This document shows positions 1-64,000 of a stretch of DNA of 64,000 nucleotides, piece after piece. A model generated the notes under the pieces. That model saw only the letters and a program-made list of their open reading frames with translations, did no database searches and had not been told where the DNA came from. The stretch is from Haloplanus sp. XH21 (GTDB taxonomy: Archaea > Halobacteriota > Halobacteria > Halobacteriales > Haloferacaceae). Both the position numbers and the translations under genes were made by a program. Within the stretch, counting starts at the first letter, position 1, and each line of letters opens with the position of its first letter. Where the stretch lies: NCBI RefSeq assembly GCF_023276355.1, contig NZ_JALLPL010000001.1, positions 1,612,001 to 1,676,000 of the forward strand, given 5' to 3'.

Positions 1-1
1 A

Positions 2-2215
2 CTCCTGCGGATGCTCCGGGCACAGCACCGCCTCACCGACCACGACGACTTGCAGGTGTCGGGGACGGCGAGTGTCGCGCGGTCGGTCGCTCGCACGCTC
101 GACCCCGAGGCGGACTCCCTCGCCGACGAGATTCGGGCGGTCGAACGGTCGACGCCCGGGGAAATCGACCGCGCGGTCCGGGAGACGGTCGCTGGCAACC
201 CCCGGCTACGGTCCCTGCTCAGCGACGACTACAACGCCCGGTCGGCGTCGGCGTCGGCCACTATCGGCACGGTCTCGCACCGCTTGCCAGGTGGCGGGAG
301 CGAAGGCGCCGGAACCAGCGGCACCAGCCCGCTCACGTCGATCCAGCTCCAGGCCGCATACGTCGTCTCTTCGGTCGGCGGCGACATCACCGTCTTCGGG
401 AGCGGCATCATCTCCGAGGAACTCGGCAACGTCATCAACGACTCGCTCGCGCTGGTGATCCCGGCCGCCATCGCGCTGATCCTGTTTTTCCTGATCGTCG
501 CCTACCGCGACCCGGTCGACCTCCTGCTCGGCCTGATCGCTCTCGCGATGACGATGCTCTGGACCTTCGGCTTCATGGGACTCGCCGGCATCGCGTTCTC
601 GCAGCTGCTCATCGCGATTCCGCCGCTGCTGCTCGCCGTCGGCATCGACTTCGGCATCCACGCGATCAACCGCTACCGCGAGGAACACGTCGACGACGTG
701 AGCGTTCGCGAGGCGATGCGCATCACCACGGATCAGCTCGTCGTCGCCTTCTTCATCGTCACGGGAACGACAGTGCTCGGCTTCGCGGCCAACCTGAGCA
801 GCGGGCTGAGTTCGATTCGCGAACTCGGCATCGTCGCGGCGGTCGGGATCGTCTTCACCTTCTTCGTGTTCGGTGTCTTCCTGCCGGCGACAAAAGTCGT
901 CGCCGACACGTGGCGCGAACGCCTCGGTATCCCGGAGTTCGGCTCCGCGGCGCTCGGCGACGAGGAGTCCCTGCTCGGCCGGGTCCTCCCCGTGGGCGTC
1001 CACGTCGCCCGCGCGGCGCCGAAGCTCTTTCTCGTCGTCGTCCTCGTCTCGACGGCGGTCATGGGCCAGTACGGCGCCGGCGTCGACAGCCGGTTCACCC
1101 AGGACGACTTCCTCCCGCCCGAGGAGCCGCCCGCGTACCTGGACTACGTGCCCGAACCGTTCCGTCCCGGCGACTACACCGTCACCCAGACGACGAACTT
1201 CCTGGAGCGAAACTTCCAGACCGGGGAGCAGGACACCACGACGGTGTACGTCGAGGGGCCGTTACATCAGGACTACGCGCTGGAGGCGCTGTGGCGGGCG
1301 GGCGACGACCCACCGTCGAGTTTCGTCGCTGACGACGGCCACGCCCGGGAAACGAGCATCGTGACCGTCATTCGGGACTACGCCGATCGCGACCCCGAAT
1401 TCGCGGCCCTGGTCGCGCGCAACGACCGGAACGACAACGGGATTCCGGACGATAATCTCCGGACCGTCTACGCCGCGCTCCTGGATTCGCCCGCACGCGG
1501 GCAGGCGCTGAACTACATCACCGACGACTACTCCAGCGCGCGCATCCAGTATTCGGTCGAGGCCGACGCGAGCCAGGAGGCCGTCACCGACGACACCCGA
1601 CAGGTGGCCGACCGGGTGCGGTTCGAGGCGACGGCGACCGGGAACGTCATCGTCCTGAAGGCCGTCTCGGACGTGATCGGCGAGTCGGCGTTCCGGAGCC
1701 TCGTGGTCGCGCTCGTCGCCGCGGCCGCGTTTCTGGTGCTGGTGTATGGGGCGCTCGAAGGGCGCCCCTCCCTCGGCCTGGTGAACGTCCTGCCGATCCT
1801 CGTCACCGTCGCCGCCCTCGCCTCGACGATGCGCTATCTCGACATCCCGTTCAACGTGCTCACGGGGACGAGCCTCTCTATCGCCATCGGGCTGGGAATC
1901 GACTACTCGGCGCACCTCCTCCATCGCTTCGTCGAGGAGTACGACGCCGCGACCGATGTCGACGATGCGTTGCTCGCCACCGTCCGTGGTACCGGCGGCG
2001 CGCTCACCGGAAGCATGCTGACCACCGTCTCGGGGCTCGGCGTCCTCTGGCTCGCCATCTCGCCCATCCTCGGGCAGTTCGGGCTGTTGATCGCGCTGAG
2101 CGTGCTCTACTCGTATCTGGCCTCGATCCTCGTGTTGCCGACGACGCTCGTCCTGTGGGATCGTCACGTCTCCAGCGGCTCCGGGCGAGCGCTGGACCTG
2201 CCCGCGGCCGACTGA
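2..2215 (+). CDS. RND superfamily exporter, MMPL-type (5' truncated by window edge)
   Basis: Membrane transporter of the RND/MMPL type, probably exporting lipids or other hydrophobic compounds; the substrate cannot be read from sequence. The frame is open to the first bases, so the true start and probably the first membrane helix lie outside the window. Two repeated halves are visible. Each has a block of hydrophobic helices (about residues 145-310 and 575-730 of the visible protein) carrying the family's acidic intramembrane motif (GIDFGIHA, GIDYSAHL), and a large extracytoplasmic loop lies between them. The protein ends in a short cytoplasmic tail and is followed by a GC-rich hairpin. The superfamily assignment is firm; the physiological role is unknown. 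Confidence 0.88.
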   Translation, partial: LLRMLRAQHRLTDHDDLQVSGTASVARSVARTLDPEADSLADEIRAVERSTPGEIDRAVRETVAGNPRLRSLLSDDYNARSASASATIGTVSHRLPGGGSEGAGTSGTSPLTSIQLQAAYVVSSVGGDITVFGSGIISEELGNVINDSLALVIPAAIALILFFLIVAYRDPVDLLLGLIALAMTMLWTFGFMGLAGIAFSQLLIAIPPLLLAVGIDFGIHAINRYREEHVDDVSVREAMRITTDQLVVAFFIVTGTTVLGFAANLSSGLSSIRELGIVAAVGIVFTFFVFGVFLPATKVVADTWRERLGIPEFGSAALGDEESLLGRVLPVGVHVARAAPKLFLVVVLVSTAVMGQYGAGVDSRFTQDDFLPPEEPPAYLDYVPEPFRPGDYTVTQTTNFLERNFQTGEQDTTTVYVEGPLHQDYALEALWRAGDDPPSSFVADDGHARETSIVTVIRDYADRDPEFAALVARNDRNDNGIPDDNLRTVYAALLDSPARGQALNYITDDYSSARIQYSVEADASQEAVTDDTRQVADRVRFEATATGNVIVLKAVSDVIGESAFRSLVVALVAAAAFLVLVYGALEGRPSLGLVNVLPILVTVAALASTMRYLDIPFNVLTGTSLSIAIGLGIDYSAHLLHRFVEEYDAATDVDDALLATVRGTGGALTGSMLTTVSGLGVLWLAISPILGQFGLLIALSVLYSYLASILVLPTTLVLWDRHVSSGSGRALDLPAAD

Positions 2216-2230
2216 TGATCAGTCCGTTAC

Positions 2231-2252
2231 CGCACCCGTCTGAGCGGGTGCG
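2231..2252. terminator. GC-rich hairpin after the MMPL gene
   Basis: Perfect 8-bp inverted repeat (CGCACCCG / CGGGTGCG) with a 6-nt loop, 15 nt past the MMPL stop codon. It could end that transcript. There is no T-run, and it also lies about 20 nt before the TATA-like box of the next gene, so it could instead be regulatory. Confidence 0.4.
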
Positions 2253-2303
2253 ATTCGACACCCGTTGGGAACCTATTTCAGTCCGTCCCCGCAACTACGG
2301 GCA

Positions 2304-3035
2304 ATGACGGAGCTGACACGAACCGGCATCGAGGGGCTGGATTCGATCCTCGGCGGTGGCATCGTCAACAACGCGACCGTACTGATCAGTGGGAATCCGG
2401 GAACTGGCAAGAGTATTCTGGGGCTCCAGTACATCTACAACGGCGTCACGCGCTTCGACGAGAAGGGCATCTATCTCTCCTTCGAGGAAAACGCCGAAGA
2501 CATCGCGCAGGCGGCCGACTCCATCGGCTTCGAGAACTGGCGGGAACTGGTCGACGACGGACAGATCCTGGTCTACGACAAGCAGGAACTCCTCCGTCAC
2601 AACGACTTCAACGCGACGCTGGACCAACTGCTGGCGGCCTTCGAGGAGACGGAGTACGAACGGCTCGTGCTCGACTCGCTGACGATGTTCGAACTGTTTT
2701 TCGAGGACGAGAAGGAGAAGCGGACGTACCTGCTCAAGTTCTCCGACATCCTGAAGGCGAACGGGTTGACATCGCTGCTCATCGCCGAGCAGTCCGCGGT
2801 GTTCCCGGAGCAAGATATCGGTCTTGAGAATTTCCTCACCGACGGTAACATCTACCTGATACAGACGCCCACGGAGTCGGGCGTCAATCGGTATCTCTGG
2901 GTGGCCAAGATGCGAAAGCAACAGATCGAGACGGACATCTTCCCGATGAATATCGACGAGGGTGGCATCACCGTCCACGAACGCGCGGCCGGGTTCTCGA
3001 TGATGGGCCAGCAGAACGACCCGTTCCCCGAGTGA
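2304..3035 (+). CDS. KaiC/RadA-like RecA-superfamily ATPase (single domain)
   Basis: Single-domain KaiC-like ATPase of 243 aa. The opening TGIEGLDSILGGG motif and Walker A (GNPGTGKS, residues 30-37) are typical, and a Walker B-like strand (RLVLDSLT) lies near residue 127. Such stand-alone KaiC-like proteins in haloarchaea are thought to act in signalling; they are not shown to be clock proteins. I chose the ATG at 2304 because a TATA-like ACCTATTTCA (2271-2280) sits about 27 nt upstream, which fits a leaderless mRNA, and because the family starts just before this motif. A start 39 nt earlier is possible. The gene ends base-to-base against the convergent winged-helix gene. Confidence 0.85.
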   Translation: MTELTRTGIEGLDSILGGGIVNNATVLISGNPGTGKSILGLQYIYNGVTRFDEKGIYLSFEENAEDIAQAADSIGFENWRELVDDGQILVYDKQELLRHNDFNATLDQLLAAFEETEYERLVLDSLTMFELFFEDEKEKRTYLLKFSDILKANGLTSLLIAEQSAVFPEQDIGLENFLTDGNIYLIQTPTESGVNRYLWVAKMRKQQIETDIFPMNIDEGGITVHERAAGFSMMGQQNDPFPE

Positions 3036-3371
3036 TCACTGCGAAAGCGTCCGCCACGCCTCGTCGAGACGGCTGGTGACTTCCTGGCGTTCCTCCACGG
3101 TGACGGATATCTCGTCGTCCGTGAAATCCACGACCACTTCCTCGACGTTTCGGCGATAGACGTTGACCCGGCGTCGTTCGTCCGAGAGGACGCGGTCGTG
3201 GTGTTCGAGCAACTCCGCGTCCGTCAGTTCCTCGATCCGCCGGTAGCAGGTAGCGATCGGAATGTCGAGTTCGTCGCTGAGTTCCTGGGCCGACCGCGGT
3301 TCGTGCGCGAAACTCAGTATCTCGGGGTTGTACTCGTTGCCCAGAACCCGAAGCAGTTCAGTTCCGTCCAT
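3036..3371 (-). CDS. Winged helix-turn-helix regulator (ArsR-like)
   Basis: DNA-binding protein of 111 aa with an ArsR-like winged helix over residues 1-75 (ELLRVLGNEYNPEILSF, then a recognition helix around IPIATCYRRIEEL) and an acidic C-terminal tail. It has no obvious metal-binding cysteine pair. Such short regulators commonly pair with RecA/KaiC-like or signalling genes in haloarchaea. Its stop codon directly abuts that of the KaiC-like gene (TGA|TCA), so the two mRNAs must overlap at their 3' ends unless transcription stops exactly there. Target genes cannot be inferred. Confidence 0.8.
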   Translation of the reverse strand: MDGTELLRVLGNEYNPEILSFAHEPRSAQELSDELDIPIATCYRRIEELTDAELLEHHDRVLSDERRRVNVYRRNVEEVVVDFTDDEISVTVEERQEVTSRLDEAWRTLSQ

Positions 3372-3638
3372 TCGTTATCATTTTAGATACGCCCATCCAC
3401 AATAAATCGTACTGTCGGCCGCCCACCACATCTCGGTCGCGGCAAGGGGCTGCTGATCGACGGATGGGAGCGGTGGCGAGACTCGCGGCCGACGATATCC
3501 GCGCTGATATGCGGCCAATAGGTATATACCGGTCGAGTAATTTTGGTCAATCGAACGTCGGCGGACGAACCCCGCCACTCGCCTACAGCGGCAGTTCGTT
3601 CGGCGGGCGGCCGCACGCTCCGTTCCGATCTCACGACC

Positions 3639-4238
3639 ATGACCACTACGCTCTCGGACGCGACCGTCCTCATCGTCGACGACGAGCAGTCGCTCGCCGA
3701 TCTCTACGCCTACTGGATCGACGAAGTCGCCGAGGCTCGCACCGCCTACAACGGTGAAGACGCCTTGGAGATGCTGGACGAGGACATCGACGTGCTGTTG
3801 CTCGACCGGCGCATGCCCGGGCTTTCGGGCGACGAAGTCGTCGAAGCCGTCGAGGAGCGCGGTCTGGATGTCCGGATCGTGATGGTGACCGCCGTCGACC
3901 CCGGGTTCGACATCGTCGAGATGGCGATCGACGACTACCTCGTCAAACCCGTCGATCAGCCCGAACTCGTCCGGACGGTCGAGCGGATGGTCGTCCGTAA
4001 CTCCTACGACGACAACCTCCAGCACAAGTTCCAGCTCGTCGAGAAGAAGGTGACGCTCGAAGCGGCCAAGACGCCCCACGAACTCGAAGAGAGCGAGGAG
4101 TATCAGGACCTCCTCCGCCAGCTCGACGCCATCGAACAGGAGATCGATACCACCGTCGAGGAGTTCGACGACACCGATTTCTCCGTCGCGTTCCGGGAGC
4201 TATCCAACGACAAGTCGGCCGATTCGAGCGGGAGCTAG
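3639..4238 (+). CDS. HalX-domain response regulator
   Basis: Two-component receiver protein of 199 aa. The receiver domain covers residues 8-120, with acidic pocket D14/D15, probable phospho-acceptor D56 in LLLDRRMP, and the conserved Lys in YLVKPVD. A C-terminal HalX domain (about residues 125-190, rich in charged helix) follows. No DNA-binding domain is present, as usual for HalX proteins, which are thought to act with bacterio-opsin activator-like regulators. I chose the start at 3639 because the preceding in-frame codons do not resemble protein. A TATA-like GGTATATACC lies at 3521-3530, which would give a leader of about 85 nt. A second HalX gene lies at the right edge of the window. Confidence 0.9.
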   Translation: MTTTLSDATVLIVDDEQSLADLYAYWIDEVAEARTAYNGEDALEMLDEDIDVLLLDRRMPGLSGDEVVEAVEERGLDVRIVMVTAVDPGFDIVEMAIDDYLVKPVDQPELVRTVERMVVRNSYDDNLQHKFQLVEKKVTLEAAKTPHELEESEEYQDLLRQLDAIEQEIDTTVEEFDDTDFSVAFRELSNDKSADSSGS

Positions 4239-4663
4239 CGAACGACCGTCACCGGAACGGGAGACCGACGGACGACCGTTTCGGCCACGCTGCCGAGCAG
4301 GACGCGCGTGACTCCTTCTCGCCCGTGGCTCCCGATGATGATCCCGTCGATGTCGTTGTCCTCCGCCCACTCGACGATAGCTCGGGACGGCATGCCGACG
4401 ACTGTCTCCGTCTCGACCGACACGCCCCGTTCCTCCGCTCGCTTTCGTGCCTCTTCGAGGACCTGCTCCGTTCGCTCCTGAGACTTCTGTCTCAGGCGGT
4501 CGAACGTACTCGGCGCCGCCTCGATGGAGCCGAATCCGACGTCCGTCGGATCGACGACGGAGATGATCGTGAGTTCGGCGTCCGGATATTCGTCGAGGAC
4601 AAACTCGAGCGCCGCGTCTGCGGGGTCCGATCCGTCGACGGGAACGAGCAGTCGTTTCGTCAT
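4235..4663 (-). CDS. Universal stress protein, UspA family
   Basis: Single-domain UspA protein of 142 aa. The N-terminal strand RLLVPVDGSDPAD and the C-terminal ATP-loop signature GSHGREGVTRVLLGS-x5-VRRSPVPV are both clear, so it probably belongs to the ATP-binding branch. The start at 4663 is preferred over one 24 nt upstream because the family begins at this point and a weak TATA-like CTTACGG lies about 27 nt before it. The stop overlaps that of the convergent HalX gene by 4 bp (CTAG read as TAG on both strands). Confidence 0.9.
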   Translation of the reverse strand: MTKRLLVPVDGSDPADAALEFVLDEYPDAELTIISVVDPTDVGFGSIEAAPSTFDRLRQKSQERTEQVLEEARKRAEERGVSVETETVVGMPSRAIVEWAEDNDIDGIIIGSHGREGVTRVLLGSVAETVVRRSPVPVTVVR

Positions 4664-4758
4664 GCCACAGGGTGGGTACGACGACACCGTAAGCGTAGGG
4701 GTCGATTCTCCCCGGCCGGGATAGTCAGGTTTTCGTAGGATGGCGCGTAACCGCCGGT

Positions 4759-5388
4759 ATGGGTAGTCATCGTTCCGTCTCCCGGCGCGGGTTGCTGACC
4801 GCCGTCGCGGGCACGACGGCCACGGCGGCCGCCGCCGGAACCGTCGCGGCCCAGCCGTCGTTCGACGGATGGATGAGCGACGTGGGGAACTACAGCGAGG
4901 TGACCGACGCGACCGGCCAGGACGAGGTGACGGTGATGGTCGGCGCCGAGGGCAACGGCGGGGCGTTCGCGTTCGACCCGCCGGCCGTCCAGGTCGATCC
5001 CGGAACGACCGTCGTCTGGGAGTGGACCGGCGAGGGCGGTCAGCACAACGTCGTCGACGACGGCGGCGACTTCGAGAGCGACCTCACGGGCGAAGCGGGC
5101 TTCACCTTCGAGCAGACTTTCGAAGAAGAGGGCGTCACCAAATACTACTGCTCACCCCACCAGGCCATGGGCATGAAAGGCGTCGTCGTCGTCGGGGCGA
5201 TCCCCGACTCCGGCGGTGGCGGTGGTGGCGGAGGCGGAGGCGGAGGCGGCGTCAGCGGTCCCGCCGTTCCCGACAGCGCGAAGTCCCTCGTCGTCGCGCT
5301 GACGGGGTCGCTCGTCGCAGTCCTCGCGCTCGCGTACTTCTTCATCCGCTACGGTGGCGACTACGGCGAAGAGTTCGAGAGCACCTGA
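4759..5388 (+). CDS. Halocyanin-type blue copper protein, Tat-exported, membrane-anchored
   Basis: Extracellular type 1 copper protein of 209 aa, expected to carry electrons at the outer face of the membrane. A Tat signal (SRRGLL at residues 8-13, then an Ala-rich stretch) leads into a cupredoxin domain at about 55-147. The copper ligands are readable: H96, C131, H134 and M139, with the spacing C-x2-H-x4-M typical of plastocyanin and halocyanin. A run of 13 glycines follows (about residues 153-165), then a C-terminal transmembrane helix (about 180-196), so the protein is anchored at the C-terminus rather than as a lipoprotein. The Gly run uses mixed GGN codons. Confidence 0.93.
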   Translation: MGSHRSVSRRGLLTAVAGTTATAAAAGTVAAQPSFDGWMSDVGNYSEVTDATGQDEVTVMVGAEGNGGAFAFDPPAVQVDPGTTVVWEWTGEGGQHNVVDDGGDFESDLTGEAGFTFEQTFEEEGVTKYYCSPHQAMGMKGVVVVGAIPDSGGGGGGGGGGGGGVSGPAVPDSAKSLVVALTGSLVAVLALAYFFIRYGGDYGEEFEST

Positions 5389-5426
5389 GCCGCTCGGCCT
5401 CGGCCGAGTCGCGGCCCCGCAGTCGT

Positions 5427-6344
5427 TCACTCACCCCGTTCGATCAGTTCTGTGGCCGTCTCTACGGCGTCGACCGCACTCGTCCCGAGCACATAGGTGA
5501 TCGGTTCGATACCGAAATCGCCCTCGTGGTAGATGACCTGCGGGACGCCGCCGTACGTCTCGAACGCCTCGGTGAGACGCTCCCCCCGGTCGTCGTACGC
5601 GGCGTCGAACGCGACGGCGTCGATGTCGTCCGGGATGGCAGCGAGTACCGCGTCGCTCGTGGCCAAGTTGATCGCTCCGCGGACCGACGGATCGGCGCTC
5701 GTGGCGGTGAGCAGTGTCGTCGCCACGTGGTGTGACGCCCCGAACTCCGGATTCGACGGGACGTTGACGCCGCCGCGCATGGCGTGGATGCGCCCCGGGA
5801 CCGCGGCGACATCCGTCTCGTCGCTCGCGTCGGGCAGCGCCATCGCCACGTTCGTCCCGACGTTCGGAACGTGAACTGCCACTTCCGGTGTGTTCGAAAA
5901 CTGCCGGACTGCGCGACGGACGTTCGCGAGTACTTCGCGCTCCGTCTGTACCGACGGGTCGCGTCCGCGCACACAGAGATCACAGCCCAGGCCCTCCAGC
6001 GCGGGCATCTCCTCCTCGTGAACCGCGCAGATCGGCCCCCGATCCTCGAACGCGCGGACGAGTTCCAGCAGTTCCGCCAGGGCCTCGTAGTCGTCCATCG
6101 TCCCGTCGTCGAACCCGTCGGCGATCCGTTCGATCGTCGCCTGCATCCGGGGATGCTCTGCGAACCGCTCCTCGCCACGCCGCTCCCCGGACAGGTACTG
6201 GCTCACGGCCGCCTGCGAGATGCCGAGACGAGTGGCGATCTCTCGCTGAGAGAACTCACGGTCCGCCAGTTCAGCGGCTAACATCGACCGGACCGTCGGC
6301 AGGAACCGCTCGACGACGATCTCGCTCGGTAACTGCAGCGTCAC
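5427..6344 (-). CDS. HTH plus ThiN-domain regulator (ThiR-like)
   Basis: Protein of 305 aa with an XRE-type helix-turn-helix at residues 31-52 (REIATRLGISQAAVSQYLSG), a middle segment with three cysteines (C106, C121, C124), and a C-terminal ThiN domain (about 135-300). ThiN binds thiamine phosphate. In archaea the HTH-ThiN architecture without a ThiD domain is described as the thiamine-pathway repressor ThiR, so I infer a regulator, not a synthase. The cysteines could bind a metal. No thiamine gene is adjacent; the divergent neighbour is a cupin. A rev-strand TATA-like GTATGAG lies about 25 nt upstream of the start. Confidence 0.82.
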   Translation of the reverse strand: MTLQLPSEIVVERFLPTVRSMLAAELADREFSQREIATRLGISQAAVSQYLSGERRGEERFAEHPRMQATIERIADGFDDGTMDDYEALAELLELVRAFEDRGPICAVHEEEMPALEGLGCDLCVRGRDPSVQTEREVLANVRRAVRQFSNTPEVAVHVPNVGTNVAMALPDASDETDVAAVPGRIHAMRGGVNVPSNPEFGASHHVATTLLTATSADPSVRGAINLATSDAVLAAIPDDIDAVAFDAAYDDRGERLTEAFETYGGVPQVIYHEGDFGIEPITYVLGTSAVDAVETATELIERGE

Positions 6345-6464
6345 GCTGTCACCGTCCGCTCACGTCTCATACGTCGCCTCTCTCGCCGCTGGGATTTTAT
6401 ACTATTCCCGTCGCCTCGGCCGCGCTTCGAACTCCTTTAGATGGACCGCTGCCTCGCGACGAGC

Positions 6465-6809
6465 ATGCAGCCCGTCTCCTTCGACGACGCCGAGACGTAC
6501 GAACCCGACGAGAACTGGCGCCGGGTGTCGATGGCCGGTAGCGACCGGTTCAGCTTCGAGTGGTTCGAGAAACCACCCGGTCACTCCTCGCCGATGCACG
6601 ACCACGAGAACGAACAGGTCTGTCTGGTGCTCCAGGGCGAACTCACGGTGTACACCGAGGACGACCACGTGACCCTGGAGCGGTACGACTCCGTCCATCT
6701 CGAGGCCTGGGAGTCACATCGCGTCGAGAACACGGGCGACGAACGCGCCCTCGGCCTCGATGTTTTCGCCCCCGGGCGCGACTTCGACTTCTGGACGGAT
6801 CGGGACTGA
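6465..6809 (+). CDS. Cupin-domain protein
   Basis: Small single-domain cupin of 114 aa. Motif 1 is clear (GHSSPMHDHENEQVCLVLQGE, shortened here to key residues H-D-H and E), giving a likely His/His/Glu metal site; motif 2 (ESHRVENTG) gives the fourth histidine. The substrate is unknown; similar proteins may be sugar isomerases or dioxygenase-like sensors. An in-frame ATG at 6441 exists, but CCTTTAGA (6431-6438) sits about 28 nt before 6465 and the family starts at MQPVSF, so I prefer 6465. It is divergent from the ThiN regulator with 120 bp between them. Confidence 0.8.
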   Translation: MQPVSFDDAETYEPDENWRRVSMAGSDRFSFEWFEKPPGHSSPMHDHENEQVCLVLQGELTVYTEDDHVTLERYDSVHLEAWESHRVENTGDERALGLDVFAPGRDFDFWTDRD

Positions 6810-6909
6810 AGGGCCTTCTAGCGGCCGATATCGACAGGACCCACGCAGACCTATCATCGCAGATTCTGTATAGCGGCATGAAGTTTATCCACTCGCCCAA
6901 ACCACCGGT

Positions 6910-7926
6910 TCACGTCAATCGGTAGATGTTTTCCTCGTACGTGTGACGGACGCGATCACCCCAGTCGTGGGTGTAGGTGTCGATGATGTCGCTGGCCACG
7001 TCGCCACGGAGGTATTTGACGATGCCACGGTCGCCGGTACGGTCCCGGAGGTGGGTCGTGAAGAAGTGTCGGAAGTAGTGGGGCGTGACGTTCTCCTCGG
7101 CCCCACCGCCGTCGCGGTGCCATCCACGCTCGCGCGCGTGGCTCTCGACGGTGTGGTGGACGACGTGGGGTGTGACGCGTTTTCCCCAGTTGTCCGCCGT
7201 GCTGAGAAAGAGTGGGTCGGCGTCGGAGCGCGGATCGGGCCTGATCGCTAGCCACCGGACGAGCGCTGTCCGGAGCTCCTCGTCGACCGGGATTACCGTC
7301 GCTCGCTTGCGTTTGTTCGCCGCCGTCCGGCGTTCGCCCTCGCTCACGTCGCCGACGGCGTGGTCCGCCGCGACGAAGAGCGCGTCGCCCCGGCCGTCGA
7401 GCTGGGGGCGGATCGGGATGTCGAGCGTCTCCCGCGTTATCGGTAGGGAGAGGTCTCGCAGGTCGAGATTACAGAGTTCACCCACCCGAATGCCGGTTTT
7501 GAGCATCGTCACCAGCAGCGCACGGTCGAGAGGGTGATCGATTCCGGCGAGGAACTGCCGCATCTCGGGGACCGTGATCTCCCGGCGAGTCGGATCGGTG
7601 TTGATCCGTTCGTCCATCTCCTCGGCGACCAGGGTCATCGGATTGGATTCGAACGTGCCGACCTGGACCATGTAGGCGTAGAACCGGTGGAGATAGGCGG
7701 CGTAGGTGGCGACGGTGCTTTCGGCGACCGAGCCCCGAAGGCGGTGAATCCAGGCCATACAGTCCCGGTGTTCGGCCGCGCCGGGCGTGTCGACCCCGCG
7801 CTCGTCGGCGAGAAACGTCTCGAAGTCCCGCAAGACCCGTTCGTAGGCCGACCGGGTGCGGTCGGTCTTGCCGTGGTAGGTCATGTCTTGTAGGAAGTAA
7901 CCCACAGGGTCGTCAACGTCGCTCAC
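6910..7926 (-). CDS. XerC/D-like tyrosine recombinase
   Basis: Site-specific recombinase of 338 aa. An N-terminal SAM-like core-binding domain (about 8-105) precedes the catalytic domain. Catalytic residues can be placed: R147 in TGIRVGEL, a basic cluster near 204-208, H283 and R286 in HYFRH, and nucleophile Y318 in IIDTYTH. It is full-length with all key residues, so probably active. It overlaps the upstream ribbon-helix-helix gene by 4 bp (ATGA), so the two are co-transcribed. No flanking att repeat or phage genes are visible, which suggests a housekeeping or locus-maintenance recombinase rather than a prophage integrase; this is inference. Confidence 0.88.
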   Translation of the reverse strand: MSDVDDPVGYFLQDMTYHGKTDRTRSAYERVLRDFETFLADERGVDTPGAAEHRDCMAWIHRLRGSVAESTVATYAAYLHRFYAYMVQVGTFESNPMTLVAEEMDERINTDPTRREITVPEMRQFLAGIDHPLDRALLVTMLKTGIRVGELCNLDLRDLSLPITRETLDIPIRPQLDGRGDALFVAADHAVGDVSEGERRTAANKRKRATVIPVDEELRTALVRWLAIRPDPRSDADPLFLSTADNWGKRVTPHVVHHTVESHARERGWHRDGGGAEENVTPHYFRHFFTTHLRDRTGDRGIVKYLRGDVASDIIDTYTHDWGDRVRHTYEENIYRLT

Positions 7927-8306
7927 GGTTCCTCCCGAAGCGTGTAGCCGCCGTGGCGGCCGCTGTACTGGACGACGTTTGCCTCCTGGAGCGTCTCCAG
8001 GGTCTCTTCCAGGCGATCCTCGATGTCGTCGGAGAGGGCTGAAACGAGGTCGTCCCAGGAACGGTGGTCATCCGGGTCGAGGGCGTCTTTCACCCGGGGT
8101 TCGAGCCCCGAAGAGGCCGCTTCAGCCCCGTCTTTGGTGCCGGGTGTCCGCTCCGGAATCTCGAAATCTCCGCGTCCGGCCTGGACCATCGTCCGGACGA
8201 ACTCGCTTTGACTCATCCCGAGGCGGTCGGCGTGTTCGCGCCAGCGTTCTTTCTGGTACTTCGGCACGTACGTCTTCACCGCGACGCTGTCGGCGTCGTC
8301 TGCCAT
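7923..8306 (-). CDS. Ribbon-helix-helix protein, DUF5805-like
   Basis: Protein of 127 aa with an N-terminal RHH-like fold (residues 8-43: beta strand VKTYVP, then helices ending ...GMSQSEFVRTMVQAG) and an acidic helical C-terminal half. It is probably DNA-binding. It sits immediately upstream of, and overlaps by 4 bp, the tyrosine recombinase, a pairing I recall from many haloarchaeal genomes; it may regulate the recombinase or act as its accessory factor. I preferred the ATG at 8306 over one 30 nt earlier because the RHH family starts near it. AT-rich TATA-like sequence lies 45-50 nt upstream. Confidence 0.75.
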   Translation of the reverse strand: MADDADSVAVKTYVPKYQKERWREHADRLGMSQSEFVRTMVQAGRGDFEIPERTPGTKDGAEAASSGLEPRVKDALDPDDHRSWDDLVSALSDDIEDRLEETLETLQEANVVQYSGRHGGYTLREEP

Positions 8307-8407
8307 ATGCGCCCCCTCGATTGCCGGGAACTTCAAAGTAGTCCCACTGAGGGAAATAAGGGTCTTTATTCGTAGATCTAGTACTGCTTTCTCCCCCGTG
8401 AAATACT

Positions 8408-8468
8408 ATTATTTGTGAGAGAGGGGCTGATATTCTACTCATAGTGGCATCCTCTTCACAAATATAAT
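8408..8468. repeat. AT-rich imperfect inverted repeat
   Basis: Left arm ATTATTTGTGAGAGAGG (8408-8424) and right arm CCTCTTCACAAATATAAT (8451-8468) pair over about 16 bp around a 26-nt loop. It lies 21 nt past the SRAP stop codon (rev strand) and about 100 bp upstream of the RHH-recombinase operon, so it could be a 3'-end hairpin for SRAP, an operator, or a recombination site. Confidence 0.5.
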
Positions 8469-8489
8469 TTACACCCCGGTTCGACTCGA

Positions 8490-9182
8490 TCACGCGTCCG
8501 CGCGTTCGATCAGCGAGGGGTCGTCGACGGTCGGATCGTTCACTCGCGGCGAGACGGGGGAGGCCGTCAGATCGATGTCCGGCGGGTCGAGAAGTTCGAC
8601 TGCCTCGTCGAGCGACCCGTGGAGCCACGTCGACTCCTCGCTCGGATCGAGGATGACGGCCATCCGGTGATGCAGGTCAGAGACGAGGCCGTTCGGTTCC
8701 GTCGTCACGATGGCGAAGGAATCGATCGGATCGGCGTCGTCGGACGCAGGCCCGCCGGTGAACTCTCCCAGCCCGGTCTGACGGGTTTCGGGGTGCCACC
8801 GCGACCAGATCCCCGCCATCGCGAATGGGCGGTCGTCCGCGAACGCGACCCGGTACGGTCGCGTGCCGCTGTCGCGGTCGACCCACTCGTAGAAACCGTC
8901 CGCGGGGACGAGACACCGGCGGTGTTCGACCGACTCCGCGAAACTCGGCTTCTCCGTCAAGGTTTCTGCCCGCGCGTTGATGAGGTCCGTCGAGGCGCTG
9001 TCGGCCCATTCGGGGATGAGTCCCCACTGTTTGTGGGCCATTCGGTCGGGGTCGTCGCCGGTGACGACCGGCAGCGACTGCCCTGGTGCGCAGTTGTACT
9101 GCGGATCGAACGTCGGGGTCCGCGTCCCGAAGCGTTCGGCTAGTTCCTCGGCCGGCGTGAATAGGGTGTACCGCCCGCACAT
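8490..9182 (-). CDS. yedK: SRAP family (YedK/HMCES) abasic-site shielding protein
   Basis: DNA-repair protein of 230 aa that covalently crosslinks to abasic sites in single-stranded DNA through its N-terminal cysteine. The family hallmark is intact: MCGRYTL at the N-terminus (Cys2 exposed after Met removal), INARAET near residue 69, GFYEW near 100, and the catalytic-His motif HHRMAVIL near 160. Length matches the family. A rev-strand TATA-like TTTATC around 9208-9214 is about 27 nt before the start, consistent with a leaderless transcript. Confidence 0.92.
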   Translation of the reverse strand: MCGRYTLFTPAEELAERFGTRTPTFDPQYNCAPGQSLPVVTGDDPDRMAHKQWGLIPEWADSASTDLINARAETLTEKPSFAESVEHRRCLVPADGFYEWVDRDSGTRPYRVAFADDRPFAMAGIWSRWHPETRQTGLGEFTGGPASDDADPIDSFAIVTTEPNGLVSDLHHRMAVILDPSEESTWLHGSLDEAVELLDPPDIDLTASPVSPRVNDPTVDDPSLIERADA

Positions 9183-9400
9183 ACCGTCGCTTTGGCCGGT
9201 GTCGGGATAAACGGGTCGGCTGAGTCGAGTACGCCATCGCCGTCTCGCGCGGTTCGTGAGTGACGGGGTCTATAAAGTATATGGCGCTATATCGAACCGT
9301 TCGGCGTTTGCTTACAGGTCACCGCTGACGTGATCGGTGCAGTCCCGCGACGTATCCAAGACATCAAAATCGGTCAGTGCACTCGTGTTCAGCACGAGAG

Positions 9401-9694
9401 TCATCCCTTGACGGTGTACCCGTTTTCTTTGAGTAGTTCACGGACACGCTCCTCGTGATCGCCCTGCAGTTCGATGTGGTCTCCTTTGACCGTGCCACCG
9501 GTTCCGAGTGCGGATTTCAGCTCCGAAGCGAGTGATTCGAGGTCGGTGTCGCCTTCGAATCCCTCGACAATGACCATTTTCTTGCCATACCGACGCTCTT
9601 CGGTCCGGGCAGTCAACTGCTGCGTCGCACGGTCCAGATCTTCGAGCGGGTCCTCAGGGACATCGACATCCTCGAATGACTTGTTGTCTGTCAT
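9401..9694 (-). CDS. Translation initiation factor SUI1/eIF1 family
   Basis: SUI1-fold protein of 97 aa, with the conserved core RRYGKKMVIVEGF (residues 35-47) and ALGTGGTV (63-70). The family controls start-codon selection in archaea. An acidic N-terminal extension is present. It lies 16 bp downstream of the HxlR regulator on the same strand and is probably co-transcribed with it. This whole stretch (about 9.3-12.2 kb) uses more A/T-ending codons than its surroundings, so this may be an acquired second SUI1 paralogue rather than the housekeeping copy; that is inference. Confidence 0.88.
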   Translation of the reverse strand: MTDNKSFEDVDVPEDPLEDLDRATQQLTARTEERRYGKKMVIVEGFEGDTDLESLASELKSALGTGGTVKGDHIELQGDHEERVRELLKENGYTVKG

Positions 9695-9710
9695 GTGGTG
9701 ACCCCCGAAT

Positions 9711-10052
9711 TCAGAGCCACTCGTCGCCCCACTCGTCTAACACGTCGAAGACGGGACAGAGCGCGCCACCTTTCTCAGTCAGGCTGTAATAGCTCGCGAC
9801 TGGCGATTCGAACTCCTTTCGGTTCTCGATGAGCTCTTCGTCCTCCAAGTCGTCAAGCACGCGCGAGAGGGTGTACGAACTCGCCCCCGTCGATCGCTTG
9901 AGTTCGTTGAACCGTTTTTCGCCGTCTCGCAGGTCGTTGAGGACGATGAGCTTCCACTTCGAACCGATCTCCTCGATCGATCCCACTACATTACAAACAT
10001 CTGCATTCCGTTGCTCGATGTCGGATTCGGACGTCGGTGGTTGTGTCGCCAT
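9711..10052 (-). CDS. HxlR-family winged-helix regulator
   Basis: Regulator of 113 aa with the HxlR/DUF24 pattern: a single N-terminal cysteine (C20) 13 residues before the conserved GSKW, a winged helix through about residue 95, and a second cysteine (C99) in GALCPVFDVLDEW. In Bacillus the HxlR proteins YodB and CatR use the corresponding N-terminal Cys to sense quinones and diamide, and control a DoxX-plus-dioxygenase operon. Here the divergent operon has just that composition, so a thiol-based electrophile sensor is a reasonable inference. Repeated TACTTGGT motifs flank the shared promoter. Confidence 0.87.
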   Translation of the reverse strand: MATQPPTSESDIEQRNADVCNVVGSIEEIGSKWKLIVLNDLRDGEKRFNELKRSTGASSYTLSRVLDDLEDEELIENRKEFESPVASYYSLTEKGGALCPVFDVLDEWGDEWL

Positions 10053-10110
10053 TACTTGGTTAGATTATTGTTGCCTGAAGTATATATAGATTTGGTAGCC
10101 TACTTGGTAA
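10052..10110. promoter_or_regulatory. Divergent HxlR/SDR promoter with TACTTGGT repeats
   Basis: A strong TATA box (GTATATATAG, about 10080-10089) lies 29 nt before the SDR start, fitting a leaderless mRNA. Two copies of TACTTGGT (10053-10060 and 10101-10108) bracket it. The second adjoins an inverted repeat GTAG-C-CTAC (10095-10103). The first copy abuts the HxlR start codon and the second lies just upstream of the SDR start. These are candidate HxlR-binding sites. Confidence 0.55.
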
Positions 10111-10114
10111 TGTA

Positions 10115-10816
10115 ATGGAACTACAAAACGCGACGGTGCTTGTGACCGGTGCGACCGGCAACATAGGCCCATACGTGACGGACCAGCTCGTTGACCAGGG
10201 CGCCGGTGTGATCGGCACCTACGTTACCGAGACCGAGAGAGATGCTGTCGAAAGCCGCGCTGAGTACGCCGATGCGGTGTCATACCACCGAGTCGATCTT
10301 ACCGACCAAGCGGCGGTCGAAGCGTTCGCTGAGGCCGTCACCGAGGAACACGACTCGGTCGACCACATCGTCGGCCTCGCTGGCGGGTTCTCGATGGGCG
10401 GCATCAACGAAACCGATGGCGACGCATTTGAATCCGCTCTCAGTCGCCACGCAACGACGGCATTCCTGACCGTCAAGGCGTTCGCGGACCAGCTCAATGA
10501 ACACAGTAGTATCGTGCTGTTCAGCTCCGACCGGGCGATCGATCCGGTGTCGGGCACGCTGGCCTACAACGTGGGGAAGGGTGCGGTCCGGACGTTGACC
10601 GAGTCGCTCGATGTCGAGCTCGATGCTCGCGTCAACGCGATCGCCCCGTTCCTCATCGACGTGCCGGGGAACCGCGAAGCGATGCCGGACGCCGACTTCT
10701 CCGAGTGGACGGCCCCTACGTCGGTCGTCGATGAAGTGGTCCACCTGCTCTCGAATGAGGGTGTAACGGGCCAGATCGTCCAGATGACTGGCGGTCAGCC
10801 GGAGCTGGTGGAATAA
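10115..10816 (+). CDS. Short-chain dehydrogenase/reductase (SDR)
   Basis: NAD(P)-dependent oxidoreductase of 233 aa. The Rossmann motif TGATGNIG is at residues 11-18, an NAG-like strand appears as GLAGGF near 90, and the catalytic serine region VLFSSDRA and YNVGK (Tyr/Lys) follow. The fold is intact, although the protein is slightly short. It is the first gene of an operon with DoxX (1-bp overlap, TAATG) and a two-domain dioxygenase, so a role in carbonyl or quinone detoxification is plausible. The substrate cannot be told. Confidence 0.85.
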   Translation: MELQNATVLVTGATGNIGPYVTDQLVDQGAGVIGTYVTETERDAVESRAEYADAVSYHRVDLTDQAAVEAFAEAVTEEHDSVDHIVGLAGGFSMGGINETDGDAFESALSRHATTAFLTVKAFADQLNEHSSIVLFSSDRAIDPVSGTLAYNVGKGAVRTLTESLDVELDARVNAIAPFLIDVPGNREAMPDADFSEWTAPTSVVDEVVHLLSNEGVTGQIVQMTGGQPELVE

Positions 10817-11307
10817 TGGCCCAGACCGTATCACGCCAACTGTCATCCGAGACGACTACGCGGTGGAGTCTGCCCCTCGTTCGACTCGCCCTCGGGATCC
10901 CGATGCTTATCGCAGGCGTCGGCAAAGTCTTCGGAGTCGGACCGAAACCGATGGGTATCTCGGGCTTCGCAGGGTTCTTGGCGAGCCTCGGCGTTCCACT
11001 CCCCACGATTGCTGCGTGGGGGGTCGGTCTCGTCGAACTTGTCGGCGGTATCTTGTTGCTAGTCGGCTTGGCCGTTCGACTCGCAAGCGCGGTGATCGCC
11101 ATCGACATGCTCGTCGCGACAGTCCTGTACCATCTTCCCAATGGGTATCCGGTCACGAGTAACGGTATCGAACTGACGCTCACGCTAACCGTGATCGCAG
11201 TAGCGCTCGTCCTGAGTGGCCCTGGAGCGTTCTCGATCGAAGGGGTACTGTTCGACCAAGAGGACCGCTCCGCTGACTCGTCTCAGTCGAGAGGCAGGGA
11301 CGAATAA
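10816..11307 (+). CDS. DoxX family membrane protein (CatD/MhqP-like)
   Basis: Integral membrane protein of 163 aa with four predicted helices (about 15-40, 50-85, 90-112 and 118-140). The DoxX signature is visible in PLVRLALGIPMLIAGVGK and the following Pro/Gly-rich helices. It overlaps the SDR stop by one base. In Bacillus, DoxX proteins CatD and MhqP are co-transcribed with ring-cleaving VOC dioxygenases and serve in quinone resistance; the order DoxX then VOC is the same here. Confidence 0.85.
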   Translation: MAQTVSRQLSSETTTRWSLPLVRLALGIPMLIAGVGKVFGVGPKPMGISGFAGFLASLGVPLPTIAAWGVGLVELVGGILLLVGLAVRLASAVIAIDMLVATVLYHLPNGYPVTSNGIELTLTLTVIAVALVLSGPGAFSIEGVLFDQEDRSADSSQSRGRDE

Positions 11308-11337
11308 GTAGCGCTCGCGTTTATTTTCATAGTATCA

Positions 11338-12177
11338 ATGACTACAGACGTACTCCCGCAAGGAACACGTATCGGCCGGACAGCGCTTCGCGTCGCCGAC
11401 CTCGATGAGATGAGCGGATTCTACCGGGATGTCGTCGGCCTCAGTGTGCTCCGCCTAGACGACACGACCGCCGTTCTCGGGGTTGACGACACGTCACTGC
11501 TCGTCCTGGAGGGAGCGGAAGATGCCCTGAAGCGTCACCGAGCTGCAACTGGGCTCTACCACAATGCATTCAGAGTGCCCTCACGTGAGGCGCTCGGTGA
11601 CGCGCTCGGTCGGATACGAGAGCACTGGCAGCTCGGTGGTGCGTCTGACCATCTCGTCAGCGAGGCGCTGTATCTCACAGACCCCGAGGGGAATGGCGTT
11701 GAGATCTACCGGGACTTCCCCCGCGACGAGTGGTCCATCGACGACAATGGGAAGATCAGAATCGGCTCCGACCGACTCGATCTCGATAGGATCGAAGCCG
11801 CTGGTGGTGGTGATGCTCGGGCACCGCCGGGCACAGACGTCGGCCATGTCCATCTCGAAGTCTCCTCGATTGACGCATTCAGGGACTTCTACGTAGACAC
11901 CCTCGGGTTCGAGGTGCAAGCAACCTGGCCAGACGCGCACTTCGTGTCTGCCGGAGAGTACCACCATCACATCGGGGCGAACACGTGGCACCATCGAACG
12001 GGGCCAAGCAACGGCCGAGGATTAGCCTGGTTCGAGGTGGTCCTTCCAGAGACACAGGCACTCGACGCGCTTCGAGATCGACTCGTTGGGAGCCAATCTA
12101 CCGTGACCGAAACGGATGAGGGTATCGTAGTCAGGGATGCAGACGAGATCGAGATTCGATTCCGAACCGAGACCTAA
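11338..12177 (+). CDS. Two-domain VOC dioxygenase (CatE/MhqO-like, catechol 2,3-dioxygenase type)
   Basis: Protein of 279 aa made of two glyoxalase/VOC modules (about 10-125 and 160-275). The first has a metal-ligand-like pattern ending YLTDPEGNGVEIYRD; the second begins HVHLEVSSIDAFRDFY and contains HIGANTWHHRTG. This matches thiol-dependent extradiol dioxygenases that open catechol rings. It follows DoxX by 30 bp and is probably part of the same transcript. A glyoxalase-like lyase role cannot be excluded. A hairpin pair 30 bp downstream may end the operon. Confidence 0.85.
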   Translation: MTTDVLPQGTRIGRTALRVADLDEMSGFYRDVVGLSVLRLDDTTAVLGVDDTSLLVLEGAEDALKRHRAATGLYHNAFRVPSREALGDALGRIREHWQLGGASDHLVSEALYLTDPEGNGVEIYRDFPRDEWSIDDNGKIRIGSDRLDLDRIEAAGGGDARAPPGTDVGHVHLEVSSIDAFRDFYVDTLGFEVQATWPDAHFVSAGEYHHHIGANTWHHRTGPSNGRGLAWFEVVLPETQALDALRDRLVGSQSTVTETDEGIVVRDADEIEIRFRTET

Positions 12178-12208
12178 CTCGTCGTTCCACCGTTTCTTCC
12201 TCGTTTGA

Positions 12209-12237
12209 GCCTCCGCGGAGGCAGTTCACGTTGAACT
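12209..12237. terminator. Tandem short palindromes after the dioxygenase operon
   Basis: A perfect 14-bp palindrome GCCTCCGCGGAGGC (12209-12222) is followed at once by AGTTCA-CGT-TGAACT (12223-12237). They lie about 30 bp past the dioxygenase stop and could form consecutive hairpins in its 3' end. The rest of 12178-12399 holds no convincing gene, only a TATA-like GATATAT at 12367-12373. Confidence 0.4.
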
Positions 12238-12399
12238 TCTCACCTCAATCGGTTGTAACCGAGATGCGTAGCGGCGCTGGCTATGAGTGCTCTCGCTCTC
12301 GCTGAGTGTCTGAGTCAGTCAGGGTCGACGCAGAGCGCCGGTTAGCGCGGATGTCCCATCCCAACAGATATATCGCTACGTCCGGTAGGGAAACCACCA

Positions 12400-12480
12400 A
12401 TGGATCACCGGATCACGAACGGAGCGGGTCGTTCCGACGCGAGCGATTTCGCCGGCGACGGTCGAGCGGAGGCACGATAA
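12400..12480 (+). CDS. Possible 26-codon upstream ORF
   Basis: A short ORF (ATG at 12400, TAA at 12478-12480) starts about 30 nt after a TATA-like GATATAT (12367-12373), so it would be read from a leaderless mRNA. Its 3' end contains a GGAGG (12468-12472) positioned as ribosome-binding site for the 49-codon ORF that begins one base after its stop. The peptide has no recognisable motif. It may act only as a translational leader. Confidence 0.35.
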   Translation: MDHRITNGAGRSDASDFAGDGRAEAR

Positions 12481-12481
12481 C

Positions 12482-12631
12482 ATGCCCTGGGGCGTCAACA
12501 CCGAGTACACCGAAGACGAGGCAGCGGACGTCGAAATCGACGAGGACCAAGAGAAAGTCGACCGGAGCGAAGAAGGGTCCGAGACCACGGCCGATTTCGA
12601 TGTCGACGAAGCGATTTCGAACCTGGACTAA
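12482..12631 (+). CDS. Small acidic protein, 49 aa
   Basis: Very acidic small ORF beginning MPWGVNTEY and ending DEAISNLD. It is preceded by a good Shine-Dalgarno sequence (GGAGG, 9-nt spacing), unusual in this mostly leaderless neighbourhood, and by an upstream 26-codon ORF. The composition (Glu/Asp-rich, haloarchaeal) and the SD support a real gene. No function can be named. Confidence 0.6.
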   Translation: MPWGVNTEYTEDEAADVEIDEDQEKVDRSEEGSETTADFDVDEAISNLD

Positions 12632-12693
12632 CGCACCGGCGTCGGTGTGTCCAGGACGCGAGCTTTTTGCCTCCCCACCGCGCACGGACGTTC

Positions 12694-13443
12694 GTGCGCA
12701 TCGAGAACAGTTTCATCCCGATACGCGGCGTGGGCGAGACGACCGAGCGCCGACTCTGGGAAGCCGGCATCACTCACTGGGAGGAGTTCGACGGCTCCGT
12801 CGTCGGCCCGACCACCGCCGACCGCATCCACGAGTTCGTCGACCTGGCGACCGACCACCTCAGCCGGGGGAACGCCCGCTTTTTCGACGACTCGTTCCCC
12901 TCCGGCGAGCGCTGGCGACTCTACGAGAACTTCCGTGACGACGCCCTGTGTTTCGACATCGAGACGACGGGGCTCGACGCCGACCGCAACGACGTGACGA
13001 CGGTGAGTTTCTACCGCGACGGGGCGGTCGACACCCTGATTCGCGGCGACGACCTCACCGCCGGCGCGCTTCGCGAGCAGTTCGCGGACGCCCCCCTTAT
13101 CGTCACGTTCAACGGCGCTCGCTTCGACGTGCCCTTCCTCGAGGAATCGTTCGACGTCGAGATCACGGCGCCCCACCTCGACCTCATGTACCCCTGTCGC
13201 CGTCTCGACCTCACGGGCGGCCTGAAACCCATCGAACAGGAAATCGACATCGACCGCGACCGCCCCGACCTCTCCGGGAAGGACGCCGTTCGGCTCTGGC
13301 GAGAGTACGAACGCGGCGACGAGGCCGCTCTCGAGACGCTCGTCTCGTACAACCGCGAGGACACCGAGAACCTCGCCCGTCTCGCCGACCACGTTACCGC
13401 CCGTCTCCACGAAGCTGTCTGCCCCTCGAACGCGACGTTTTAG
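12694..13443 (+). CDS. RNase H-like (DEDD/YprB-type) exonuclease-fold protein
   Basis: Protein of 249 aa with a short helix-hairpin-helix-like N-terminus (GVGETTERRLWEAGI, residues 11-25) and an RNase H-fold exonuclease domain. DEDD-type motifs are present: CFDIETTGLD (Exo I), TFNGARFDVPFL (Exo II), and a late YNREDTENL (Exo III, Tyr/Asp). It resembles YprB-type predicted nucleases. The start is taken as GTG 12694 because CTTTTTGC (12663-12670) sits 28 nt before it and the family starts at RIENSF; an earlier TTG is in frame. Function in DNA or RNA processing is inferred only. Confidence 0.78.
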   Translation: MRIENSFIPIRGVGETTERRLWEAGITHWEEFDGSVVGPTTADRIHEFVDLATDHLSRGNARFFDDSFPSGERWRLYENFRDDALCFDIETTGLDADRNDVTTVSFYRDGAVDTLIRGDDLTAGALREQFADAPLIVTFNGARFDVPFLEESFDVEITAPHLDLMYPCRRLDLTGGLKPIEQEIDIDRDRPDLSGKDAVRLWREYERGDEAALETLVSYNREDTENLARLADHVTARLHEAVCPSNATF

Positions 13444-13485
13444 GCAAACCTAAACACTCAAGTAAGACGGTCCGCTGGTGGAGAT

Positions 13486-14211
13486 ATGGACTACACGTTC
13501 GACGACGTCGCCGTCGTGATGGGGACGTACAACGAGGAAGAAGCGATCGGCAGTGTGCTCGCCGACATCGACCGCGTGACCGACGGCAAGGCCGAGGTGG
13601 TCTGTGTCGACGGGTCGAGCGACCGCACGCCGGATATCGCCCGCGGGATGGGCGCGACCGTCATCGAACAGGAGCCACAGGGCTACGGCGTCGCCGTCCG
13701 CGAGGCCGTGCTCACGCCGGATCGTCCGGTGGTCGTCACGACCGACTGTGACGACACCTACCCGATAGAGCGCCTGCCCGACTTCCTCGACCGCATCAAC
13801 GAGGGGTACGACGTGGTGAGCGGCGACCGCATCACACCCCGGCCCGAGACGATGCCGCGGCTGAACCGCCTGGGCAACCGCGCCTTCGCAGCCCTCGCGA
13901 GCCTCCTCCTCGGCCGCCGTCTCCACGACGTGACGACCGGGATGCGTGCCTACCGCCGCGACCTGCTGCAGCGCATCGAGTGGACCGAGAACACGGGGCT
14001 GTCGGCCGAACTCCTGATGCGCCCCGTCGCGCGCAACTACCGCGCGACCGAGGTGCCCATCGACTACCGCGAGCGGGCGGGCGAGACGAAACTCGATCCG
14101 TTCCGCGGCGGCGCCGCCATCGCGAAATCCATTCTCCGGATCGGTATCGAAGAGCGACTGGATCGGGACATCGGCGGCCTCATACCGACCGACAGCGTCG
14201 ACCGCACCTAG
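13486..14211 (+). CDS. Family 2 glycosyltransferase (dolichol-phosphate sugar synthase-like)
   Basis: GT-A fold enzyme of 241 aa. The nucleotide-sugar site is visible in VVMGTYNEEEAIG (residues 10-22) and VVCVDGSSDRT; the metal-binding DDT is in TTDCDDTYP, and a late RERAGETKLDP motif is typical of dolichyl-phosphate glycosyltransferases. It probably transfers a sugar to a lipid carrier or works in N-glycosylation or glycolipid synthesis. It has no C-terminal membrane helices. A small palindrome, TTTAGG-CAAA-CCTAAA, spans the stop codon of the gene before it. It overlaps the convergent 65-aa gene by CTAG. Confidence 0.84.
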   Translation: MDYTFDDVAVVMGTYNEEEAIGSVLADIDRVTDGKAEVVCVDGSSDRTPDIARGMGATVIEQEPQGYGVAVREAVLTPDRPVVVTTDCDDTYPIERLPDFLDRINEGYDVVSGDRITPRPETMPRLNRLGNRAFAALASLLLGRRLHDVTTGMRAYRRDLLQRIEWTENTGLSAELLMRPVARNYRATEVPIDYRERAGETKLDPFRGGAAIAKSILRIGIEERLDRDIGGLIPTDSVDRT

Positions 14212-14405
14212 TGGACGATATCCCCGATCCGTCGGGGTTCGCCCGTGAGCGTGGGCTCTTTCTCGACCATCTGTAGCACTTCGTGGTCGGTCACGTCGGG
14301 GTAGTTCTTCCCGACCGCGTTCTCGATCAGTTCTTTGTCGAGGCGGAACTCGGTGCCTTCGTAGACGACATCGACACCCTGCTCGTCGAAGGAGAGAACA
14401 GTCAT
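14208..14405 (-). CDS. Small conserved haloarchaeal protein, DUF5800-like
   Basis: Protein of 65 aa beginning MTVLSFDEQGVDVVYEGTEF. The sequence matches my recollection of the DUF5800 family found across haloarchaea; no function is known. A rev-strand TATA-like run (TTTTTTGTAC) lies about 26 nt upstream. Its stop overlaps the glycosyltransferase stop through a shared CTAG (14208-14211). Confidence 0.72.
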   Translation of the reverse strand: MTVLSFDEQGVDVVYEGTEFRLDKELIENAVGKNYPDVTDHEVLQMVEKEPTLTGEPRRIGDIVH

Positions 14406-14470
14406 GTACGGCGGTAGTGGGCGCGTACAAAAAACGCTGCCCTTCCGTCGGACGGCCGTCTGACGGCGGT

Positions 14471-14480
14471 TTTAATACTA
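14471..14480 (+). promoter_or_regulatory. TATA box of the bactofilin-like gene
   Basis: TTTAATACTA sits 26 nt before a GTG start, which predicts a leaderless transcript beginning at that GTG and so decides the start codon. Confidence 0.55.
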
Positions 14481-14499
14481 GTGTCGTCAACACACGCGC

Positions 14500-15351
14500 G
14501 TGTCACTCGGGAGGGACCCGCTCGACGCGCTCGAAATCCCCGACGGGACGACCGTCGAGGAACACGACCTCGTCACCGACGGCGACGTCATCGTTGGCGG
14601 CCAGAGTACCGTCGAGTTCGGCGTCCGCGGCCGGAACGTCGTCGGCGGCGAACGCGTCCGCTTCGGCGGCGACATCGAGGCCGAAGGCGACTGCCGCCTC
14701 GACATGTGGTGTGACGTGGCCGGGAACGTCCTCGTCGGCGACGACGCCTACCTCGGCGAACGCGTCCACATCGGCGGCCAACTCATGGTCTCCGGCGACC
14801 TCGACATCGGCGACGACGTCGAAATCGACGAGGGGTTCGAGGCCAACGGCTGGATCGTCATCCGGAACCCGGTGCCGACGCTCGTCTTCTATTTCATCGT
14901 CCTCTCACAGCTCCTCCGAGTCGGCGAGGCCGACGCCGCCGAGGAGATCGCCGACGCGCTGTCCGGCGACGCCCCGGACGACCCGCTCGTGATCCCCCGC
15001 GGCAGCGACATTTCGGACGACGCCTGGCGCGTCTCGACGCCCGCCACCGTCGGCGACGGCTGTCGCCTCCACGGCAATCTCCGCGCCCGATCCATCGAGA
15101 TGGGCACCGACAACAACGTCTTCGGCAGTCTGCGCGCTCGGGGCGACATCTCCGTCGGCGACGACACCCGCATCCACGGGGACGTTACCACGCGCGGCGG
15201 CACCGTCCGCCTCGAACCCGGGGTGCGCGTCCTCGGTGACGTGTCGTGTGCCGACCTCGAGCTCCACGAGGACGCCGTCGTCGACGGCTCGATCCGCTCG
15301 CGCGGCGAGATGCAGATCCTCCGCACCGACGACGGGCGCGACGCGGAGTGA
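14500..15351 (+). CDS. Bactofilin-like polymer-forming cytoskeletal protein (halofilin type)
   Basis: Protein of 283 aa made of short right-handed beta-helix repeats rich in G-D and V-x-G steps (for example DGDVIVGGQ, GDLDIGDDVEID, RGDISVGDDTRIHGDV), the hallmark of bactofilins. Two beta-helix blocks (about 15-125 and 170-275) are separated by a hydrophobic stretch (IVIRNPVPTLVFYFIVLSQL, about 125-144) and an acidic segment. That insert looks membrane-associating and is not part of a classical single-domain bactofilin. Halofilins in Haloferax affect cell shape; a similar role is inferred. The GTG start is supported by the TATA box 26 nt upstream. Confidence 0.82.
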   Translation: MSLGRDPLDALEIPDGTTVEEHDLVTDGDVIVGGQSTVEFGVRGRNVVGGERVRFGGDIEAEGDCRLDMWCDVAGNVLVGDDAYLGERVHIGGQLMVSGDLDIGDDVEIDEGFEANGWIVIRNPVPTLVFYFIVLSQLLRVGEADAAEEIADALSGDAPDDPLVIPRGSDISDDAWRVSTPATVGDGCRLHGNLRARSIEMGTDNNVFGSLRARGDISVGDDTRIHGDVTTRGGTVRLEPGVRVLGDVSCADLELHEDAVVDGSIRSRGEMQILRTDDGRDAE

Positions 15352-15430
15352 CCGTCGGGATAGCCACTCCGGCCGACCCGCCGTCTCAACGGACCGAAAG
15401 TAAATTCCCGCCGACTCGCCCACGTCCGGT

Positions 15431-16612
15431 ATGCTCTCTCTCGCGCTCGCCGGGAAACCGAACGCGGGCAAATCCACCCTCTATCGCGCCGCGACGCGGG
15501 CGGAGGTCGACGTGGCGAACTATCCGTTCACGACCATCGACGCTAACCGCGGGGTGACCCACGCCCGCACCGACTGTCCTTGTCTCGCGCTCGACGAGCG
15601 GTGTGGCAACGAGCGCTGTCACGACGGCAAGCGCTACGTCCCCGTCCAACTGCTCGATGTCGCCGGGTTGGTTCCTGGCGCCCACGAGGGGAAGGGCCTC
15701 GGCAACCAGTTCCTCGACGAACTCACCAACGCCGACGCCATCCTCAACGTGGTCGACGCCTCCGGCGGCACGAACGCCGAGGGCGAACCCGTCGAGGTGG
15801 GCACCTACGACCCCGTGGAGGAGGTGGACTTCATCGAACGCGAGATGGACCAGTGGCTCGCGGGCATCATCGACCGTAACTGGGAGTCCGTCGAGCGCAA
15901 GTCACGCTCCCCCGATTTCGACATCGACGAGGCGCTGACGGACATGCTCACCGGCTTCGGCGCCACTGTCGCCGACGTGGCCGCCAGCCTCCGCGAACTG
16001 AACTACCCCGAGGACCCCATGCAGTGGACCGACGACCACCGGGCCGACCTCGCCCGCAAGATCCGGGCACGCACCAAACCCCTCGTCGTCGTCGCCAACA
16101 AGGCCGACATCGCCCCACCGGAGAACATCGAGCGCCTGCGCGCAACGGACAAGCCCGTCATCCCCGCGACGGCGGACGGCGAACTCGCCTTGCGGACCGC
16201 GAGCGAGGCCGGCGCCGTCGACTACGACCCGGGCGACCCGGACTTCGACATCGTCGGCGACATCACCGACTCCCAGCGCGAGGGACTCCAGCGTATCCGC
16301 GAGGTGATGGCCGACCACGGCGGCACCGGGATTCAGGAGGCCATCGACACCGCCGTCTACGACCTGCTCGACCAAATCACGGTCTTTCCCGTCCAGAACG
16401 AAACTCGATGGACCGACGGGAGCGGGAACGTCCTGCCTGACGCGGTGTTGTTGCCGAGCGGGTCGACGCCGCCGGACCTGGCGTACGCTATCCACTCCGA
16501 CATCGGCGAAGGGTATCTCCACGCCGTCGACGCCCGTAGCGACCGCCGCATCGGCGAGGATCACGAACTCGAGGAGGGAGACGTGATCAAAATCGTCAGC
16601 ACGGCGCGATAG
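15431..16612 (+). CDS. ychF: YchF/OLA1-family P-loop GTPase/ATPase
   Basis: Obg-related translation-associated NTPase of 393 aa. The P-loop GKPNAGKST is at residues 8-16, a G3-like [14 protein letters not shown] near 78, NKAD near 222, and a C-terminal TGS-like region (VFPVQNE... to EEGDVIKIV). Length and order match archaeal YchF. The family binds ATP or GTP and associates with ribosomes. A TATA-like AAGTAAATT lies 28 nt upstream of the start. Confidence 0.93.
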
Positions 16613-16854
16613 GAGGGGCTATCCGAATCGTCAGCGGGGAGATAAACTCACGGCGCGTGGATAGTTTAACGTAGCGTTCACGCCAGTGACACGAGTTTAT
16701 TTGCGTTTATTCCCTCACTCAAGGCGCGCGCCGAGGTCGAAGTGCATCCGGCTACGGTCCCAAGGGCGGCAGCACCGAGCGCCGCGACGAAGCGGCGTCT
16801 GGAGGGGATGGTGTGAGGTGGGTGTGTCGCCCGAAAATCGTTGGGCTGGGGTAG
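16613..16854. other. 242-bp intergenic space between convergent genes
   Basis: This is the one long gap between convergent genes in the window, lying between the YchF stop and the aminotransferase stop. It contains AT-rich promoter-like sequence (GTTTATTTGCGTTTATT, about 16695-16711) followed by GC-rich, structure-prone sequence with GGCGCGCGCC-like self-complementarity. I find no convincing protein or tRNA. A small non-coding RNA is possible but not shown. Confidence 0.3.
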
Positions 16855-17976
16855 TCAGCGCAGGTCGGTCACGACGCCGTCCATCACGTCCAGCGCCTCC
16901 CGCAGGGTGTCAGTGTCGGTGGCGTAGGAGATGCGGGCGTGGCCGGCACCGTTGGCGCCGAAGGCCTCGCCGGGGACGACGATGACGCCCCGTTCGAGAC
17001 AGGCGTCGACGAACCCGTCGGGGACCCGCGGCATCGCGTAGAACGCTCCCTCCGGCGTGGGCACGTCGAGGCCCATCTCGTCGAAGCGGTCCAGCAGGAG
17101 GTCACGCCGCCGTTCGAACGTCTCGGCCATCTCGTCGACGACATCTTGGGGTCCCGTCAGCGCCGCCTCGGCCGCGTACTGGGCGGGCGCCGAGGCGCAG
17201 GCCTGGATGTACTGGTGGACGCGGAGCATTCGCTCGATGCGCCGGGTGGAGGCGGTGACCCATCCCAGCCGCCAGCCCGTCATCGAGTACGTCTTCGAAC
17301 AGCCGTTGACGACGACGACGCTGTCGGTGTCGGCGTACGTCATCGGCGAGTGGTGCTCGCCGTCGAAGACGAAGCCCTCGTACACCTCGTCGGAGACACA
17401 GATCACGTCGTATGCGTCGGCGATGCGGGCGAACTCCCGCACGTCCGACTCGGTCGAGACGGCGCCGGTGGGGTTGCCGGGGCTGTTGACGATGAACGCG
17501 GCCGTCTCGTCAGTGATGGCCGCTTCGACGGCCTCGGGATCGAGCGTCAGGTCCTCGCGCAGCGGGACCGGGACGGGCGTCCCGCCGGTGAGTTTCGTCA
17601 GCGCGTCGTAGGAGACGAAGCCGGGGTCGGGGACGAGGACTTCCTCGTCGGCGTCGACGTGGGCTTCGAGGGCGAGGTGGAGCGCTTCGCTCCCGCCAGC
17701 CGTCGCGATGACGTCGCCGGGGTCGACATCGACGCCCTGGTCGCGGGCGTGTTTCGCCGCGATGGCCTCCCGCAGCGGGCGAACCCCCTTGTTTTCGGTG
17801 TAGGCGTCGGCGTCGCCGGCCTCGATGGCGTCGACCGCCGCGCTGCGGGCGTGGGCCGGCGCCGGGAAATCCGGCTGGCCGAGGCCGAGGTTGATGGCGT
17901 CCTCGCCGGCCGCCTCGAACACCTCGCGGATGCCACTGATCGAAATCGATTCGACGCGCTGGGCGAACTCGGACAT
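16855..17976 (-). CDS. PLP-dependent aminotransferase, class I/II (aspartate aminotransferase-like)
   Basis: Fold-type I aminotransferase of 373 aa. The PLP-binding lysine is K228 in NGCSKTYSMTGWRLGW; SPGNPTG (165-171), DEVYEGF (196-202) and the late FGANGAGHARISYA arginine region are all present. It probably interconverts an amino acid and 2-oxo acid; the exact substrate (Asp, aromatic, Ala) cannot be told. A rev-strand TATA-like CCTATGCC lies about 27 nt before the start. It is monocistronic by spacing. Confidence 0.9.
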   Translation of the reverse strand: MSEFAQRVESISISGIREVFEAAGEDAINLGLGQPDFPAPAHARSAAVDAIEAGDADAYTENKGVRPLREAIAAKHARDQGVDVDPGDVIATAGGSEALHLALEAHVDADEEVLVPDPGFVSYDALTKLTGGTPVPVPLREDLTLDPEAVEAAITDETAAFIVNSPGNPTGAVSTESDVREFARIADAYDVICVSDEVYEGFVFDGEHHSPMTYADTDSVVVVNGCSKTYSMTGWRLGWVTASTRRIERMLRVHQYIQACASAPAQYAAEAALTGPQDVVDEMAETFERRRDLLLDRFDEMGLDVPTPEGAFYAMPRVPDGFVDACLERGVIVVPGEAFGANGAGHARISYATDTDTLREALDVMDGVVTDLR

Positions 17977-18026
17977 GTGCTACCACCGGTCCGCGCCCGG
18001 CATAGGTGTTCCCGTCTCGTATCACG

Positions 18027-18191
18027 CTACTCGTCGCCCTCGTAGGCGTCGCGCAGGTCGGACACGTGGTCGCCGAGTCGCGACAGCGCCGCGTCGGCGT
18101 CGATGTAGCCGTCGTCGTACTCGTCGTAGACGCGTTCGGCGACATCGAGAAACGCCGCCACCTCGTCTTCGAGTTCGTCGTCGGATGCCAT
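18027..18191 (-). CDS. Small acidic helical protein, 54 aa
   Basis: Small acidic protein (MASDDELEDE... YEGDE) likely to be mostly helical, with no recognised domain. The start at 18191 is supported by a TATA-like sequence on the reverse strand (18214-18220), 26 nt away. That same box appears to serve the divergent helicase gene. Confidence 0.65.
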   Translation of the reverse strand: MASDDELEDEVAAFLDVAERVYDEYDDGYIDADAALSRLGDHVSDLRDAYEGDE

Positions 18192-18212
18192 GTTCGGCCC
18201 CGGGGACGGAGG

Positions 18213-18221
18213 GCATATAGT
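18213..18221. promoter_or_regulatory. Shared bidirectional TATA box
   Basis: CATATAG (18214-18220) is centred 26-27 nt from both the ATG of the 54-aa gene (reverse strand, 18191) and the GTG of the helicase (forward strand, 18244). No other TATA-like sequence lies in the 52-bp gap. One box may direct two leaderless transcripts. Confidence 0.5.
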
Positions 18222-18243
18222 TCCACCCCTCCAACGTGGCTGC

Positions 18244-19593
18244 GTGACCCTCGTCTGCCGGTTCGAGGACGGCACGATACGACTCGACGGCGACAGCGAC
18301 GCGCTGGACCCGGACGCGCTCCCCGGCGTGACCGTCGACGACCGCGGCAAAACGCTTCGGGCGCCTGCCTATCGGTACGGCGAACTCCGCGCCGCTCTCG
18401 ACGAGGCCGGCGTCGACTACACCGACCGCGTTCTCGCCCTGCCGACGCTTGCTCTTTCGACTTCCTACGACCTTCGTGACTACCAGACGGCGGCCCTCGA
18501 CGCCTGGCGGGCGAACGACCGTCGAGGCGTCCTCGAACTCCCCACCGGGAGCGGCAAGACCGTCATCGCCATCGGCGCGATGGCGGCGCTCGCGACACCG
18601 ACGCTGGTCGTCGTCCCGACGGTCGACCTCCTGACGCAGTGGCGACGCGAACTCGAAACGGAGTTCGACGTGCCGGTCGGCCAACTCGGCGGCGGCGAGC
18701 AGACGCTCGAACCGCTCACCGTGTCGACCTACGACTCCGCATATCTCCGCGCCGAGGACATCGGCGACCGGTTCGGGTTCGTCGTCTTCGACGAAGTCCA
18801 CCACTTGGGCGGCGAGGGCTACCGCGACGTGGCGCGCCTGCTCGCCGCCCCCGCCCGCCTCGGTTTGACCGCGACGTTCGAGCGCCCCGACGGCGCCCAC
18901 GCCGTCGTCGAGGACCTCGTGGGGCCGGTGGTGTACGACCGTTCGGTCGACGACCTGGCCGGCGACCACCTCGCCGACTACGAGCTCCGGCAAGTGGACG
19001 TGGAACTCACGCCGGCGGAGCGCGAGGCCTACGACGAGGCCCAGGGCACCTTCGTTGACTACCTCAAGACATCGGGACTGTCACTCGACAGCGGGAGCGA
19101 CTACCAGGAGCTCGTCAAGCGGTCGGGGCGCGACCCGCAGGCACGGGAGGCGCTCCTGGCCAAACAGGAGGCCCGCGAAATCATGATGAACGCCGACGGG
19201 AAAGTCGACGCCCTCGCGCGGATCCTGGACCGCCACCGCGGCGACCGGTGTCTCGTCTTCACCGCGCACACGGACCTCGTCTACCGCCTCTCCGAGCGCT
19301 TCCTCATGCCCGCCATCACGGGCGAGACGGGGACCGACGAGCGCCGATCCATCCTGGACCGGTTCCGCGAGGGGACGTACACCCGCGTCGTCGCCGCGAA
19401 CGTGCTCAACGAAGGGGTGGACGTGCCGGACGCGAACGTCGGCGTCGTCCTCTCGGGGAGCGGGAGCGAACGCGAGTTCACCCAGCGTCTCGGGCGGATC
19501 CTCCGTCCCAAATCCGACGGCGGGAGCGCCATCCTCTACGAAGTCGTGAGCGTCGACACCGCCGAGGAGCGGGTGGCCGATCGGCGACGCTAG
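18244..19593 (+). CDS. XPB/Rad25-like superfamily 2 DNA helicase
   Basis: Helicase of 449 aa. An N-terminal damage-recognition-like segment precedes the SF2 motor: Walker A PTGSGKT (residues 100-106), motif II DEVH (183-186), motif III LTATFER, and C-terminal motifs ending QRLGRILRPK. DEVH plus the N-terminal domain point to the archaeal XPB group. The gene encoding Bax1, the XPB nuclease partner, lies 620 bp downstream. The GTG start is chosen because a TATA box lies 27 nt upstream; an ATG 54 nt earlier would overlap the divergent gene. Its stop overlaps the lipoprotein stop by CTAG. Confidence 0.88.
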   Translation: MTLVCRFEDGTIRLDGDSDALDPDALPGVTVDDRGKTLRAPAYRYGELRAALDEAGVDYTDRVLALPTLALSTSYDLRDYQTAALDAWRANDRRGVLELPTGSGKTVIAIGAMAALATPTLVVVPTVDLLTQWRRELETEFDVPVGQLGGGEQTLEPLTVSTYDSAYLRAEDIGDRFGFVVFDEVHHLGGEGYRDVARLLAAPARLGLTATFERPDGAHAVVEDLVGPVVYDRSVDDLAGDHLADYELRQVDVELTPAEREAYDEAQGTFVDYLKTSGLSLDSGSDYQELVKRSGRDPQAREALLAKQEAREIMMNADGKVDALARILDRHRGDRCLVFTAHTDLVYRLSERFLMPAITGETGTDERRSILDRFREGTYTRVVAANVLNEGVDVPDANVGVVLSGSGSEREFTQRLGRILRPKSDGGSAILYEVVSVDTAEERVADRRR

Positions 19594-19976
19594 CTGAGTT
19601 GCGAGCCGAGCGAGCCGCCATTGGCGAAGTCGGCGTAGGCCACGGATTCGAACACCAGAACCACCTCTCGCTCGTCGTCCGCGGGCACCGTCACGTCCCG
19701 ACGCTGCGTCGTCCGGGTCTCCCCGACGGTGACGCGGATTCGGAGCGTCCGGGTCCGTTCCGCCTCGGAGCGGTTCGTGACCGTCGCCAGCACCCGCAGG
19801 TGACCCTCGGCGGCTTCCTCGACGTTCAGGTCGGTGACGGACATGGACCCCTCGCCAGACGCCGTCGGTTCGCCGGGGGTCGGCGGCGTTCGGGGCCCCG
19901 TCGCCGACCGAGTGGTACAGCCAGCGAGTGCCGCGATGCCGGTGAGGACCGCCGAAAGCGCGCCACGCCGGTTCAT
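19590..19976 (-). CDS. Predicted lipoprotein with beta-rich (FxLYD-like) domain
   Basis: Secreted lipoprotein of 128 aa: MNRRGALSAVLTG signal and lipobox LAGC (about residues 15-18), a Thr/Pro/Gly-rich linker, then a beta-rich domain starting VTDLNVEEA with VTNRSE and ending near VLVFESVAY, resembling FxLYD-type domains. No enzymatic motif is visible. It sits between the XPB helicase and Bax1 genes in the opposite orientation, separated from Bax1 by two palindromic repeats, so it looks like an insertion into that operon. Confidence 0.7.
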   Translation of the reverse strand: MNRRGALSAVLTGIAALAGCTTRSATGPRTPPTPGEPTASGEGSMSVTDLNVEEAAEGHLRVLATVTNRSEAERTRTLRIRVTVGETRTTQRRDVTVPADDEREVVLVFESVAYADFANGGSLGSQLS

Positions 19977-20024
19977 ACGCCCACCCATCCCGCCGACGGA
20001 CAAGAGCGTTGCCCTCCCGCCTTC

Positions 20025-20107
20025 CTTTATAGGAATTCTCGTAACTGTCCAGAGATTCTCGCGGACCGTATCCGCGTGAATCTCTGACGACTTCCAATAA
20101 ACCATAG
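20025..20107. repeat. Dispersed palindromic element, copy A
   Basis: The inner stem pairs CAGAGATTC (20050-20058) with GAATCTCTG (20078-20086) and continues inward CGCGGA/TCCGCG. The flanks are CTCGTAACTG on the left and GACTTCCAATAAACC on the right. The same flanks recur in other copies. It lies between the lipoprotein start and Bax1 and directly abuts copy B. Confidence 0.75.
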
Positions 20108-20192
20108 TATAGTCGCGTTTGGAACTGTTTGCACACCGGATCGCGTACTGTCTGGCGATCCGGTGTGCGGTGACTTACAAAGGCTACTATAG
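20108..20192. repeat. Dispersed palindromic element, copy B
   Basis: A perfect 14-bp stem GCACACCGGATCGC (20131-20144) / GCGATCCGGTGTGC (20155-20168) is flanked by GGAACTGTT and TGACTTACAAAGG. The stem sequence is unrelated to copy A but pairing is complete. Its right outer arm contains ACTATAG, placed about 27 nt before the Bax1 start, so it may supply that gene's TATA box. Confidence 0.7.
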
Positions 20193-20215
20193 TCTCTCGG
20201 CCCCGAGTGACGGCT

Positions 20216-21751
20216 ATGCTGACGAAAGACCTCCTCCGGGTGTCGCGGGCGGGCGGAGGGTATCACCCGCAGTTTGCCGAGCGCGAACACCGGCCGCTGG
20301 CCGCCCGCGTCATCGGAACGTTCGCGGATCACGTCGGGCAACCACGGGCCGACCTGGAGGCGGCGCTCGCGGCCCTCGAACCCGAGGCCGGTCACTTCAA
20401 ACTCGTGCGCGGGTTCGCGGCGCTGTGTGAGCGTGACGCGGCCTTCGAGACGCAGGCCGCGGTCCCGCCGGAACGCGCCCGCCGTGTCGCGTTCGAGGCC
20501 GCCGAGTCGGTGGGCGTCGTCACCGAATCAGACCGTGACCGCGCGCTCGCCCGCGCGACCGACCGTCTCGGCCTCGACGGCGAGACCGACGCCGTCGACG
20601 ATTCGCTCTACGCCGACCGGGAGGCGCGACAGATCCTCGTCGACTTCGCCCCCCGGTGGAGTCCGGACGAACTCCTCGAACAGTACGACCTGTCGCTCGC
20701 CCAGACCGCGCTGTTCGACGCCGTCGAAGTGCGCATTCGGAGTTCGGAACCCAAGGCGCTGGTGTCGGCAGTCAAACGTCTCGGCCTTATGTACGAGGTG
20801 CGCCGCGCCGAGGGGGAGACCCGCGAGGTGGTCGTCACGGGGCCCGATCACCTGTTTCGGCGCACCCGCCGCTACGGCACCGCCTTCGCCCGGCTGCTTC
20901 GCTCGGTCGCCAAGACGGCGTCGTGGCGCCTCGAAGCCACCGTCGACGACCGCGGCACCGAACGCGAACTCGTCCTCACCCAGGACGACGTGAGCGTCCC
21001 CGGGGTCGACCCCGTGGCCGAACCCACCTACGACAGCGGCGTCGAACGGGAGTTCGCCGCCCGGTTTTCCGCGCTCGACCTGGACTGGACGCTGATCCGC
21101 GAACCCGAACCCCTGGCGGCGGGCGCGAGCGTCATGATCCCCGATTTCGCCTTCGAGTACCGGCCAGCCGGGACCGACACCGACGCGCCCGCCTTCCGGG
21201 TGTACTTCGAAATCGCCGGGTTCTGGACGCCGGAGTACGTCGAGTCGAAACTCGCGAAACTCGAGGACGTGGACGACGAGACGCTGCTCGTCGCCGTCGA
21301 CGCCTCGCTCGGCGTCGGCGACGAGATCGAGGCGCGCGACCACCGCGCCATCACCTACGAGCGATCGGTCCGCGTGAAAGACATCGTCGACGCGCTCCGG
21401 ACGTACGAACGCGAGCTGGTGGCCGACGCCGCCGGGGAACTGCCCGACGAACTCGTACCCGAGGCCGACGTCGTCTCGCTGGACGACTTGGCGGCCGAGC
21501 ACGGCGTGAGCGTCGACGCCCTCGAAGCGGTGACGTTTCCGGAGCACGACCGCGTGGGGCGGACGCTCGTCCGTCCGGCGGTGCTCGACGCACTCGCCGA
21601 CCGCCTCGACGCCGGCCAGACCCTCGACGAGGCCGAAGCGATCCTCGACGACTACGGCCTCGGCGACACGAGCGCCGTCCTCTCGCGGGTGGGACTCCGT
21701 GTGTCGTGGGAGGGGCTGAGCGGCGGGACGCTCCGAGAGCGGGACGGCTGA
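20216..21751 (+). CDS. bax1: Bax1 (DUF790) nuclease, partner of XPB
   Basis: Protein of 511 aa of the DUF790/Bax1 family. It opens with LTKDLLRVSR, a family hallmark, and has a PD-(D/E)xK-like nuclease core around VMIPDFAFEY and YFEIAGFWTPEYVESKL (Asp, Glu, Lys). In archaea Bax1 forms a complex with XPB and cuts DNA at bubble structures in nucleotide excision repair. The C-terminal half is acidic and helical. The ATG at 20216 is chosen because ACTATAG lies about 27 nt upstream; GTG 20207 is in frame. It is normally next to xpb; here an inverted lipoprotein gene and repeats separate them. Confidence 0.88.
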   Translation: MLTKDLLRVSRAGGGYHPQFAEREHRPLAARVIGTFADHVGQPRADLEAALAALEPEAGHFKLVRGFAALCERDAAFETQAAVPPERARRVAFEAAESVGVVTESDRDRALARATDRLGLDGETDAVDDSLYADREARQILVDFAPRWSPDELLEQYDLSLAQTALFDAVEVRIRSSEPKALVSAVKRLGLMYEVRRAEGETREVVVTGPDHLFRRTRRYGTAFARLLRSVAKTASWRLEATVDDRGTERELVLTQDDVSVPGVDPVAEPTYDSGVEREFAARFSALDLDWTLIREPEPLAAGASVMIPDFAFEYRPAGTDTDAPAFRVYFEIAGFWTPEYVESKLAKLEDVDDETLLVAVDASLGVGDEIEARDHRAITYERSVRVKDIVDALRTYERELVADAAGELPDELVPEADVVSLDDLAAEHGVSVDALEAVTFPEHDRVGRTLVRPAVLDALADRLDAGQTLDEAEAILDDYGLGDTSAVLSRVGLRVSWEGLSGGTLRERDG

Positions 21752-22966
21752 TCAGCCCTCGCCTCCGGCCGCCGGCCAGAGCCGGTCCACGAACCGATTG
21801 AGTCCGTCGGCGTTGCGCATGAGCACCGTCCCGAGGATGCTCGTCAGGAGGACGTAGCCGACGGTAAAGGCTGGAATCGTCTCGCGGAGCGCCGGCGTCG
21901 TGCCAGCCGTCACCAGGAACGCCGCGATGACGAGCGAGAACTCCCCGCGCGGAGTGAGGGCACACCCCATTCGGATGGACCGCCGGCGGTCCAGTCCGTA
22001 CGCCCGCCCGGAGAGGAAGCCACTCACCAACTGGCCGACGGTGGTGACGATGACCGCGGCGACGACGAAGCCGAGCGCGCCGGCGAGCAGCGCCGGGTTC
22101 GTCTGGAGACCGATGAGGAAGAAGAACATCGCGGCGAAGAGGTCGCGACTGGGGGCGATGAGTCGCTGGATGCGGTCGGTGTGCTGCGTTCGGCCGAAGG
22201 CCGTCCCCACCAGAAAGGCGGCGACGGCCTCGCTCACGCCGACCATGAGTCCTGCACCGGCGACGAGGGCGCCCACGCCGAGGACGCCGACCAGGAATAT
22301 CTCGGAGGACTCCGTCCCGAACAGGCGGTCGAGCACGCTAGCACCGTAGTACGCGGCGGCGAGCAGGGCGACGAGGAAGAGCAGCGACCGGCCGATGGAG
22401 AGGGCGACGGTCGAGAGGTCGGTGCCGCCGAGCAGGAAGACCGATAGCAGGGCGAAGCCGAGTGCCGTGAGGATGTCTTCGATGACGATGACGCCGAGGA
22501 TGGCCTGGCTCTCGGGACCGGCGATCCATCCGAGGTCGGTGAGCGATTTGGCGATGATGACCGTCGAGGAGTTGAAGACGATGAGCGCGATGAACGCGGC
22601 TTCGAGCCAGGTGAATCCGAACGCGAGACCGAGGACGAGACCGAGCGGGAGGCTGATCCCGACATCGGCCGCGCCGGCACGGAGGAACTGGATCCGGTTC
22701 GAGAACAGTTGTTCGAGGCTGAGTTCGAGGCCGACGAAAAACAGGAGGAGGACGACGCCGAGTTCGGCGAGCAACCGCACGGTGTCGGGGTTGTCGACGA
22801 GCGTGAGGGAGACGCCGCCCAGCGACGGGGCGAACGGCCCCACGAGGACGCCGACGACGATGTAGGCCGGGATGACGGACTGTTCCAGTCGGAGCGCGAG
22901 CGCACCGGCGGCCGCGAGCAGACAGAGGAACACGCCCGCCGTCACGAGGAGGTTGAGTTCGACCAC
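21752..22966 (-). CDS. Cation:proton antiporter, CPA2/Kef type
   Basis: Integral membrane antiporter of 404 aa with about 12 helices. Motifs typical of CPA2 include LAELGVVLLLFFVGLELSL, the FNSSTVIIAKSL re-entrant helix, and PRGEFSLVIAAF. No TrkA-N regulatory domain follows. It probably exchanges Na+ or K+ for H+. Its stop codon abuts the Bax1 stop (TGA|TCA) with no space. Confidence 0.9.
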   Translation of the reverse strand: MVELNLLVTAGVFLCLLAAAGALALRLEQSVIPAYIVVGVLVGPFAPSLGGVSLTLVDNPDTVRLLAELGVVLLLFFVGLELSLEQLFSNRIQFLRAGAADVGISLPLGLVLGLAFGFTWLEAAFIALIVFNSSTVIIAKSLTDLGWIAGPESQAILGVIVIEDILTALGFALLSVFLLGGTDLSTVALSIGRSLLFLVALLAAAYYGASVLDRLFGTESSEIFLVGVLGVGALVAGAGLMVGVSEAVAAFLVGTAFGRTQHTDRIQRLIAPSRDLFAAMFFFLIGLQTNPALLAGALGFVVAAVIVTTVGQLVSGFLSGRAYGLDRRRSIRMGCALTPRGEFSLVIAAFLVTAGTTPALRETIPAFTVGYVLLTSILGTVLMRNADGLNRFVDRLWPAAGGEG

Positions 22967-23014
22967 CGTTGCCCATCGTCTCGACGGAGAATGATAGGTG
23001 TTTCTGGACCCGTT

Positions 23015-23188
23015 TCACCGCTCCTCGACGAACGTCCGAACTGCCTCGTTGAACGCCGTCGCTTCCTCCCAGAACGGGCAGTGCCCGCTCTCTTCGAAGG
23101 GGACGTGTTCCGCGTCGGGGATCGCGTCTTCCAGCCACGCGCCCACGTCGGTCGGGAAAATGTTGCCCTGTTCGCCGTCGGTGAGTGA
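23015..23188 (-). pseudogene. C-terminal remnant of an alpha/beta hydrolase
   Basis: About 57 codons closely resemble the C-terminal end of an alpha/beta hydrolase: an acid-loop-like IFPTDVGAWLE followed by the catalytic-histidine motif EESGHCPFWEE and a final amphipathic helix. The nucleophile elbow and N-terminal two thirds are missing; upstream sequence is unrelated. It has the right stop codon but no credible own start, so I call it a decayed fragment. Confidence 0.6.
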
Positions 23189-23312
23189 GTTATCCGTGGA
23201 GGTGGGCCGTGGTTCCGCTTCGCCGAAATCGCCCTGACCGAGCGACATTCGACGCTGCACAGGGCTTAGAAACACCCCAAGATCTTTTTCTGAAAAGAGA
23301 CAAGAACGGGCC

Positions 23313-23537
23313 GTGACTGACTCTCCAGACAGTAACGACAGAGCGACTGCTGAAGACGAGACTCCCCATGGCGCACCGGAACCCGAAGAATTCGACGGCC
23401 GCGAGGGAGAGGTCGAGGAGAGTGAACTTCCACCGGAGGCCCGCGACAAGGAGGAGGACCGCTACCACGACGAGTCCGGTGACGCGCGCGAGACCGCGAA
23501 CCCGGACCAGCATCGCGACGAGGAAGAGTACGATTAG
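23313..23537 (+). CDS. Small acidic hydrophilic protein, 74 aa
   Basis: Very acidic, low-complexity protein (MTDSPDSNDR... DEEEYD) with no hydrophobic core, probably disordered. The GTG start at 23313 is supported by a T-rich TATA-like CTTTTT about 27 nt upstream. The composition fits a haloarchaeal coding sequence. No function can be named. Confidence 0.55.
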   Translation: MTDSPDSNDRATAEDETPHGAPEPEEFDGREGEVEESELPPEARDKEEDRYHDESGDARETANPDQHRDEEEYD

Positions 23538-23669
23538 CGGGCCAGGTCGCAGAGGTACACTTGAGGGACGCGTAGCAGCAGGGTGGACACGACTCTGGTA
23601 GAATGCCCATCCACTGACTGCCGAGAAATCCATCGACATCAGTTCCGTGCTTACGGCGAGAGGTGGAGT

Positions 23670-23795
23670 TCAGACGCCAAACCAACGAAGGAAGGCGCCG
23701 AAGAGAGCGACTACCCCCCCGAGGGTGAACGTTCCCGGGAAGGGGATCACGAACAGTACAATCCCGAGGGTCATGACGGCGGTGGACGTTCGCAT
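23670..23795 (-). CDS. Small membrane protein, 41 aa
   Basis: Short ORF encoding MRTSTAVMTLGIVLFVIP, then a Gly/Thr-rich turn and a second hydrophobic stretch ending FLRWFGV: two membrane helices with a glycine hairpin. Short two-helix proteins of this kind are common in haloarchaea. The start is supported only weakly (ACAAACG about 26 nt upstream). The flanks (23538-23669 and 23796-23974) show no other convincing gene. Confidence 0.5.
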   Translation of the reverse strand: MRTSTAVMTLGIVLFVIPFPGTFTLGGVVALFGAFLRWFGV

Positions 23796-23974
23796 CGTGG
23801 TAGTTTCGGGTGCGAGCCGTTTGTGTCTGATGCTCCGAGCGGGCCAACACGACCTCGTGGGTCCGTATTGACGATCCGAACTCACTGAACGAGAGGGATA
23901 TCTGTGTGAGATACGCGCCCTCCATTCAGCACCACCGCTGAGCCCGATCCGCGAATATTCGACCATCCGCTGTC

Positions 23975-24517
23975 CTATTCCGGCGACGATAACTCCGCCC
24001 GTCGCCCTTTCGGCACCACCGACCGCAACTCGTCGTGGACGTACAACCCGACGCCGATGGGTTCGATATCGCCTGCGAGTTCGTGGGCGACGACGAGATA
24101 GCCCCAGTCGCCGTCCCATTCGGGGTCGAGATCCTCACCCGCGATGAACCGCCTCGCGTCCCCGGGATCGAGTTCGATCACGTTCCGGGTCGCTTCCTGT
24201 CCGAACCGCTGGACGGCGTTCGTCGTCGGCTTCCAGTGCTCCTGGCGCGTCCGCAGGAACGTCATTCCGATGCCCTCGACGTCCGTCGGCGTCGGCAGAT
24301 CGGCGGCGAAACACCAGATCTTGCCCGCGCCTTTCTCCCAGAAGGTGTAGCCCTCGAACGTCGACGTCGGCACGCCGAAGCGGTCGGTCCACCACTCGAT
24401 CACCGCCGCGCGGGTCGCGCGACCGGCCACCGTTCGCTCGGCCGCCGTTGCGGGCAGGCGGTCGAACGTCGATCCGTCGTTGCCGTCGCTCGTACCGGCG
24501 TCGTCGCCGTCGCTCAT
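23975..24517 (-). CDS. Probable RNA-binding partner of the downstream-reading methyltransferase (PUA-like)
   Basis: Protein of 180 aa with an acidic, low-complexity first 20 residues, followed by a conserved domain (WWTDRFGVP, YTFWEKGAGKIWCF, and WGYLVVAHELAGDIEPIGVGLY). The late motif resembles the PUA-type strand that ends many tRNA/rRNA methyltransferases. It overlaps the RsmB/NSUN methyltransferase gene by 4 bp (ATGA) and is translated after it, so the two likely work together, perhaps as a split enzyme. The domain call is tentative. Confidence 0.65.
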   Translation of the reverse strand: MSDGDDAGTSDGNDGSTFDRLPATAAERTVAGRATRAAVIEWWTDRFGVPTSTFEGYTFWEKGAGKIWCFAADLPTPTDVEGIGMTFLRTRQEHWKPTTNAVQRFGQEATRNVIELDPGDARRFIAGEDLDPEWDGDWGYLVVAHELAGDIEPIGVGLYVHDELRSVVPKGRRAELSSPE

Positions 24518-25500
24518 GCCGTCACCTCCAGTTTCGCACAGAAGAACCCGCCCGTGTCGTTGTGGTGCGGATAGATGCGGAGCGCCTTTGTGACGCTCGG
24601 ATCGTACGTCTCGTCCTGCCACGCCGTGACGCCGGGAACGCCGTCGAGGGGTGCGTCGAAGTCGACGAGGCGACAGTCCTCTTCGCCGAGGACGTGATCG
24701 AGGACCGCCTCGTTCTCCTCTGGCGCGAAGGTACAGGTGGAGTAGACGACGGTGCCGCCGGGTCGGGTCGCCTGGATCGCCCGCCGGAGGATGCCCTTCT
24801 GGACGCCCGCGACGCTGTGGACGTGATCGAGGCTCCAGGTTTCGAAGGCGTCGGGGTTCTTGCGGATCGTTCCTTCACAGGAGCAGGGCGCATCGACCAG
24901 TACGCGGTCGAACTCGTCGACGCCTCGTGGCTCGTCTCTGCCACCGCCGCCGAGCGGTTTCAGCGAGAAGTTGCGCGCGTCCTGGTTGGTGACGACGAGG
25001 TTCGTCACCCCGAGGCGCTCGGCGTTGTGCCGAAGCGCCGACAGGCGGCCGAGGTTGTTGTCGTTGCCGACCAGGAAGCCGCGGTCGTCCATCCGCGCCG
25101 CGAGCTGTGTCGTCTTGCCGCCGGGCGCGGCGCAGGCGTCCCACACCCGGTCGCCGGCGTCGGGCTCCAGCACGATAGCGGGGAGATTGGACACCTCCTC
25201 CTGGCCGTGGATCCAGCCGTGGGCGTGGGGCCAGTTCAGTCCGGGCGAATCCTCTGGCAGTCGGAACACGCTCGGGTGCCAACCCACGGGTTCGTACTCG
25301 ATACCCCCGGCGTCGAACGCCGCCCGCACGCGCTCGACGTTCGCCTTGATGGGGTTGACGCGCACGACGGAGGGCAGGGGCCGATCGCAGGCCTCTCTGA
25401 ACGCGTCGAAATCGTCGATAAGCGACTCATACCGCTCCAGCGGAGTCATCGCCCGCCTTTTCGCAGGCGGCGGGTTAGTGGGTTTCGACCCGTGGCTCAT
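24514..25500 (-). CDS. RsmB/NSUN-family RNA 5-methylcytosine methyltransferase
   Basis: SAM-dependent RNA m5C methyltransferase of 328 aa. The SAM motif DACAAPGGKTTQL is at residues 121-133, the motif IV cysteines in DAPCSCEG (C206/C208) and the catalytic motif VI cysteine in YSTCTFAPEENE (C256) are all present. The target is probably tRNA or rRNA. The start at 25500 is preferred because the left arm of repeat C supplies a TATA-like sequence about 27 nt upstream; an internal ATG at 25449 is possible. It forms an operon with the PUA-like gene. Confidence 0.9.
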   Translation of the reverse strand: MSHGSKPTNPPPAKRRAMTPLERYESLIDDFDAFREACDRPLPSVVRVNPIKANVERVRAAFDAGGIEYEPVGWHPSVFRLPEDSPGLNWPHAHGWIHGQEEVSNLPAIVLEPDAGDRVWDACAAPGGKTTQLAARMDDRGFLVGNDNNLGRLSALRHNAERLGVTNLVVTNQDARNFSLKPLGGGGRDEPRGVDEFDRVLVDAPCSCEGTIRKNPDAFETWSLDHVHSVAGVQKGILRRAIQATRPGGTVVYSTCTFAPEENEAVLDHVLGEEDCRLVDFDAPLDGVPGVTAWQDETYDPSVTKALRIYPHHNDTGGFFCAKLEVTA

Positions 25501-25510
25501 CTCGCGGGTG

Positions 25511-25596
25511 TCATACGGATTATTGTAACTGTTTACCGGTGGTTCTCTGGGACGGTCCAGCGAACCACCGGGACTGACTTCCAATAAACCGTATCA
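25511..25596. repeat. Dispersed palindromic element, copy C
   Basis: The outer arms TCATACGGATTATTG and CAATAAACCGTATCA are near-perfect inverted repeats. The inner stem is CCGGTGGTTC (25536-25545) / GAACCACCGG (25562-25571), extended by CTGG/CCAG. The element fills nearly the whole gap between two reverse-strand genes. Its right end contains the MptE stop codon (25594-25596); its left arm lies at the -27 position of the methyltransferase start. Confidence 0.85.
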
Positions 25597-26271
25597 GAGG
25601 ATATCGATCGCCGCTCGCCGGCCGTCGAGGATCGCAAACCGCTCGCCGCGACGGCGTTCTAGCCAGTGAAGCAGGCGCTCGGCCCACGCGAGTTTCTTTC
25701 GCTTGGCCGGGTCGACGGTCGGGTCGTCGAACGCCCATCCCGGAAACCGGAGGGCAGCGGCGCCGAACGCGTCGGCCAGAAACGCCGCGCGGTCGCCGTC
25801 CGTGAACCCGCCGTAGTTGACGACCGGCCCCTTCGGTTCGGTCTGCGTGGTCGGCAACACGTGATCGCCGTCCAGTCGCGGCACCCACCGATCGAGTTCG
25901 GGTACGTTGTCGCCGTGGGCGTGGACGGCGACGGGCGTTCCCTCGTGGGTGAGTTCGCGGGCGACGCCGGGTGTTTTGTCCAGGTCCGTCACCATCAGAT
26001 CCACGTCGACGCCGTGGTCACGGAGCCGAGCGGCCGCCGACGAGGCGGCGAACACCAGATCGGCAGCCGCAGCGACATCGGCGTCGTCGTCGAGACAGGG
26101 CGCGGCGCCCGCGACGGCGACCGTCGTCCCGGCCACGGGGTCGAGACGTGATTCGTCGAACGCGTCGACGTATCTGGCGAGTCGGTCGCGAGCGCGCTCA
26201 TCAGCGACGCGGTCGTAGCCGAAGTCGTCGAGGATGCGTTCGTACACGGGGTTCCACGTCTGGTACTCCAT
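25594..26271 (-). CDS. mptE: MptE-like 6-hydroxymethylpterin diphosphokinase (DUF115)
   Basis: Archaeal pterin pyrophosphokinase of 225 aa, acting in folate/methanopterin-type cofactor synthesis. The DUF115 pattern is visible in VAVAGAAPCLDDD, the metal-site motif MVTDLDKTP, HAHGDN, and NYGGFTDGDRAAF. It begins at MEYQTWNPVYERILDDFGYDR, the usual family start. FolP lies upstream on the same strand, so the two consecutive steps of the pathway are encoded together. A TATA-like CTTATATC region sits around 26373-26382, about 100 nt upstream, in the gap after folP. Confidence 0.87.
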   Translation of the reverse strand: MEYQTWNPVYERILDDFGYDRVADERARDRLARYVDAFDESRLDPVAGTTVAVAGAAPCLDDDADVAAAADLVFAASSAAARLRDHGVDVDLMVTDLDKTPGVARELTHEGTPVAVHAHGDNVPELDRWVPRLDGDHVLPTTQTEPKGPVVNYGGFTDGDRAAFLADAFGAAALRFPGWAFDDPTVDPAKRKKLAWAERLLHWLERRRGERFAILDGRRAAIDIL

Positions 26272-26391
26272 AATAAGGCCACAACAGCCGGAGCGGCACC
26301 AAGTACCCCTACCCGAGTGCCGAGCCGGCTTCCACGTCGGCGTTTGCGAAGCGTCCGGCATAAGCTTTCTCTTATATCGGGTGGAGGCGCC

Positions 26392-27537
26392 TCACCGGTT
26401 CGCCACCGACTCGACGGCAGACAGCGCCGCATCGAGGCCGTCGGAGCGCCCCGACGCGGCCCGAACGACCGTGGCGAGGTCTGCGGGCGTCCCCGCGAGG
26501 AGCCGTCGGTCGCCGGTGCCAGCGACGAGTGCAGTCGTCCCGCGGGCGGCGTCGACCAAGGCGTCGCAGTCCCCCGGCGTGAGCCCCGCGAGTTCGAACA
26601 CGCGGGTCGTCCCCTGACGGGCCGCGTCGGCGTCGCCGCCGACACGGGTCAGGTGACGCTCCATCTCGCCGACGCTCGTCACGTCGAGTTCCTCGACGGT
26701 CACGTCGCCAGTGGTCGTCCGGAGGCGGTCCCGCGTGAAGGCGTCGCCGACGAGGGCGGCGTCCCGCGTCTCTTGTACGTCGTGTGTGCGGATCACGTGC
26801 GCGCCGCGCTCGACGGCCATCGCGGTGGCCGCGAGGCTCACGGGCAGGGCTTCCTCGGTCGAGCGCCCGGCGATGTCGCGGAGGAAGTTCTTGCGGTTGA
26901 TCGAGACGAGGATCGGCCGATCGAGGGCGCGAAACTCGCGGAGGCGGTCGAACGTCTCCCGGTCGTCTGCGAGCGTCTTCGCCTCGCTCCACCCGCCGAA
27001 CGCGGGGTCGACGATGGTCTTGTCGGTGAGGCCCTCCCGCTCCAAGGCCGCGTAGATGTCGTCGACGTGTTCGACGGCGCCCGGGCGGGTGAGGTCGGGC
27101 GGACTCGCCATCTTCACGACGGCCACATCGCGTTCGGCACAGACCCGGGGCATCTCCGGATCGGCGAAGCCACAGATGTCGTTGACCATGTCGAAGCCGG
27201 CGTCGAGGGCCGCCTGCGCGACTTCGTGATACCGCGTCTCGATGGAGAAGACCGCGTCGCCGGAAACGCTCTGCATCGCCGCCACTGCGGTGTCGAGGCG
27301 GTCGAGTTCCTCCTCCGCGGAGAGCACCTCGAAGCGCTTGTTCGCGGACTCCAGTCCCACGTCGACGACGTCGGCGCCCTCGTCGATGAGTTCTGCGTCG
27401 ACGTAGGCCGCCGCCGCGCCCGGATCGTCGAAGACGCTGGGTTCGTACGGCGATTCGGCGCTGACGTTCAGCACCCCCATGATCCGAGGTGGGTAGTCGT
27501 CGCCGATACCGAGTCCCGCGGCGTCCACATCTCGCAT
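26392..27537 (-). CDS. folP: Dihydropteroate synthase, archaeal type
   Basis: TIM-barrel enzyme of 381 aa that joins hydroxymethyldihydropterin diphosphate to p-aminobenzoate. The start of the barrel, [11 protein letters not shown], corresponds to the bacterial GILNVTPDSF motif; [20 protein letters not shown] and the late [14 protein letters not shown] (the conserved RVHDV-type ending) follow. The C-terminal 100 residues extend beyond bacterial FolP, as seen in haloarchaea. The start at 27537 is supported by CATATG centred about 27 nt upstream. It lies next to mptE. Confidence 0.88.
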
Positions 27538-27631
27538 GGCGCCTCGTCGGGACGCGATCACCATATGTCGACCGGTCGTCTCGCCCCCGAAGACACGCTC
27601 TTTTTATCCGCCCGGGCGCTACCTCCGGCTA

Positions 27632-28210
27632 ATGGCAAAGGTCAGTGTCGGGCTTCGCGGCTGGCGCTTCGAGGAAAGCGAGGTGTTCACCGCCGACGGC
27701 GAGTTCAAACCGCTCGACGAGATCCCCGAAGAGCCACGGGAACGGCTCGTTCGGCTGACGCATCTCGTCGAGGAGCCCTGCGACGCCTGCTATCTGGTCC
27801 ACGGCGAGGGAGCCATCGAGCGGTGTACCCCCGCGGCCATCGTCTACGGCGAGCCCGGCGACGAAATCCTGCTTTGTGAGGCCCACGAGGCGGACTTCCT
27901 CTACTGGTACCGCGAGCAGGGTGGGAAAGCCTACCGCGGCGAACCGGCGTTCCGCGATCGGTTCCACGAGTGGTTCCACGGCGGCGGCCGCGCGCCCGAC
28001 GACTACGGCGGCCTCGATCACGTCGAGACCGACCCCGAGTCGCTCCCGTCACCGCCGAGCCCGGAGGAGATCCAACAGCGGCTGAACGAGGGGTTCGACG
28101 GCCGCAAGATCGACCTCCGGAAGGGTGGCGAGGACAGCGAACAGACGGACGACGGCGACGACATCGACCTCGACGATGTCGACCTCGGCGCCGACTACCC
28201 GTCGCGATGA
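27632..28210 (+). CDS. Conserved haloarchaeal protein with Cys-rich site
   Basis: Protein of 192 aa with a globular N-terminal part (about 1-115) containing [12 protein letters not shown], a further RC and [10 protein letters not shown], giving a possible zinc site (Cys/Cys/Cys/His), and an acidic, disordered C-terminus. I do not recognise a named function. It precedes trmJ with a 4-bp overlap (ATGA), so the two are co-translated and it may help in RNA modification. TTTTTAT at 27601-27607 lies 28 nt before the start, fitting a leaderless mRNA. Confidence 0.75.
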
Positions 28211-28974
28211 CGGCGAGCACCCCCGTCGTGGTCGTCGTCGACGCCGAGACGCCGGGCAACGTCGGCACCATCGCCCGCGCGATGAAGAACTTCGGGCTGA
28301 CGGAGCTGAAACTGGTGAATCCGCCGGAACTCGACCCCGACGGCGAGGCGTACGGCTTCGCCGGCCACGCCCGCGAGGACGTCCTCCCCAACGCCGAGGA
28401 GGTGACCTTCGACGAGGTGGTGCAGCACTACCACACCGTCGGCTGTACGGCGATCACGGGCGAGGATAGCCGTCGTCACGTCCGCTTCCCGTTCAAGACG
28501 CCGCGGGAACTCGCCGAGAGCCTGCGGACCGTCGACGCGCCGACGGCGCTGGTGTTCGGCCGCGAGGGCCGCGGCCTCGACAACGAGGAACTCGCGCGCT
28601 TAGACGAGGTGTGTTCCATCCCCGCGAGCGCCGACTACCCGGTGTTGAATCTGGGGCAGGCCGCGACCATCCTCCTCTACGAACTCCGCGATCTGACCGT
28701 CGAGGAGACGCAACTGCCGGACGTGGAACACGAACGCGCCGACGAGGCGGACATCGAACGGTTCCACGACTACGTCGCCGAGTTCCTCGACGCCAGCGGC
28801 TACAAGGAGATCAAACGCGACAAGACGCGTCGGTTGATCCGCCGCCTGGTCGGCCGTGCCCACCCGACCGACCGCGAGATACACACCCTGCTCGGCGTGT
28901 TGCGCCGGGCGACGGGGCAGTTGGAGCATCGAAACGAACTCTTGGCGGAGTACGACGAACCCGACCGCTGGTAG
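28207..28974 (+). CDS. trmJ: tRNA (cytidine/uridine-2'-O-)-methyltransferase TrmJ, SPOUT family
   Basis: SPOUT methyltransferase of 255 aa. It begins [25 protein letters not shown], the typical TrmJ opening; the SAM-binding trefoil knot is marked by [15 protein letters not shown] and by [14 protein letters not shown] helical C-terminal extension (about 175-255) is present as in archaeal TrmJ. It 2'-O-methylates tRNA position 32. It overlaps the preceding gene by 4 bp; its TAG stop abuts the convergent MaoC stop. Confidence 0.9.
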
Positions 28975-29406
28975 TTACGATCGTGCGACGAGCACCAGTG
29001 CCTCGGTGCTGAGCACCGTTTTCTCGCCGGCCGTCGTGTCGACGCCCCAGCGAACGATGCCGTAGTCCTCGCGTTCCTCGTCGACGCCGTGGATGGTCGA
29101 GTGGACCGTGAGTTCGTCGCCCGGAACGACCGGTTCAGGCCAGCGGAGGCGGTCCAGGCCCTTCGCGCCGAGCGTCGCCGTTTCGTCCAGAAAGCCGTCG
29201 ACGAACAGCCGCATCGACATCGCGGCGGTGTGCCACCCGCTGGCGATCAGGTCGCCGTGGATGGAGTCGGCCGCGCGGTCGGGGTCCGTATGAAACCACT
29301 GCGGGTCGTACTGCTCGGCGAACTCGATGATCTCTGCCTCCCGGACGGCGTAGGTGCCGTGTGACTCGCCGTCCCAGCGGTCGATGTCGTCGAGAAAGAC
29401 CGTCAT
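28975..29406 (-). CDS. MaoC-like (R)-hydratase, hot-dog fold
   Basis: Hot-dog-fold protein of 143 aa with the MaoC signature: FAEQYDPQWFHTDPDRA, HGDLIASGWHTAAMSMRL (catalytic Asp/His region), and a late WPEPVVPGDELTV. Such proteins hydrate enoyl-CoA in fatty-acid or polyhydroxyalkanoate metabolism, or act as thioesterase-like enzymes. It is stand-alone here. Its stop codon touches that of trmJ. Confidence 0.86.
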   Translation of the reverse strand: MTVFLDDIDRWDGESHGTYAVREAEIIEFAEQYDPQWFHTDPDRAADSIHGDLIASGWHTAAMSMRLFVDGFLDETATLGAKGLDRLRWPEPVVPGDELTVHSTIHGVDEEREDYGIVRWGVDTTAGEKTVLSTEALVLVARS

Positions 29407-29503
29407 CGGTCGGTCGAGGGTACCCCGCGTGAAATGGATTTCTGCTCTCGAGACGTATATCGGATGTCGCGATATGAACTATCGGTGCGGCGATGGCGTG
29501 GGT

Positions 29504-29709
29504 TTGTATTCGAACTCCAGAGATAGGGGCGTCCTCTGTGTCGCCCTCACCGAGGAACCCCGCCACGACACGCAGTCCGCGCTCGCCAGTGTCGGCTTGG
29601 ATGTCACGGAGGGTGTGTCGTCGCCGACGCCGCGGCTATTCGTACCAGCGGCGACATCGACGCCGTGGTGGCCGAGTTCCCCTCCCCGAGGGAACTGGAC
29701 TCGACGTGA
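29504..29709 (+). pseudogene. Decayed fragment (KaiC/RecA-like?), frameshifted
   Basis: About 48 codons read as protein in one frame (SRDRGVLCVALTEEPRHDTQ, then SALASVGLDVTEG) and continue in another frame as SGDIDAVVAEFPSPRELDST before a stop at 29707-29709. The pattern of a strand, a helix and a further VVAEFPSPREL strand is reminiscent of stand-alone RecA/KaiC-like signalling proteins in haloarchaea, but this is a weak identification. No start, Walker motif or C-terminus remains. It ends within a few bases of a second decayed gene on the opposite strand. Confidence 0.4.
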
Positions 29710-29715
29710 AGCCGG

Positions 29716-30012
29716 TCACCGTCGGGCCAGTCGCTCGCCGAGCGCGTGCCCGCTGGGAAAGCCCGGCGGCCGCGGGAGCGCGAAGGCGGCTTTGATCACT
29801 TCGACGAAGACGACGGCTGCGATGCCGAGCGCGAAGACGAACAGTCCACGGCGGCGGTCGACACCCAGCGTGTCGGCACCGACGAGGAAGAGCACACTCC
29901 CGAGCGAGAGGAGAAACCACACGTCGCCCAGTTGCGACACGATCCCAAATAGGACGACGAGCGGCCACGGCGCCGACTGCAGTAGATCGAAGAGCCCCAG
30001 TGCTCGATTCAC
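29716..30012 (-). pseudogene. Truncated PAP2-family phosphatase
   Basis: The first roughly 95 residues of a membrane PAP2 phosphatase are present: two to three hydrophobic helices, the KAAFALPRP motif (KxxxxxxRP, motif 1) and FPSGHALG (motif 2, PSGH). The reading frame then ends at once, with motif 3 (SRxxxxxHxxxD) and the last helices missing. It probably starts at GTG 30012, 24 bp after gatE on the same strand. Loss of the C-terminal third makes an active enzyme unlikely. Confidence 0.6.
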
Positions 30013-30035
30013 GAATCGGCCCCCGCCGGGTGGCG

Positions 30036-31904
30036 TCAGGTCCGTTTGCCGATCTCTTCGCGGAGCACGTCGCTGACGATTTCGCCGTCGGCCTTCCCGC
30101 GGAGCGCGCCCATGCACTCGCCCATGAGCGCGGAGAACGCGCCCATCCCCTCCTCGGCAATCTGGTCGGCGTTGCGTTCGACCACCTCGACCACGGCCTC
30201 GCGGACCTCGCTCTCGGAGACGCCGGAGAGTCCCGCTTCCTCCACCGCTGCCTCGGCGGTGAGGTCGGGGCCGGCCGCGAGCGTCGCGAGCACCTCGTCG
30301 ACCCCTTCCTTCGCCAAGTCGCCCGCCTCGACCAGTTCGAGGACGGCGAGCAGGTGGTCGTCGGTGAGGTTCTCGACGGCCACGTCGTCGCGGCGGAGTT
30401 CGGTCAGCGTCCCTTCGAGGACGCCAGCGGCGAAGGTGGCGCCGACGCCCGTCTCGACCGCCTCTTCGAACAGCGGCATCCGGCGGCCGTAGGCCACCTG
30501 CTCGGCCAGACCCGGATCGAGGTCGTACTCCGCCTGATAGCGTTCGACCTTCTCGGTGAGGAGTTCGGGCGTCTCGACCTCGGTCGGGTCGAGTTCGACG
30601 GGCGGGACGTCCGTCTCGGGATACATCCGCGCCTCGCCGGGCAGGGGGCGCAGATAGCGGGTCGTCCCCTCCTGCGTCGCGTCACGGGTCTCCTCGGGGA
30701 CGCCCTCGATGGCCGTCCGCGCGCGGTCGGCCACGGCGTCGATGGCCAGGTCGGCCGTCTCGGGGTCGTCGGCGACGATGGCGACGGCGTCGGTGGCGCC
30801 GGCGTCCACCGCGTCGCGGAGTGCCGTCACTTCCGCGCCCGTCACGCCGTAGGCTGGCAGTTCGTCGGTGTGGAAGATGCCGCCCGCGCCGTGGCGCTTG
30901 GCGTGGTCCGAGAGTTCGGTGCCGAGCCGACGGTCGGGCTGGATTTCGTGGCCGACGAGGCCGTCGAAGCCATAGAGCGGGACAGCGGTCACGCGCCCGC
31001 CGGAATCGAGCGCGCTCCGGATGACGCCGCTGTCGGTGTCCTCGAACACGTCGGTCACGTCCTGAGTGTTGCCGACGCTGGCGTCGCGGTCGGCGAGTTC
31101 GTCGGCGATATCGAGGAGTTCGACCTGCCGGCCCACCTCCAGACGGACGATATCGTCGATCTGGTCGAGCGCCTGGACGCCCTTGATTTCGACGCGGGCG
31201 CCCTCGGCGATGGAGACGTTGACGTCCTGGCGGATGGTGCCGAGGCCGCGTTTGACCGATCCGGTCGAGCGGAGCAGCATGCCGATGCGCTCGGCGGCGT
31301 CGCGGGCCTGGTCCGGCGAGCGGATGTCCGGCTTGGTGCCGATTTCGACCAGCGGAATGCCCAGTCGGTCGAGGCTGTACCGGACGCCGCCGTCGAACTC
31401 CGCGACGCGGCCGGCGCTCTCCTCTTCGAGCAGGAGGTCCTCGATGCCGACGGGGCCCTCGTCGGTTTCGATCTGACCGTCTTGGCCGACGAGCGCGGTG
31501 CGCTGGAAGCCGGAGGTGTTCGAGCCGTCGACGACGATTTTCCGCATCACGTGGGCCTGATCGACGGCGGTCATATCGAGCAGGTCGGCGATCTGGAGGG
31601 TCACGTCGATCGCTTCGTCGTCGATCCGGTGGGGCGGTTCGTCGTCCTCCTCGACGAGACAGGTGGTGTCGAAGGCGAGGTATTCGAACTCGCGGTCGAC
31701 GCGACTCTCCTCGACGGCCGCCTGATCGAGTTCGCCGAGTTCGCTCTTCGTCGGGTGGAGATACCGAGAGAACGACCGCACCGACTCCTCGGGTTCCCGA
31801 CGCTCCGTCGGGCACGCGCAGAACAGTTTCGTCGCGGTGTCGAGTTGCTGGTGAATCTCCAGCCCCGCGACCAGCCCGAGCGTCTCGTAATCGTACTCGC
31901 TCAT
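30036..31904 (-). CDS. gatE: Glu-tRNA(Gln) amidotransferase subunit E
   Basis: Archaeal GatE of 622 aa; with GatD it converts Glu-tRNA(Gln) to Gln-tRNA(Gln). The GatB/E catalytic cradle begins GLVAGLEIHQQLDTATKLFC, with CACP as a likely zinc-site pair, and SLDRLGIPLVEIGTKPDIRSP further on. An AspRS-like GAD insertion (about residues 270-400) and a C-terminal tail domain are present, as expected for GatE rather than GatB. gatD is not in the window. Repeat F lies just upstream. Confidence 0.94.
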   Translation of the reverse strand: MSEYDYETLGLVAGLEIHQQLDTATKLFCACPTERREPEESVRSFSRYLHPTKSELGELDQAAVEESRVDREFEYLAFDTTCLVEEDDEPPHRIDDEAIDVTLQIADLLDMTAVDQAHVMRKIVVDGSNTSGFQRTALVGQDGQIETDEGPVGIEDLLLEEESAGRVAEFDGGVRYSLDRLGIPLVEIGTKPDIRSPDQARDAAERIGMLLRSTGSVKRGLGTIRQDVNVSIAEGARVEIKGVQALDQIDDIVRLEVGRQVELLDIADELADRDASVGNTQDVTDVFEDTDSGVIRSALDSGGRVTAVPLYGFDGLVGHEIQPDRRLGTELSDHAKRHGAGGIFHTDELPAYGVTGAEVTALRDAVDAGATDAVAIVADDPETADLAIDAVADRARTAIEGVPEETRDATQEGTTRYLRPLPGEARMYPETDVPPVELDPTEVETPELLTEKVERYQAEYDLDPGLAEQVAYGRRMPLFEEAVETGVGATFAAGVLEGTLTELRRDDVAVENLTDDHLLAVLELVEAGDLAKEGVDEVLATLAAGPDLTAEAAVEEAGLSGVSESEVREAVVEVVERNADQIAEEGMGAFSALMGECMGALRGKADGEIVSDVLREEIGKRT

Positions 31905-31940
31905 CGCCCGTACGTCTGCCCGGCGGGCCTAAAAGCGTTC

Positions 31941-32025
31941 AGTATTAGGGCTTCTCGTAACTGTCCAGAGATTCTCGCCGGCCCGTCACGGCGAGAATCG
32001 ACGTGACTTCCGATACCCCCTATAT
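31941..32025. repeat. Dispersed palindromic element, copy F
   Basis: The inner stem GATTCTCGCCG (31970-31980) / CGGCGAGAATC (31989-31999) is a perfect 11-bp inverted repeat. Flanks CTCGTAACTGTC and GTGACTTCC match other copies; outer arms TATTAGGG / CCCCCTATA also pair. It lies in the divergent space between gatE and the CitE-family gene. Confidence 0.8.
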
Positions 32026-32096
32026 GCGGCCCGACGCCGGGCTGTCGACAACGGACGAAAACCTGCACGTCAGACCCCGAAAATACGGAAACTAAG

Positions 32097-32131
32097 GAAT
32101 CTTTATGCGGTCTGATGAATCTTTATCCGGT
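32097..32131 (+). promoter_or_regulatory. Tandem TATA-bearing 20-bp repeat
   Basis: GAATCTTTATGCGGT (from 32097) and GAATCTTTATCCGGT (from 32117) are direct repeats one base apart in sequence and 20 bp apart in position. Each carries a TATA-like CTTTAT, giving two candidate promoters 40 and 20 nt before the CitE-family start. Confidence 0.5.
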
Positions 32132-32142
32132 GGTGGAAGAAC

Positions 32143-33057
32143 ATGTCTGACGACGTCGAACTCCGGCGGACGCAGCTCGCGACGCCGGCCAGTGACCCCG
32201 ACTTCATGGAGAGTGCCTCCCGAAGCGACGCCGACGAAGTCTTCCTCGACCTGGAGGACTCCGTGGCGCCGAACGCGAAAGCCGAGGCCCGAGAACCGCT
32301 CATCGAGGCGGCCCACGAACACGACTGGTCCGACAAGATCCTCTCGTTCCGGATGAACGGGATCGACACGAAGTGGTGGTACGACGACATCATCGAAGTC
32401 GTCGGCCAGGCGGGCGAATACATCGACGACATCATCGTCCCGAAGGTGGCGGGACCGAGCGACATTCACACCGTCGAGAACCTGCTCACGCAGGTCGAGG
32501 AGAACAACGACCTCGAAGTGGGCGGCATCGGTCTCGAACCCCAGATCGAGGACGGCGAGGGGATGCACAACGTTCACGACATCGCCCACGCCTCCGACCG
32601 CCTGAGTTCGATCATCTTCGGCCCCGGCGACTACTCCGCCGCGATGGGGACGCCCGGACTCGACATCGGTCAGTTCCCGGAGTACCCCGGACACTACTGG
32701 CACCACGCGCTGTCGGAGTGTAACGCGGCCGCGAAGAGCGCCGGCCTACCCTGCATGGACGGTCCGTACGCCGACATCGACGACCCCGAAGGGTTCCGTG
32801 AGTCCGCCAGCAACGCCAATATGATCGGCTGTGACGGCAAGTGGGTCATCCACCCGAGTCAGATCGAAATCGGCAACGAAGTGTTCGCCCCCGACCCCGA
32901 AGTGGCGGAACGCGCCGAACGGATCGTCGAGGCCTACGCCGAGGCGATGGAGGAAGGCAAGGGCGCCGTCTCCGTCGACGGCCAGATGGTCGACGAGGCC
33001 ACCAACAAGATGGCCCAGGATATCGTCGCCAAGGCCCGCGCGGCCGGCATCCTGTAA
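32143..33057 (+). CDS. HpcH/HpaI-type lyase, CitE/malyl-CoA lyase family
   Basis: TIM-barrel C-C lyase of 304 aa. EVFLDLEDSVAPNAKAEAR (metal/substrate loop), IGLEPQIEDGEG (catalytic Glu/Asp) and the late WVIHPSQIEIGNEVF are typical of CitE-like beta-methylmalyl-CoA or malyl-CoA lyases. Haloarchaea use such an enzyme in the methylaspartate cycle for acetate assimilation; the exact paralogue cannot be assigned without a tree. It is monocistronic, with tandem TATA repeats upstream. Confidence 0.85.
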   Translation: MSDDVELRRTQLATPASDPDFMESASRSDADEVFLDLEDSVAPNAKAEAREPLIEAAHEHDWSDKILSFRMNGIDTKWWYDDIIEVVGQAGEYIDDIIVPKVAGPSDIHTVENLLTQVEENNDLEVGGIGLEPQIEDGEGMHNVHDIAHASDRLSSIIFGPGDYSAAMGTPGLDIGQFPEYPGHYWHHALSECNAAAKSAGLPCMDGPYADIDDPEGFRESASNANMIGCDGKWVIHPSQIEIGNEVFAPDPEVAERAERIVEAYAEAMEEGKGAVSVDGQMVDEATNKMAQDIVAKARAAGIL

Positions 33058-33123
33058 CGCGGCTCCGCGCTCTTTCGACTCCTCTTCTTTATCGGTTCAC
33101 TGGATAGCGGCGCACACCGTCGG

Positions 33124-33131
33124 AAAAAAAA
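33124..33131 (-). terminator. T-run terminator of the VOC gene
   Basis: Eight consecutive A on the forward strand (T8 on the reverse) lie 26 nt past the VOC stop codon, a typical archaeal termination signal. Confidence 0.55.
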
Positions 33132-33156
33132 CCGTTACGGCGATCCGTCGTCGCGA

Positions 33157-33525
33157 TCAGTCCAGTGACTCGACGAGTTCGACGACGTGTCCGTCGGGGT
33201 CCTCGACGAACGCGGTGCGGGCGCCGGCCGCGGGCTGGTCGCCCGGTTCCTCGACGACGCCGTAGTGATCGATGTCTTCGAACACCGCGTCGACGTCGTC
33301 GACGCCGATGGCGAGGTGGTCCCAGGCGGTCCCCTGCTCGAACTCGGTTTCGCCTTCGGTCTCCGAGAGCTGAATCTCGACGCCGTCGTGGTCGGCAACG
33401 TAGCGGTTCTCCGTCTCGCCATCGGGCGTCTCGAAGGACCACGACTCCTCGAAGCCGAACTGTTCGTAGAAGGCGATCGATTCGTCCGCGTCCGCGACGT
33501 TCAGGCAGACGTGAATGAAGTTCAT
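33157..33525 (-). CDS. VOC/glyoxalase-family protein
   Basis: Single-domain VOC protein of 122 aa. The first beta-alpha-beta unit NFIHVCLNVADADESIAFYEQFGF and second DHLAIGVDDVDAVFEDI ... FVEDPDGHVVELVE give a His/Glu metal site as in lactoylglutathione lyase. The substrate is unknown. The start at 33525 is chosen over one 15 nt earlier because the fold begins there. It is read toward the CitE-family gene and ends in a T-run. Confidence 0.85.
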   Translation of the reverse strand: MNFIHVCLNVADADESIAFYEQFGFEESWSFETPDGETENRYVADHDGVEIQLSETEGETEFEQGTAWDHLAIGVDDVDAVFEDIDHYGVVEEPGDQPAAGARTAFVEDPDGHVVELVESLD

Positions 33526-33586
33526 CCGTGTCCCAAGCACGGCTTCGCCGGGACAAAAAGATACTGAGTCGGCGTCGCTGGACTCC

Positions 33587-34297
33587 TCAGACCGCGAGGT
33601 AGTCCGCGACGGCGTCCGCGTCCTCGAGGTCGGTTTCGGTCAGTTCCGTCTCGATTCGACCGTTGTCGACGACGTAACACCGCTCGGAGAGTTCACGGAT
33701 GACCTGCAGATTCTGCTCGACGAACAGTACGGTCACGCCGAACTCGTCGCTGATGCGGGCGATGTCGTCGGTTATCTGCTGGACGATGGAGGGCTGGATG
33801 CCCTCCGAGGGTTCGTCAAGCAAGAGCAGGTCGGGGTTGCCGGCGAGTGCGCGCCCGATGGCGAGCATCTGCTGTTCGCCCCCGCTCATCGTCCCCGCCT
33901 TCTGACTGCGACGCTCTTCGAGACGGGGGAAATACTCGTACACGTCGTCGACGAGTTTCTCCGACTTGTGTTCGCTGATGGTCAGGCCCATCTTGATGTT
34001 CTGTTCGACCGTGAGGTCGGGGAACACGTCGCGCCCCTGTGGGATGTAGCCCATCCCGAGGCGGGCGCGGCGGTCGGCCGACAGGTCGGTCACGTCGTCG
34101 CCGCGGTAGCGGATGGTTCCCTCGTCGGCCGAGAGCAGGCCGATGACCGTCTTCATCAGCGTGGTCTTGCCGACGCCGTTGCGACCCATGATACCGACCG
34201 TCTCGCCGCTCCCTATCGAGAGGTCGATATCCCGAAGGATGGGCGTGTTGCCGTAGGAGACATCGACGCCGTCCATCGTGAGCATCGGATCGCTCAT
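33587..34297 (-). CDS. ABC transporter ATPase, LivF/UrtE type
   Basis: ATP-binding subunit of 236 aa, last gene of a five-gene ABC operon. Walker A GRNGVGKTT (about 35-43), Q-loop IPQGRDVFPDLTV, signature MSGGEQQMLAIGRAL and Walker B LLLLDEPSEG are intact. The SEGIQPSIV motif is typical of LivF/UrtE. It overlaps the upstream LivG-type gene by 4 bp (ATGA). Confidence 0.9.
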   Translation of the reverse strand: MSDPMLTMDGVDVSYGNTPILRDIDLSIGSGETVGIMGRNGVGKTTLMKTVIGLLSADEGTIRYRGDDVTDLSADRRARLGMGYIPQGRDVFPDLTVEQNIKMGLTISEHKSEKLVDDVYEYFPRLEERRSQKAGTMSGGEQQMLAIGRALAGNPDLLLLDEPSEGIQPSIVQQITDDIARISDEFGVTVLFVEQNLQVIRELSERCYVVDNGRIETELTETDLEDADAVADYLAV

Positions 34298-35055
34298 TCG
34301 CGCACCTCCCCGAGGTAGATGCGGCGAACCTCGGGATCGTTCTCGATTTCCTCGATGGTGCCTTCGGCGAACACTTCGCCCTGATGGAGCACCGTCACCG
34401 ACTGCGCGATGGACCGCACGAAGTCGATGTCGTGTTCGATGACCAGAAGTGTTATGTCTCGCTCCTCGTTCAGGCGGTGGACGTACTCGGCGGTGCGTTC
34501 CGTCTCCTTGATGGACATGCCCGCGGCGGGTTCGTCCAACAGGAGCAGGTCGGGGTCGAGCGCCGACGCCATGGCGATCTCCAGCCACTGCTGTTGTCCG
34601 TGCGAGAGGTTGTCGACGCGGGTGTCGGCCTCGTCGAGGAGGTTGAAGTTATCGAGAGTGTCCTCGATAGCCGCGTCGATTCGGCTCCGGTCGACCTCTC
34701 GTTGGAGCGGGATGTGGACGTTCTGTCGAACGCTGAGTTCGCCGTACACGGCCGGCACCTGAAACTTCATGCTCAGGCCGGTCCGGGCGCGGTCGTGTTG
34801 CGAGAGGTCGGTGATGTCGTTGCCCTTGTACCGTATCCTCCCCTCGGACGGCGTGAGCTGCCCGACGAGAAGTTTCAGCAAGGTGCTTTTGCCAGCCCCG
34901 TTCGGGCCGATGAGACACCGAATCTCGCCGCGTTCGATGCGAAGGTTCACGTCGTCGACGGCGACGAGGCCGCCGAATCGCTTGGTGAGGCCGTCGGTCT
35001 GAAGCAGGGCGTCACCGGCCGCCGTGGCGTCCGTGCCGCGTTCGCTCGCGGTCAC
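34294..35055 (-). CDS. ABC transporter ATPase, LivG/UrtD type
   Basis: ATP-binding subunit of 253 aa. Walker A GPNGAGKST, Walker B LLLLDEPAAGMS and the signature LSHGQQQWLEI are present. The LSHGQ-QWLEI form is the one I associate with UrtD (urea) transporters rather than classical LivG (LSYG), supporting a urea/amide substrate. It overlaps the permease gene upstream by 4 bp and the LivF-type gene downstream by 4 bp. Confidence 0.9.
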   Translation of the reverse strand: MTASERGTDATAAGDALLQTDGLTKRFGGLVAVDDVNLRIERGEIRCLIGPNGAGKSTLLKLLVGQLTPSEGRIRYKGNDITDLSQHDRARTGLSMKFQVPAVYGELSVRQNVHIPLQREVDRSRIDAAIEDTLDNFNLLDEADTRVDNLSHGQQQWLEIAMASALDPDLLLLDEPAAGMSIKETERTAEYVHRLNEERDITLLVIEHDIDFVRSIAQSVTVLHQGEVFAEGTIEEIENDPEVRRIYLGEVRE

Positions 35056-36149
35056 GAGGAGTCACCTCCATCGGAAAGTCGCTCACGGACTCGCCGGTGT
35101 ATCTGGGGGACGAACCCCTCCGGAAGCACCAGGATGACGAACAACAGCAGTCCACCGAGAATGACCATCGAGAACTGGCCGCCGAACACCGAGAGCTTCT
35201 GTGAGATGAAGGAGACGGCGAACGTCCCGATGATGGCTCCGCTGAGCCACTTGCGCCCGCCGGTGGCTACCCAGATGATGGGCAGTGCGGCGAACGTCAG
35301 TCCGAACACGCTCGGGTCGATGTAGTTCCCCCACGAAGCGTAGACGACGCCGCCGAATCCGGCGAGAACGCCTCCGAAGGTGAACACGCCGAGTTTGACT
35401 CGGCGGGTGTCGTAGCCGAACAGTTCCGTCCGTTCCTGATTCTCTCGGATACCGACCATCACGTATCCGATGTTGCTGTTGACGAGGACGCGCAGTCCAA
35501 GGTAGGTGAGCAACAGCGTTCCGACGACGAAGTAGTAGAACGCCGTGTCGGTGATAGTGATGGCGGTGTCGCCGACGCCGAGTGCGAGGCTGGGGATTTC
35601 GGTCATCCCGTTGAAGCCACCGAGACGCGCCTCTCCGATGGCCCACTTATCGCCGGCGGTCTGTCCCATGAACGTGCCCAACACGAGCGTGACCGCCAGT
35701 GTGATGATGGCGACGTACACGTCGCTCACCCCCCCGTAGAACATGAAATATCCCACGAGGAAGGCGAAGGTACCGGAGACGCCGATGCCGACGAGGAGGC
35801 CGGCAACGGTCCCGATGGGACCGGTCACGTTGATGCTGACGACGCCGAACGTGTAGCCAGCGACGCCGTAGAACGCCACCTGACCGAAGCTGAAGATGCC
35901 AGTGTACCCCCAGACGAGACAGAGGCTCAGCCCGAGGAACGCCGACACCAGCAGGTAGGCGGTGTTCGAGACGTAGTACGACGAGCGCAGCATCGGATAG
36001 ACGAGGAGTAGACCGACGAGCACCGCGAGTGCGGCCCAGAAGGTCCGTCCGTTCCCGAGGGTGTTCGGTCCCTCGAGCGCGTCTCGGGCGCGCGCAACGA
36101 CGCCGTCCGATGTCGTGTGGTCGACACCACTCGTGGTTTCACCGGCCAT
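35052..36149 (-). CDS. ABC transporter permease, LivM/UrtC type
   Basis: Membrane subunit of 365 aa with about 9-10 helices and the LivM/UrtC signature (LVWGYTGIFSFGQVAFYGVAG in the middle, FTFGGVLAGFGGVVYAS later). The ATG at 36149 is favoured over GTG 36158 because a full Shine-Dalgarno GGAGGTG lies 8 nt upstream, one of the clearest in the window. It lies 1 bp after the LivH-type stop codon. Confidence 0.88.
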   Translation of the reverse strand: MAGETTSGVDHTTSDGVVARARDALEGPNTLGNGRTFWAALAVLVGLLLVYPMLRSSYYVSNTAYLLVSAFLGLSLCLVWGYTGIFSFGQVAFYGVAGYTFGVVSINVTGPIGTVAGLLVGIGVSGTFAFLVGYFMFYGGVSDVYVAIITLAVTLVLGTFMGQTAGDKWAIGEARLGGFNGMTEIPSLALGVGDTAITITDTAFYYFVVGTLLLTYLGLRVLVNSNIGYVMVGIRENQERTELFGYDTRRVKLGVFTFGGVLAGFGGVVYASWGNYIDPSVFGLTFAALPIIWVATGGRKWLSGAIIGTFAVSFISQKLSVFGGQFSMVILGGLLLFVILVLPEGFVPQIHRRVRERLSDGGDSS

Positions 36150-36150
36150 C

Positions 36151-37032
36151 TCAGGCACCTCCCCGTATCTGGTCGAGGAGTCCGGTGATACCGCGCGGGA
36201 GCGCGCGGATCACGAGTATTGTCGTCACGAGCAGCGCCATTCGACCGGCGAACGTGCCGAAGAGATTCGAGAACACAGCGTTGATGAAACCGAGGAGGAC
36301 GCCGGCCGTGGTGGTTCCGACTAGCACCGAGGCGCCGCCGACGACGACGGTGACGAACGCTTCGACCAGGAAGGTCGAACCCATCCCGGGAACGAGCGTC
36401 ATCGTCGGCGCGTACAGCGCACCGGTCAAGCCGGCGAGTGCCGAACCAAGGCCGAACGTCAGCAGATACATTCGGTTGGTGTCGACGCCGAGCGACCGGC
36501 TCATCTCCTCGTCCTGAATCGTCGCTCTGGCGCGGGTGCCGAAGGTCGTTCGGGTGAACAGCCAGTACAGGAGTCCGAGCAGAGCCAGACTCGCCACCGC
36601 GAGCAGGATGCGGTACGTCGAGTACGAGAACGGCCCGTACTGGATGGTACCGAGCGGCGTCCCGATACTGGACAGCGAGGACCCGAAGATGATTCGGAGC
36701 CCCTGAATCATGATGAGGCTGATTCCCCACGTCGCCACCATCGAATCGAGCAGACGCCCGTACAGCCGACGGATGACGGTCAGTTCGAGAATGATGCCGA
36801 ACACCGTCGTCAGCGCGACGCCGATGAGCATCGCGACGGGGAGCGGCATACCGGCGTTGAAGCTGAGTGCAGTGCCGTACGCTCCGACGGTGATGAACTC
36901 CCCGTGGGCGAGGTTGATGACTCCCATCATACCGAAGATGATAGCTAGCCCAATCGCCGACAGCACGAGGAAGCCGAAGCTGTCGAGGAACTGAAGGAGG
37001 AGGTTGAGCAGTTGCGGGAGTATCGATGCCAT
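36151..37032 (-). CDS. ABC transporter permease, LivH/UrtB type
   Basis: Membrane subunit of 293 aa with about 8 helices. The LivH hallmark GMMGVINLAHGEFITVGAYG (residues 34-53) and a late GRMALLVTTILVIRALPRG are clear, as is the cytoplasmic EEMSRSLGVDTNRM loop (EAA-like). It begins 9 bp after the substrate-binding protein gene and is translationally linked to the second permease. Confidence 0.9.
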   Translation of the reverse strand: MASILPQLLNLLLQFLDSFGFLVLSAIGLAIIFGMMGVINLAHGEFITVGAYGTALSFNAGMPLPVAMLIGVALTTVFGIILELTVIRRLYGRLLDSMVATWGISLIMIQGLRIIFGSSLSSIGTPLGTIQYGPFSYSTYRILLAVASLALLGLLYWLFTRTTFGTRARATIQDEEMSRSLGVDTNRMYLLTFGLGSALAGLTGALYAPTMTLVPGMGSTFLVEAFVTVVVGGASVLVGTTTAGVLLGFINAVFSNLFGTFAGRMALLVTTILVIRALPRGITGLLDQIRGGA

Positions 37033-37041
37033 CGTGTGAGG

Positions 37042-38355
37042 TTAGACTCCCTGCGGCGTGAACTGCTTGGTTGGCTCCTGCTCGCTCGTTCCGATGACCT
37101 CGGTCAGGTCAACGCCGGGGTACGGCTCTTGGCGGAGCCAGTACGGTTCGACGGCCTGCTGGTTCTGGAAGCTAATTTCGTGGTTCTCGTCGGCGCGGGC
37201 CAGTCGAATCTGGTGGGTGACGTGGTGGGTCTTGGGGTCGGTGGTCACCGTTCCCTCCGGTGCTTCGACCGTCATCGGCTCCTCGTCGAGCACTTTCTGG
37301 ACTTCGTCCTGATTCGTGGTGCCCGCCTTCTCGACGGCCTTCTTGTAGAGGTACGTCGTGAAGTAGGAGTTCTGCGCCATCTGACCGACGTAGTCGGCGT
37401 CTGGCCAGCGGTCGTAGAACCGGTCGACGAAGTTCCGGTTTCGCTCGGTCGGAATCTCCTGCATGTAGTTGACGCCGACGTACATGTCCGCAAGCGCAGG
37501 CGGGTCGAACCGCTTGTGTTCGTAGCCTTGCGCCATGTTGACTGTCGTCGACATGGGGACGTCCAGGCCGGCGGCGTTCTTCTGGTTGTAGAAGGACGCG
37601 TGGTTCGAACCGACCAGAAGCGTCACGAGGAGGTCCGGGTCGGCGTCCTGAATCCGGTTGATGGTCGACCCGAACTGGGAGACATTGAGGGGGATGAACT
37701 CCTCGTTCATGACGTTCGCGCCGATTTCGTTGGCGATTTTTCGGTACCAGGCGGCCGTAATCTGTCCGAAGTTGTAGTCAGCCGCGATGGTGTAGATATC
37801 GTTCCCGAACTCGTTGGTCAGGAACTCCAGTGTCGTCGAAATTTGCTGTTCGGGGACGGCGCCCGTACACCAGGTGTACGTGTCGGCGACGCCACCTTCG
37901 TACTGGTTGGTGTAGAAGTACAGTTGCTGGTTCTCGTCGACGATGGGGCGGATGGCCTCTCGGGAACTGCTGGCGAACCCTCCGAAGAGAACGTCGACGT
38001 TGTCCCGACTGATGAGCCGGCGTGCGAGTTCCTGGTAGCGCTGGTTGTCCGACTGGGGGTCGGGGGCGATCATCTCGATCTCCTGCCCGTTGATCCCACC
38101 CTCCTCGTTGATCTCCTCGACGGCCAGTTTCTGTGCGTGGTACTTCTGGATGCCCGTGAGCGCGAAATTGCCCGACTGGTCCTCGAGGACGCCCATCTTG
38201 AGCGTGTCCGAACCGCCGCCGCCGGTGATGCCCGAACAACCGGCGGTAAGAGCGACTGCACCCGCCGCACCCGACGCCTGAAGGAACCGTCGCCGAGTCG
38301 ACCTCGACGTATTGTTTCTATTCTCTGACTTTTTGGGGTCGTTGGCTTCTGTCAT
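37042..38355 (-). CDS. Urea/short-chain amide-type ABC substrate-binding lipoprotein (UrtA/FmdD/AmiC-like)
   Basis: Extracellular solute-binding protein of 437 aa. A Tat signal (STRRRFLQ, residues 18-25) is followed by a lipobox LTAGC (about 36-40), so it is probably a membrane-anchored lipoprotein. The type I periplasmic-binding fold begins LKMGVLEDQSGNFALTG. GGFASSSREAIRPI and YFYTNQYEGG match UrtA/AmiC/FmdD proteins more than branched-chain amino acid binders. Its gene leads the operon and lies divergent from an acetamidase/formamidase gene, which fits uptake of urea or amides. A strong TATA (TATATATA) lies about 35 nt upstream. Confidence 0.86.
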   Translation of the reverse strand: MTEANDPKKSENRNNTSRSTRRRFLQASGAAGAVALTAGCSGITGGGGSDTLKMGVLEDQSGNFALTGIQKYHAQKLAVEEINEEGGINGQEIEMIAPDPQSDNQRYQELARRLISRDNVDVLFGGFASSSREAIRPIVDENQQLYFYTNQYEGGVADTYTWCTGAVPEQQISTTLEFLTNEFGNDIYTIAADYNFGQITAAWYRKIANEIGANVMNEEFIPLNVSQFGSTINRIQDADPDLLVTLLVGSNHASFYNQKNAAGLDVPMSTTVNMAQGYEHKRFDPPALADMYVGVNYMQEIPTERNRNFVDRFYDRWPDADYVGQMAQNSYFTTYLYKKAVEKAGTTNQDEVQKVLDEEPMTVEAPEGTVTTDPKTHHVTHQIRLARADENHEISFQNQQAVEPYWLRQEPYPGVDLTEVIGTSEQEPTKQFTPQGV

Positions 38356-38360
38356 ACTGC

Positions 38361-38395
38361 ACCTACCATTCGTGGTACATTCATAGTATATATAT
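38361..38395 (-). promoter_or_regulatory. Promoter of the ABC operon with small palindrome
   Basis: Reverse-strand TATATATA (38387-38394), then a hairpin-like TACCA-TTCG-TGGTA (38364-38377) and an AGGTG ribosome-binding-like sequence just before the start codon. The palindrome lies between TATA box and start, a usual position for a haloarchaeal operator. The remaining gap to the amidase (38396-38652) is AT-rich and holds no gene that I can support. Confidence 0.45.
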
Positions 38396-38692
38396 ATTTC
38401 TCAGGATACACCGACAGTTCGAGGAGCTATCTCCGAGATAGCGCCCGCCAGTTCCACGATAATCCGAAATAAAAGGATTAATAATTCTACTTACCTCGAA
38501 GGAAAGATTGATCATTCATTATGGTTTCCCTCCGGTGATACGTACAAATCGGCCCACCGGCGAATTTAGAAGATGAGCACGCTGGAAAATCGCCTCATAA
38601 CTGGACAATACGTTCTAATAGCTGGTTTCGGTGCCTGATTGTCCACGACGACACTTTTAATTAGACCGCCAATCCACTCAGTACCGATCGAC

Positions 38693-39616
38693 ATGACGAC
38701 ACACCAATTAACAGAAGCGAAACAGGACGGCTACCACTACACGGTCGGCCCGTATTTCGATCCGGTACTGGAGATCGAACCGGGTGACACCGTGGAAGTC
38801 GAGACGGAGGACGCCTTCGAGGGCGCCATCGAGACGGAGGACGACTTGCCCAGCGAGGTGCTGGGCGACTATCTCAACCCCCAGAACGGTCCGATCTACG
38901 TGGAGGGCGCCGAGGAGGGCGACGCGCTGGCGATCACCATCGAGGAGATCGAACCGCGTGGATCTCAGCCCCGAGGGACGACCTGTACGGTGCCCAACTT
39001 CGGCGGTCTGTCGGCCACGGACCGGACGGCGATGCTCCACGACCCGCTTCCGGAAATCGTCAAGAAACTCGAAGTCACGACGGAAGGGACGGTCTGGAAC
39101 GACGATATCACCATCCCCTACGAGCCCTTCATCGGCACCATCAGCACGTCGCCGAAAATCGACTCGGTGAACGCACTGACGCCATTCAAACACGGCGGGA
39201 ACATGGACTTGCCGGACGTGCGCCCCGGCAACACGATCTATCTGCCCGTCGAAGTCGAGGGCGGGTACGTCTACCTCGGCGACTGTCACGCCGCACAGGG
39301 CGACGGCGAACTCTGTGGTGTCGCCATCGAGCACCCCACCAACACCACGATTACCGTCGACCTGATCAAAGACTGGGAACTCGAATGGCCGCGCCTGGAG
39401 TCCGACGACTTCATCATGAGCATCGGTAGCGTCCGTCCCATGGAGGACGCCGCGCGCGCGGCGTACACGGACCTCGTGAACTGGCTTGCCGACGACTACG
39501 GCTTCGACCAGATGGAGGCGTATATGCTTCTGACGCAGGTCGGACACGTTCGACTGGGCAACATGGTCGACCCGAACTACACTATCGGCGCCGGCATCGA
39601 CAAGTCGTACCTGTAG
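38693..39616 (+). CDS. Acetamidase/formamidase family amidohydrolase
   Basis: Enzyme of 307 aa of the FmdA/AmdA fold, which releases ammonia from formamide or acetamide. Family features include HYTVGPYFDPVLEIEPGDTVEVET near the start, the central PNFGGLSATDRTAML, GGNMDLPDVRPGNTIYLPV, and GDCHAAQGDGELCGVAIE (catalytic His/Glu area). The ATG at 38693 is preferred; CTTTTAATTA at 38653-38662 gives a TSS about 10 nt before it. It is divergent from the amide-type ABC transporter, so the two form a probable nitrogen-scavenging unit. A T-run lies 13 nt past the stop. Confidence 0.9.
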   Translation: MTTHQLTEAKQDGYHYTVGPYFDPVLEIEPGDTVEVETEDAFEGAIETEDDLPSEVLGDYLNPQNGPIYVEGAEEGDALAITIEEIEPRGSQPRGTTCTVPNFGGLSATDRTAMLHDPLPEIVKKLEVTTEGTVWNDDITIPYEPFIGTISTSPKIDSVNALTPFKHGGNMDLPDVRPGNTIYLPVEVEGGYVYLGDCHAAQGDGELCGVAIEHPTNTTITVDLIKDWELEWPRLESDDFIMSIGSVRPMEDAARAAYTDLVNWLADDYGFDQMEAYMLLTQVGHVRLGNMVDPNYTIGAGIDKSYL

Positions 39617-39628
39617 TCACGAATACCA

Positions 39629-39634
39629 TTTTTT
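39629..39634 (+). terminator. T-run after the amidase gene
   Basis: Six consecutive T, 13-18 nt past the stop codon, typical of archaeal termination. Confidence 0.45.
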
Positions 39635-39830
39635 CCGGACTCATTCGCCGTTCATTTCAACCCGCTCGCCGTGTGTCGATTCCGGCAACATTACGTGAAT
39701 ATATGGGTCGATTTCTATCGCTCCCGGCAATAATACCGGTGCATCTTTCGTGTACAATAGCCTGACGGCGACGAGTTGGGTGTGACCGGCTAGCGCAGGA
39801 CTTAAATTAGGTGGGGCCAGTGGGACGTAC

Positions 39831-42800
39831 ATGGCCATTGATGAACGATCAACGGAACTAGAGACCTCGGCCGACGCCTTGGGCCATGAGCATCCGGACG
39901 CGGATGAGTACGAGGCGCTCGCCGAGGACCTCCGTGAGGGTGTGCAAGGGGACGTTTCCTTCGACGAGTACGCGCAGGTACTGTACGCGACGGACGGGAG
40001 CATCTATCAGGCGAAACCCGCCGGGGTAGTGCTGCCGCGGAACATCAGTGACGTGAAACACACGGTCGAGATGGCCGCCGAACACGGCGTGCCGATCCTG
40101 CCGCGCGGGACGGGATCCTCGCTCGGCGGACAGACCGTCGGACCGGGCTGTGTCGTCATCGACTTCACCCGGTATATGGACGACATCGTCGACGTCGATA
40201 CGGACGCCCAGCGAGCGGTCGTCCAGCCCGGCGTCGTGCAGGACCACCTCGACAACCACCTCGAACAGTACGGGCTGAAGTTCGCGCCGGACCCGGCGTC
40301 GTCGAACCGGTCGACCATCGTCGGCGGTATCGGCAACAACTCCACCGGCGCACACTCCGTGCGCTACGGCATCACCGACGCCTACACCGAGGAACTCGAT
40401 GTCGTCCTCGCGGACGGGTCGCTGATCCACACCGAGGAGATCGTCCTCGACAGCAGTGCGTGGGAGGAGAAAGTCGAGGACGACGACCTGGAGGCCCGGA
40501 TCTACGAGACGGTCCGCCGTCTCGTCGAGGACCACGAGGAGGAAATCGAGGACAAGTTCCCCGACCTCAAACGCTCCGTTTCGGGCTACAACCTGCAGAA
40601 GGTCATCTACGAGAACGAGGACGGCGACGAGGTCATCAACCTCTCCAAGCTCTTCGTCGGCGCGGAGGGGACGCTCGGCGTCATCGTCGAGGCCGAAGTC
40701 TCCCTCGTCACGCTGCCCGAGGAGACGGCGCTCGTGCTCTACTGTTTCGACGATCTGGTCGAAACGATGGAGGCGGTGCCCGAGGCGCTCCAGTTCGACG
40801 TGGGCGCGGTGGAGTTGATGGACGACGAAGTGTTCGACCTGGCCGCCGACTCGACGGAGTACGCCCAGTACGTCGAGATGATCCCGGAAGGGACGAAGGC
40901 GGCCCTGATGCTGGAGTTCGACTCCGAACTCGTCGACGACTTCGAGGAGGCCATCGCCGAGACGAACGAGTACTTCGTCGAGAACGGCGACGCCTTCCAC
41001 GCCATCGAGGCCTACACTGAGGAGGACCAGGCGGACATCTGGAAGCTCCGAAAGGCGGCGATTCCCCTGCTCATGGGGATGAAAGGCGACCCCAAGCCGT
41101 ACCCGTTCATCGAGGACGCGACGGTGCCGCCGGAGGAGCTCTCCGAGTACGTCTTCGAATTTGAAGAGGTTCTGGAGGACCACGGCACGTCCGCGGCCTA
41201 CTTCGCCCACGCCGGAAGCGGGACGCTCCACATCCGGCCCATCCTCAACCTCAAGGAGAACGAGGGCATCCAGAAGATGCACTCCATCACCGAGGACGTC
41301 ACCGATCTGGTGCTCGACCATTACGGGTCGTTCTCGGGCGAACACGGCGACGGGATGGCGCGCACGGAGTTCAACCCCAAGATGTACGGGGACGAACTCT
41401 GGCAGGCGTTCAAGGAACTGAAGACGGCGTTCGACCCCGAGTGGCAGATGAACCCGGGCAACGTCGTCTACCGCGACGGGCCCGAGGACATCGGTCCGGA
41501 CTCCGAGCGCGGCGTCGGCGCCGACATGCGGGAGAACCTCCGCTACGGCGCGGACTACCAGTCGGTCGAACCCCAGACCACGCTCGATTTCGACGACGAG
41601 GGCGGCTTCTCGCATCTCGTCGAACTGTGTAACGGCTGTGGAACCTGTCGACAGACCGACTCGGAGGTCATGTGTCCGACCTACCGCGCCTCCGAGGAGG
41701 AGATTCAGACCACGCGTGGCCGCGCGAACATGCTCCGGGCGGCCATCAGCGGCGAACTCGACGAGGACGAAATCTACTCCGACCGCTTCCAGGAGGAAGT
41801 GATGGACCTCTGTGTCGGCTGTAAGGGCTGTAAGAGCGACTGCCCGACCGGCGTCGACATGGCGAAACTCAAGACGGAGGTCAAACACCAGTACCACCAG
41901 GAAGAGGGAATCAGCCTCCGCGAACGCGTCTTCGCCAACATCGACACGCTGTCGAAGATCGGCTCGATGCTCGCGCCCGTCTCCAACATCGCGCCCAAGA
42001 TTCCGGGCGCGCGTAAGGTGATGGAAGAGGCCATCGGCATCTCGAGCGAGCGCGAACTCCCCACCTTCGCGAGCGAGAGCCTCGAAGCGTGGTTCGAGCG
42101 TCGCGGTCGGTGTCAGGTCGCCCCCAGCGAGGCCAACGATCAGGTGTTGCTGTTCCCCGACACCTACACCAACTACATCTACCCCGACGCGGGGAAGGCG
42201 GCGATCCGCGTCCTCGAGGCTGCGGACGTCTACGTCCGCATCCCGGACGACGTGGCGCCCTCGGGGCGGGCGGCCTTCTCGTCGGGTATGCTCGACCTGA
42301 GCCGTGAGCGCGCCGAGACGAACGTCTCCGCGCTCGAGTCGGACGTCGAGGACGGCTGGTCGGTCGTGTTCATCGAACCCTCCGACGCCGTCATGTTCCA
42401 GGACGAGTACCGTGATCTGCTCTCGGGAGATGCCGTGGAGGCCGTCTCGGACGCCGCCTACGGCATCATGGAGTACGCAGACGTGACTGGCCTGACCGAA
42501 GCGACGGACTTCGGCCCGCCACAGCAGACCCTGTCCTACCACGGGCACTGCAACCAGAAGGCGACCAACAAGGACCACCACGCCGTCGGCGTCCTGCAGG
42601 GCGCGGGCTACGACGTCGACCCGCTCAACACGACCTGCTGTGGGATGGCCGGCTCCTTCGGCTACCACGAGGAGCATTACGACATCTCCCAGGCCATCGG
42701 CAGTCTCCTGTTCGAGGAAGTCGACGAGAGCCCGGGCGATGTGGTGACCGCGCCCGGCGCCTCCTGCCGGTCGCAGCTCGGTGACGAGTACGGCGATCAC

Positions 42801-42842
42801 CCGCCGCACCCGGTCGAGAAGCTCGCGGACGCGCTGGACTGA
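39831..42842 (+). CDS. D-lactate dehydrogenase-type flavoprotein fused to Fe-S/CCG domains
   Basis: Fusion enzyme of 1003 aa. A GlcD-type FAD-binding module (about 45-510) has PRGTGSSLGGQT and NRSTIVGGIGNNSTGAHS. A GlpC-like module has two 4Fe-4S clusters: CNGCGTCRQ...CP near 605 and CVGCKGCKSDCP near 663. It ends with a CCG domain (NTTCCGMAGSFGYH near 953). Such GlcD-GlpC fusions oxidise D-lactate or other 2-hydroxy acids and pass electrons to the quinone pool. CTTAAATTA (39801-39809) lies 26 nt before the start, fitting a leaderless mRNA. Exact substrate (D-lactate or glycolate) is not provable here. Confidence 0.88.
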   Translation: MAIDERSTELETSADALGHEHPDADEYEALAEDLREGVQGDVSFDEYAQVLYATDGSIYQAKPAGVVLPRNISDVKHTVEMAAEHGVPILPRGTGSSLGGQTVGPGCVVIDFTRYMDDIVDVDTDAQRAVVQPGVVQDHLDNHLEQYGLKFAPDPASSNRSTIVGGIGNNSTGAHSVRYGITDAYTEELDVVLADGSLIHTEEIVLDSSAWEEKVEDDDLEARIYETVRRLVEDHEEEIEDKFPDLKRSVSGYNLQKVIYENEDGDEVINLSKLFVGAEGTLGVIVEAEVSLVTLPEETALVLYCFDDLVETMEAVPEALQFDVGAVELMDDEVFDLAADSTEYAQYVEMIPEGTKAALMLEFDSELVDDFEEAIAETNEYFVENGDAFHAIEAYTEEDQADIWKLRKAAIPLLMGMKGDPKPYPFIEDATVPPEELSEYVFEFEEVLEDHGTSAAYFAHAGSGTLHIRPILNLKENEGIQKMHSITEDVTDLVLDHYGSFSGEHGDGMARTEFNPKMYGDELWQAFKELKTAFDPEWQMNPGNVVYRDGPEDIGPDSERGVGADMRENLRYGADYQSVEPQTTLDFDDEGGFSHLVELCNGCGTCRQTDSEVMCPTYRASEEEIQTTRGRANMLRAAISGELDEDEIYSDRFQEEVMDLCVGCKGCKSDCPTGVDMAKLKTEVKHQYHQEEGISLRERVFANIDTLSKIGSMLAPVSNIAPKIPGARKVMEEAIGISSERELPTFASESLEAWFERRGRCQVAPSEANDQVLLFPDTYTNYIYPDAGKAAIRVLEAADVYVRIPDDVAPSGRAAFSSGMLDLSRERAETNVSALESDVEDGWSVVFIEPSDAVMFQDEYRDLLSGDAVEAVSDAAYGIMEYADVTGLTEATDFGPPQQTLSYHGHCNQKATNKDHHAVGVLQGAGYDVDPLNTTCCGMAGSFGYHEEHYDISQAIGSLLFEEVDESPGDVVTAPGASCRSQLGDEYGDHPPHPVEKLADALD

Positions 42843-42857
42843 TCGAGTCCAGCAGTT

Positions 42858-42907
42858 TTCGACGGACCGCCCCGGCGAGAATCTCGGATGACTTCCGACG
42901 AATCCAT
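42858..42907. repeat. Dispersed palindromic element, partial copy G
   Basis: Only the right half is recognisable: GGCGAGAATCTCGGATGACTTCC (given by its parts GCGAGAATC and ATGACTTCCGACGAAT) matches the right arm and flank of copies A and F. The left arm is missing or diverged. It lies between the D-lactate dehydrogenase stop and the cyclophilin-like gene. Confidence 0.5.
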
Positions 42908-42970
42908 GAGGCGCGCCGGCGCGCCGATTTTTCCCGCAACTATTTCTGCGCTCGCGCTGATCTCCGTCCG

Positions 42971-43354
42971 ATGTCGGAACCCGATATCGTCGTCACCGTC
43001 GACGGCACGGACATGGACGCCACGTGGGTCGAGGAGAGTCCGGAGACGCGTCGCGCGATCGCCGAGGCGCTGCCGCTCCAGGGGACGGGCACGCGCTGGG
43101 GCGACGAACTCTACTTTCGCACCCCCGTCGATGTCCCCGCAGAGGATCCACGGGCCGAGGTCGAACCGGGAACGATCGCCTACTGGCCGCAGGGGTCGGC
43201 GCTGTGTCTGTTCTGGGGACCGACACCGGCGAGTACGGGATCGGAACCCCGCGCGGCGTCGCCGGTGAACGTCGTCGCGCGCATCGACGATATATTACCG
43301 TTGTCACGCCTCGCCGATGGCGCGGCCGCATCGGTTCGCATCGCGAACGACTGA
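42971..43354 (+). CDS. Cyclophilin-like fold protein
   Basis: Small beta-barrel protein of 127 aa resembling the TM1367/DUF369 cyclophilin-like group: VVTVDGTDMDATW at the start, WGDELYFRTPVDV, then EPGTIAYWPQGSALCLFWGPTP. Peptidyl-prolyl isomerase active-site residues are not recognisable, so the activity is unknown. A copy of the palindromic element lies just upstream. Confidence 0.78.
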   Translation: MSEPDIVVTVDGTDMDATWVEESPETRRAIAEALPLQGTGTRWGDELYFRTPVDVPAEDPRAEVEPGTIAYWPQGSALCLFWGPTPASTGSEPRAASPVNVVARIDDILPLSRLADGAAASVRIAND

Positions 43355-43557
43355 CACGTCGCTGTCTTCTCCCTCTGCCGGCGTAAAACGCCTCTCTCGA
43401 CGGTTTAGTTCCTCATATCGAAGTGTCGCTATGAAAAGATAACCCCAATGTCATGCATCGATGATTATTTATGATATGACAAACCTGGATAACATGGATC
43501 GCACAGACGATGGTAGCATGACCCACGAAGTATGATCCCACAGAACCAGGGGAGACT

Positions 43558-45279
43558 ATGACAGACGACCACGACGAACCAACAGTAGAAACCGACGGCG
43601 GGTTGACGGACGACGACATATTCGCAACCGCCGAAGTCGGTGAACAGTATCGTGCATCGGTGTATCGCGACGTTGATTACGACTCGCTGGAAGTCGCCCC
43701 GGAGACGAGCGACTATCCCGAGACGGACGGCAAATGGGGCTTCCGGGAGTACGAAATGCCGAAAGTCCCGAAGGTGTCCCACATCGTCGGGCCGAGCGCC
43801 ATCATGCTCGGTGCGTCGCTCGGGAGCGGCGAGACGATGTTCTGGCCGACGCTCATCGCTCAGAACGGGTGGGGCCTGTACTGGGCCTTCTGGGTCGGCG
43901 TGATCACCCAGTTCTTCATCAACACGGAACTCCAGCGCTGGACGATCGCCACCGGTGAGAGTATCTTCCGTGGCTACGACCGCCTCCATGGCATCTGGCC
44001 GTGGTTCTTCCTGATCGCCGGGTTCTTCCACATCGGGTGGCCCGGCTGGGTGGCTGGCTCCTCGGAAGTGTTCGCAGCGTGGACCGGCATCGTCCCGCGC
44101 AGCGAATGGTGGATCATCGGCGTCGTGTCGATGATCGTCATCTGGCTCAGTTATCAGGCCGGACCGATCGTCTACAACGCGATCGAGAAGGCCCAGCTCG
44201 TGTTGATGTTCGTCGCCATCTTCGGCGCCATCGTGCTGATGTTCATCGCTGGCTCCATCGGCCAGCTCTCGAACGTGCCCGCGGGCGCCGTCAACTTCGG
44301 CGCGCTGCCGCCGGACATGAACATCGCGACCTTCCTCGGCGGCCTCGCGTACGCGGGCGCCGGTGGATACACCAACCTCGCCCAGGGTGTCTGGGCCCGT
44401 GAGAAGGGGTACGGCATGGGATCCTACCAGGGTCGCGTGAAGAACCCGCTCCGTGGCGCTGAACCCGAAGAGGTCCACGGCGGCTTCACGTTCAAGCCGA
44501 CCGAGAAAAACCTGAAGCGCTGGAAACAGTGGTGGAAGGTCACCCAGCAGGAGCACTTCCTGACGTTCGTTATCGGCCTGCTCGTCGTGGCGACCATCGC
44601 CATGACCATCTCCGCCGAGTACGCGTCCGGGACCGACCAGGGGGCCATCAACATGTGGCTCAACGTCATCATTCCGGAACTCGGCGTCATCCAGCAACAG
44701 CTGCTGTACCTGGTGATCTTCGTCGCCCTGTTCAGCACGCAGTACGCCCAGGTCGAGGTGTTCGTCCGCAACAGCGTGGACATCCTCTATGAAGGGTACG
44801 GCCGCGCGGCCGGGTGGAGTCTTCCGCAGACGTTCCTCGGGCTCCTCACTGGCTTCACGCTCTGGGGTATCATCATCATCGCCGGTCAGTTCCAGCAGCC
44901 GTGGATCCTGCTGGTCATCGGTGCCGCCATCGCCGGTGTGATGATGTGGCCGTACAACGCCCTGACCGTCATCCTGAACACGACGCGGATGCCCGAACAC
45001 ACCCAGCCCGGCTGGGGCCGCATCGCTGCGATGTGGTGGGCAACGGGCTTCTTCGGGTACTTCAGCGTTCTCCTCATCGGGAACACGTTCGTCACCCGAC
45101 TCGGTCTCGATGCCTTCAGCACGACGATCGGCGTCGTCGGCAGCGGACCGGGAGGCTACGCGCTGTGGGTCTTCGCGCTCGTCGTGCAGATCTACACGAT
45201 GTACCGCTCGGCAACGGCGAAAGTCAACGCCTCCGGGACGGTTGAGGGGGCGGACGCCGCCAAGGGCTTCCTCCCGTAG
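43558..45279 (+). CDS. Nramp-related membrane transporter without the canonical metal motif
   Basis: Membrane protein of 573 aa with a 70-residue acidic cytoplasmic N-terminus and about 11 helices. The arrangement GPSAIMLGASLGSGETMFWP in the first helix and the later AYAGAGGYTNLAQG resemble the Nramp/APC fold. But the DPGN metal-binding motif of true Nramp transporters is replaced by GSGE, so transport of Mn2+ or Fe2+ should not be assumed. A long hydrophilic loop (about 285-325) breaks the membrane domain. Two small genes follow within 60 bp and may belong to the same unit. Confidence 0.75.
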   Translation: MTDDHDEPTVETDGGLTDDDIFATAEVGEQYRASVYRDVDYDSLEVAPETSDYPETDGKWGFREYEMPKVPKVSHIVGPSAIMLGASLGSGETMFWPTLIAQNGWGLYWAFWVGVITQFFINTELQRWTIATGESIFRGYDRLHGIWPWFFLIAGFFHIGWPGWVAGSSEVFAAWTGIVPRSEWWIIGVVSMIVIWLSYQAGPIVYNAIEKAQLVLMFVAIFGAIVLMFIAGSIGQLSNVPAGAVNFGALPPDMNIATFLGGLAYAGAGGYTNLAQGVWAREKGYGMGSYQGRVKNPLRGAEPEEVHGGFTFKPTEKNLKRWKQWWKVTQQEHFLTFVIGLLVVATIAMTISAEYASGTDQGAINMWLNVIIPELGVIQQQLLYLVIFVALFSTQYAQVEVFVRNSVDILYEGYGRAAGWSLPQTFLGLLTGFTLWGIIIIAGQFQQPWILLVIGAAIAGVMMWPYNALTVILNTTRMPEHTQPGWGRIAAMWWATGFFGYFSVLLIGNTFVTRLGLDAFSTTIGVVGSGPGGYALWVFALVVQIYTMYRSATAKVNASGTVEGADAAKGFLP

Positions 45280-45332
45280 CGCATCGGCAACCGACCAACC
45301 GTTTTTATTTATTGGCATCACCAAGTGAGCCT

Positions 45333-45770
45333 ATGGCATCCAAAGCCCAGTCTTCGGACCCCCGGTTCGGGGTCCTGTTGCGGTATCTAGTCTCCCATCG
45401 CCTGTTCGTCTATCTGGGTGGACTGGTCGTGATCGGCATTCCGATCATCTTACAGCGAGCCTACGGGACGGAGCTGTCGCCGGGGACGCGAACCGCCATC
45501 GTCGTCGTGAGCCTCCTCGTCATGATCGTGACGTACATCGGGGAACGGCGGGTCGGGAGCGATCACGTCGACGAGCGAACCGGCGAATCGACGGAGTCGT
45601 ACTCCCTGCGACTGCGGGTCTCCGTCGCGACCGCGATCGTCGGTCTCGCCATCGGCATCTACGTCGCGATGGAAGTCAACGTCTTCTCCGGGTTCCTATT
45701 TATACTCGGGGCGTGTCTGTTCGGGTACATGGGTTACCGAACCGAGGAGAGTGACCACGATGGCGTCTAA
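45333..45770 (+). CDS. Membrane protein with four helices, unknown function
   Basis: Protein of 145 aa with four hydrophobic helices (about 20-42, 52-70, 95-113, 118-136) and charged ends. I do not recognise the family. The ATG at 45333 is 27-28 nt after TTTTTAT (45302-45308), fitting a leaderless mRNA, so it has its own promoter after the transporter gene. It overlaps the next gene by 11 bp, which suggests translational coupling. Confidence 0.7.
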   Translation: MASKAQSSDPRFGVLLRYLVSHRLFVYLGGLVVIGIPIILQRAYGTELSPGTRTAIVVVSLLVMIVTYIGERRVGSDHVDERTGESTESYSLRLRVSVATAIVGLAIGIYVAMEVNVFSGFLFILGACLFGYMGYRTEESDHDGV

Positions 45771-46305
45771 CCCGGAGGCGGAGGCGGAGCCGGTCGACCC
45801 GTCGGAGTTCGACGATCTCCCCTCGACCGACATCGAGACCGAACTGTGCATTCATTTCGGGATGGCTGGCTCGTTCCCGCTCCGACTCGCCGACCTGTTT
45901 TTCGCGAACGACGGCCTCCACATCGTCGAGTACAGCTACATCACGCCGATGTTCGGCCTCGGCGCGAAAAAACACCGTCGTGAGGCCAAGGCCATGCAGT
46001 CGGTGTACGACGTGCACGGTCTCGACGAAGTGTTGCTGCAGGGAGACAGTGTCTACTGGTACAACTACGACGCGATCGATCGAGTGGTGCTCTCACGGGG
46101 TGGCTCGTTCAGTCGGCCCAAACTGACGGTCTATCCGGCCGCCGAGTCGGCCGTCTCGCACGCGTATCGCCTCCACGAGCTCGATGACGCCGACGCGCTC
46201 GCCTCGTCGCTCCACGACATCGCCGCGGATCGATCCTTCGAGGTGCGCGTCGAATCCGGCGCTCGGTTCCGGCCGCGCGAGAACGTGCGGCGATTCTTCC
46301 GGTGA
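45760..46305 (+). CDS. Conserved haloarchaeal cytosolic protein
   Basis: Soluble protein of 181 aa with a PH-like alternation of strands and a final helix (GAGLGAK-like glycine turn, DAIDRVVLSRGGSFSRPKLTVYP, then a helical tail with many arginines, ENVRRFFR). I see no catalytic motif. The ATG at 45760 overlaps the end of the upstream membrane gene (a GTG 9 nt earlier is also possible), so the two proteins are probably made together. Confidence 0.65.
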   Translation: MASNPEAEAEPVDPSEFDDLPSTDIETELCIHFGMAGSFPLRLADLFFANDGLHIVEYSYITPMFGLGAKKHRREAKAMQSVYDVHGLDEVLLQGDSVYWYNYDAIDRVVLSRGGSFSRPKLTVYPAAESAVSHAYRLHELDDADALASSLHDIAADRSFEVRVESGARFRPRENVRRFFR

Positions 46306-46320
46306 CCTCGGGACCGGGAG

Positions 46321-46953
46321 TTACTCCAGAAGTCGCAGCCATCCGTGTGCGAGCGCGGCGAGACAGACGCCGACCACGTAGAGTACGACCAGCGCGACCG
46401 ACCGCGACGCGCGACCGGTGGCCGTCGTCGCCTCCCGGCGGTCGTCGGCGAGGGTCCCACACCGTTCGACCAGCCAGCGGACGAGACGCGTCGGCGCCGC
46501 GTCCGGATTCCGGTCGACCGTCGCTGCGATCGGCGGACTGACCCGCTCGTAAACACGGAGCAACGCCCGCCCGGTTCGGGTCGGCCGCATCACGTCGGCC
46601 CGGAATCCTCGAAGCGAGTCGAGGGTCCGCCCCGAGCCGGCCGTGGCGGTGGTGATGAAACACATCGAGTGGTGTTGGGTGATCTCTACCCGGGAGAGGT
46701 TCTCCTTCCGGTAGCGCTTCGTTTCGGCCGCCAGGAATTCGGGATCCGCCGAGACCAGAAACTCCGTCTCCGAGTAGCGGAGATAGACATCGCCGTGTTC
46801 GAACACCGACCCGTCCGCCGTCCGCACGAGAACGTGCTTCTCGCGCCCGTCACCGACGCCGACTTCGGCGGGCGGAAGGTCCGCCGTATCGCCATCTGCG
46901 CCGGTTCCGCTCCCCGCGTTCGCCTCGACGTCCGACCTGTCGTCCGTGCTCAT
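46321..46953 (-). CDS. Protein with CFI-box-like motif and C-terminal membrane helix
   Basis: Protein of 210 aa. An acidic, disordered N-terminus (about 1-40) leads to a beta-rich domain, then CFITTATAGSGRTLDSLRGFR and an RPTRTGRALLRVYERVSPPIA stretch. This resembles the CFI-box-CTERM arrangement known in bacteria, where a CFI motif precedes a helical tail. A hydrophobic helix near the C-terminus (about 186-204) ends the protein. Function is unknown; the motif match is from memory. Confidence 0.6.
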   Translation of the reverse strand: MSTDDRSDVEANAGSGTGADGDTADLPPAEVGVGDGREKHVLVRTADGSVFEHGDVYLRYSETEFLVSADPEFLAAETKRYRKENLSRVEITQHHSMCFITTATAGSGRTLDSLRGFRADVMRPTRTGRALLRVYERVSPPIAATVDRNPDAAPTRLVRWLVERCGTLADDRREATTATGRASRSVALVVLYVVGVCLAALAHGWLRLLE

Positions 46954-47044
46954 ACATCGCACACGAACGGGCAGCGTAATGAGCGTTGGTTTCCCGGCGG
47001 ATTGGCGGCGGGCTTTTGACCGCGCGTGTCCAACAGATCCGAAC

Positions 47045-47224
47045 GTGTCCGGATCGACGACCGTCTTCCTGAGCGTCCTCCTCTTTCGGACGATCATCGT
47101 CGCCGCCGTCCTCGCCACTCTCAAATTCGTCTACGAGGGCGCGTTCTTGCCAGCGGGGACGCTGCTGCTGGCGCTCTCGTTTTTCGCGTATCTGCGGTTC
47201 ACCGAGGCACGGCTGCTGGAGTGA
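47045..47224 (+). CDS. Small membrane protein, 59 aa
   Basis: Two-helix membrane protein (helices about 5-24 and 31-48) ending RFTEARLLE. The GTG at 47045 is chosen because GCTTTTGAC (47009-47017) lies about 30 nt upstream and the sequence before it is not hydrophobic; an ATG at 46979 in the same frame would add 22 residues. It has no recognised family. Confidence 0.5.
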   Translation: MSGSTTVFLSVLLFRTIIVAAVLATLKFVYEGAFLPAGTLLLALSFFAYLRFTEARLLE

Positions 47225-47233
47225 GGCGAGGCG

Positions 47234-48268
47234 TTAGAGGTAGCCGTTCTCGACCAGCAGTTCGCCGTTGAGGAGGCTCGCCCCCGCGGCGCCGCGGATG
47301 GTGTTGTGAGCGAGACAGTTGAACTTGACACCGTGGGTCGTGGCCTGGACGCCGCCGACACAGATCTGCATCCCCTGGCCGCGCATGCGGTCCATGCGGG
47401 GCTGGGGTCGTTCGGGATCATCGAAGACGTGGATGAGCTGGTTGGGCGCGCTCGGCAGGTCGACACCGGGGAACTCCCGCATGGCGTCGGCCACTTCGCC
47501 CGGTTCGGGATCGTCCGCGAGGTCGACGAACGCGTTCTCCAGGTGGCCGTCGAGCGTCGGCACGCGGTTACACGACGCCGCGATGTCGACATCGTGCCAC
47601 GTGAGTTCGGCGCCGTCGAAGTCGCCGAGCAGTTTGCGGGATTCGGTCTCCATCTTGTCCTCCTCGCCGCCGATGTGTGGCAGGACGTTGTCGATGATCT
47701 CCATGGAGGTGACGCCGGAGTAGCCGCCGCCGGAGACGGCCTGCAGCGTCGAGACATCGATCCGTTCGAGACCGAACTGATCGAGCGCCGCGAGCGGCGG
47801 GATCATCGTGATGGTCGAACAGTTCGGGTTCTTCACGAGCGCGCCGTCCCAGCCGCGCTCGTCTCGCTGGACCTCGATCAGGTCGAGATGTCCGGGGTTG
47901 ACCTCCGGGATCGTCAGCGGGACATCCTCGGCGAGGCGGTCGTTCGAGGAGTTCGAAGAGATGACGTAGCCGTCGCGAGCGAAGGACTCCTCGACGTCGA
48001 CCGCGACGCTCGACGGCAGCGACGAGAACAGCAGATCCACGTCGTTCGGCACCGCGTCGGGATGGGTCCGGCGGACGGTCATCTCGGCGACGTCGACCGG
48101 AATCGGCGTGTCGACCCGCCACTTCGCCGCCTCGCGATAGGGCTTGCCCGCGCTCTCGTCGCTCGCCGTGAGCGCCGCGAGTTCGAAGGTCGGGTGCCCA
48201 TCGAGTAGCTGGATAAATCGCTGTCCCACCGCACCGGTCGCACCGAGGATGCCGACTCGTACTGACAT
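47234..48268 (-). CDS. asd: Aspartate-semialdehyde dehydrogenase
   Basis: Enzyme of 344 aa that reduces aspartyl phosphate on the path to threonine, methionine and lysine. The NADP-binding motif [10 protein letters not shown] is at residues 9-18, and the catalytic cysteine is C150 in [10 protein letters not shown]. The late GGVQATTHG with its His completes the site. It belongs to the archaeal/fungal branch by length and motif. A reverse-strand TATA-like CTTATGCG lies 25 nt before the start. Confidence 0.94.
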
Positions 48269-48363
48269 TACGTAGCCGTGTGGGTCACTCGCATAAGGCC
48301 GTTTGGATTCTGAGCCGGTCATCCACCGACACACTAACAGGGGGATTGGCCGTATGGCTGTGT

Positions 48364-50199
48364 ATGTTCCGCAAGGTTCTCGTCGCCAACCGGGGCGAGA
48401 TCGCGGTGCGCGTCATGCGCGCCTGCGAAGAGTTGGGGGTCCGAACCGTCGCCGTCTACAGCGAGGCCGACAAGCACGCGGGTCACGTTCGCTACGCCGA
48501 CGAGGCGTACAACGTCGGGCCGGCGCGGGCGGCGGACTCGTATCTCGACCAAGCGGCGATCCTCGAGGCCGCTCGCAAGGCCGACGCCGACGCCATCCAC
48601 CCCGGCTACGGCTTTCTCGCCGAGAACGCGTCGTTCGCCGAACGGGTCGAGGAGAGCGAAGTCACCTGGATTGGCCCGCCCGCGACGGCCATGGAGCGCT
48701 TGGGCGAGAAGACGAAAGCTCGGCGCGTGATGTCGGCCGCGGACGTACCGGTCGTCCCCGGGACGTCCGAACCCATCGAGGGTCCCGCGGACGTCGAGGC
48801 GTTTGCCGAGGAACACGGCTATCCCATCGCGATCAAGGCCGAAGGCGGCGGTGGCGGTCGAGGGATGAAGATCGTCGAGAGCGAGGACGAGATCGAGGAC
48901 CAGTTGGCCGCGGCGAAACGGGAGGGCGAGGCCTACTTCGACAACGATTCGGTGTATCTCGAACGGTTCCTCGAGGCGCCGCGCCACGTCGAGGTGCAGA
49001 TCATCGCCGACCACCACGGCAACGTCCGCCATCTCGGCGAACGGGACTGCTCGCTCCAGCGCCGCCACCAGAAGGTGATCGAAGAGGGACCGAGCCCCGC
49101 GCTGAGCGACGACCTCCGCGAGCGCATCGGCGCGGCCGCCCGTAAAGGGATCGCCGACACCGACTACACCAACGCTGGTACCGTCGAATTCCTCGTGGAG
49201 GGCAGCGCGAGCTCGGAGAGCCCGCGGGCAGACGGCGAAGCCGTCGACGACGAGTTCTACTTCCTCGAGGTCAACACGCGGATCCAGGTCGAACACCCGG
49301 TCACCGAGGAGATCACGGGCATCGACATCGTGAAAGAACAGCTCCGGGTCGCCGCCGGCAAGGAGATCGGCTTCGACCAGTCCGAGATCGCAATCGACGG
49401 CCACGCGATGGAGTTCCGTATCAACGCCGAGAACGCCGCCAACGACTTCGCCCCCGCGACGGGGACGCTCGCGACGTACGACCCTGCCGGCGGTATCGGC
49501 GTCCGCGTCGACGACGCGGTGCGCCAGGGCGACGACATCGGTGGCGACTACGACTCCATGATCGCGAAACTCATCGTCCACGCGGGCGACCGCCAGGAGT
49601 GTCTCGCCCGGGCGGAGCGCGCCCTCCGCGAGTTCGACATCGAGGGCTTTCACACCGTCATTCCCTTCCACCGCCTGATGGTGACCGACGAGCGATTCAC
49701 GTCGGGCACCCACACCACGAACTATCTGGACGAGGAACTCGACCCCGAGCGCATCGACCGCGCCGTCGAGCGCTGGGGGCCGACGGAGTCCGCGGCCGCG
49801 GACGACGCGGCCGATGTCGCCGAACGCGAGTTCACCGTCGAGGTCAACGGCAAGCGCTTCGAGGTGAACTTGGAGGAACGGGGCGCGCCCGCCATCCCGA
49901 CCGGCGGCAGCGCCGACGGTGGCGGGATGGACCGCCCCGACGTCGCCACCGCGGACGACGAGGGAAGCGCCGTCAGCACCGCAGAGGGCGAGCGAATCAG
50001 CGCCGAGATGCAGGGAACGATCCTGTCGGTCGAGGTCGCTCCCGGCGACGAGGTGTCCGCCGGTGATGTCGTCCTCGTCCTCGAAGCCATGAAGATGGAA
50101 AACGACGTGGTCGCCGACTCCGGCGGCACCGTCGCGGAGGTGCTCGTCGACGAGGGCGAGAGCGTCGACATGGGCGACCCCCTGGTCGTCATCGAATGA
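48364..50199 (+). CDS. Acyl-CoA carboxylase biotin carboxylase/BCCP subunit
   Basis: Alpha subunit of acetyl/propionyl-CoA carboxylase, 611 aa. Biotin-carboxylase domain first: [16 protein letters not shown], the ATP-grasp glycine loop [10 protein letters not shown] (about 161-170), and [16 protein letters not shown]. The C-terminal biotinyl domain contains EAMKMEN (biotinylated Lys about 578) within a Gly/Ser-linked module. The BirA gene overlaps by 4 bp, so the enzyme and its biotin ligase are co-produced. The carboxyltransferase subunit gene is not here. Which acyl-CoA it prefers cannot be told from sequence. Confidence 0.93.
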
Positions 50200-51128
50200 C
50201 TGGCACGCGACGGCGACTGCTCCGAACGCTCGCGGATGCGGACGACCCCGTCGCCGGGCCGGCGCTCGCGGACGCCCTCGACGTCTCCCGCGCGGCCGTC
50301 TGGAAGCACATCGAGGCGCTCCGCGACGCCGGGTTCGACATCGAGAGCGGCGCCGACGGCTACGTCGTCCGGGCAGTCCCCGACTACGGCGCCGCGGCCA
50401 TCGAGTTCGGTCTCGATGCCCCCTACACCATCGAGTATCACGAGCGACTCCCGAGCACGAACGACCGCGCGCGGGAACTGGCGGCGGCGGGCGAGAGCGA
50501 CGTGGTCGTCGTCGCGGACGAACAGACCGGTGGGCGGGGACGGCTGGATCGCCCCTGGGTCTCGCCGTCCGGCGGCGTCTGGGCGAGCCTCCTCGTCCGG
50601 CCCGATCGGCCGCCCGCACACGCGCCGCTGTTCACGCTCGTTGCGGCGGTGGCGGTCACCCGCGCCTGTCGGGAGGCGGGCGTCGACGCGGTGATAAAGT
50701 GGCCCAACGACGTGTTGCTGGCGGGGTCGGAGCGGAAACTCGCGGGCGTACTCACCGAGATGGAAGGCGAGGCCGACCGCGTCTCGTGGCTGGTCGCCGG
50801 CGTAGGGGCGAACGTCGACATCGCTGCCACCGACCTTCCGGAGACGGCGACGAGTGTCCGGGCGGCGGGCGGAGACGACGACCGTCGCCGGTTCTGCCAG
50901 CGCGTCATCGAGACGTTTCACGAGTACCGAACGGAGCCGGCGTCGGTGCTGCCGGCGTGGCGCGACCACGCGGTGACGCTCGGGCGCCGCGTCCGCGTCG
51001 AGACGCCCGGCGGCGCCGTCGAAGGAACGGCCGTCGACGTGCGGTTCCCGGGCGCGCTCGTTATCCGTACGGACGGGGGAGAGCGGGTCGTCCACGCGGG
51101 CGACTGCGAACACCTCCGACCGGCCTAG
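50196..51128 (+). CDS. birA: Bifunctional biotin-protein ligase/repressor BirA
   Basis: Protein of 310 aa: an N-terminal winged helix (residues 3-60, with [16 protein letters not shown]) and the biotin-protein ligase domain, in which the biotin loop [14 protein letters not shown] is near 107-120 and KWPNDVLL near 168. A C-terminal SH3-like domain completes the length. It overlaps the biotin carboxylase gene by 4 bp, and so can biotinylate its neighbour directly. The HTH domain suggests it also represses biotin genes; no such operator was recognised here. Confidence 0.94.
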
Positions 51129-51577
51129 TCCTCGCGTTCGACGGGGACGGCCGTCACCGGAATCGAGGACGCGCGGATGACGGATTCGGCGACACTCCCG
51201 AGTAAGAGGCGGTCGATGCCGCCTCGCCCGTGCGTTCCCATCACCACCAGATCACAGTCCTGGTCCTCGGCGTAGCGGACGATTTCCCGACTCGGCTTCC
51301 CCTCGGCGATGGCCGTCTCGATGGGGATGTCGGCGTCCTCGTCGTCCGCGAGTTCCCGAATCCGGTGGACGGCCGCCTCCGCATCTTCCCGGAGCAACTG
51401 GTCGACGCTCTCCCAGGACGACTCCATCGCAAGGCCGGCGTAGGTGTCCGTGCTGAGGACGTAGAGACCGTGAACCTCCGCGCCGTGGGTTTGCGCCAGG
51501 TCGATGGCGTGGCGGATGGCTCGATCGACGCCCTCGGACCCGTCAGTCGGGACGAGGATGCGGTCGTACGCGCCCAT
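51125..51577 (-). CDS. Universal stress protein, UspA family
   Basis: UspA protein of 150 aa: YDRILVPTDGSEGVD at the N-terminus and GTHGRGGIDRLLLGSVAESVIRASSIPV at the C-terminus (given by its key residues G-x2-G-x9-G-S/T, the ATP-loop form). The start at 51577 is supported by a reverse-strand TATA-like GTTATGT about 27 nt upstream. A perfect 8-bp inverted repeat fills the space between TATA and start codon. Its stop overlaps that of BirA by CTAG. Confidence 0.9.
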   Translation of the reverse strand: MGAYDRILVPTDGSEGVDRAIRHAIDLAQTHGAEVHGLYVLSTDTYAGLAMESSWESVDQLLREDAEAAVHRIRELADDEDADIPIETAIAEGKPSREIVRYAEDQDCDLVVMGTHGRGGIDRLLLGSVAESVIRASSIPVTAVPVERED

Positions 51578-51599
51578 GCGTGGTGCTATCACACCACGC
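51578..51599. promoter_or_regulatory. Inverted repeat between TATA box and uspA start
   Basis: GCGTGGTG (51578-51585) and CACCACGC (51592-51599) are perfect inverted repeats around a 6-nt spacer, ending at the base next to the start codon. It covers the expected transcription start, a good position for a repressor site or a 5' hairpin. Confidence 0.5.
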
Positions 51600-51613
51600 C
51601 ACATAACTCTTCG

Positions 51614-52627
51614 TCACAGGATCACTCGCATCACGTCGTCGACGCCCGCCCGACGGACGACCGCCCGGACGATATCGCGCGCCCCACACAGGTTGTCGGA
51701 GTCGCCGTCGAGCACCAGCAGTTTGGCCTCGCGGTCGGGTTCGATCAGCCCGCAGTTCAGGCCCGCGAGTGTCGCGCCGTTGACGGTCGCCATGCGCAAC
51801 ACCTCGGTAGCGGAGACGTCGCACAGTTTCGCCGCGAACTCCATCTCACGGAACATCGACGGGCTGTTGAGCATCACGTTGTCGGTGCCGAGCGCGACGG
51901 TCGTGCGTTCGAGGAGGTCGGCGATGGGTGGCGTCCCCGCGTCGGTGACGAGGTTCGACCGCGGGCAGACTACGACCGGGACGCCCTCGGTTTCGATCCG
52001 CAACAGGTGGTGGGGTTCGGGGTGGACGACGTGGACGAGGAAGGTCGGATCGAGGTCGAGCGCCGGATCGAGGTCGTGGGAGTCGCGCTCGCCGGCGTGG
52101 ATGCCGAACGGCTTGTCCGCCGCTCGGGTCGCGGCGCGTCGCTCCTCGAAGTCGGCGTCGCGGGCACCGCTCGCGCCGAAACCGTCGGCCGCTTCCATCG
52201 CCTCGACCGTCTCCCGACCGAGGACGACGGCCTCGATGTCCAGGCCGTCCAGCGCGTCCCGGATCGCCCGAACGCCCTCGACGCCACCCTCCCGGAACTC
52301 GATGGTCGCGGCCGTCCCCGACCGCTGCATGAATCGGAGCGACCGGCGCATGGCCGTCACTTTCGCCTCACGGGAGGCCGTCCGGAGGAGTCGGTGTTTG
52401 AGACCGTCCGGCGGCGCGACGAGTTCGTCGAGCGAGAGTCCCGCGCCCGCTTCCTTGGCGATGGAGTCGCCGATGTGCGTGTGGGCGTTGACGAAGGCGG
52501 GACAGACGATGGCGTCCGAGTCGGTCGTCGTCTCCTCGACCGCAACGATCCGGCCGTCTTCGACGACGACGCGACCCTCCACGGGTTCGAACTCCGGACC
52601 GCGGAGGACGGTTCCCTCGACGTGCAT
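51614..52627 (-). CDS. Metal-dependent amidohydrolase (cytosine deaminase/AtzA-like)
   Basis: Amidohydrolase of 337 aa. Metal ligands can be read: H49 and H51 in NAHTHIGD, a His in GIHAGE, another in VVHPEP and the Asp in GTDN. The N-terminal beta sandwich (VEGTVLRGPEFEP) and C-terminal return strand (REAKLLVLDGDS) are typical of the ATZ/TRZ-type subgroup. The substrate may be a purine, pyrimidine or similar ring. A gap of 31 bp separates it from the HD gene upstream. Confidence 0.85.
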   Translation of the reverse strand: MHVEGTVLRGPEFEPVEGRVVVEDGRIVAVEETTTDSDAIVCPAFVNAHTHIGDSIAKEAGAGLSLDELVAPPDGLKHRLLRTASREAKVTAMRRSLRFMQRSGTAATIEFREGGVEGVRAIRDALDGLDIEAVVLGRETVEAMEAADGFGASGARDADFEERRAATRAADKPFGIHAGERDSHDLDPALDLDPTFLVHVVHPEPHHLLRIETEGVPVVVCPRSNLVTDAGTPPIADLLERTTVALGTDNVMLNSPSMFREMEFAAKLCDVSATEVLRMATVNGATLAGLNCGLIEPDREAKLLVLDGDSDNLCGARDIVRAVVRRAGVDDVMRVIL

Positions 52628-52658
52628 ACCGACGTAGGGGGCGGCGCGACCCTTGAAA

Positions 52659-53882
52659 CTACCCGAACTCGTCGAGCGTGGCGTCGATGCCGCGGCGCAC
52701 CTCCGAGATGGGCGCGCCGTCGACGTCGAGGCCGAGCGTCTCGACGGCGATGTGACCGACCCGGTCGACCGCCGCCGCGGGCGTGTACACGCCCAGCCGC
52801 CACTGGTTGCGGCCGGCGACGCGGAGCGCGCTCACCAGCGGGGACTGGCGGTCGAGTCGGCGGATTTCCCCGTTGACGACGACCCGCGACGACGACTCGC
52901 GCATCTCCGGCGGGGGCGGCACGTCGATGATGACGGCGTCGGGATCGAGGTCCGCGGCCGCCGCGATGTCCCGCTCCAGGTCGTGGAGGCGGTCGTGATC
53001 CGCGTCGCGGAGGGAATCGGGCACGTCGTCGATCTCCGCCCACACCGCCCGTTTGTAGAGGTCACGCGTCGAGAGGCGGTCGGCGAGGGCCGCAGTGGCG
53101 TCCGCCTGCCGGAGCGCCACGAGCAGGTCGGCGTCGTCCCAGCGTCGCACTCGTTCGGGGTCGGCGTCGGCGTCTTCGATCAGGCGCTCGGTCGCTCGGC
53201 GGAGCATCGCCTTGCCGATCCGGGCGACGTGGTGCTGGTAGACGGTCGGGTTCATGAGCGCTCTCGCGAGCAGGAGGCTCTCGGCGGTCTGGACGTTGCC
53301 TGCCGCGAGGACGAGTTCGCCGTCGACGAAGGTGAGCTCCCGGACCAGCCGGCCGTGGTCGATAGTGCCGTAGGGAACGCCGGTGTGGTGAGCGTCACGG
53401 ACGAGATAGTCCATCCGGTCGACGTCGAGTTCGCCGGAGACGAGCTGGCCGTAGCGGCCCTCGCCGGCGACGAGGTCCGCCACGGCGTCGGGGTCGAGGC
53501 CGTGTTCGCGGAGGATGGCACCCACCTGTCCGTCGGCGAGCAGGTCGGTCACATCGTCGTGGTACTTCCCCGTGTAGCGATGGAGGAGGGATTCGACGTT
53601 GTGGCTGAACGGGGAGTGGCCGACGTCGTGGAGGAGGGCGGCGGCGCGGACGCGTTCGGCCGTCCGGCCCGCGACGCCGAGATGATCGAGCGTCTCGCTG
53701 GCGAGGTGGTAGACGCCCAGGCTGTGTTCGAAGCGGGTGTGGTTGGCCGACGGGTAGACCAGCGAGACGGTGCCGAGCTGTCGGACACGCCGCAAGCGCT
53801 GCATCGCCGGCGTGTCCAGCAGGGCCTCGGCGACGCCCGTGACCTCGATGTGGTCGTGGACGCTGTCCTTGATCGTCGCCAT
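52659..53882 (-). CDS. HD-domain phosphohydrolase (SAMHD1/dGTPase-like)
   Basis: HD protein of 407 aa. The HD signature is clear: H53 in RFEHSLGVYHL, H85/D86 in LLHDVGHSPFSH, and the distal Asp in DVDRMDYLVRDA. This order is typical of SAMHD1/dGTPase-like dNTP triphosphohydrolases. The C-terminal third is unlike the catalytic part and may regulate oligomerisation. The start at 53882 is supported by a reverse-strand TATA (GTATATAAC, 53905-53913) about 27 nt upstream. Confidence 0.88.
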   Translation of the reverse strand: MATIKDSVHDHIEVTGVAEALLDTPAMQRLRRVRQLGTVSLVYPSANHTRFEHSLGVYHLASETLDHLGVAGRTAERVRAAALLHDVGHSPFSHNVESLLHRYTGKYHDDVTDLLADGQVGAILREHGLDPDAVADLVAGEGRYGQLVSGELDVDRMDYLVRDAHHTGVPYGTIDHGRLVRELTFVDGELVLAAGNVQTAESLLLARALMNPTVYQHHVARIGKAMLRRATERLIEDADADPERVRRWDDADLLVALRQADATAALADRLSTRDLYKRAVWAEIDDVPDSLRDADHDRLHDLERDIAAAADLDPDAVIIDVPPPPEMRESSSRVVVNGEIRRLDRQSPLVSALRVAGRNQWRLGVYTPAAAVDRVGHIAVETLGLDVDGAPISEVRRGIDATLDEFG

Positions 53883-53956
53883 ACGCCCACCTTTGCCGGG
53901 ATGGGTTATATACGTCCGGGCGGGACGGCTATGGTGGCTCGGTCCCAAGGACGGCC

Positions 53957-54607
53957 GTGACCACGACCATCGCGATCATCGTCTACGACGGCTTCGACGA
54001 ACTGGACGCTATCGGCCCGTTCGAGGCGTTCGAGATGGCGGCCGACGAGGGCGCACCGCTGGAGACGTCGCTCGTCACGCTCGACGAGCAGGAGACGGTG
54101 ACGGCGGCCCACGGGCTTCGGATCACACCCGACGGCACGCTCTCGGTGGCCGACCCGCCGGACGTGGCGGTGGTTCCGGGCGGTGGGTGGAACGACCGCC
54201 GCCCGACGGGCGCGTGGGCGGAGGCCGAACGCGGTGTCCTCCCCGACACGCTGGCCCGTCTCCACGACGCGGGAGTGACGCTCGCATCGGTGTGTACCGG
54301 CGCCATGTTGCTCGCCCGCGCGGGCGTCCTCGACGGGCGACCCGCGGTCACACACGCGGACGCGCTCGACGACCTCAGATCGACGGACGCGACGGTGGTC
54401 GACGCTCGCGTCGTCGACGTCGAGGGACGACATCCCTCGGGCAACCGGACGCAGTCCGGTGACGGCGGCGACGTGGTGACCGCCGGCGGGATCACCTCGG
54501 GCCTCGACCTGGCGCTCCACCTGATCGAGCGCCTGGTCGACGAGGAGACGGCCGAGACCGTCGCGACGGGGCTGGAGTACGACCGTCAGCGAGCCCGTTC
54601 GTCGTGA
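53957..54607 (+). CDS. DJ-1/PfpI superfamily protein
   Basis: Protein of 216 aa with the DJ-1/PfpI (GATase1-like) fold. The nucleophile-elbow cysteine is C113 in ASVCTGAMLLARAG; the opening IAIIVYDGFDELDAIGP is typical of this subgroup (isonitrile hydratase/AraC-N-like). It may be a stress protein, glyoxalase or hydratase. It starts at GTG; a short leader follows the TATA box shared by position with the divergent HD gene. The 3' end overlaps the MFS gene by 22 bp. Confidence 0.86.
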   Translation: MTTTIAIIVYDGFDELDAIGPFEAFEMAADEGAPLETSLVTLDEQETVTAAHGLRITPDGTLSVADPPDVAVVPGGGWNDRRPTGAWAEAERGVLPDTLARLHDAGVTLASVCTGAMLLARAGVLDGRPAVTHADALDDLRSTDATVVDARVVDVEGRHPSGNRTQSGDGGDVVTAGGITSGLDLALHLIERLVDEETAETVATGLEYDRQRARSS

Positions 54608-55776
54608 GCGGCGTCGGTCAGTTGGGTGAGCCGCGCGATCAGGAGCGCTGCGACGGCGACGCCAGCGGCGAGCGTGAGCCACCCAGCCGCGTAGCCGCCG
54701 GTGTCGACGAGGTAGCCGAAGACCGGCGGCGCCAGCAGGCCGCCCGCGTTGATCGTGAGCTGGCCGCCAGCGGTCGCCTCACCCACGCGGTCGGCGGGGA
54801 CGAGCGATGTCATGCAGGCGTAGTAGGTGGCGGGGATGCCGAACAGAAAGAGACCGAGAACGCCGAAGCCGACGGCGGCGGCGACCGGCGACTCGACGAG
54901 CGTCACGACGACCAGACAGCAAGCGCCGAGGACGGACTGCCCGAGGAGGACGAGCGCGCTCGCTCGGGCCCCGCCGACCGGGAGGCGGTCGGCGAGTGCG
55001 CCGCCGCCGAGTCGGCCGACGCTCCCGGTCAACTGCACCAGCGCGAGGACCGCACCGGCCAGGCCCGCCGCGGTTCGCATCGACTCCGTGAGATAGAGAA
55101 CGACGTAGCCGGTCGTGGTGAAGATGGCGGCGCCGAAAAAGAAGCCGGCGGCGGTCAGCGCGCGGTAGTCGGGACGGGCGGCCAGCCCCCGAACGTCGGG
55201 GAGTGAGACGCTTCCGGTTCCACCGCTGAGACGGTAGCCGTAGGCGAAGGCGGCCGTGACGGCGACGGCGACGGCCGCGACGACCCAGAACCCGCCGCGC
55301 CAGCCGAAGCGGGTCGCGGCCGCCATCGTGATGAGCAGGGCGCCCACACCGCTGCCGACGGTCACGCCGACCTGTTTGACGCTCATCGCGAAGTTTCGCC
55401 GTCCTGCGGGCGCCACCGCGAGGATGGCGCGGTTGGTTGCGGGCATGGCCGTCGCGTACGCGCCGCCGATCAACAAGAGGGCGACCAGCAGTGCCGGATA
55501 GGAGGGAGCTACGGCGACGCCGACGGCGCCGACGCCGAGCGCCAGTAGTCCGCCGATCATCACCGAGCGTTCGCCGTAGCCGTCGACGGCCGCACCCATC
55601 GCAAAGAGCAACAGCGTGTAGCCGAGCATCGTCACCGTGATCGTGACGCCGACGAGGGTCCGCGAGAGACCGAAATCGGTCCTGACGAACGCCGTCGCGG
55701 CGAAGATAGCATAAAAGCAGAGGCTGGCGACGGCTTGCCATCCCGAGACCAGTCCGACCCCGCGCCATCCACGCAT
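54586..55776 (-). CDS. Major facilitator superfamily transporter
   Basis: MFS protein of 396 aa with 12 predicted helices. The MFS loop motif GAAVDGYGERSVMIGG (between helices 2 and 3) and the second-half counterpart GGALADRLPVGGARA are visible. The substrate is unknown. Its C-terminal end overlaps the convergent DJ-1 gene by 22 bp. A reverse-strand TATA-like CTTATGCC lies about 27 nt before the start at 55776. Confidence 0.87.
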   Translation of the reverse strand: MRGWRGVGLVSGWQAVASLCFYAIFAATAFVRTDFGLSRTLVGVTITVTMLGYTLLLFAMGAAVDGYGERSVMIGGLLALGVGAVGVAVAPSYPALLVALLLIGGAYATAMPATNRAILAVAPAGRRNFAMSVKQVGVTVGSGVGALLITMAAATRFGWRGGFWVVAAVAVAVTAAFAYGYRLSGGTGSVSLPDVRGLAARPDYRALTAAGFFFGAAIFTTTGYVVLYLTESMRTAAGLAGAVLALVQLTGSVGRLGGGALADRLPVGGARASALVLLGQSVLGACCLVVVTLVESPVAAAVGFGVLGLFLFGIPATYYACMTSLVPADRVGEATAGGQLTINAGGLLAPPVFGYLVDTGGYAAGWLTLAAGVAVAALLIARLTQLTDAAHDERAR

Positions 55777-55897
55777 CGTCACGCCGTCGGCCGCCCCGGC
55801 ATAAGGCCCTGTCCATCCGATCGAATGTGGCGTGTTAGCGTACCTTTCCTCAAAGTTTAACAGCGTGCCGAGCGATTATTTCAGTGGAGGTTATCTC

Positions 55898-56497
55898 ATG
55901 AGCTACGAACTCGACCCACTCCCGTACGATTACGACGCGCTCGAACCGCACATCTCCGAACAGGTGCTGAACTGGCATCACGACACCCACCACCAGGGCT
56001 ACGTCAACGGCTGGAACAGTGCCGAGGAGACCCTCGAAGCGAACCGCGACGAGGGCGACTTCGGTTCCTCGCCGGGTGCCATGCGCAACGTCACCCACAA
56101 CGGCTCCGGTCACATCCTGCACGACCTCTTCTGGAACTGCATGTCGCCCAACGGTGGCGGCGAGCCGAGCGGTGCGCTCGCGGCCCGCATCCAGGAGGAC
56201 TTCGGGTCCTACGAAGCCTGGAAGGGCGAGTTCGAAGCCGCTGCCGGCGCGGCCGGCGGCTGGGCGCTGCTGGTCTACGACAGCTTCTCGAACCAGCTTC
56301 GTAACGTCGTGGTCGACAAGCACGACCAGGGCGCGCTCTGGGGCTCCCACCCCATCCTCGCGCTCGACGTCTGGGAGCACTCCTACTACCACGACTACGG
56401 CCCGGCCCGCGGCGACTTCGTCGACAACTTCTTCGAGGTCGTCGACTGGGAGGAGCCCGCCGACCGCTACGAAGAAGCCGTCGAGCTGTTCGAGTAG
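55898..56497 (+). CDS. sod: Superoxide dismutase, Mn/Fe type
   Basis: SOD of 199 aa. Family motifs are clear: PYDYDALEPHISEQ, WHHDTHHQGYVNGWN (first metal His), HNGSGHILHDLFW, and DVWEHSYYHDYG with the Asp and His ligands of the C-terminal site. Haloarchaeal SODs use Mn. Unusually for this window, a clear Shine-Dalgarno GGAGG (55887-55891) precedes the ATG; a TATA-like GTTTAAC lies about 40 nt upstream, giving a short leader. A T-run ends the transcript. Confidence 0.95.
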   Translation: MSYELDPLPYDYDALEPHISEQVLNWHHDTHHQGYVNGWNSAEETLEANRDEGDFGSSPGAMRNVTHNGSGHILHDLFWNCMSPNGGGEPSGALAARIQEDFGSYEAWKGEFEAAAGAAGGWALLVYDSFSNQLRNVVVDKHDQGALWGSHPILALDVWEHSYYHDYGPARGDFVDNFFEVVDWEEPADRYEEAVELFE

Positions 56498-56512
56498 CGA
56501 CAACCCGCACGA

Positions 56513-56519
56513 TTTTTTT
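56513..56519 (+). terminator. T-run after sod
   Basis: Seven consecutive T, 16-22 nt past the stop codon, typical of archaeal termination. Confidence 0.5.
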
Positions 56520-56568
56520 CGCGACGCCGACGACAACCGTTTAGCCACTCGCCCGCCTCTTGCTCACC

Positions 56569-56850
56569 ATGCCACGTCCCAAGGAGTCGTTCGAGGACAT
56601 CTTCCCCTGTGAGTTCTACACTCCCGAGGAGTTGCTCGATCCGGATCAGATGTACACCATCCGCGAGATCGCGCGTCTGCTGCAGGGGCTCGACCCCGAC
56701 GCCGACATCGACGAGGACACCGAAGCCGTCATCGTCGACTGGGCGGTGCCGTGGGTGATGCTCAACGCCGACGACCTGGTGATCGGCGAACCGCCGACGG
56801 AGGACGCGCCCGGCTACTACGGCCTACGAACCGACGACGGGAGCGAGTGA
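56569..56850 (+). CDS. Conserved haloarchaeal protein, DUF5827-like
   Basis: Acidic protein of 93 aa beginning PRPKESFEDIFPCEFYTPEE, with LLQGLDPDADIDED and DWAVPWVML. I recall a similar family as DUF5827, with no known function. The ATG at 56569 follows GTTTAG (56540-56545) by about 26 nt, fitting a leaderless mRNA. It ends 4 bp before the convergent MBL stop. Confidence 0.7.
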   Translation: MPRPKESFEDIFPCEFYTPEELLDPDQMYTIREIARLLQGLDPDADIDEDTEAVIVDWAVPWVMLNADDLVIGEPPTEDAPGYYGLRTDDGSE

Positions 56851-56854
56851 GCGG

Positions 56855-57436
56855 TCACCGTTGCCGTGCCGCCGCGGCCGCGCGCTCGATCGTCGCGTAA
56901 GCATCGCTCGTCACGCTCGGCCCGTGGCCCGCGTGGAGGACCGACAGGCCGGGATCGACCGTCCCGCGCAGTCGGTCGATGCTCTCGATCAGCGTCTCGC
57001 GGTCCCCCTCTTCGAGGTCGGTGCGGCCGAAAGCGCCGTTGGCGAACACCAGATCGCCGGCGAAACACACCGACAGCTCGGGGGCGTACAGACAGACGTG
57101 GTCGTCTTTGTGGCCAGGTGTGTGAACGACGCGGTAGTCGTGGTCGCCGAGGCGGACGGCCTCGCCGAGTTCGGTATCGACGACGGGCTGGGCCGACTCG
57201 TGCCCCTGAACGTCGACATCGAACGCCGCACGGACGGCGTCGACGTTGCCGACGTGGTCGCCGTGGGTGTGCGTGAGGACGACGGTGTCGAGGTCGTCGA
57301 CACGCGTCTCGATCCGCGACACCACGTCGAAGTTGGCGCCGGTGTCGACCAGCGCGGTTCGGTCGCCGGTGACGAGGAAGACGTTGCTGGTGAACGCCTG
57401 GACGTCGGCCGCGAGATTCTCGATGTGATCCGTCAT
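56855..57436 (-). CDS. MBL-fold metallo-hydrolase (glyoxalase II-like)
   Basis: Metallo-beta-lactamase-fold hydrolase of 193 aa. The zinc motif THTHGDH is at residues 55-61, VVHTPGHKDDHVC gives the third His, AGDLVF the bridging Asp, and HAGHGP the last His. Size and motif order fit small glyoxalase II-like or persulfide-type hydrolases; substrate unknown. Divergent from thyX with 74 bp between starts. Confidence 0.88.
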   Translation of the reverse strand: MTDHIENLAADVQAFTSNVFLVTGDRTALVDTGANFDVVSRIETRVDDLDTVVLTHTHGDHVGNVDAVRAAFDVDVQGHESAQPVVDTELGEAVRLGDHDYRVVHTPGHKDDHVCLYAPELSVCFAGDLVFANGAFGRTDLEEGDRETLIESIDRLRGTVDPGLSVLHAGHGPSVTSDAYATIERAAAAARQR

Positions 57437-57510
57437 GATCCACGCTCCTGCCGCCGCGGGCTTGACTCTGCCCCAATACGTTTAGGTAGTGGGGCGTCCC
57501 CCTCGAAGTT

Positions 57511-58254
57511 ATGGAGGTCCAACTGCTCGAAGCGACGCCCGACCCGGAGCGAGTCATCTGCACGGCGGCGCGAAACGACTATCTGACGGAGTTCGTCGGC
57601 GACATCTCGTTTGCGGAGGCGATGGAGGGTATCGAGGGCGAGACCGAGGAATCGAAACGGCGGACGCTCATCGGCCACCTGCTCGACCACGGCCACTTCG
57701 GCCCGTTCGAACATCCGCAGGCCACCTTCGCCATCAAGGGCGTGAGCCGGTCGTGTATGGCCCAGATCACGCGCCACCGCCACGCGAGTTTCGACATTCA
57801 GAGCATGCGCTACGTCTCCTTCGACGACGTCGACCCCGCCGATGTCGAGGACGGCGCGATGGTGGTGACGCCGCCGTCGGCGACCGATCCCGAGTGGATC
57901 GGCCGTAACCAGTCGAGCGGCCCGGTCGGAGAGGAGACGGCCGCGGAGCGCGAGCGCATCTTCCGCGAGTCGGTGCGCAGTTCGGTCGAGTCGTATCAGG
58001 AACTGCTCGATCTGGGGATGCCGCCGGAGGACGCCCGTTTCGTCCTCCCCATCGGCACCGAGGTCAACATCGTGATGTCGGTGAACGCGCGGATGCTGAT
58101 GCACATCGCGGACATGCGCGCCGCGGCGGACAGCCAGTGGGAGATCCGCGAGATGACCGAATCCATCCTCGACCTGGCCGCCGACTGGTGCCCGATCACG
58201 TTCGAGCATTACGAGGAACACATGAAGGGGCGGAAGAACCGTCTCGCGCCCTGA
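57511..58254 (+). CDS. thyX: FAD-dependent thymidylate synthase ThyX
   Basis: Flavin-dependent dTMP synthase of 247 aa. The ThyX motif RHRHASFDIQSMR spans residues 88-100 (RHRx7-8S form), and FEHPQATFAIKGVSR precedes it; the catalytic Ser and the late ARFVLPIGTEVNIVMSVNARML (abbreviated here to ARFVLP...NARML) are typical. TTTAGGTA lies 27 nt before the start. The sequence around its stop codon is tandemly duplicated immediately downstream. Confidence 0.95.
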   Translation: MEVQLLEATPDPERVICTAARNDYLTEFVGDISFAEAMEGIEGETEESKRRTLIGHLLDHGHFGPFEHPQATFAIKGVSRSCMAQITRHRHASFDIQSMRYVSFDDVDPADVEDGAMVVTPPSATDPEWIGRNQSSGPVGEETAAERERIFRESVRSSVESYQELLDLGMPPEDARFVLPIGTEVNIVMSVNARMLMHIADMRAAADSQWEIREMTESILDLAADWCPITFEHYEEHMKGRKNRLAP

Positions 58255-58308
58255 CCGCCCCCGACCTGTTTTACGTCGGGCCCTGACCGGCCCCGACCTA
58301 TTTCCGTC
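58248..58308 (+). repeat. Tandem duplication across the thyX stop codon
   Basis: GCCCTGACCGCCCCCGACCT (from 58248) and GCCCTGACCGGCCCCGACCT (from 58280) are 32-bp-spaced direct repeats, each ending in a T-rich tail and CGTC. The first contains the thyX stop codon; the second carries CTATTT, placed 28 nt before the TRAM gene start, so a duplicated gene end seems to have become a promoter. Confidence 0.6.
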
Positions 58309-58328
58309 CAGGTGTGATACTGACACTC

Positions 58329-58538
58329 ATGCCAGAACAGCCAGTGGCAACCGGCGAGACGTACGTCGTTGCCATCGAGGAGTTGGGATCCGAAGGTGAC
58401 GGCGTGGGATACGTCGACGAGTTCGCGGTGCTCGTCGGCGACGCCACCCTCGGCGAGACGGTGCGGATCGAGATTACGGATGTCGATTCGAACTTCGCGC
58501 GCGGCGAAGTCGTAGACGCCGAGTTCGACCTCACGTGA
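58329..58538 (+). CDS. TRAM-domain protein, 69 aa
   Basis: Single TRAM domain (OB-fold, RNA-binding): VATGETYVVAIEELGSEGDGVGYVDEF, VLVGDATLGETVRIEITDV and FARGEVV are the characteristic strands. Stand-alone TRAM proteins in archaea act as cold-shock-like RNA chaperones. The ATG at 58329 follows CTATTT by 28 nt, fitting a leaderless mRNA. Confidence 0.9.
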   Translation: MPEQPVATGETYVVAIEELGSEGDGVGYVDEFAVLVGDATLGETVRIEITDVDSNFARGEVVDAEFDLT

Positions 58539-58580
58539 ACGGGGATAGAGGCTTATCCTCGGACGCCCGAACACCGATAG

Positions 58581-59609
58581 ATGAGTCACGCTCGGACGCT
58601 GTACGACCTGCTCGTTGACGCCGAGGCGCTCACGGTCGTCTGTCACAACAACCCGGATCCGGACTGCCTCTCGAGCGCGTTCGCCCTCGGCCGCATCGCC
58701 GCGGCCGCGGGCGTCGACGAGCAGCGCATCCTCTACAGCGGACAGATCTCCCACCAGCAGAACCGCGCGTTCGTCAACCTGCTCGGCCTCGACCTCCAGC
58801 CGTTCGACCCGGACGCGGTTCGTGACCGCCCGGCAGGCACCCTGCTGGCGTTCGTCGACCACGCGGTGCCCGGCGCGAACAACGAGGTACCGGCGGGGAC
58901 GCCCGTCGACATCGTGATCGATCACCACGCAGTCGAGGGGATCGACGCTCGGTTCGTCGACCACCGCGAGGCAGTCGGCGCGACGGCGACCATCCTCGCG
59001 GAGTATCTCTCCGAGCTCGACATCGAGGTGGATACGACGCTCGCGACCGCGCTCGCGTTCGCGATCCGGCGGGAGACGCTCGGATTCCTGCGTGGCGTGA
59101 CGCTCGCCGAATACCAGGCCGTGGCGGGCCTTCACGACCGGGTCGACCCCGACCTGTTGCGTCGGCTATCGAACCCCTCCGTCAGCGGCGCGACGGTCGA
59201 CGCCATCGCCGACGCCATCGACAACCGGATCGTCCGGGGCGCGACGCTCATCACGCACGTTGGGCGCACGAACGAACGGGACGCCCTCCCCCAGGCCGCC
59301 GACTATCTCGCCACGCTGGAGGGCGTCGAGACGGCCGTCGTCTTCGGCATCGTCGACGACGCCATCCACCTCAGCGCGCGGTCGACGGATCCGCGGGTCC
59401 ACGTCGGCGACGCGCTCGCGGCCGCCTTCAACGACGTGGGCAGCGCCGGCGGACACCGCGAGATGGCCGGCGGCGAGATCCCGCTCGGCATCTTCGCCGA
59501 CTACGTGCCCGAAGACACGTCGCTCATCGACATCGTGGAACGGGTGGTGACCCGTCGACTGGTGGGCGCGCTCGGTCTCGATGACGTCGAGACCGACGTG
59601 GGTGAATAA
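58581..59609 (+). CDS. DHH/DHHA1 phosphoesterase (NrnA-like or RecJ-like)
   Basis: Phosphoesterase of 342 aa. The DHH-family metal motifs are CHNNPDPDCLSSA (residues 21-33), FVDHAVPG and the diagnostic DIVIDHHAVEG (DHH at about 113-115). The DHHA1 domain ends with GSAGGHREMAGGEIP. This order fits oligoribonuclease/pAp-phosphatase NrnA or archaeal RecJ-like proteins. GCTTATCC lies 28 nt before the start. Confidence 0.88.
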   Translation: MSHARTLYDLLVDAEALTVVCHNNPDPDCLSSAFALGRIAAAAGVDEQRILYSGQISHQQNRAFVNLLGLDLQPFDPDAVRDRPAGTLLAFVDHAVPGANNEVPAGTPVDIVIDHHAVEGIDARFVDHREAVGATATILAEYLSELDIEVDTTLATALAFAIRRETLGFLRGVTLAEYQAVAGLHDRVDPDLLRRLSNPSVSGATVDAIADAIDNRIVRGATLITHVGRTNERDALPQAADYLATLEGVETAVVFGIVDDAIHLSARSTDPRVHVGDALAAAFNDVGSAGGHREMAGGEIPLGIFADYVPEDTSLIDIVERVVTRRLVGALGLDDVETDVGE

Positions 59610-59649
59610 CCACCGAACCCTTTCGGTCCCAGCGGTCCCACACCCCTCC

Positions 59650-60405
59650 ATGCGCCTCACTTTCCTCGGGACGGGAAGCGCGATGCCACTCCCGGACCGC
59701 GCCCAGACCGGCTATCTGCTGGAACGCGACGGCGACGATCGCCGACTCCTGGTCGACTGCGGCGCGGGCGTCCTCCACCGTCTCGCTGCCACCGACGCCG
59801 GCTACGAGGGCGTTTCGACCGTCCTCCTGACCCATCACCACCTGGATCACGTTTCGGACCTCCTCCCCTTGCTCAAGGCGCGATGGCTGGCCGGCGAGGA
59901 GCATCTGGAGGTCGTCGGGCCGCGAGGGACGAAGGCGCTCGTGGACGGCCTGCTCGACGTGCACGACTACCTCGACGGACGGGTCGACCTGCGCGTGCGC
60001 GAGGTCGGCCCCCACGACTTTTCGGTCGCCGGGTTCGATGTCGACGCCCACGAGACGCGTCACTCCGTCGACGGCCTCGCCTACCGATTCGCCGGCGCTG
60101 GCGACGCCGGCGACCTCACGCTCAGCAGCGACACCGAGGCGTTCGAGGGACTGGCCGCCTTCGCCGACGGGTCGGCCGTGCTCGTCCACGACTGCTCGTT
60201 CCCGGACGACGTGAACGTCTCGAACCACCCCACGCCGTCGGCGCTCGGTGATGTCCTCGCGGGTCATGACTACGGCCGCGTCTACCTGACGCATCTCTAT
60301 CCCCATACCGAGGGGCGACACGACGAGATGCTATCGGCAGTCGAAACACGGGTCGGTGGCGACGTGCGCATGGCCCGTGACGGTCTCCGCGTCGCGATCA
60401 AATGA
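59650..60405 (+). CDS. MBL-fold hydrolase, RNase Z-like
   Basis: Metallo-beta-lactamase-fold protein of 251 aa. The start MRLTFLGTGSAMPLPDR and THHHLDHVSDLLPLL (residues 61-75) are characteristic of the RNase Z/ElaC branch, with a later SSDTEAFEG and HDCSFPDD metal site. It may process RNA 3' ends or hydrolyse a small phosphodiester. It starts 40 bp after the DHH gene and may be co-transcribed with it. The 3' end overlaps the convergent 92-aa gene by 8 bp. Confidence 0.87.
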   Translation: MRLTFLGTGSAMPLPDRAQTGYLLERDGDDRRLLVDCGAGVLHRLAATDAGYEGVSTVLLTHHHLDHVSDLLPLLKARWLAGEEHLEVVGPRGTKALVDGLLDVHDYLDGRVDLRVREVGPHDFSVAGFDVDAHETRHSVDGLAYRFAGAGDAGDLTLSSDTEAFEGLAAFADGSAVLVHDCSFPDDVNVSNHPTPSALGDVLAGHDYGRVYLTHLYPHTEGRHDEMLSAVETRVGGDVRMARDGLRVAIK

Positions 60406-60676
60406 TGTCGTCGGGGTCGTGGGCCGCCGCCATCCGCTGGGCTTCCGCGGCGTACTCCTCGCGCCGTTCCTCTTCGACCGTGCCCAGGTCGTCCGGGTCG
60501 GCCTCGACGGCGGCCGTGGTGTCACGGACATCCGTAAACGACGTGAGCGCGCGCTCCTTCCGGAAATACTGCTCGCCGTCGATGGTGGCGTAGGTGAGAA
60601 TGATGAGGTTCTGTTCGTCGTCGGAGTAGGTGCGCTCGACGAGCCAGACGCGGACGCTTTCGTCGTCGTTCGACAT
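60398..60676 (-). CDS. Small conserved haloarchaeal protein, 92 aa
   Basis: Protein with a small beta-rich N-terminal half (VRVWLVERTYSDDEQNLIILTYATIDGEQYFRKERAL, given in part) and an acidic helical tail. It looks like a compact ligand- or nucleic-acid-binding fold but I cannot name a function. Copy D of the palindromic element lies 79 bp upstream of its start; its stop region overlaps the MBL gene by 8 bp. Confidence 0.7.
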   Translation of the reverse strand: MSNDDESVRVWLVERTYSDDEQNLIILTYATIDGEQYFRKERALTSFTDVRDTTAAVEADPDDLGTVEEERREEYAAEAQRMAAAHDPDDII

Positions 60677-60754
60677 ACATCGAGGTACGCGTGCCGCCGA
60701 CGAAAAGGTGTCACCAAGCGGTTTGGTGAGTCTCGCAAAATGGGTATCGTCGAA

Positions 60755-60840
60755 TTATACGATTTATTGTGAGTCATTACCGGTGATTCGCTGGACCGCC
60801 CAAGCGAATCCCCAGTCAATAGTCACAATAATCCGCATCA
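60755..60840. repeat. Dispersed palindromic element, copy D
   Basis: The outer arms ATACGATTTATTGTGA and TCACAATAATCCGCAT pair with few mismatches. The inner stem GGTGATTCGCT (60782-60792) / AGCGAATCCCC (60803-60813) matches copies C and E except for a paired change (GG to GA on one side, CC to TC on the other). It lies between the cold-shock gene and the 92-aa gene. Confidence 0.82.
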
Positions 60841-60871
60841 GCCGTCGCCGGATGCGACGGAGTATCGCCGA

Positions 60872-61066
60872 TTAGTTACGGACGAGGTTCGTCGCGCGGG
60901 GACCCTTGGGGGAGTCCTCGATTTCGAAGTCAACATCCTGTCCCTCTTCGAGGTCCGGGCCGCCGACATCCTCCATGTGGAAGAACACGTCGTCGTCAGC
61001 ATCCTCAGTCTCGATGAAACCGTAGCCGCCAGTGTCGTTGAAGAAATCAACAGTACCGTTTGCCAT
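60872..61066 (-). CDS. Cold-shock domain protein (CspA family)
   Basis: Cold-shock protein of 64 aa. The RNA-binding motifs GYGFIE (RNP1-like, residues 14-19) and DVFFHM (RNP2-like) and the opening ANGTVDFFNDTG are typical; the usual aromatic-rich surface is somewhat acidic, as expected in a halophile. The start at 61066 is preferred over one 9 nt upstream. A reverse-strand TATA-like GTTATCC lies about 28 nt upstream. Palindromic elements lie on both sides (copies D and E). Confidence 0.93.
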   Translation of the reverse strand: MANGTVDFFNDTGGYGFIETEDADDDVFFHMEDVGGPDLEEGQDVDFEIEDSPKGPRATNLVRN

Positions 61067-61141
61067 TACAACCATACGTACAGGCCATCGAGGGATAACC
61101 CTTGCGAGAGTCGTGGTACCACGACCATCATGACGGCTCTC

Positions 61142-61224
61142 TCATACGGTTTATTGTAACTGTTTACCGGTGGTTCGCCGGACGGTCCAGCGAACCACCA
61201 GTAACGACTTACAATGAAGTATCA
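61142..61224. repeat. Dispersed palindromic element, copy E
   Basis: The inner stem GGTGGTTCGC (61169-61178) / GCGAACCACC (61190-61199) is perfect; outer arms TCATACGGTTTATTGTAA and TTACAATGAAGTATCA pair apart from a few bases. The last three bases are the stop codon of the isopentenyl phosphate kinase gene, as seen for copy C and MptE. Confidence 0.85.
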
Positions 61225-61953
61225 GCCGACGCGCGTGCCCGGTTCGCCGCCGTCGAGGAACGCCGGGAGGTCGTCGGCGCCGAAGACGAAGGCCGGCGCA
61301 TCGAGGCCAAGGAGGGTACGCACCTTGCCGGCCATCCCGCCGGTCACGTCCGTCGCGTCGCTCCCACCGAGGGCGGCGGCAACGTCGTCGAGGGAGCGGA
61401 TGTGGTCGATGACTGCCCCGGACTCGTCGTAGACGCCGTCGACGGTCGAGCAAAGTCCCACCCGGTCGGCGTCGAGACCCTCCGCGAACCGGACCACCAC
61501 CTCGTCGCCCGAGAGGATGGTCGCCCCCCGATTTTCGTGGGTGATCACGTCGCCGTGGCTGACGGGGACGAACCCCTCGCCGAGCATGCGTTCGACGGCG
61601 ACGATGGGGAGGTCGAGCGTGGCGTCGGCGTCGCGGGCGCCGGCCGAGAGCGGATGGACCGGCAGCGCGGACACTCCCCGCTCGTGAAGCCGCGAGAGGA
61701 CGAACCGGTTGAGCGTCGTCATCGACCCGTGGATTTCGAGGATATCGTCCGCGTCGGACGCGCCCTCGGAGACGCTGACGCCGTGTTTCTCGGCGTAGTG
61801 GTGGCCGAAACTCCCGGCACCGTGGACGAGCGCCAGGTCGTCGCTCGCGTCGGCGACGGCGTCGGCGGCCGCCGACAGCGCCGCGTCGTCCAGCGTCTCC
61901 TGGCGCTCCTTGTCGGTGATGAGGCTCCCGCCGAGCTTGAGCACGGTCGTCAT
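61222..61953 (-). CDS. Isopentenyl phosphate kinase
   Basis: Amino-acid-kinase-fold enzyme of 243 aa that phosphorylates isopentenyl phosphate in the archaeal mevalonate pathway for ether lipids. It begins TTVLKLGGSLITDK; HGAGSFGHHYAEKHG carries the catalytic His of the IPK family, and TGGMAGKV the late Lys. It overlaps the mevalonate kinase gene by 4 bp (ATGA), so the pathway order is reflected in the operon. The C-terminus ends in palindromic element E. Confidence 0.93.
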   Translation of the reverse strand: MTTVLKLGGSLITDKERQETLDDAALSAAADAVADASDDLALVHGAGSFGHHYAEKHGVSVSEGASDADDILEIHGSMTTLNRFVLSRLHERGVSALPVHPLSAGARDADATLDLPIVAVERMLGEGFVPVSHGDVITHENRGATILSGDEVVVRFAEGLDADRVGLCSTVDGVYDESGAVIDHIRSLDDVAAALGGSDATDVTGGMAGKVRTLLGLDAPAFVFGADDLPAFLDGGEPGTRVG

Positions 61954-62957
61954 GCGACCCTCCGGACGCCGTCGGTGGCCAGTTCGGCGCGGAACGCCTC
62001 CTCACACCCCGGCGTGAACCGAAGCGCCGTCAGCGTCTCCGGCGTGGGATCGAGCGCGACGATACAGCCACCCCCGCCCGCACCGGTGAGTTTCGCGCCG
62101 TGGGCGCCGGCCTCGCGGGCCGCCCACACCATGCTGTCGAGCGACCGCGAGGAGACGCCGAGCGACTCCAGCAGGCCGTGGTTGAAGTCCATCAGCCGGC
62201 CGAGTTCGGCGATGCGATCGTCCGCCTCGACATCGGCGTCAGGATCGAGCAGTCGCTCGCCGTTGCGCACGATGTTGCCGATGGTAGCAACGGTGTCGTC
62301 GGCGAAGTCGTACCGCTCTTTGAGCGCGCGGACGCCGGCGACGAGTTCGCCCGTATCGCCCGCGCCGCCGTCGAAGCCGATGACGATGGGGAGGTCCGGT
62401 GCGTCGATGCTTCGGCAGTCGTCGCCCTCGACGCGGACGGCGCCGCCGACGGCCGAACAGAAGGTGTCCGCCCGGGACGCCTGCCCCTCCTGTACCTCGG
62501 CCTCGGCGCGGTAGGCGCGGTTCGCGATCTCGCCGGTCGGGAGCCGATGGCCGAGTTCCCGCGTCGCGGCGTCGATACCCGCCACCGTCACGGCGGCCGA
62601 CGATCCCAGGCCAGCGCCCAGCGGAATGTCGCTCTCGACGGTGATGTCGAAGCCGGCGTCGGGGGCGTCGGCGGCGTCGCGGGCCTGCTCGACCGCCGCG
62701 TCGATGTAGCCCATCGCAGCTTCCACCAGGGGTGCCGGTACGTCCACGTCCGGACGGTCGGCCGTCGACCCCGTGTACTCGACGGTGAAGCCGTCGAGGC
62801 TGAGATCCGACGCCTGCACGCGGACGTGATCGTCGTCTCGGGCCTCGACCGTGACGGTCGCTCGCTGCTCGATGGCACAGGGAACGGCCGGTTCGCCGTA
62901 GACGACGGCGTGTTCGCCGAACAGATACACCTTGCCCGGCGCACTCGAGACGGTCAT
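61950..62957 (-). CDS. mvk: Mevalonate kinase
   Basis: GHMP-family kinase of 335 aa. The three motifs are APGKVYLFGEHAVVYG (residues 6-21), PLGAGLGSSAAVTVAG (about 111-126) and KLTGAGGGGCIVAL near 287. It makes mevalonate phosphate for isoprenoid ether lipids. It is upstream of and overlaps IPK. Confidence 0.94.
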   Translation of the reverse strand: MTVSSAPGKVYLFGEHAVVYGEPAVPCAIEQRATVTVEARDDDHVRVQASDLSLDGFTVEYTGSTADRPDVDVPAPLVEAAMGYIDAAVEQARDAADAPDAGFDITVESDIPLGAGLGSSAAVTVAGIDAATRELGHRLPTGEIANRAYRAEAEVQEGQASRADTFCSAVGGAVRVEGDDCRSIDAPDLPIVIGFDGGAGDTGELVAGVRALKERYDFADDTVATIGNIVRNGERLLDPDADVEADDRIAELGRLMDFNHGLLESLGVSSRSLDSMVWAAREAGAHGAKLTGAGGGGCIVALDPTPETLTALRFTPGCEEAFRAELATDGVRRVA

Positions 62958-62996
62958 ACGCCCTCTACGGACCGGCGGTCGCTTAAACCGCCCGGG

Positions 62997-63281
62997 TCAC
63001 TCCGCGTCGAGGTCCGTGAGGTCTTCGAGTTCCTCCAGGTCCTCGTCGCCCCCGAGGACTTTCCGAACGACGGCGGCGAGTAACGCGAGGACGACGGCCG
63101 CGAGGAGGAGTTTGCCGACGGTGCAGACAGGACACGACGCGTCGCCATCGGTCGTGTCGGCGTCGGCCTCGTCTTCGGACTCGGCGTCACTCGATTCGCC
63201 CGCTCCGAGCGTCGCGGGGCCGATCTGTACCGTGCCGTCACCGAAGTGGAGTTCGAGGAGGGTGAACTTCTTGCTCGCCAT
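62997..63281 (-). CDS. Small membrane protein with CPVC motif, 94 aa
   Basis: A short ordered N-terminus (KKFTLLELHFGDGTVQIGP), an acidic linker, then SCPVCTVGK and one strong membrane helix (about 57-75), and an acidic tail. The CPVC pair could bind a metal or form a disulfide; no function is known. CTTATAG (63303-63309, reverse strand) lies 26-27 nt before the start, fitting a leaderless mRNA. It does not appear to be an enzyme. Confidence 0.65.
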   Translation of the reverse strand: MASKKFTLLELHFGDGTVQIGPATLGAGESSDAESEDEADADTTDGDASCPVCTVGKLLLAAVVLALLAAVVRKVLGGDEDLEELEDLTDLDAE

Positions 63282-63611
63282 ACAGGCTAGTGGATCACCT
63301 GCGACTTATAGTACGGGTTGTCTCTCGTGGGTGCGCATCCCCAGCGACATCGTCGCTTTCGACCGGACCAACGGGAGCGATGGTCGGCGCGTGGAGCAGT
63401 GGAGACCATCGTATCAGTGAACCTCTGCCAGTGGATTCATTTGATTAGGAAGCTAACTAAAGGGCCAAGGGAAGTGCGAATTCCTATCATCAGATACCTC
63501 ACGCGTCTCACAGCGGGACGACGTGGAGAGTCACTAGCTGTAGTTACTAACCATGGTTAACCTGCTTTTCATACCGGGAAATCAGGCCCGTCGTGTCAGT
63601 AGCACCTCTCT
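63282..63611. other. 330-bp intergenic region with lower G+C and a 12-bp palindrome
   Basis: Apart from the TATA box of the small membrane gene at the left end, I see no protein or RNA gene. Base composition shifts to A/T from about 63420 onwards. A perfect palindrome TAACCATGGTTA lies at 63548-63559 and a weak TATA-like CTTTTCATA follows. These may belong to the promoter of the HalX regulator. Confidence 0.4.
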
Positions 63612-64000
63612 ATGACCACTGCTTCGCCGACAGTCCTCATAATCGACGACAACGTCGACCTAGCTAATTTGTACGCACGCTGGCTCGACGACGAGTACGA
63701 TGTTCGAACAGCGTACAGTGGGGGGAGTGGAATCAAACAGTTCGACGCGGAGGTCGGTCTCGTCTTCCTTGATCGGCGGATGCCGGACTATTCAGGTAGT
63801 GAGGTGCTCGACGAGATCCGTTCTTACGAGCATACCTGTCCAGTTGTGATGCTCACCGCTGTCGAACCCGATGGCGATATCGTCGATTTGCCGTTCGACA
63901 GATATCTCACCAAGCCGGTTGATCGCGTCGAACTCCGAGACACTGTTCAGCAGGGCATCGACCGAGCGGAAAGCAACTATCAAAACGAGGTGCTGGACGT
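63612..64000 (+). CDS. HalX-type response regulator (3' truncated by window edge)
   Basis: The first 129 residues of a receiver protein are visible: acidic pocket D12/D13 (LIIDDNVDLANLY), phospho-acceptor in VFLDRRMPDYSG (about D56), and the conserved Lys in YLTKPVD. The sequence continues into what should be the HalX domain, but the window ends. The similarity to the HalX protein near the left end is high. Codon use is more A/T-rich, suggesting transfer or the edge of an island. Confidence 0.85.
   Translation, partial: MTTASPTVLIIDDNVDLANLYARWLDDEYDVRTAYSGGSGIKQFDAEVGLVFLDRRMPDYSGSEVLDEIRSYEHTCPVVMLTAVEPDGDIVDLPFDRYLTKPVDRVELRDTVQQGIDRAESNYQNEVLD

Follow-up and report, generated by a model that had tools for sequence, protein, structure and literature searches.

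A mobile HxlR-SDR-DoxX-VOC cassette of haloarchaea, probably a catDE-like detoxification module

We analysed a 64,000-nucleotide stretch of DNA from Haloplanus sp. XH21 (hereafter the window), and found that it carries a compact cassette in which an hxlR gene faces genes for an SDR, a DoxX membrane protein and a two-domain VOC protein. Taken together, the results suggested that this is probably a mobile detoxification cassette, assembled within the haloarchaea and working like catDE of Bacillus. Detailed knowledge of how cells sense quinone and catechol stress comes mainly from Bacillota, and searches of an open-access library yielded no article on an equivalent in archaea. The cassette thus lends itself readily to testing if archaea detect and degrade toxic quinones, and it brings together in one small transferable archaeal system a Cys-based HxlR switch, the puzzle of DoxX beside enzymes that cleave aromatic rings, and an SDR that may be a quinone reductase of a new kind.

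Layout, recurrence and mobility of the cassette

As shown in Table 1, open reading frames and Pfam domains placed hxlR divergent from the SDR, DoxX and VOC genes, as the first-pass annotation had described. The SUI1 gene that it had noticed downstream of hxlR was present as well, starting 16 bp past the hxlR stop, and doxX overlaps the SDR stop by one base. The lower G+C noted at the outset was also borne out: the G+C content was 56% for HxlR and SUI1, 62% for SDR and 61% for both DoxX and VOC, against 65.6% for the window. GC3 of these five genes (0.64-0.77) was among the lowest of the 65 gene calls of the window (mean 0.852, sd 0.054), and the SUI1 gene had the lowest of all. SUI1 adjoins hxlR in the window and in four more cassettes (L035, L039, L049 and L230; L numbers denote the loci compared), and a second SUI1 gene was found elsewhere in the source genome.

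Table 1 Features of the cassette and its surroundings, in window coordinates
Feature	Position	Strand	Basis or remark
SUI1/YciH-type gene	9401-9694	-	Pfam SUI1 5e-18; passenger downstream of hxlR, optional
HxlR-family regulator, 113 aa, candidate Cys-based electrophile sensor (C20, C99)	9711-10052	-	Pfam HxlR 2e-20
Putative divergent promoter/operator spacer, 62 bp	10053-10114		between hxlR and SDR starts
SDR, dihydropteridine-reductase-like C-terminal motif	10115-10816	+	Pfam adh_short 3e-25, adh_short_C2 1e-26
DoxX membrane protein, type A (CatD/MhqP kind)	10816-11307	+	Pfam DoxX 2e-19
Two-domain VOC protein, CatE (catechol 2,3-dioxygenase) family	11338-12177	+	Pfam Glyoxalase 1.5e-17, two stretches
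Variable insertion slot with cassette	9221-12655		between Int-DUF5805-SRAP and RNase H/GT2 blocks

Relatives of the VOC protein turned up in 100 of the 148 genomes searched in the family of Haloplanus; most of these relatives (46-65% identity) are lone genes in varied contexts, without such an HxlR, SDR or DoxX alongside. The HxlR-DoxX-VOC order was then sought in haloarchaeal genomes by pooling the VOC search, plasmid records and an SDR search, and the order HxlR-SDR-DoxX-VOC was found at 19 loci including the window, so at least 18 others, in many genera and several families (window, L035, L036, L037, L039, L041, L042, L044, L045, L047, L048, L049, L095, L098, L099, L100, L229, L230 and L231). 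Protein identity in other genera was roughly 66-93%, and because the same order returns there, the four-gene set is not a chance neighbourhood. Incomplete forms were also observed: intact DoxX is absent from L233 and L043, HxlR-SDR-DoxX occurs with no VOC nearby in L232 and L234, and the cassette is in decay in L097, L235 and L236. Cassettes are often plasmid-borne, with carriers that include Natrinema salinisoli, Natrinema versiforme, Haloarcula sp. JP-L23, Haladaptatus sp. YSMS36, Halobaculum roseum, Halobaculum magnesiiphilum and Salinigranum marinum.

The cassette moves horizontally among haloarchaea. The SDR was found in only 16 of 391 genomes of the class, yet these represent 12 genera with 72-92% identity; it was absent from all seven Haloplanus congeners in that search and had no match in viral contigs. 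The VOC and DoxX proteins (tree-aligned part) were identical between Halobaculum roseum (L044) and a member of another family (L231), and the DNA of the two loci was 92% identical across 5.7 kb. The Natrinema salinisoli plasmid has DNA in common with the window at 9686-12182, from HxlR to VOC, at 90% identity, and the DNA that L035 has in common with the window takes in SUI1 and skips DoxX. Homology of the window with five congeners (L265-L269) ends at about 9220 and returns at about 12656; the integrase-DUF5805-SRAP and RNase H-GT2 blocks are kept in the genus, while the cargo between them differs in each of the five. The proposal that the locus was acquired was therefore supported, by the variable slot and the very low GC3 as well as by the lack of the SDR in congeners. 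Neither flanking direct repeats nor a tRNA was found at the cassette edges as an insertion mark. Leftovers of a second cassette in tandem were observed in L036 and L230, where remnants of HxlR, SDR or VOC lie between two cassettes (L036:3368-6834 and L230:2781-6986), which shows tandem insertion with later recombination. A short acidic ORF of about 49 aa was also seen within the variable slot of the window, at 12482-12631.

The VOC, DoxX and SDR proteins

The VOC protein was 38% identical to Bacillus spizizenii CatE over 267 aa (E 1e-59), with no significant similarity to MhqO or YodE and only a match of 6e-4 over 76 aa to MhqA. The CatE reference was the B. spizizenii gene; an earlier query with B. 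subtilis CatE had matched close Bacillus genomes at 90-95%. By these alignments the VOC protein is a CatE-family enzyme and does not belong to the MhqO/MhqA/YodE group, in line with its original placement. In a tree of 81 VOC proteins (56 haloarchaeal and 25 bacterial; a quick search whose deep order is provisional), all haloarchaeal proteins stood apart from the bacterial ones (99), and the cassette VOCs were nested among the haloarchaeal proteins. H75, H105, E122, H170, H172 and H209-H211 were invariant in all 81, a set that includes the candidate metal ligands. By profile, the stretch with H75 and E122 aligned to residues 212-271 of homoprotocatechuate 2,3-dioxygenase, a part with two of that enzyme's metal ligands, and one metal site may be formed by H75, E122 and either H170 or H172. 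A PDB search with the VOC as a single sequence returned no match. The AlphaFold2 model (pLDDT 90) had 1zsw (TM 0.64) and the Bacillus dioxygenase 3oaj (0.59) as top global folds in Foldseek; classical extradiol enzymes superposed poorly as wholes (0.35). In many haloarchaea a CatE-family gene stands by itself, with neither HxlR nor DoxX, so its native role may not be in stress.

A ring-cleavage enzyme together with an SDR is a frequent catabolic pairing, which would suit a module that lets the cell grow on an aromatic compound, the substrate and not stress being what acts on HxlR. The finding that CatE of B. subtilis also acts on siderophore-derived catechols (PMC6212828) would fit such a role too. 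However, the conserved cassette has no meta-cleavage genes (hydrolase, hydratase or aldolase) downstream, and it is a small mobile unit with a single regulator and a DoxX, like stress operons, so that we regard the catabolic explanation as unlikely.

The DoxX slot holds two deeply different kinds of protein, type A, the one in the window, and type B, whose other occurrences are next to haloarchaeal HxlRs. In the DoxX tree, type A joined bacterial DoxX proteins adjacent to catE (94/86). The first-pass annotation had taken the window protein for the CatDE/MhqOP kind, and this held at the level of the group; at finer resolution it proved nearer in pairwise identity to MhqP (35%) than to CatD (27%). 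Comparison of L035 with the window at 10820-11345 showed that doxX alone was fully replaced, the cassettes being otherwise 90-93% identical in DNA. The slot is thus kept while its protein is swapped, suggesting that DoxX matters for the module. We also considered a sulfur or thiol redox module, where DoxX would have the role it has in thiosulfate:quinone oxidoreductase, with sulfur compounds as the substrates of VOC and SDR. A DoxD match was indeed detected, but at 1.4e-4 it was weak and below the cut-off, the cassette has no DoxA-type partner and no sulfur genes, and DoxX groups with CatD/MhqP-type proteins, all of which makes this module very improbable.

In the SDR, S138, Y151 and K155 were invariant. 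Its top single-sequence PDB match was 8b5t, a quinonoid dihydropteridine reductase, with which it has a DxPGNRxAMPxADxSxWT stretch in common (DVPGNREAMPDADFSEWT). In the profile search general SDRs came slightly ahead and 8b5t ranked fifth, so that the SDR had no firm match to any one functional family. A quinone or a ring-cleavage aldehyde are the two favoured candidates for the SDR substrate.

The HxlR regulator and its divergent spacer

The nearest solved relative of the window HxlR was YodB (5hs7). C20 and C99 were invariant in 15 cassette HxlRs, and the position of C99 differs from those of C101 and C108 in YodB. In the HxlR tree, one clade (96/94) united CatR and YodB with most of the HxlRs encoded next to catE in Bacillota, and the haloarchaeal HxlRs formed a separate one (100/99). 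The conserved Cys pointed out in the first-pass annotation was confirmed as C20, whereas descent of the regulator from CatR or YodB was not supported, and orthology to either was dropped. C20 lies at the start of helix 1, and an N-terminal Cys was also visible in most B. spizizenii HxlR paralogues; because such a residue is widespread in the family, C20 alone gives no pointer to CatR or YodB. A defence reading from PADLOC matches of HxlR was also dropped, these reflecting a winged-helix similarity to CARF-type regulators.

In 22 loci, with 21 unique sequences among them, the spacer between hxlR and the SDR gene had a length of exactly 62 bp. Identity between the window and the other loci was 0.66-0.92 for the spacer and 0.53-0.82 for 4-fold sites of the SDR gene; pairwise, the spacer was usually well above these sites, with the distant L098 nearly an exception (0.66 vs 0.62). 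Judged from these comparisons, the spacer is under constraint. It contains a single palindromic TATATATA at 10081-10088, 26 bp from the SDR start and 28 bp from the hxlR start, which is compatible with an element common to two leaderless promoters. A dyad TACYTGGT...ACTAGGTA around the TATA box was matched by 45 of 500 column shuffles, and no operator is claimed. The catD promoter of B. spizizenii has two copies of the box TTAC-N5-GTAA, which we take to be the CatR site, and the box also occurs in L122, L124, L170, L174, L180 and L182; none was found in the haloarchaeal spacers. Two CatR boxes have been reported in the catD promoter (PMC6212828). Because the HxlR is not an orthologue of CatR or YodB and the operator differs, inducer specificity cannot be transferred from Bacillus.

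These data also bear on whether a bacterial catR-catDE module was moved directly into a haloarchaeon. The kinds of genes and the divergent layout are as in two Bacillota loci, Bacillus haynesii L115 and Rossellomorea marisflavi L170. Nevertheless, the position of the HxlR in the haloarchaeal clade, the nesting of the cassette VOCs within haloarchaeal lone VOCs, the absence of the CatR box and the lack of an SDR in the bacterial set leave direct transfer hardly credible. Instead, the same functional set with a regulator from a separate branch suggests convergent assembly, and our best view from the trees is that a Cys-bearing regulator was probably recruited separately from the Bacillus one.

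Proposed function and related systems

In the detoxification mechanism that we favour, HxlR would bind the 62-bp divergent promoter and repress both hxlR and SDR-DoxX-VOC. A quinone, catechol-derived or similar electrophile would modify C20, perhaps followed by a disulphide with C99 of the partner subunit, and HxlR would be released. The SDR may then reduce the quinone with NAD(P)H, or act on a ring-cleavage product, while the CatE-type VOC would use a metal and O2 to cleave the aromatic ring, and DoxX would serve as membrane partner of the dioxygenase. A more ambitious version, possible but not one we would bet on, is a thiol-based quinone-sensing module of independent haloarchaeal origin, joining an archaeal HxlR, a CatE-family dioxygenase, an interchangeable DoxX and the dihydropteridine-reductase-like SDR as a new kind of quinone reductase in a plug-in cassette with one bidirectional promoter and interfamily spread.

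The model system is well described in B. subtilis, where CatR and YodB sense quinones through the equivalent Cys, CatE converts catechol to 2-hydroxymuconic semialdehyde, and quinone reductases belong to the same CatR/YodB regulons (PMC6798810). Mutation of either catD or catE makes cells sensitive to iron limitation, and protection from intracellular catechols requires CatDE (PMC6212828). Like B. subtilis catDE, the cassette has a dioxygenase of the CatE family in which the same His and Glu residues are invariant, a DoxX gene directly upstream of it, and an HxlR/DUF24 regulator with an N-terminal Cys. It differs in that its regulator comes from a separate haloarchaeal clade and is divergently linked, in the lack of TTAC-N5-GTAA, and in its added SDR, its DoxX of two exchangeable types and its mobility among haloarchaea. 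The first-pass annotation of a CatR/CatDE-like set was right about the CatE-family VOC coupled to DoxX, although the added SDR and the two interchangeable DoxX types set the cassette apart as a variant.

Comparable arrangements were found in bacteria. A doxX gene precedes CatE-family genes in the unrelated Paenibacillus, Deinococcus and Agrobacterium, and hxlR lies beside doxX-catE in L115, L170 and Salibacterium L180, divergently in the first two; hxlR-VOC pairs are also present in Bacillota. Unlike the cassette, these three loci have HxlRs that branch with CatR/YodB and no SDR, and CatR-type boxes occur in L170 and L180. The Bacillus mhq operon (MhqO, the DoxX protein MhqP and the esterase MhqD) combines DoxX with a VOC dioxygenase as the cassette does. 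In haloarchaea, sister HxlRs (57-61% identical to that of the window) were found divergent from genes for DoxX, a ring-cleaving dioxygenase of the MhqO type (46-48% identical to Bacillus MhqO) and a carboxylesterase-type hydrolase in two Haladaptatus species (L277, L279) and in L233, and in Natrononativus a 54% identical HxlR is divergent from DoxX and an annotated ring-cleaving dioxygenase. Such loci differ from the cassette in their MhqO-type VOC subfamily and in having an esterase where the cassette has the SDR. In L233 the HxlR-DoxX-MhqO-type dioxygenase-carboxylesterase operon (1205-6121) is convergent with and adjoins an HxlR-SDR-VOC cassette, and the two units would form a small quinone-detoxification island. 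These sister operons, once beside a cassette, are the strongest contextual support for the quinone/catechol reading.

They also weigh on aldehyde detoxification, in which a glyoxalase-like VOC and an aldehyde-reducing SDR would be controlled by an HxlR sensing formaldehyde or methylglyoxal. Foldseek also matched the VOC to maize glyoxalase I and GLOD4, carbonyl reduction is frequent among SDRs, and HxlR of B. subtilis is a formaldehyde sensor through Cys11. That sensor, however, needs a crosslinking Lys at Cys+2 (PMC7835342), whereas the window HxlR reads C20-N21-V22, with Val22 in all 15 aligned cassette HxlRs. In addition, CatE is the closest characterised VOC, the cassette is without formaldehyde-fixation genes, and the HxlR-DoxX-MhqO operons are linked to it. 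Aldehyde detoxification is accordingly rather improbable, and quinone or catechol-derived electrophiles remain the preferred targets.

Other HxlR-DoxX pairs were also observed. In L278, a locus of the source genome (123500-133500), a second hxlR gene is divergent from genes for a type-B DoxX and a further DoxX-domain protein (4349-9885), and it adjoins genes that seem to belong to the heme pathway. Haladaptatus and Halomicrococcus (L276, L280) likewise have HxlRs close to hemH/hemG.
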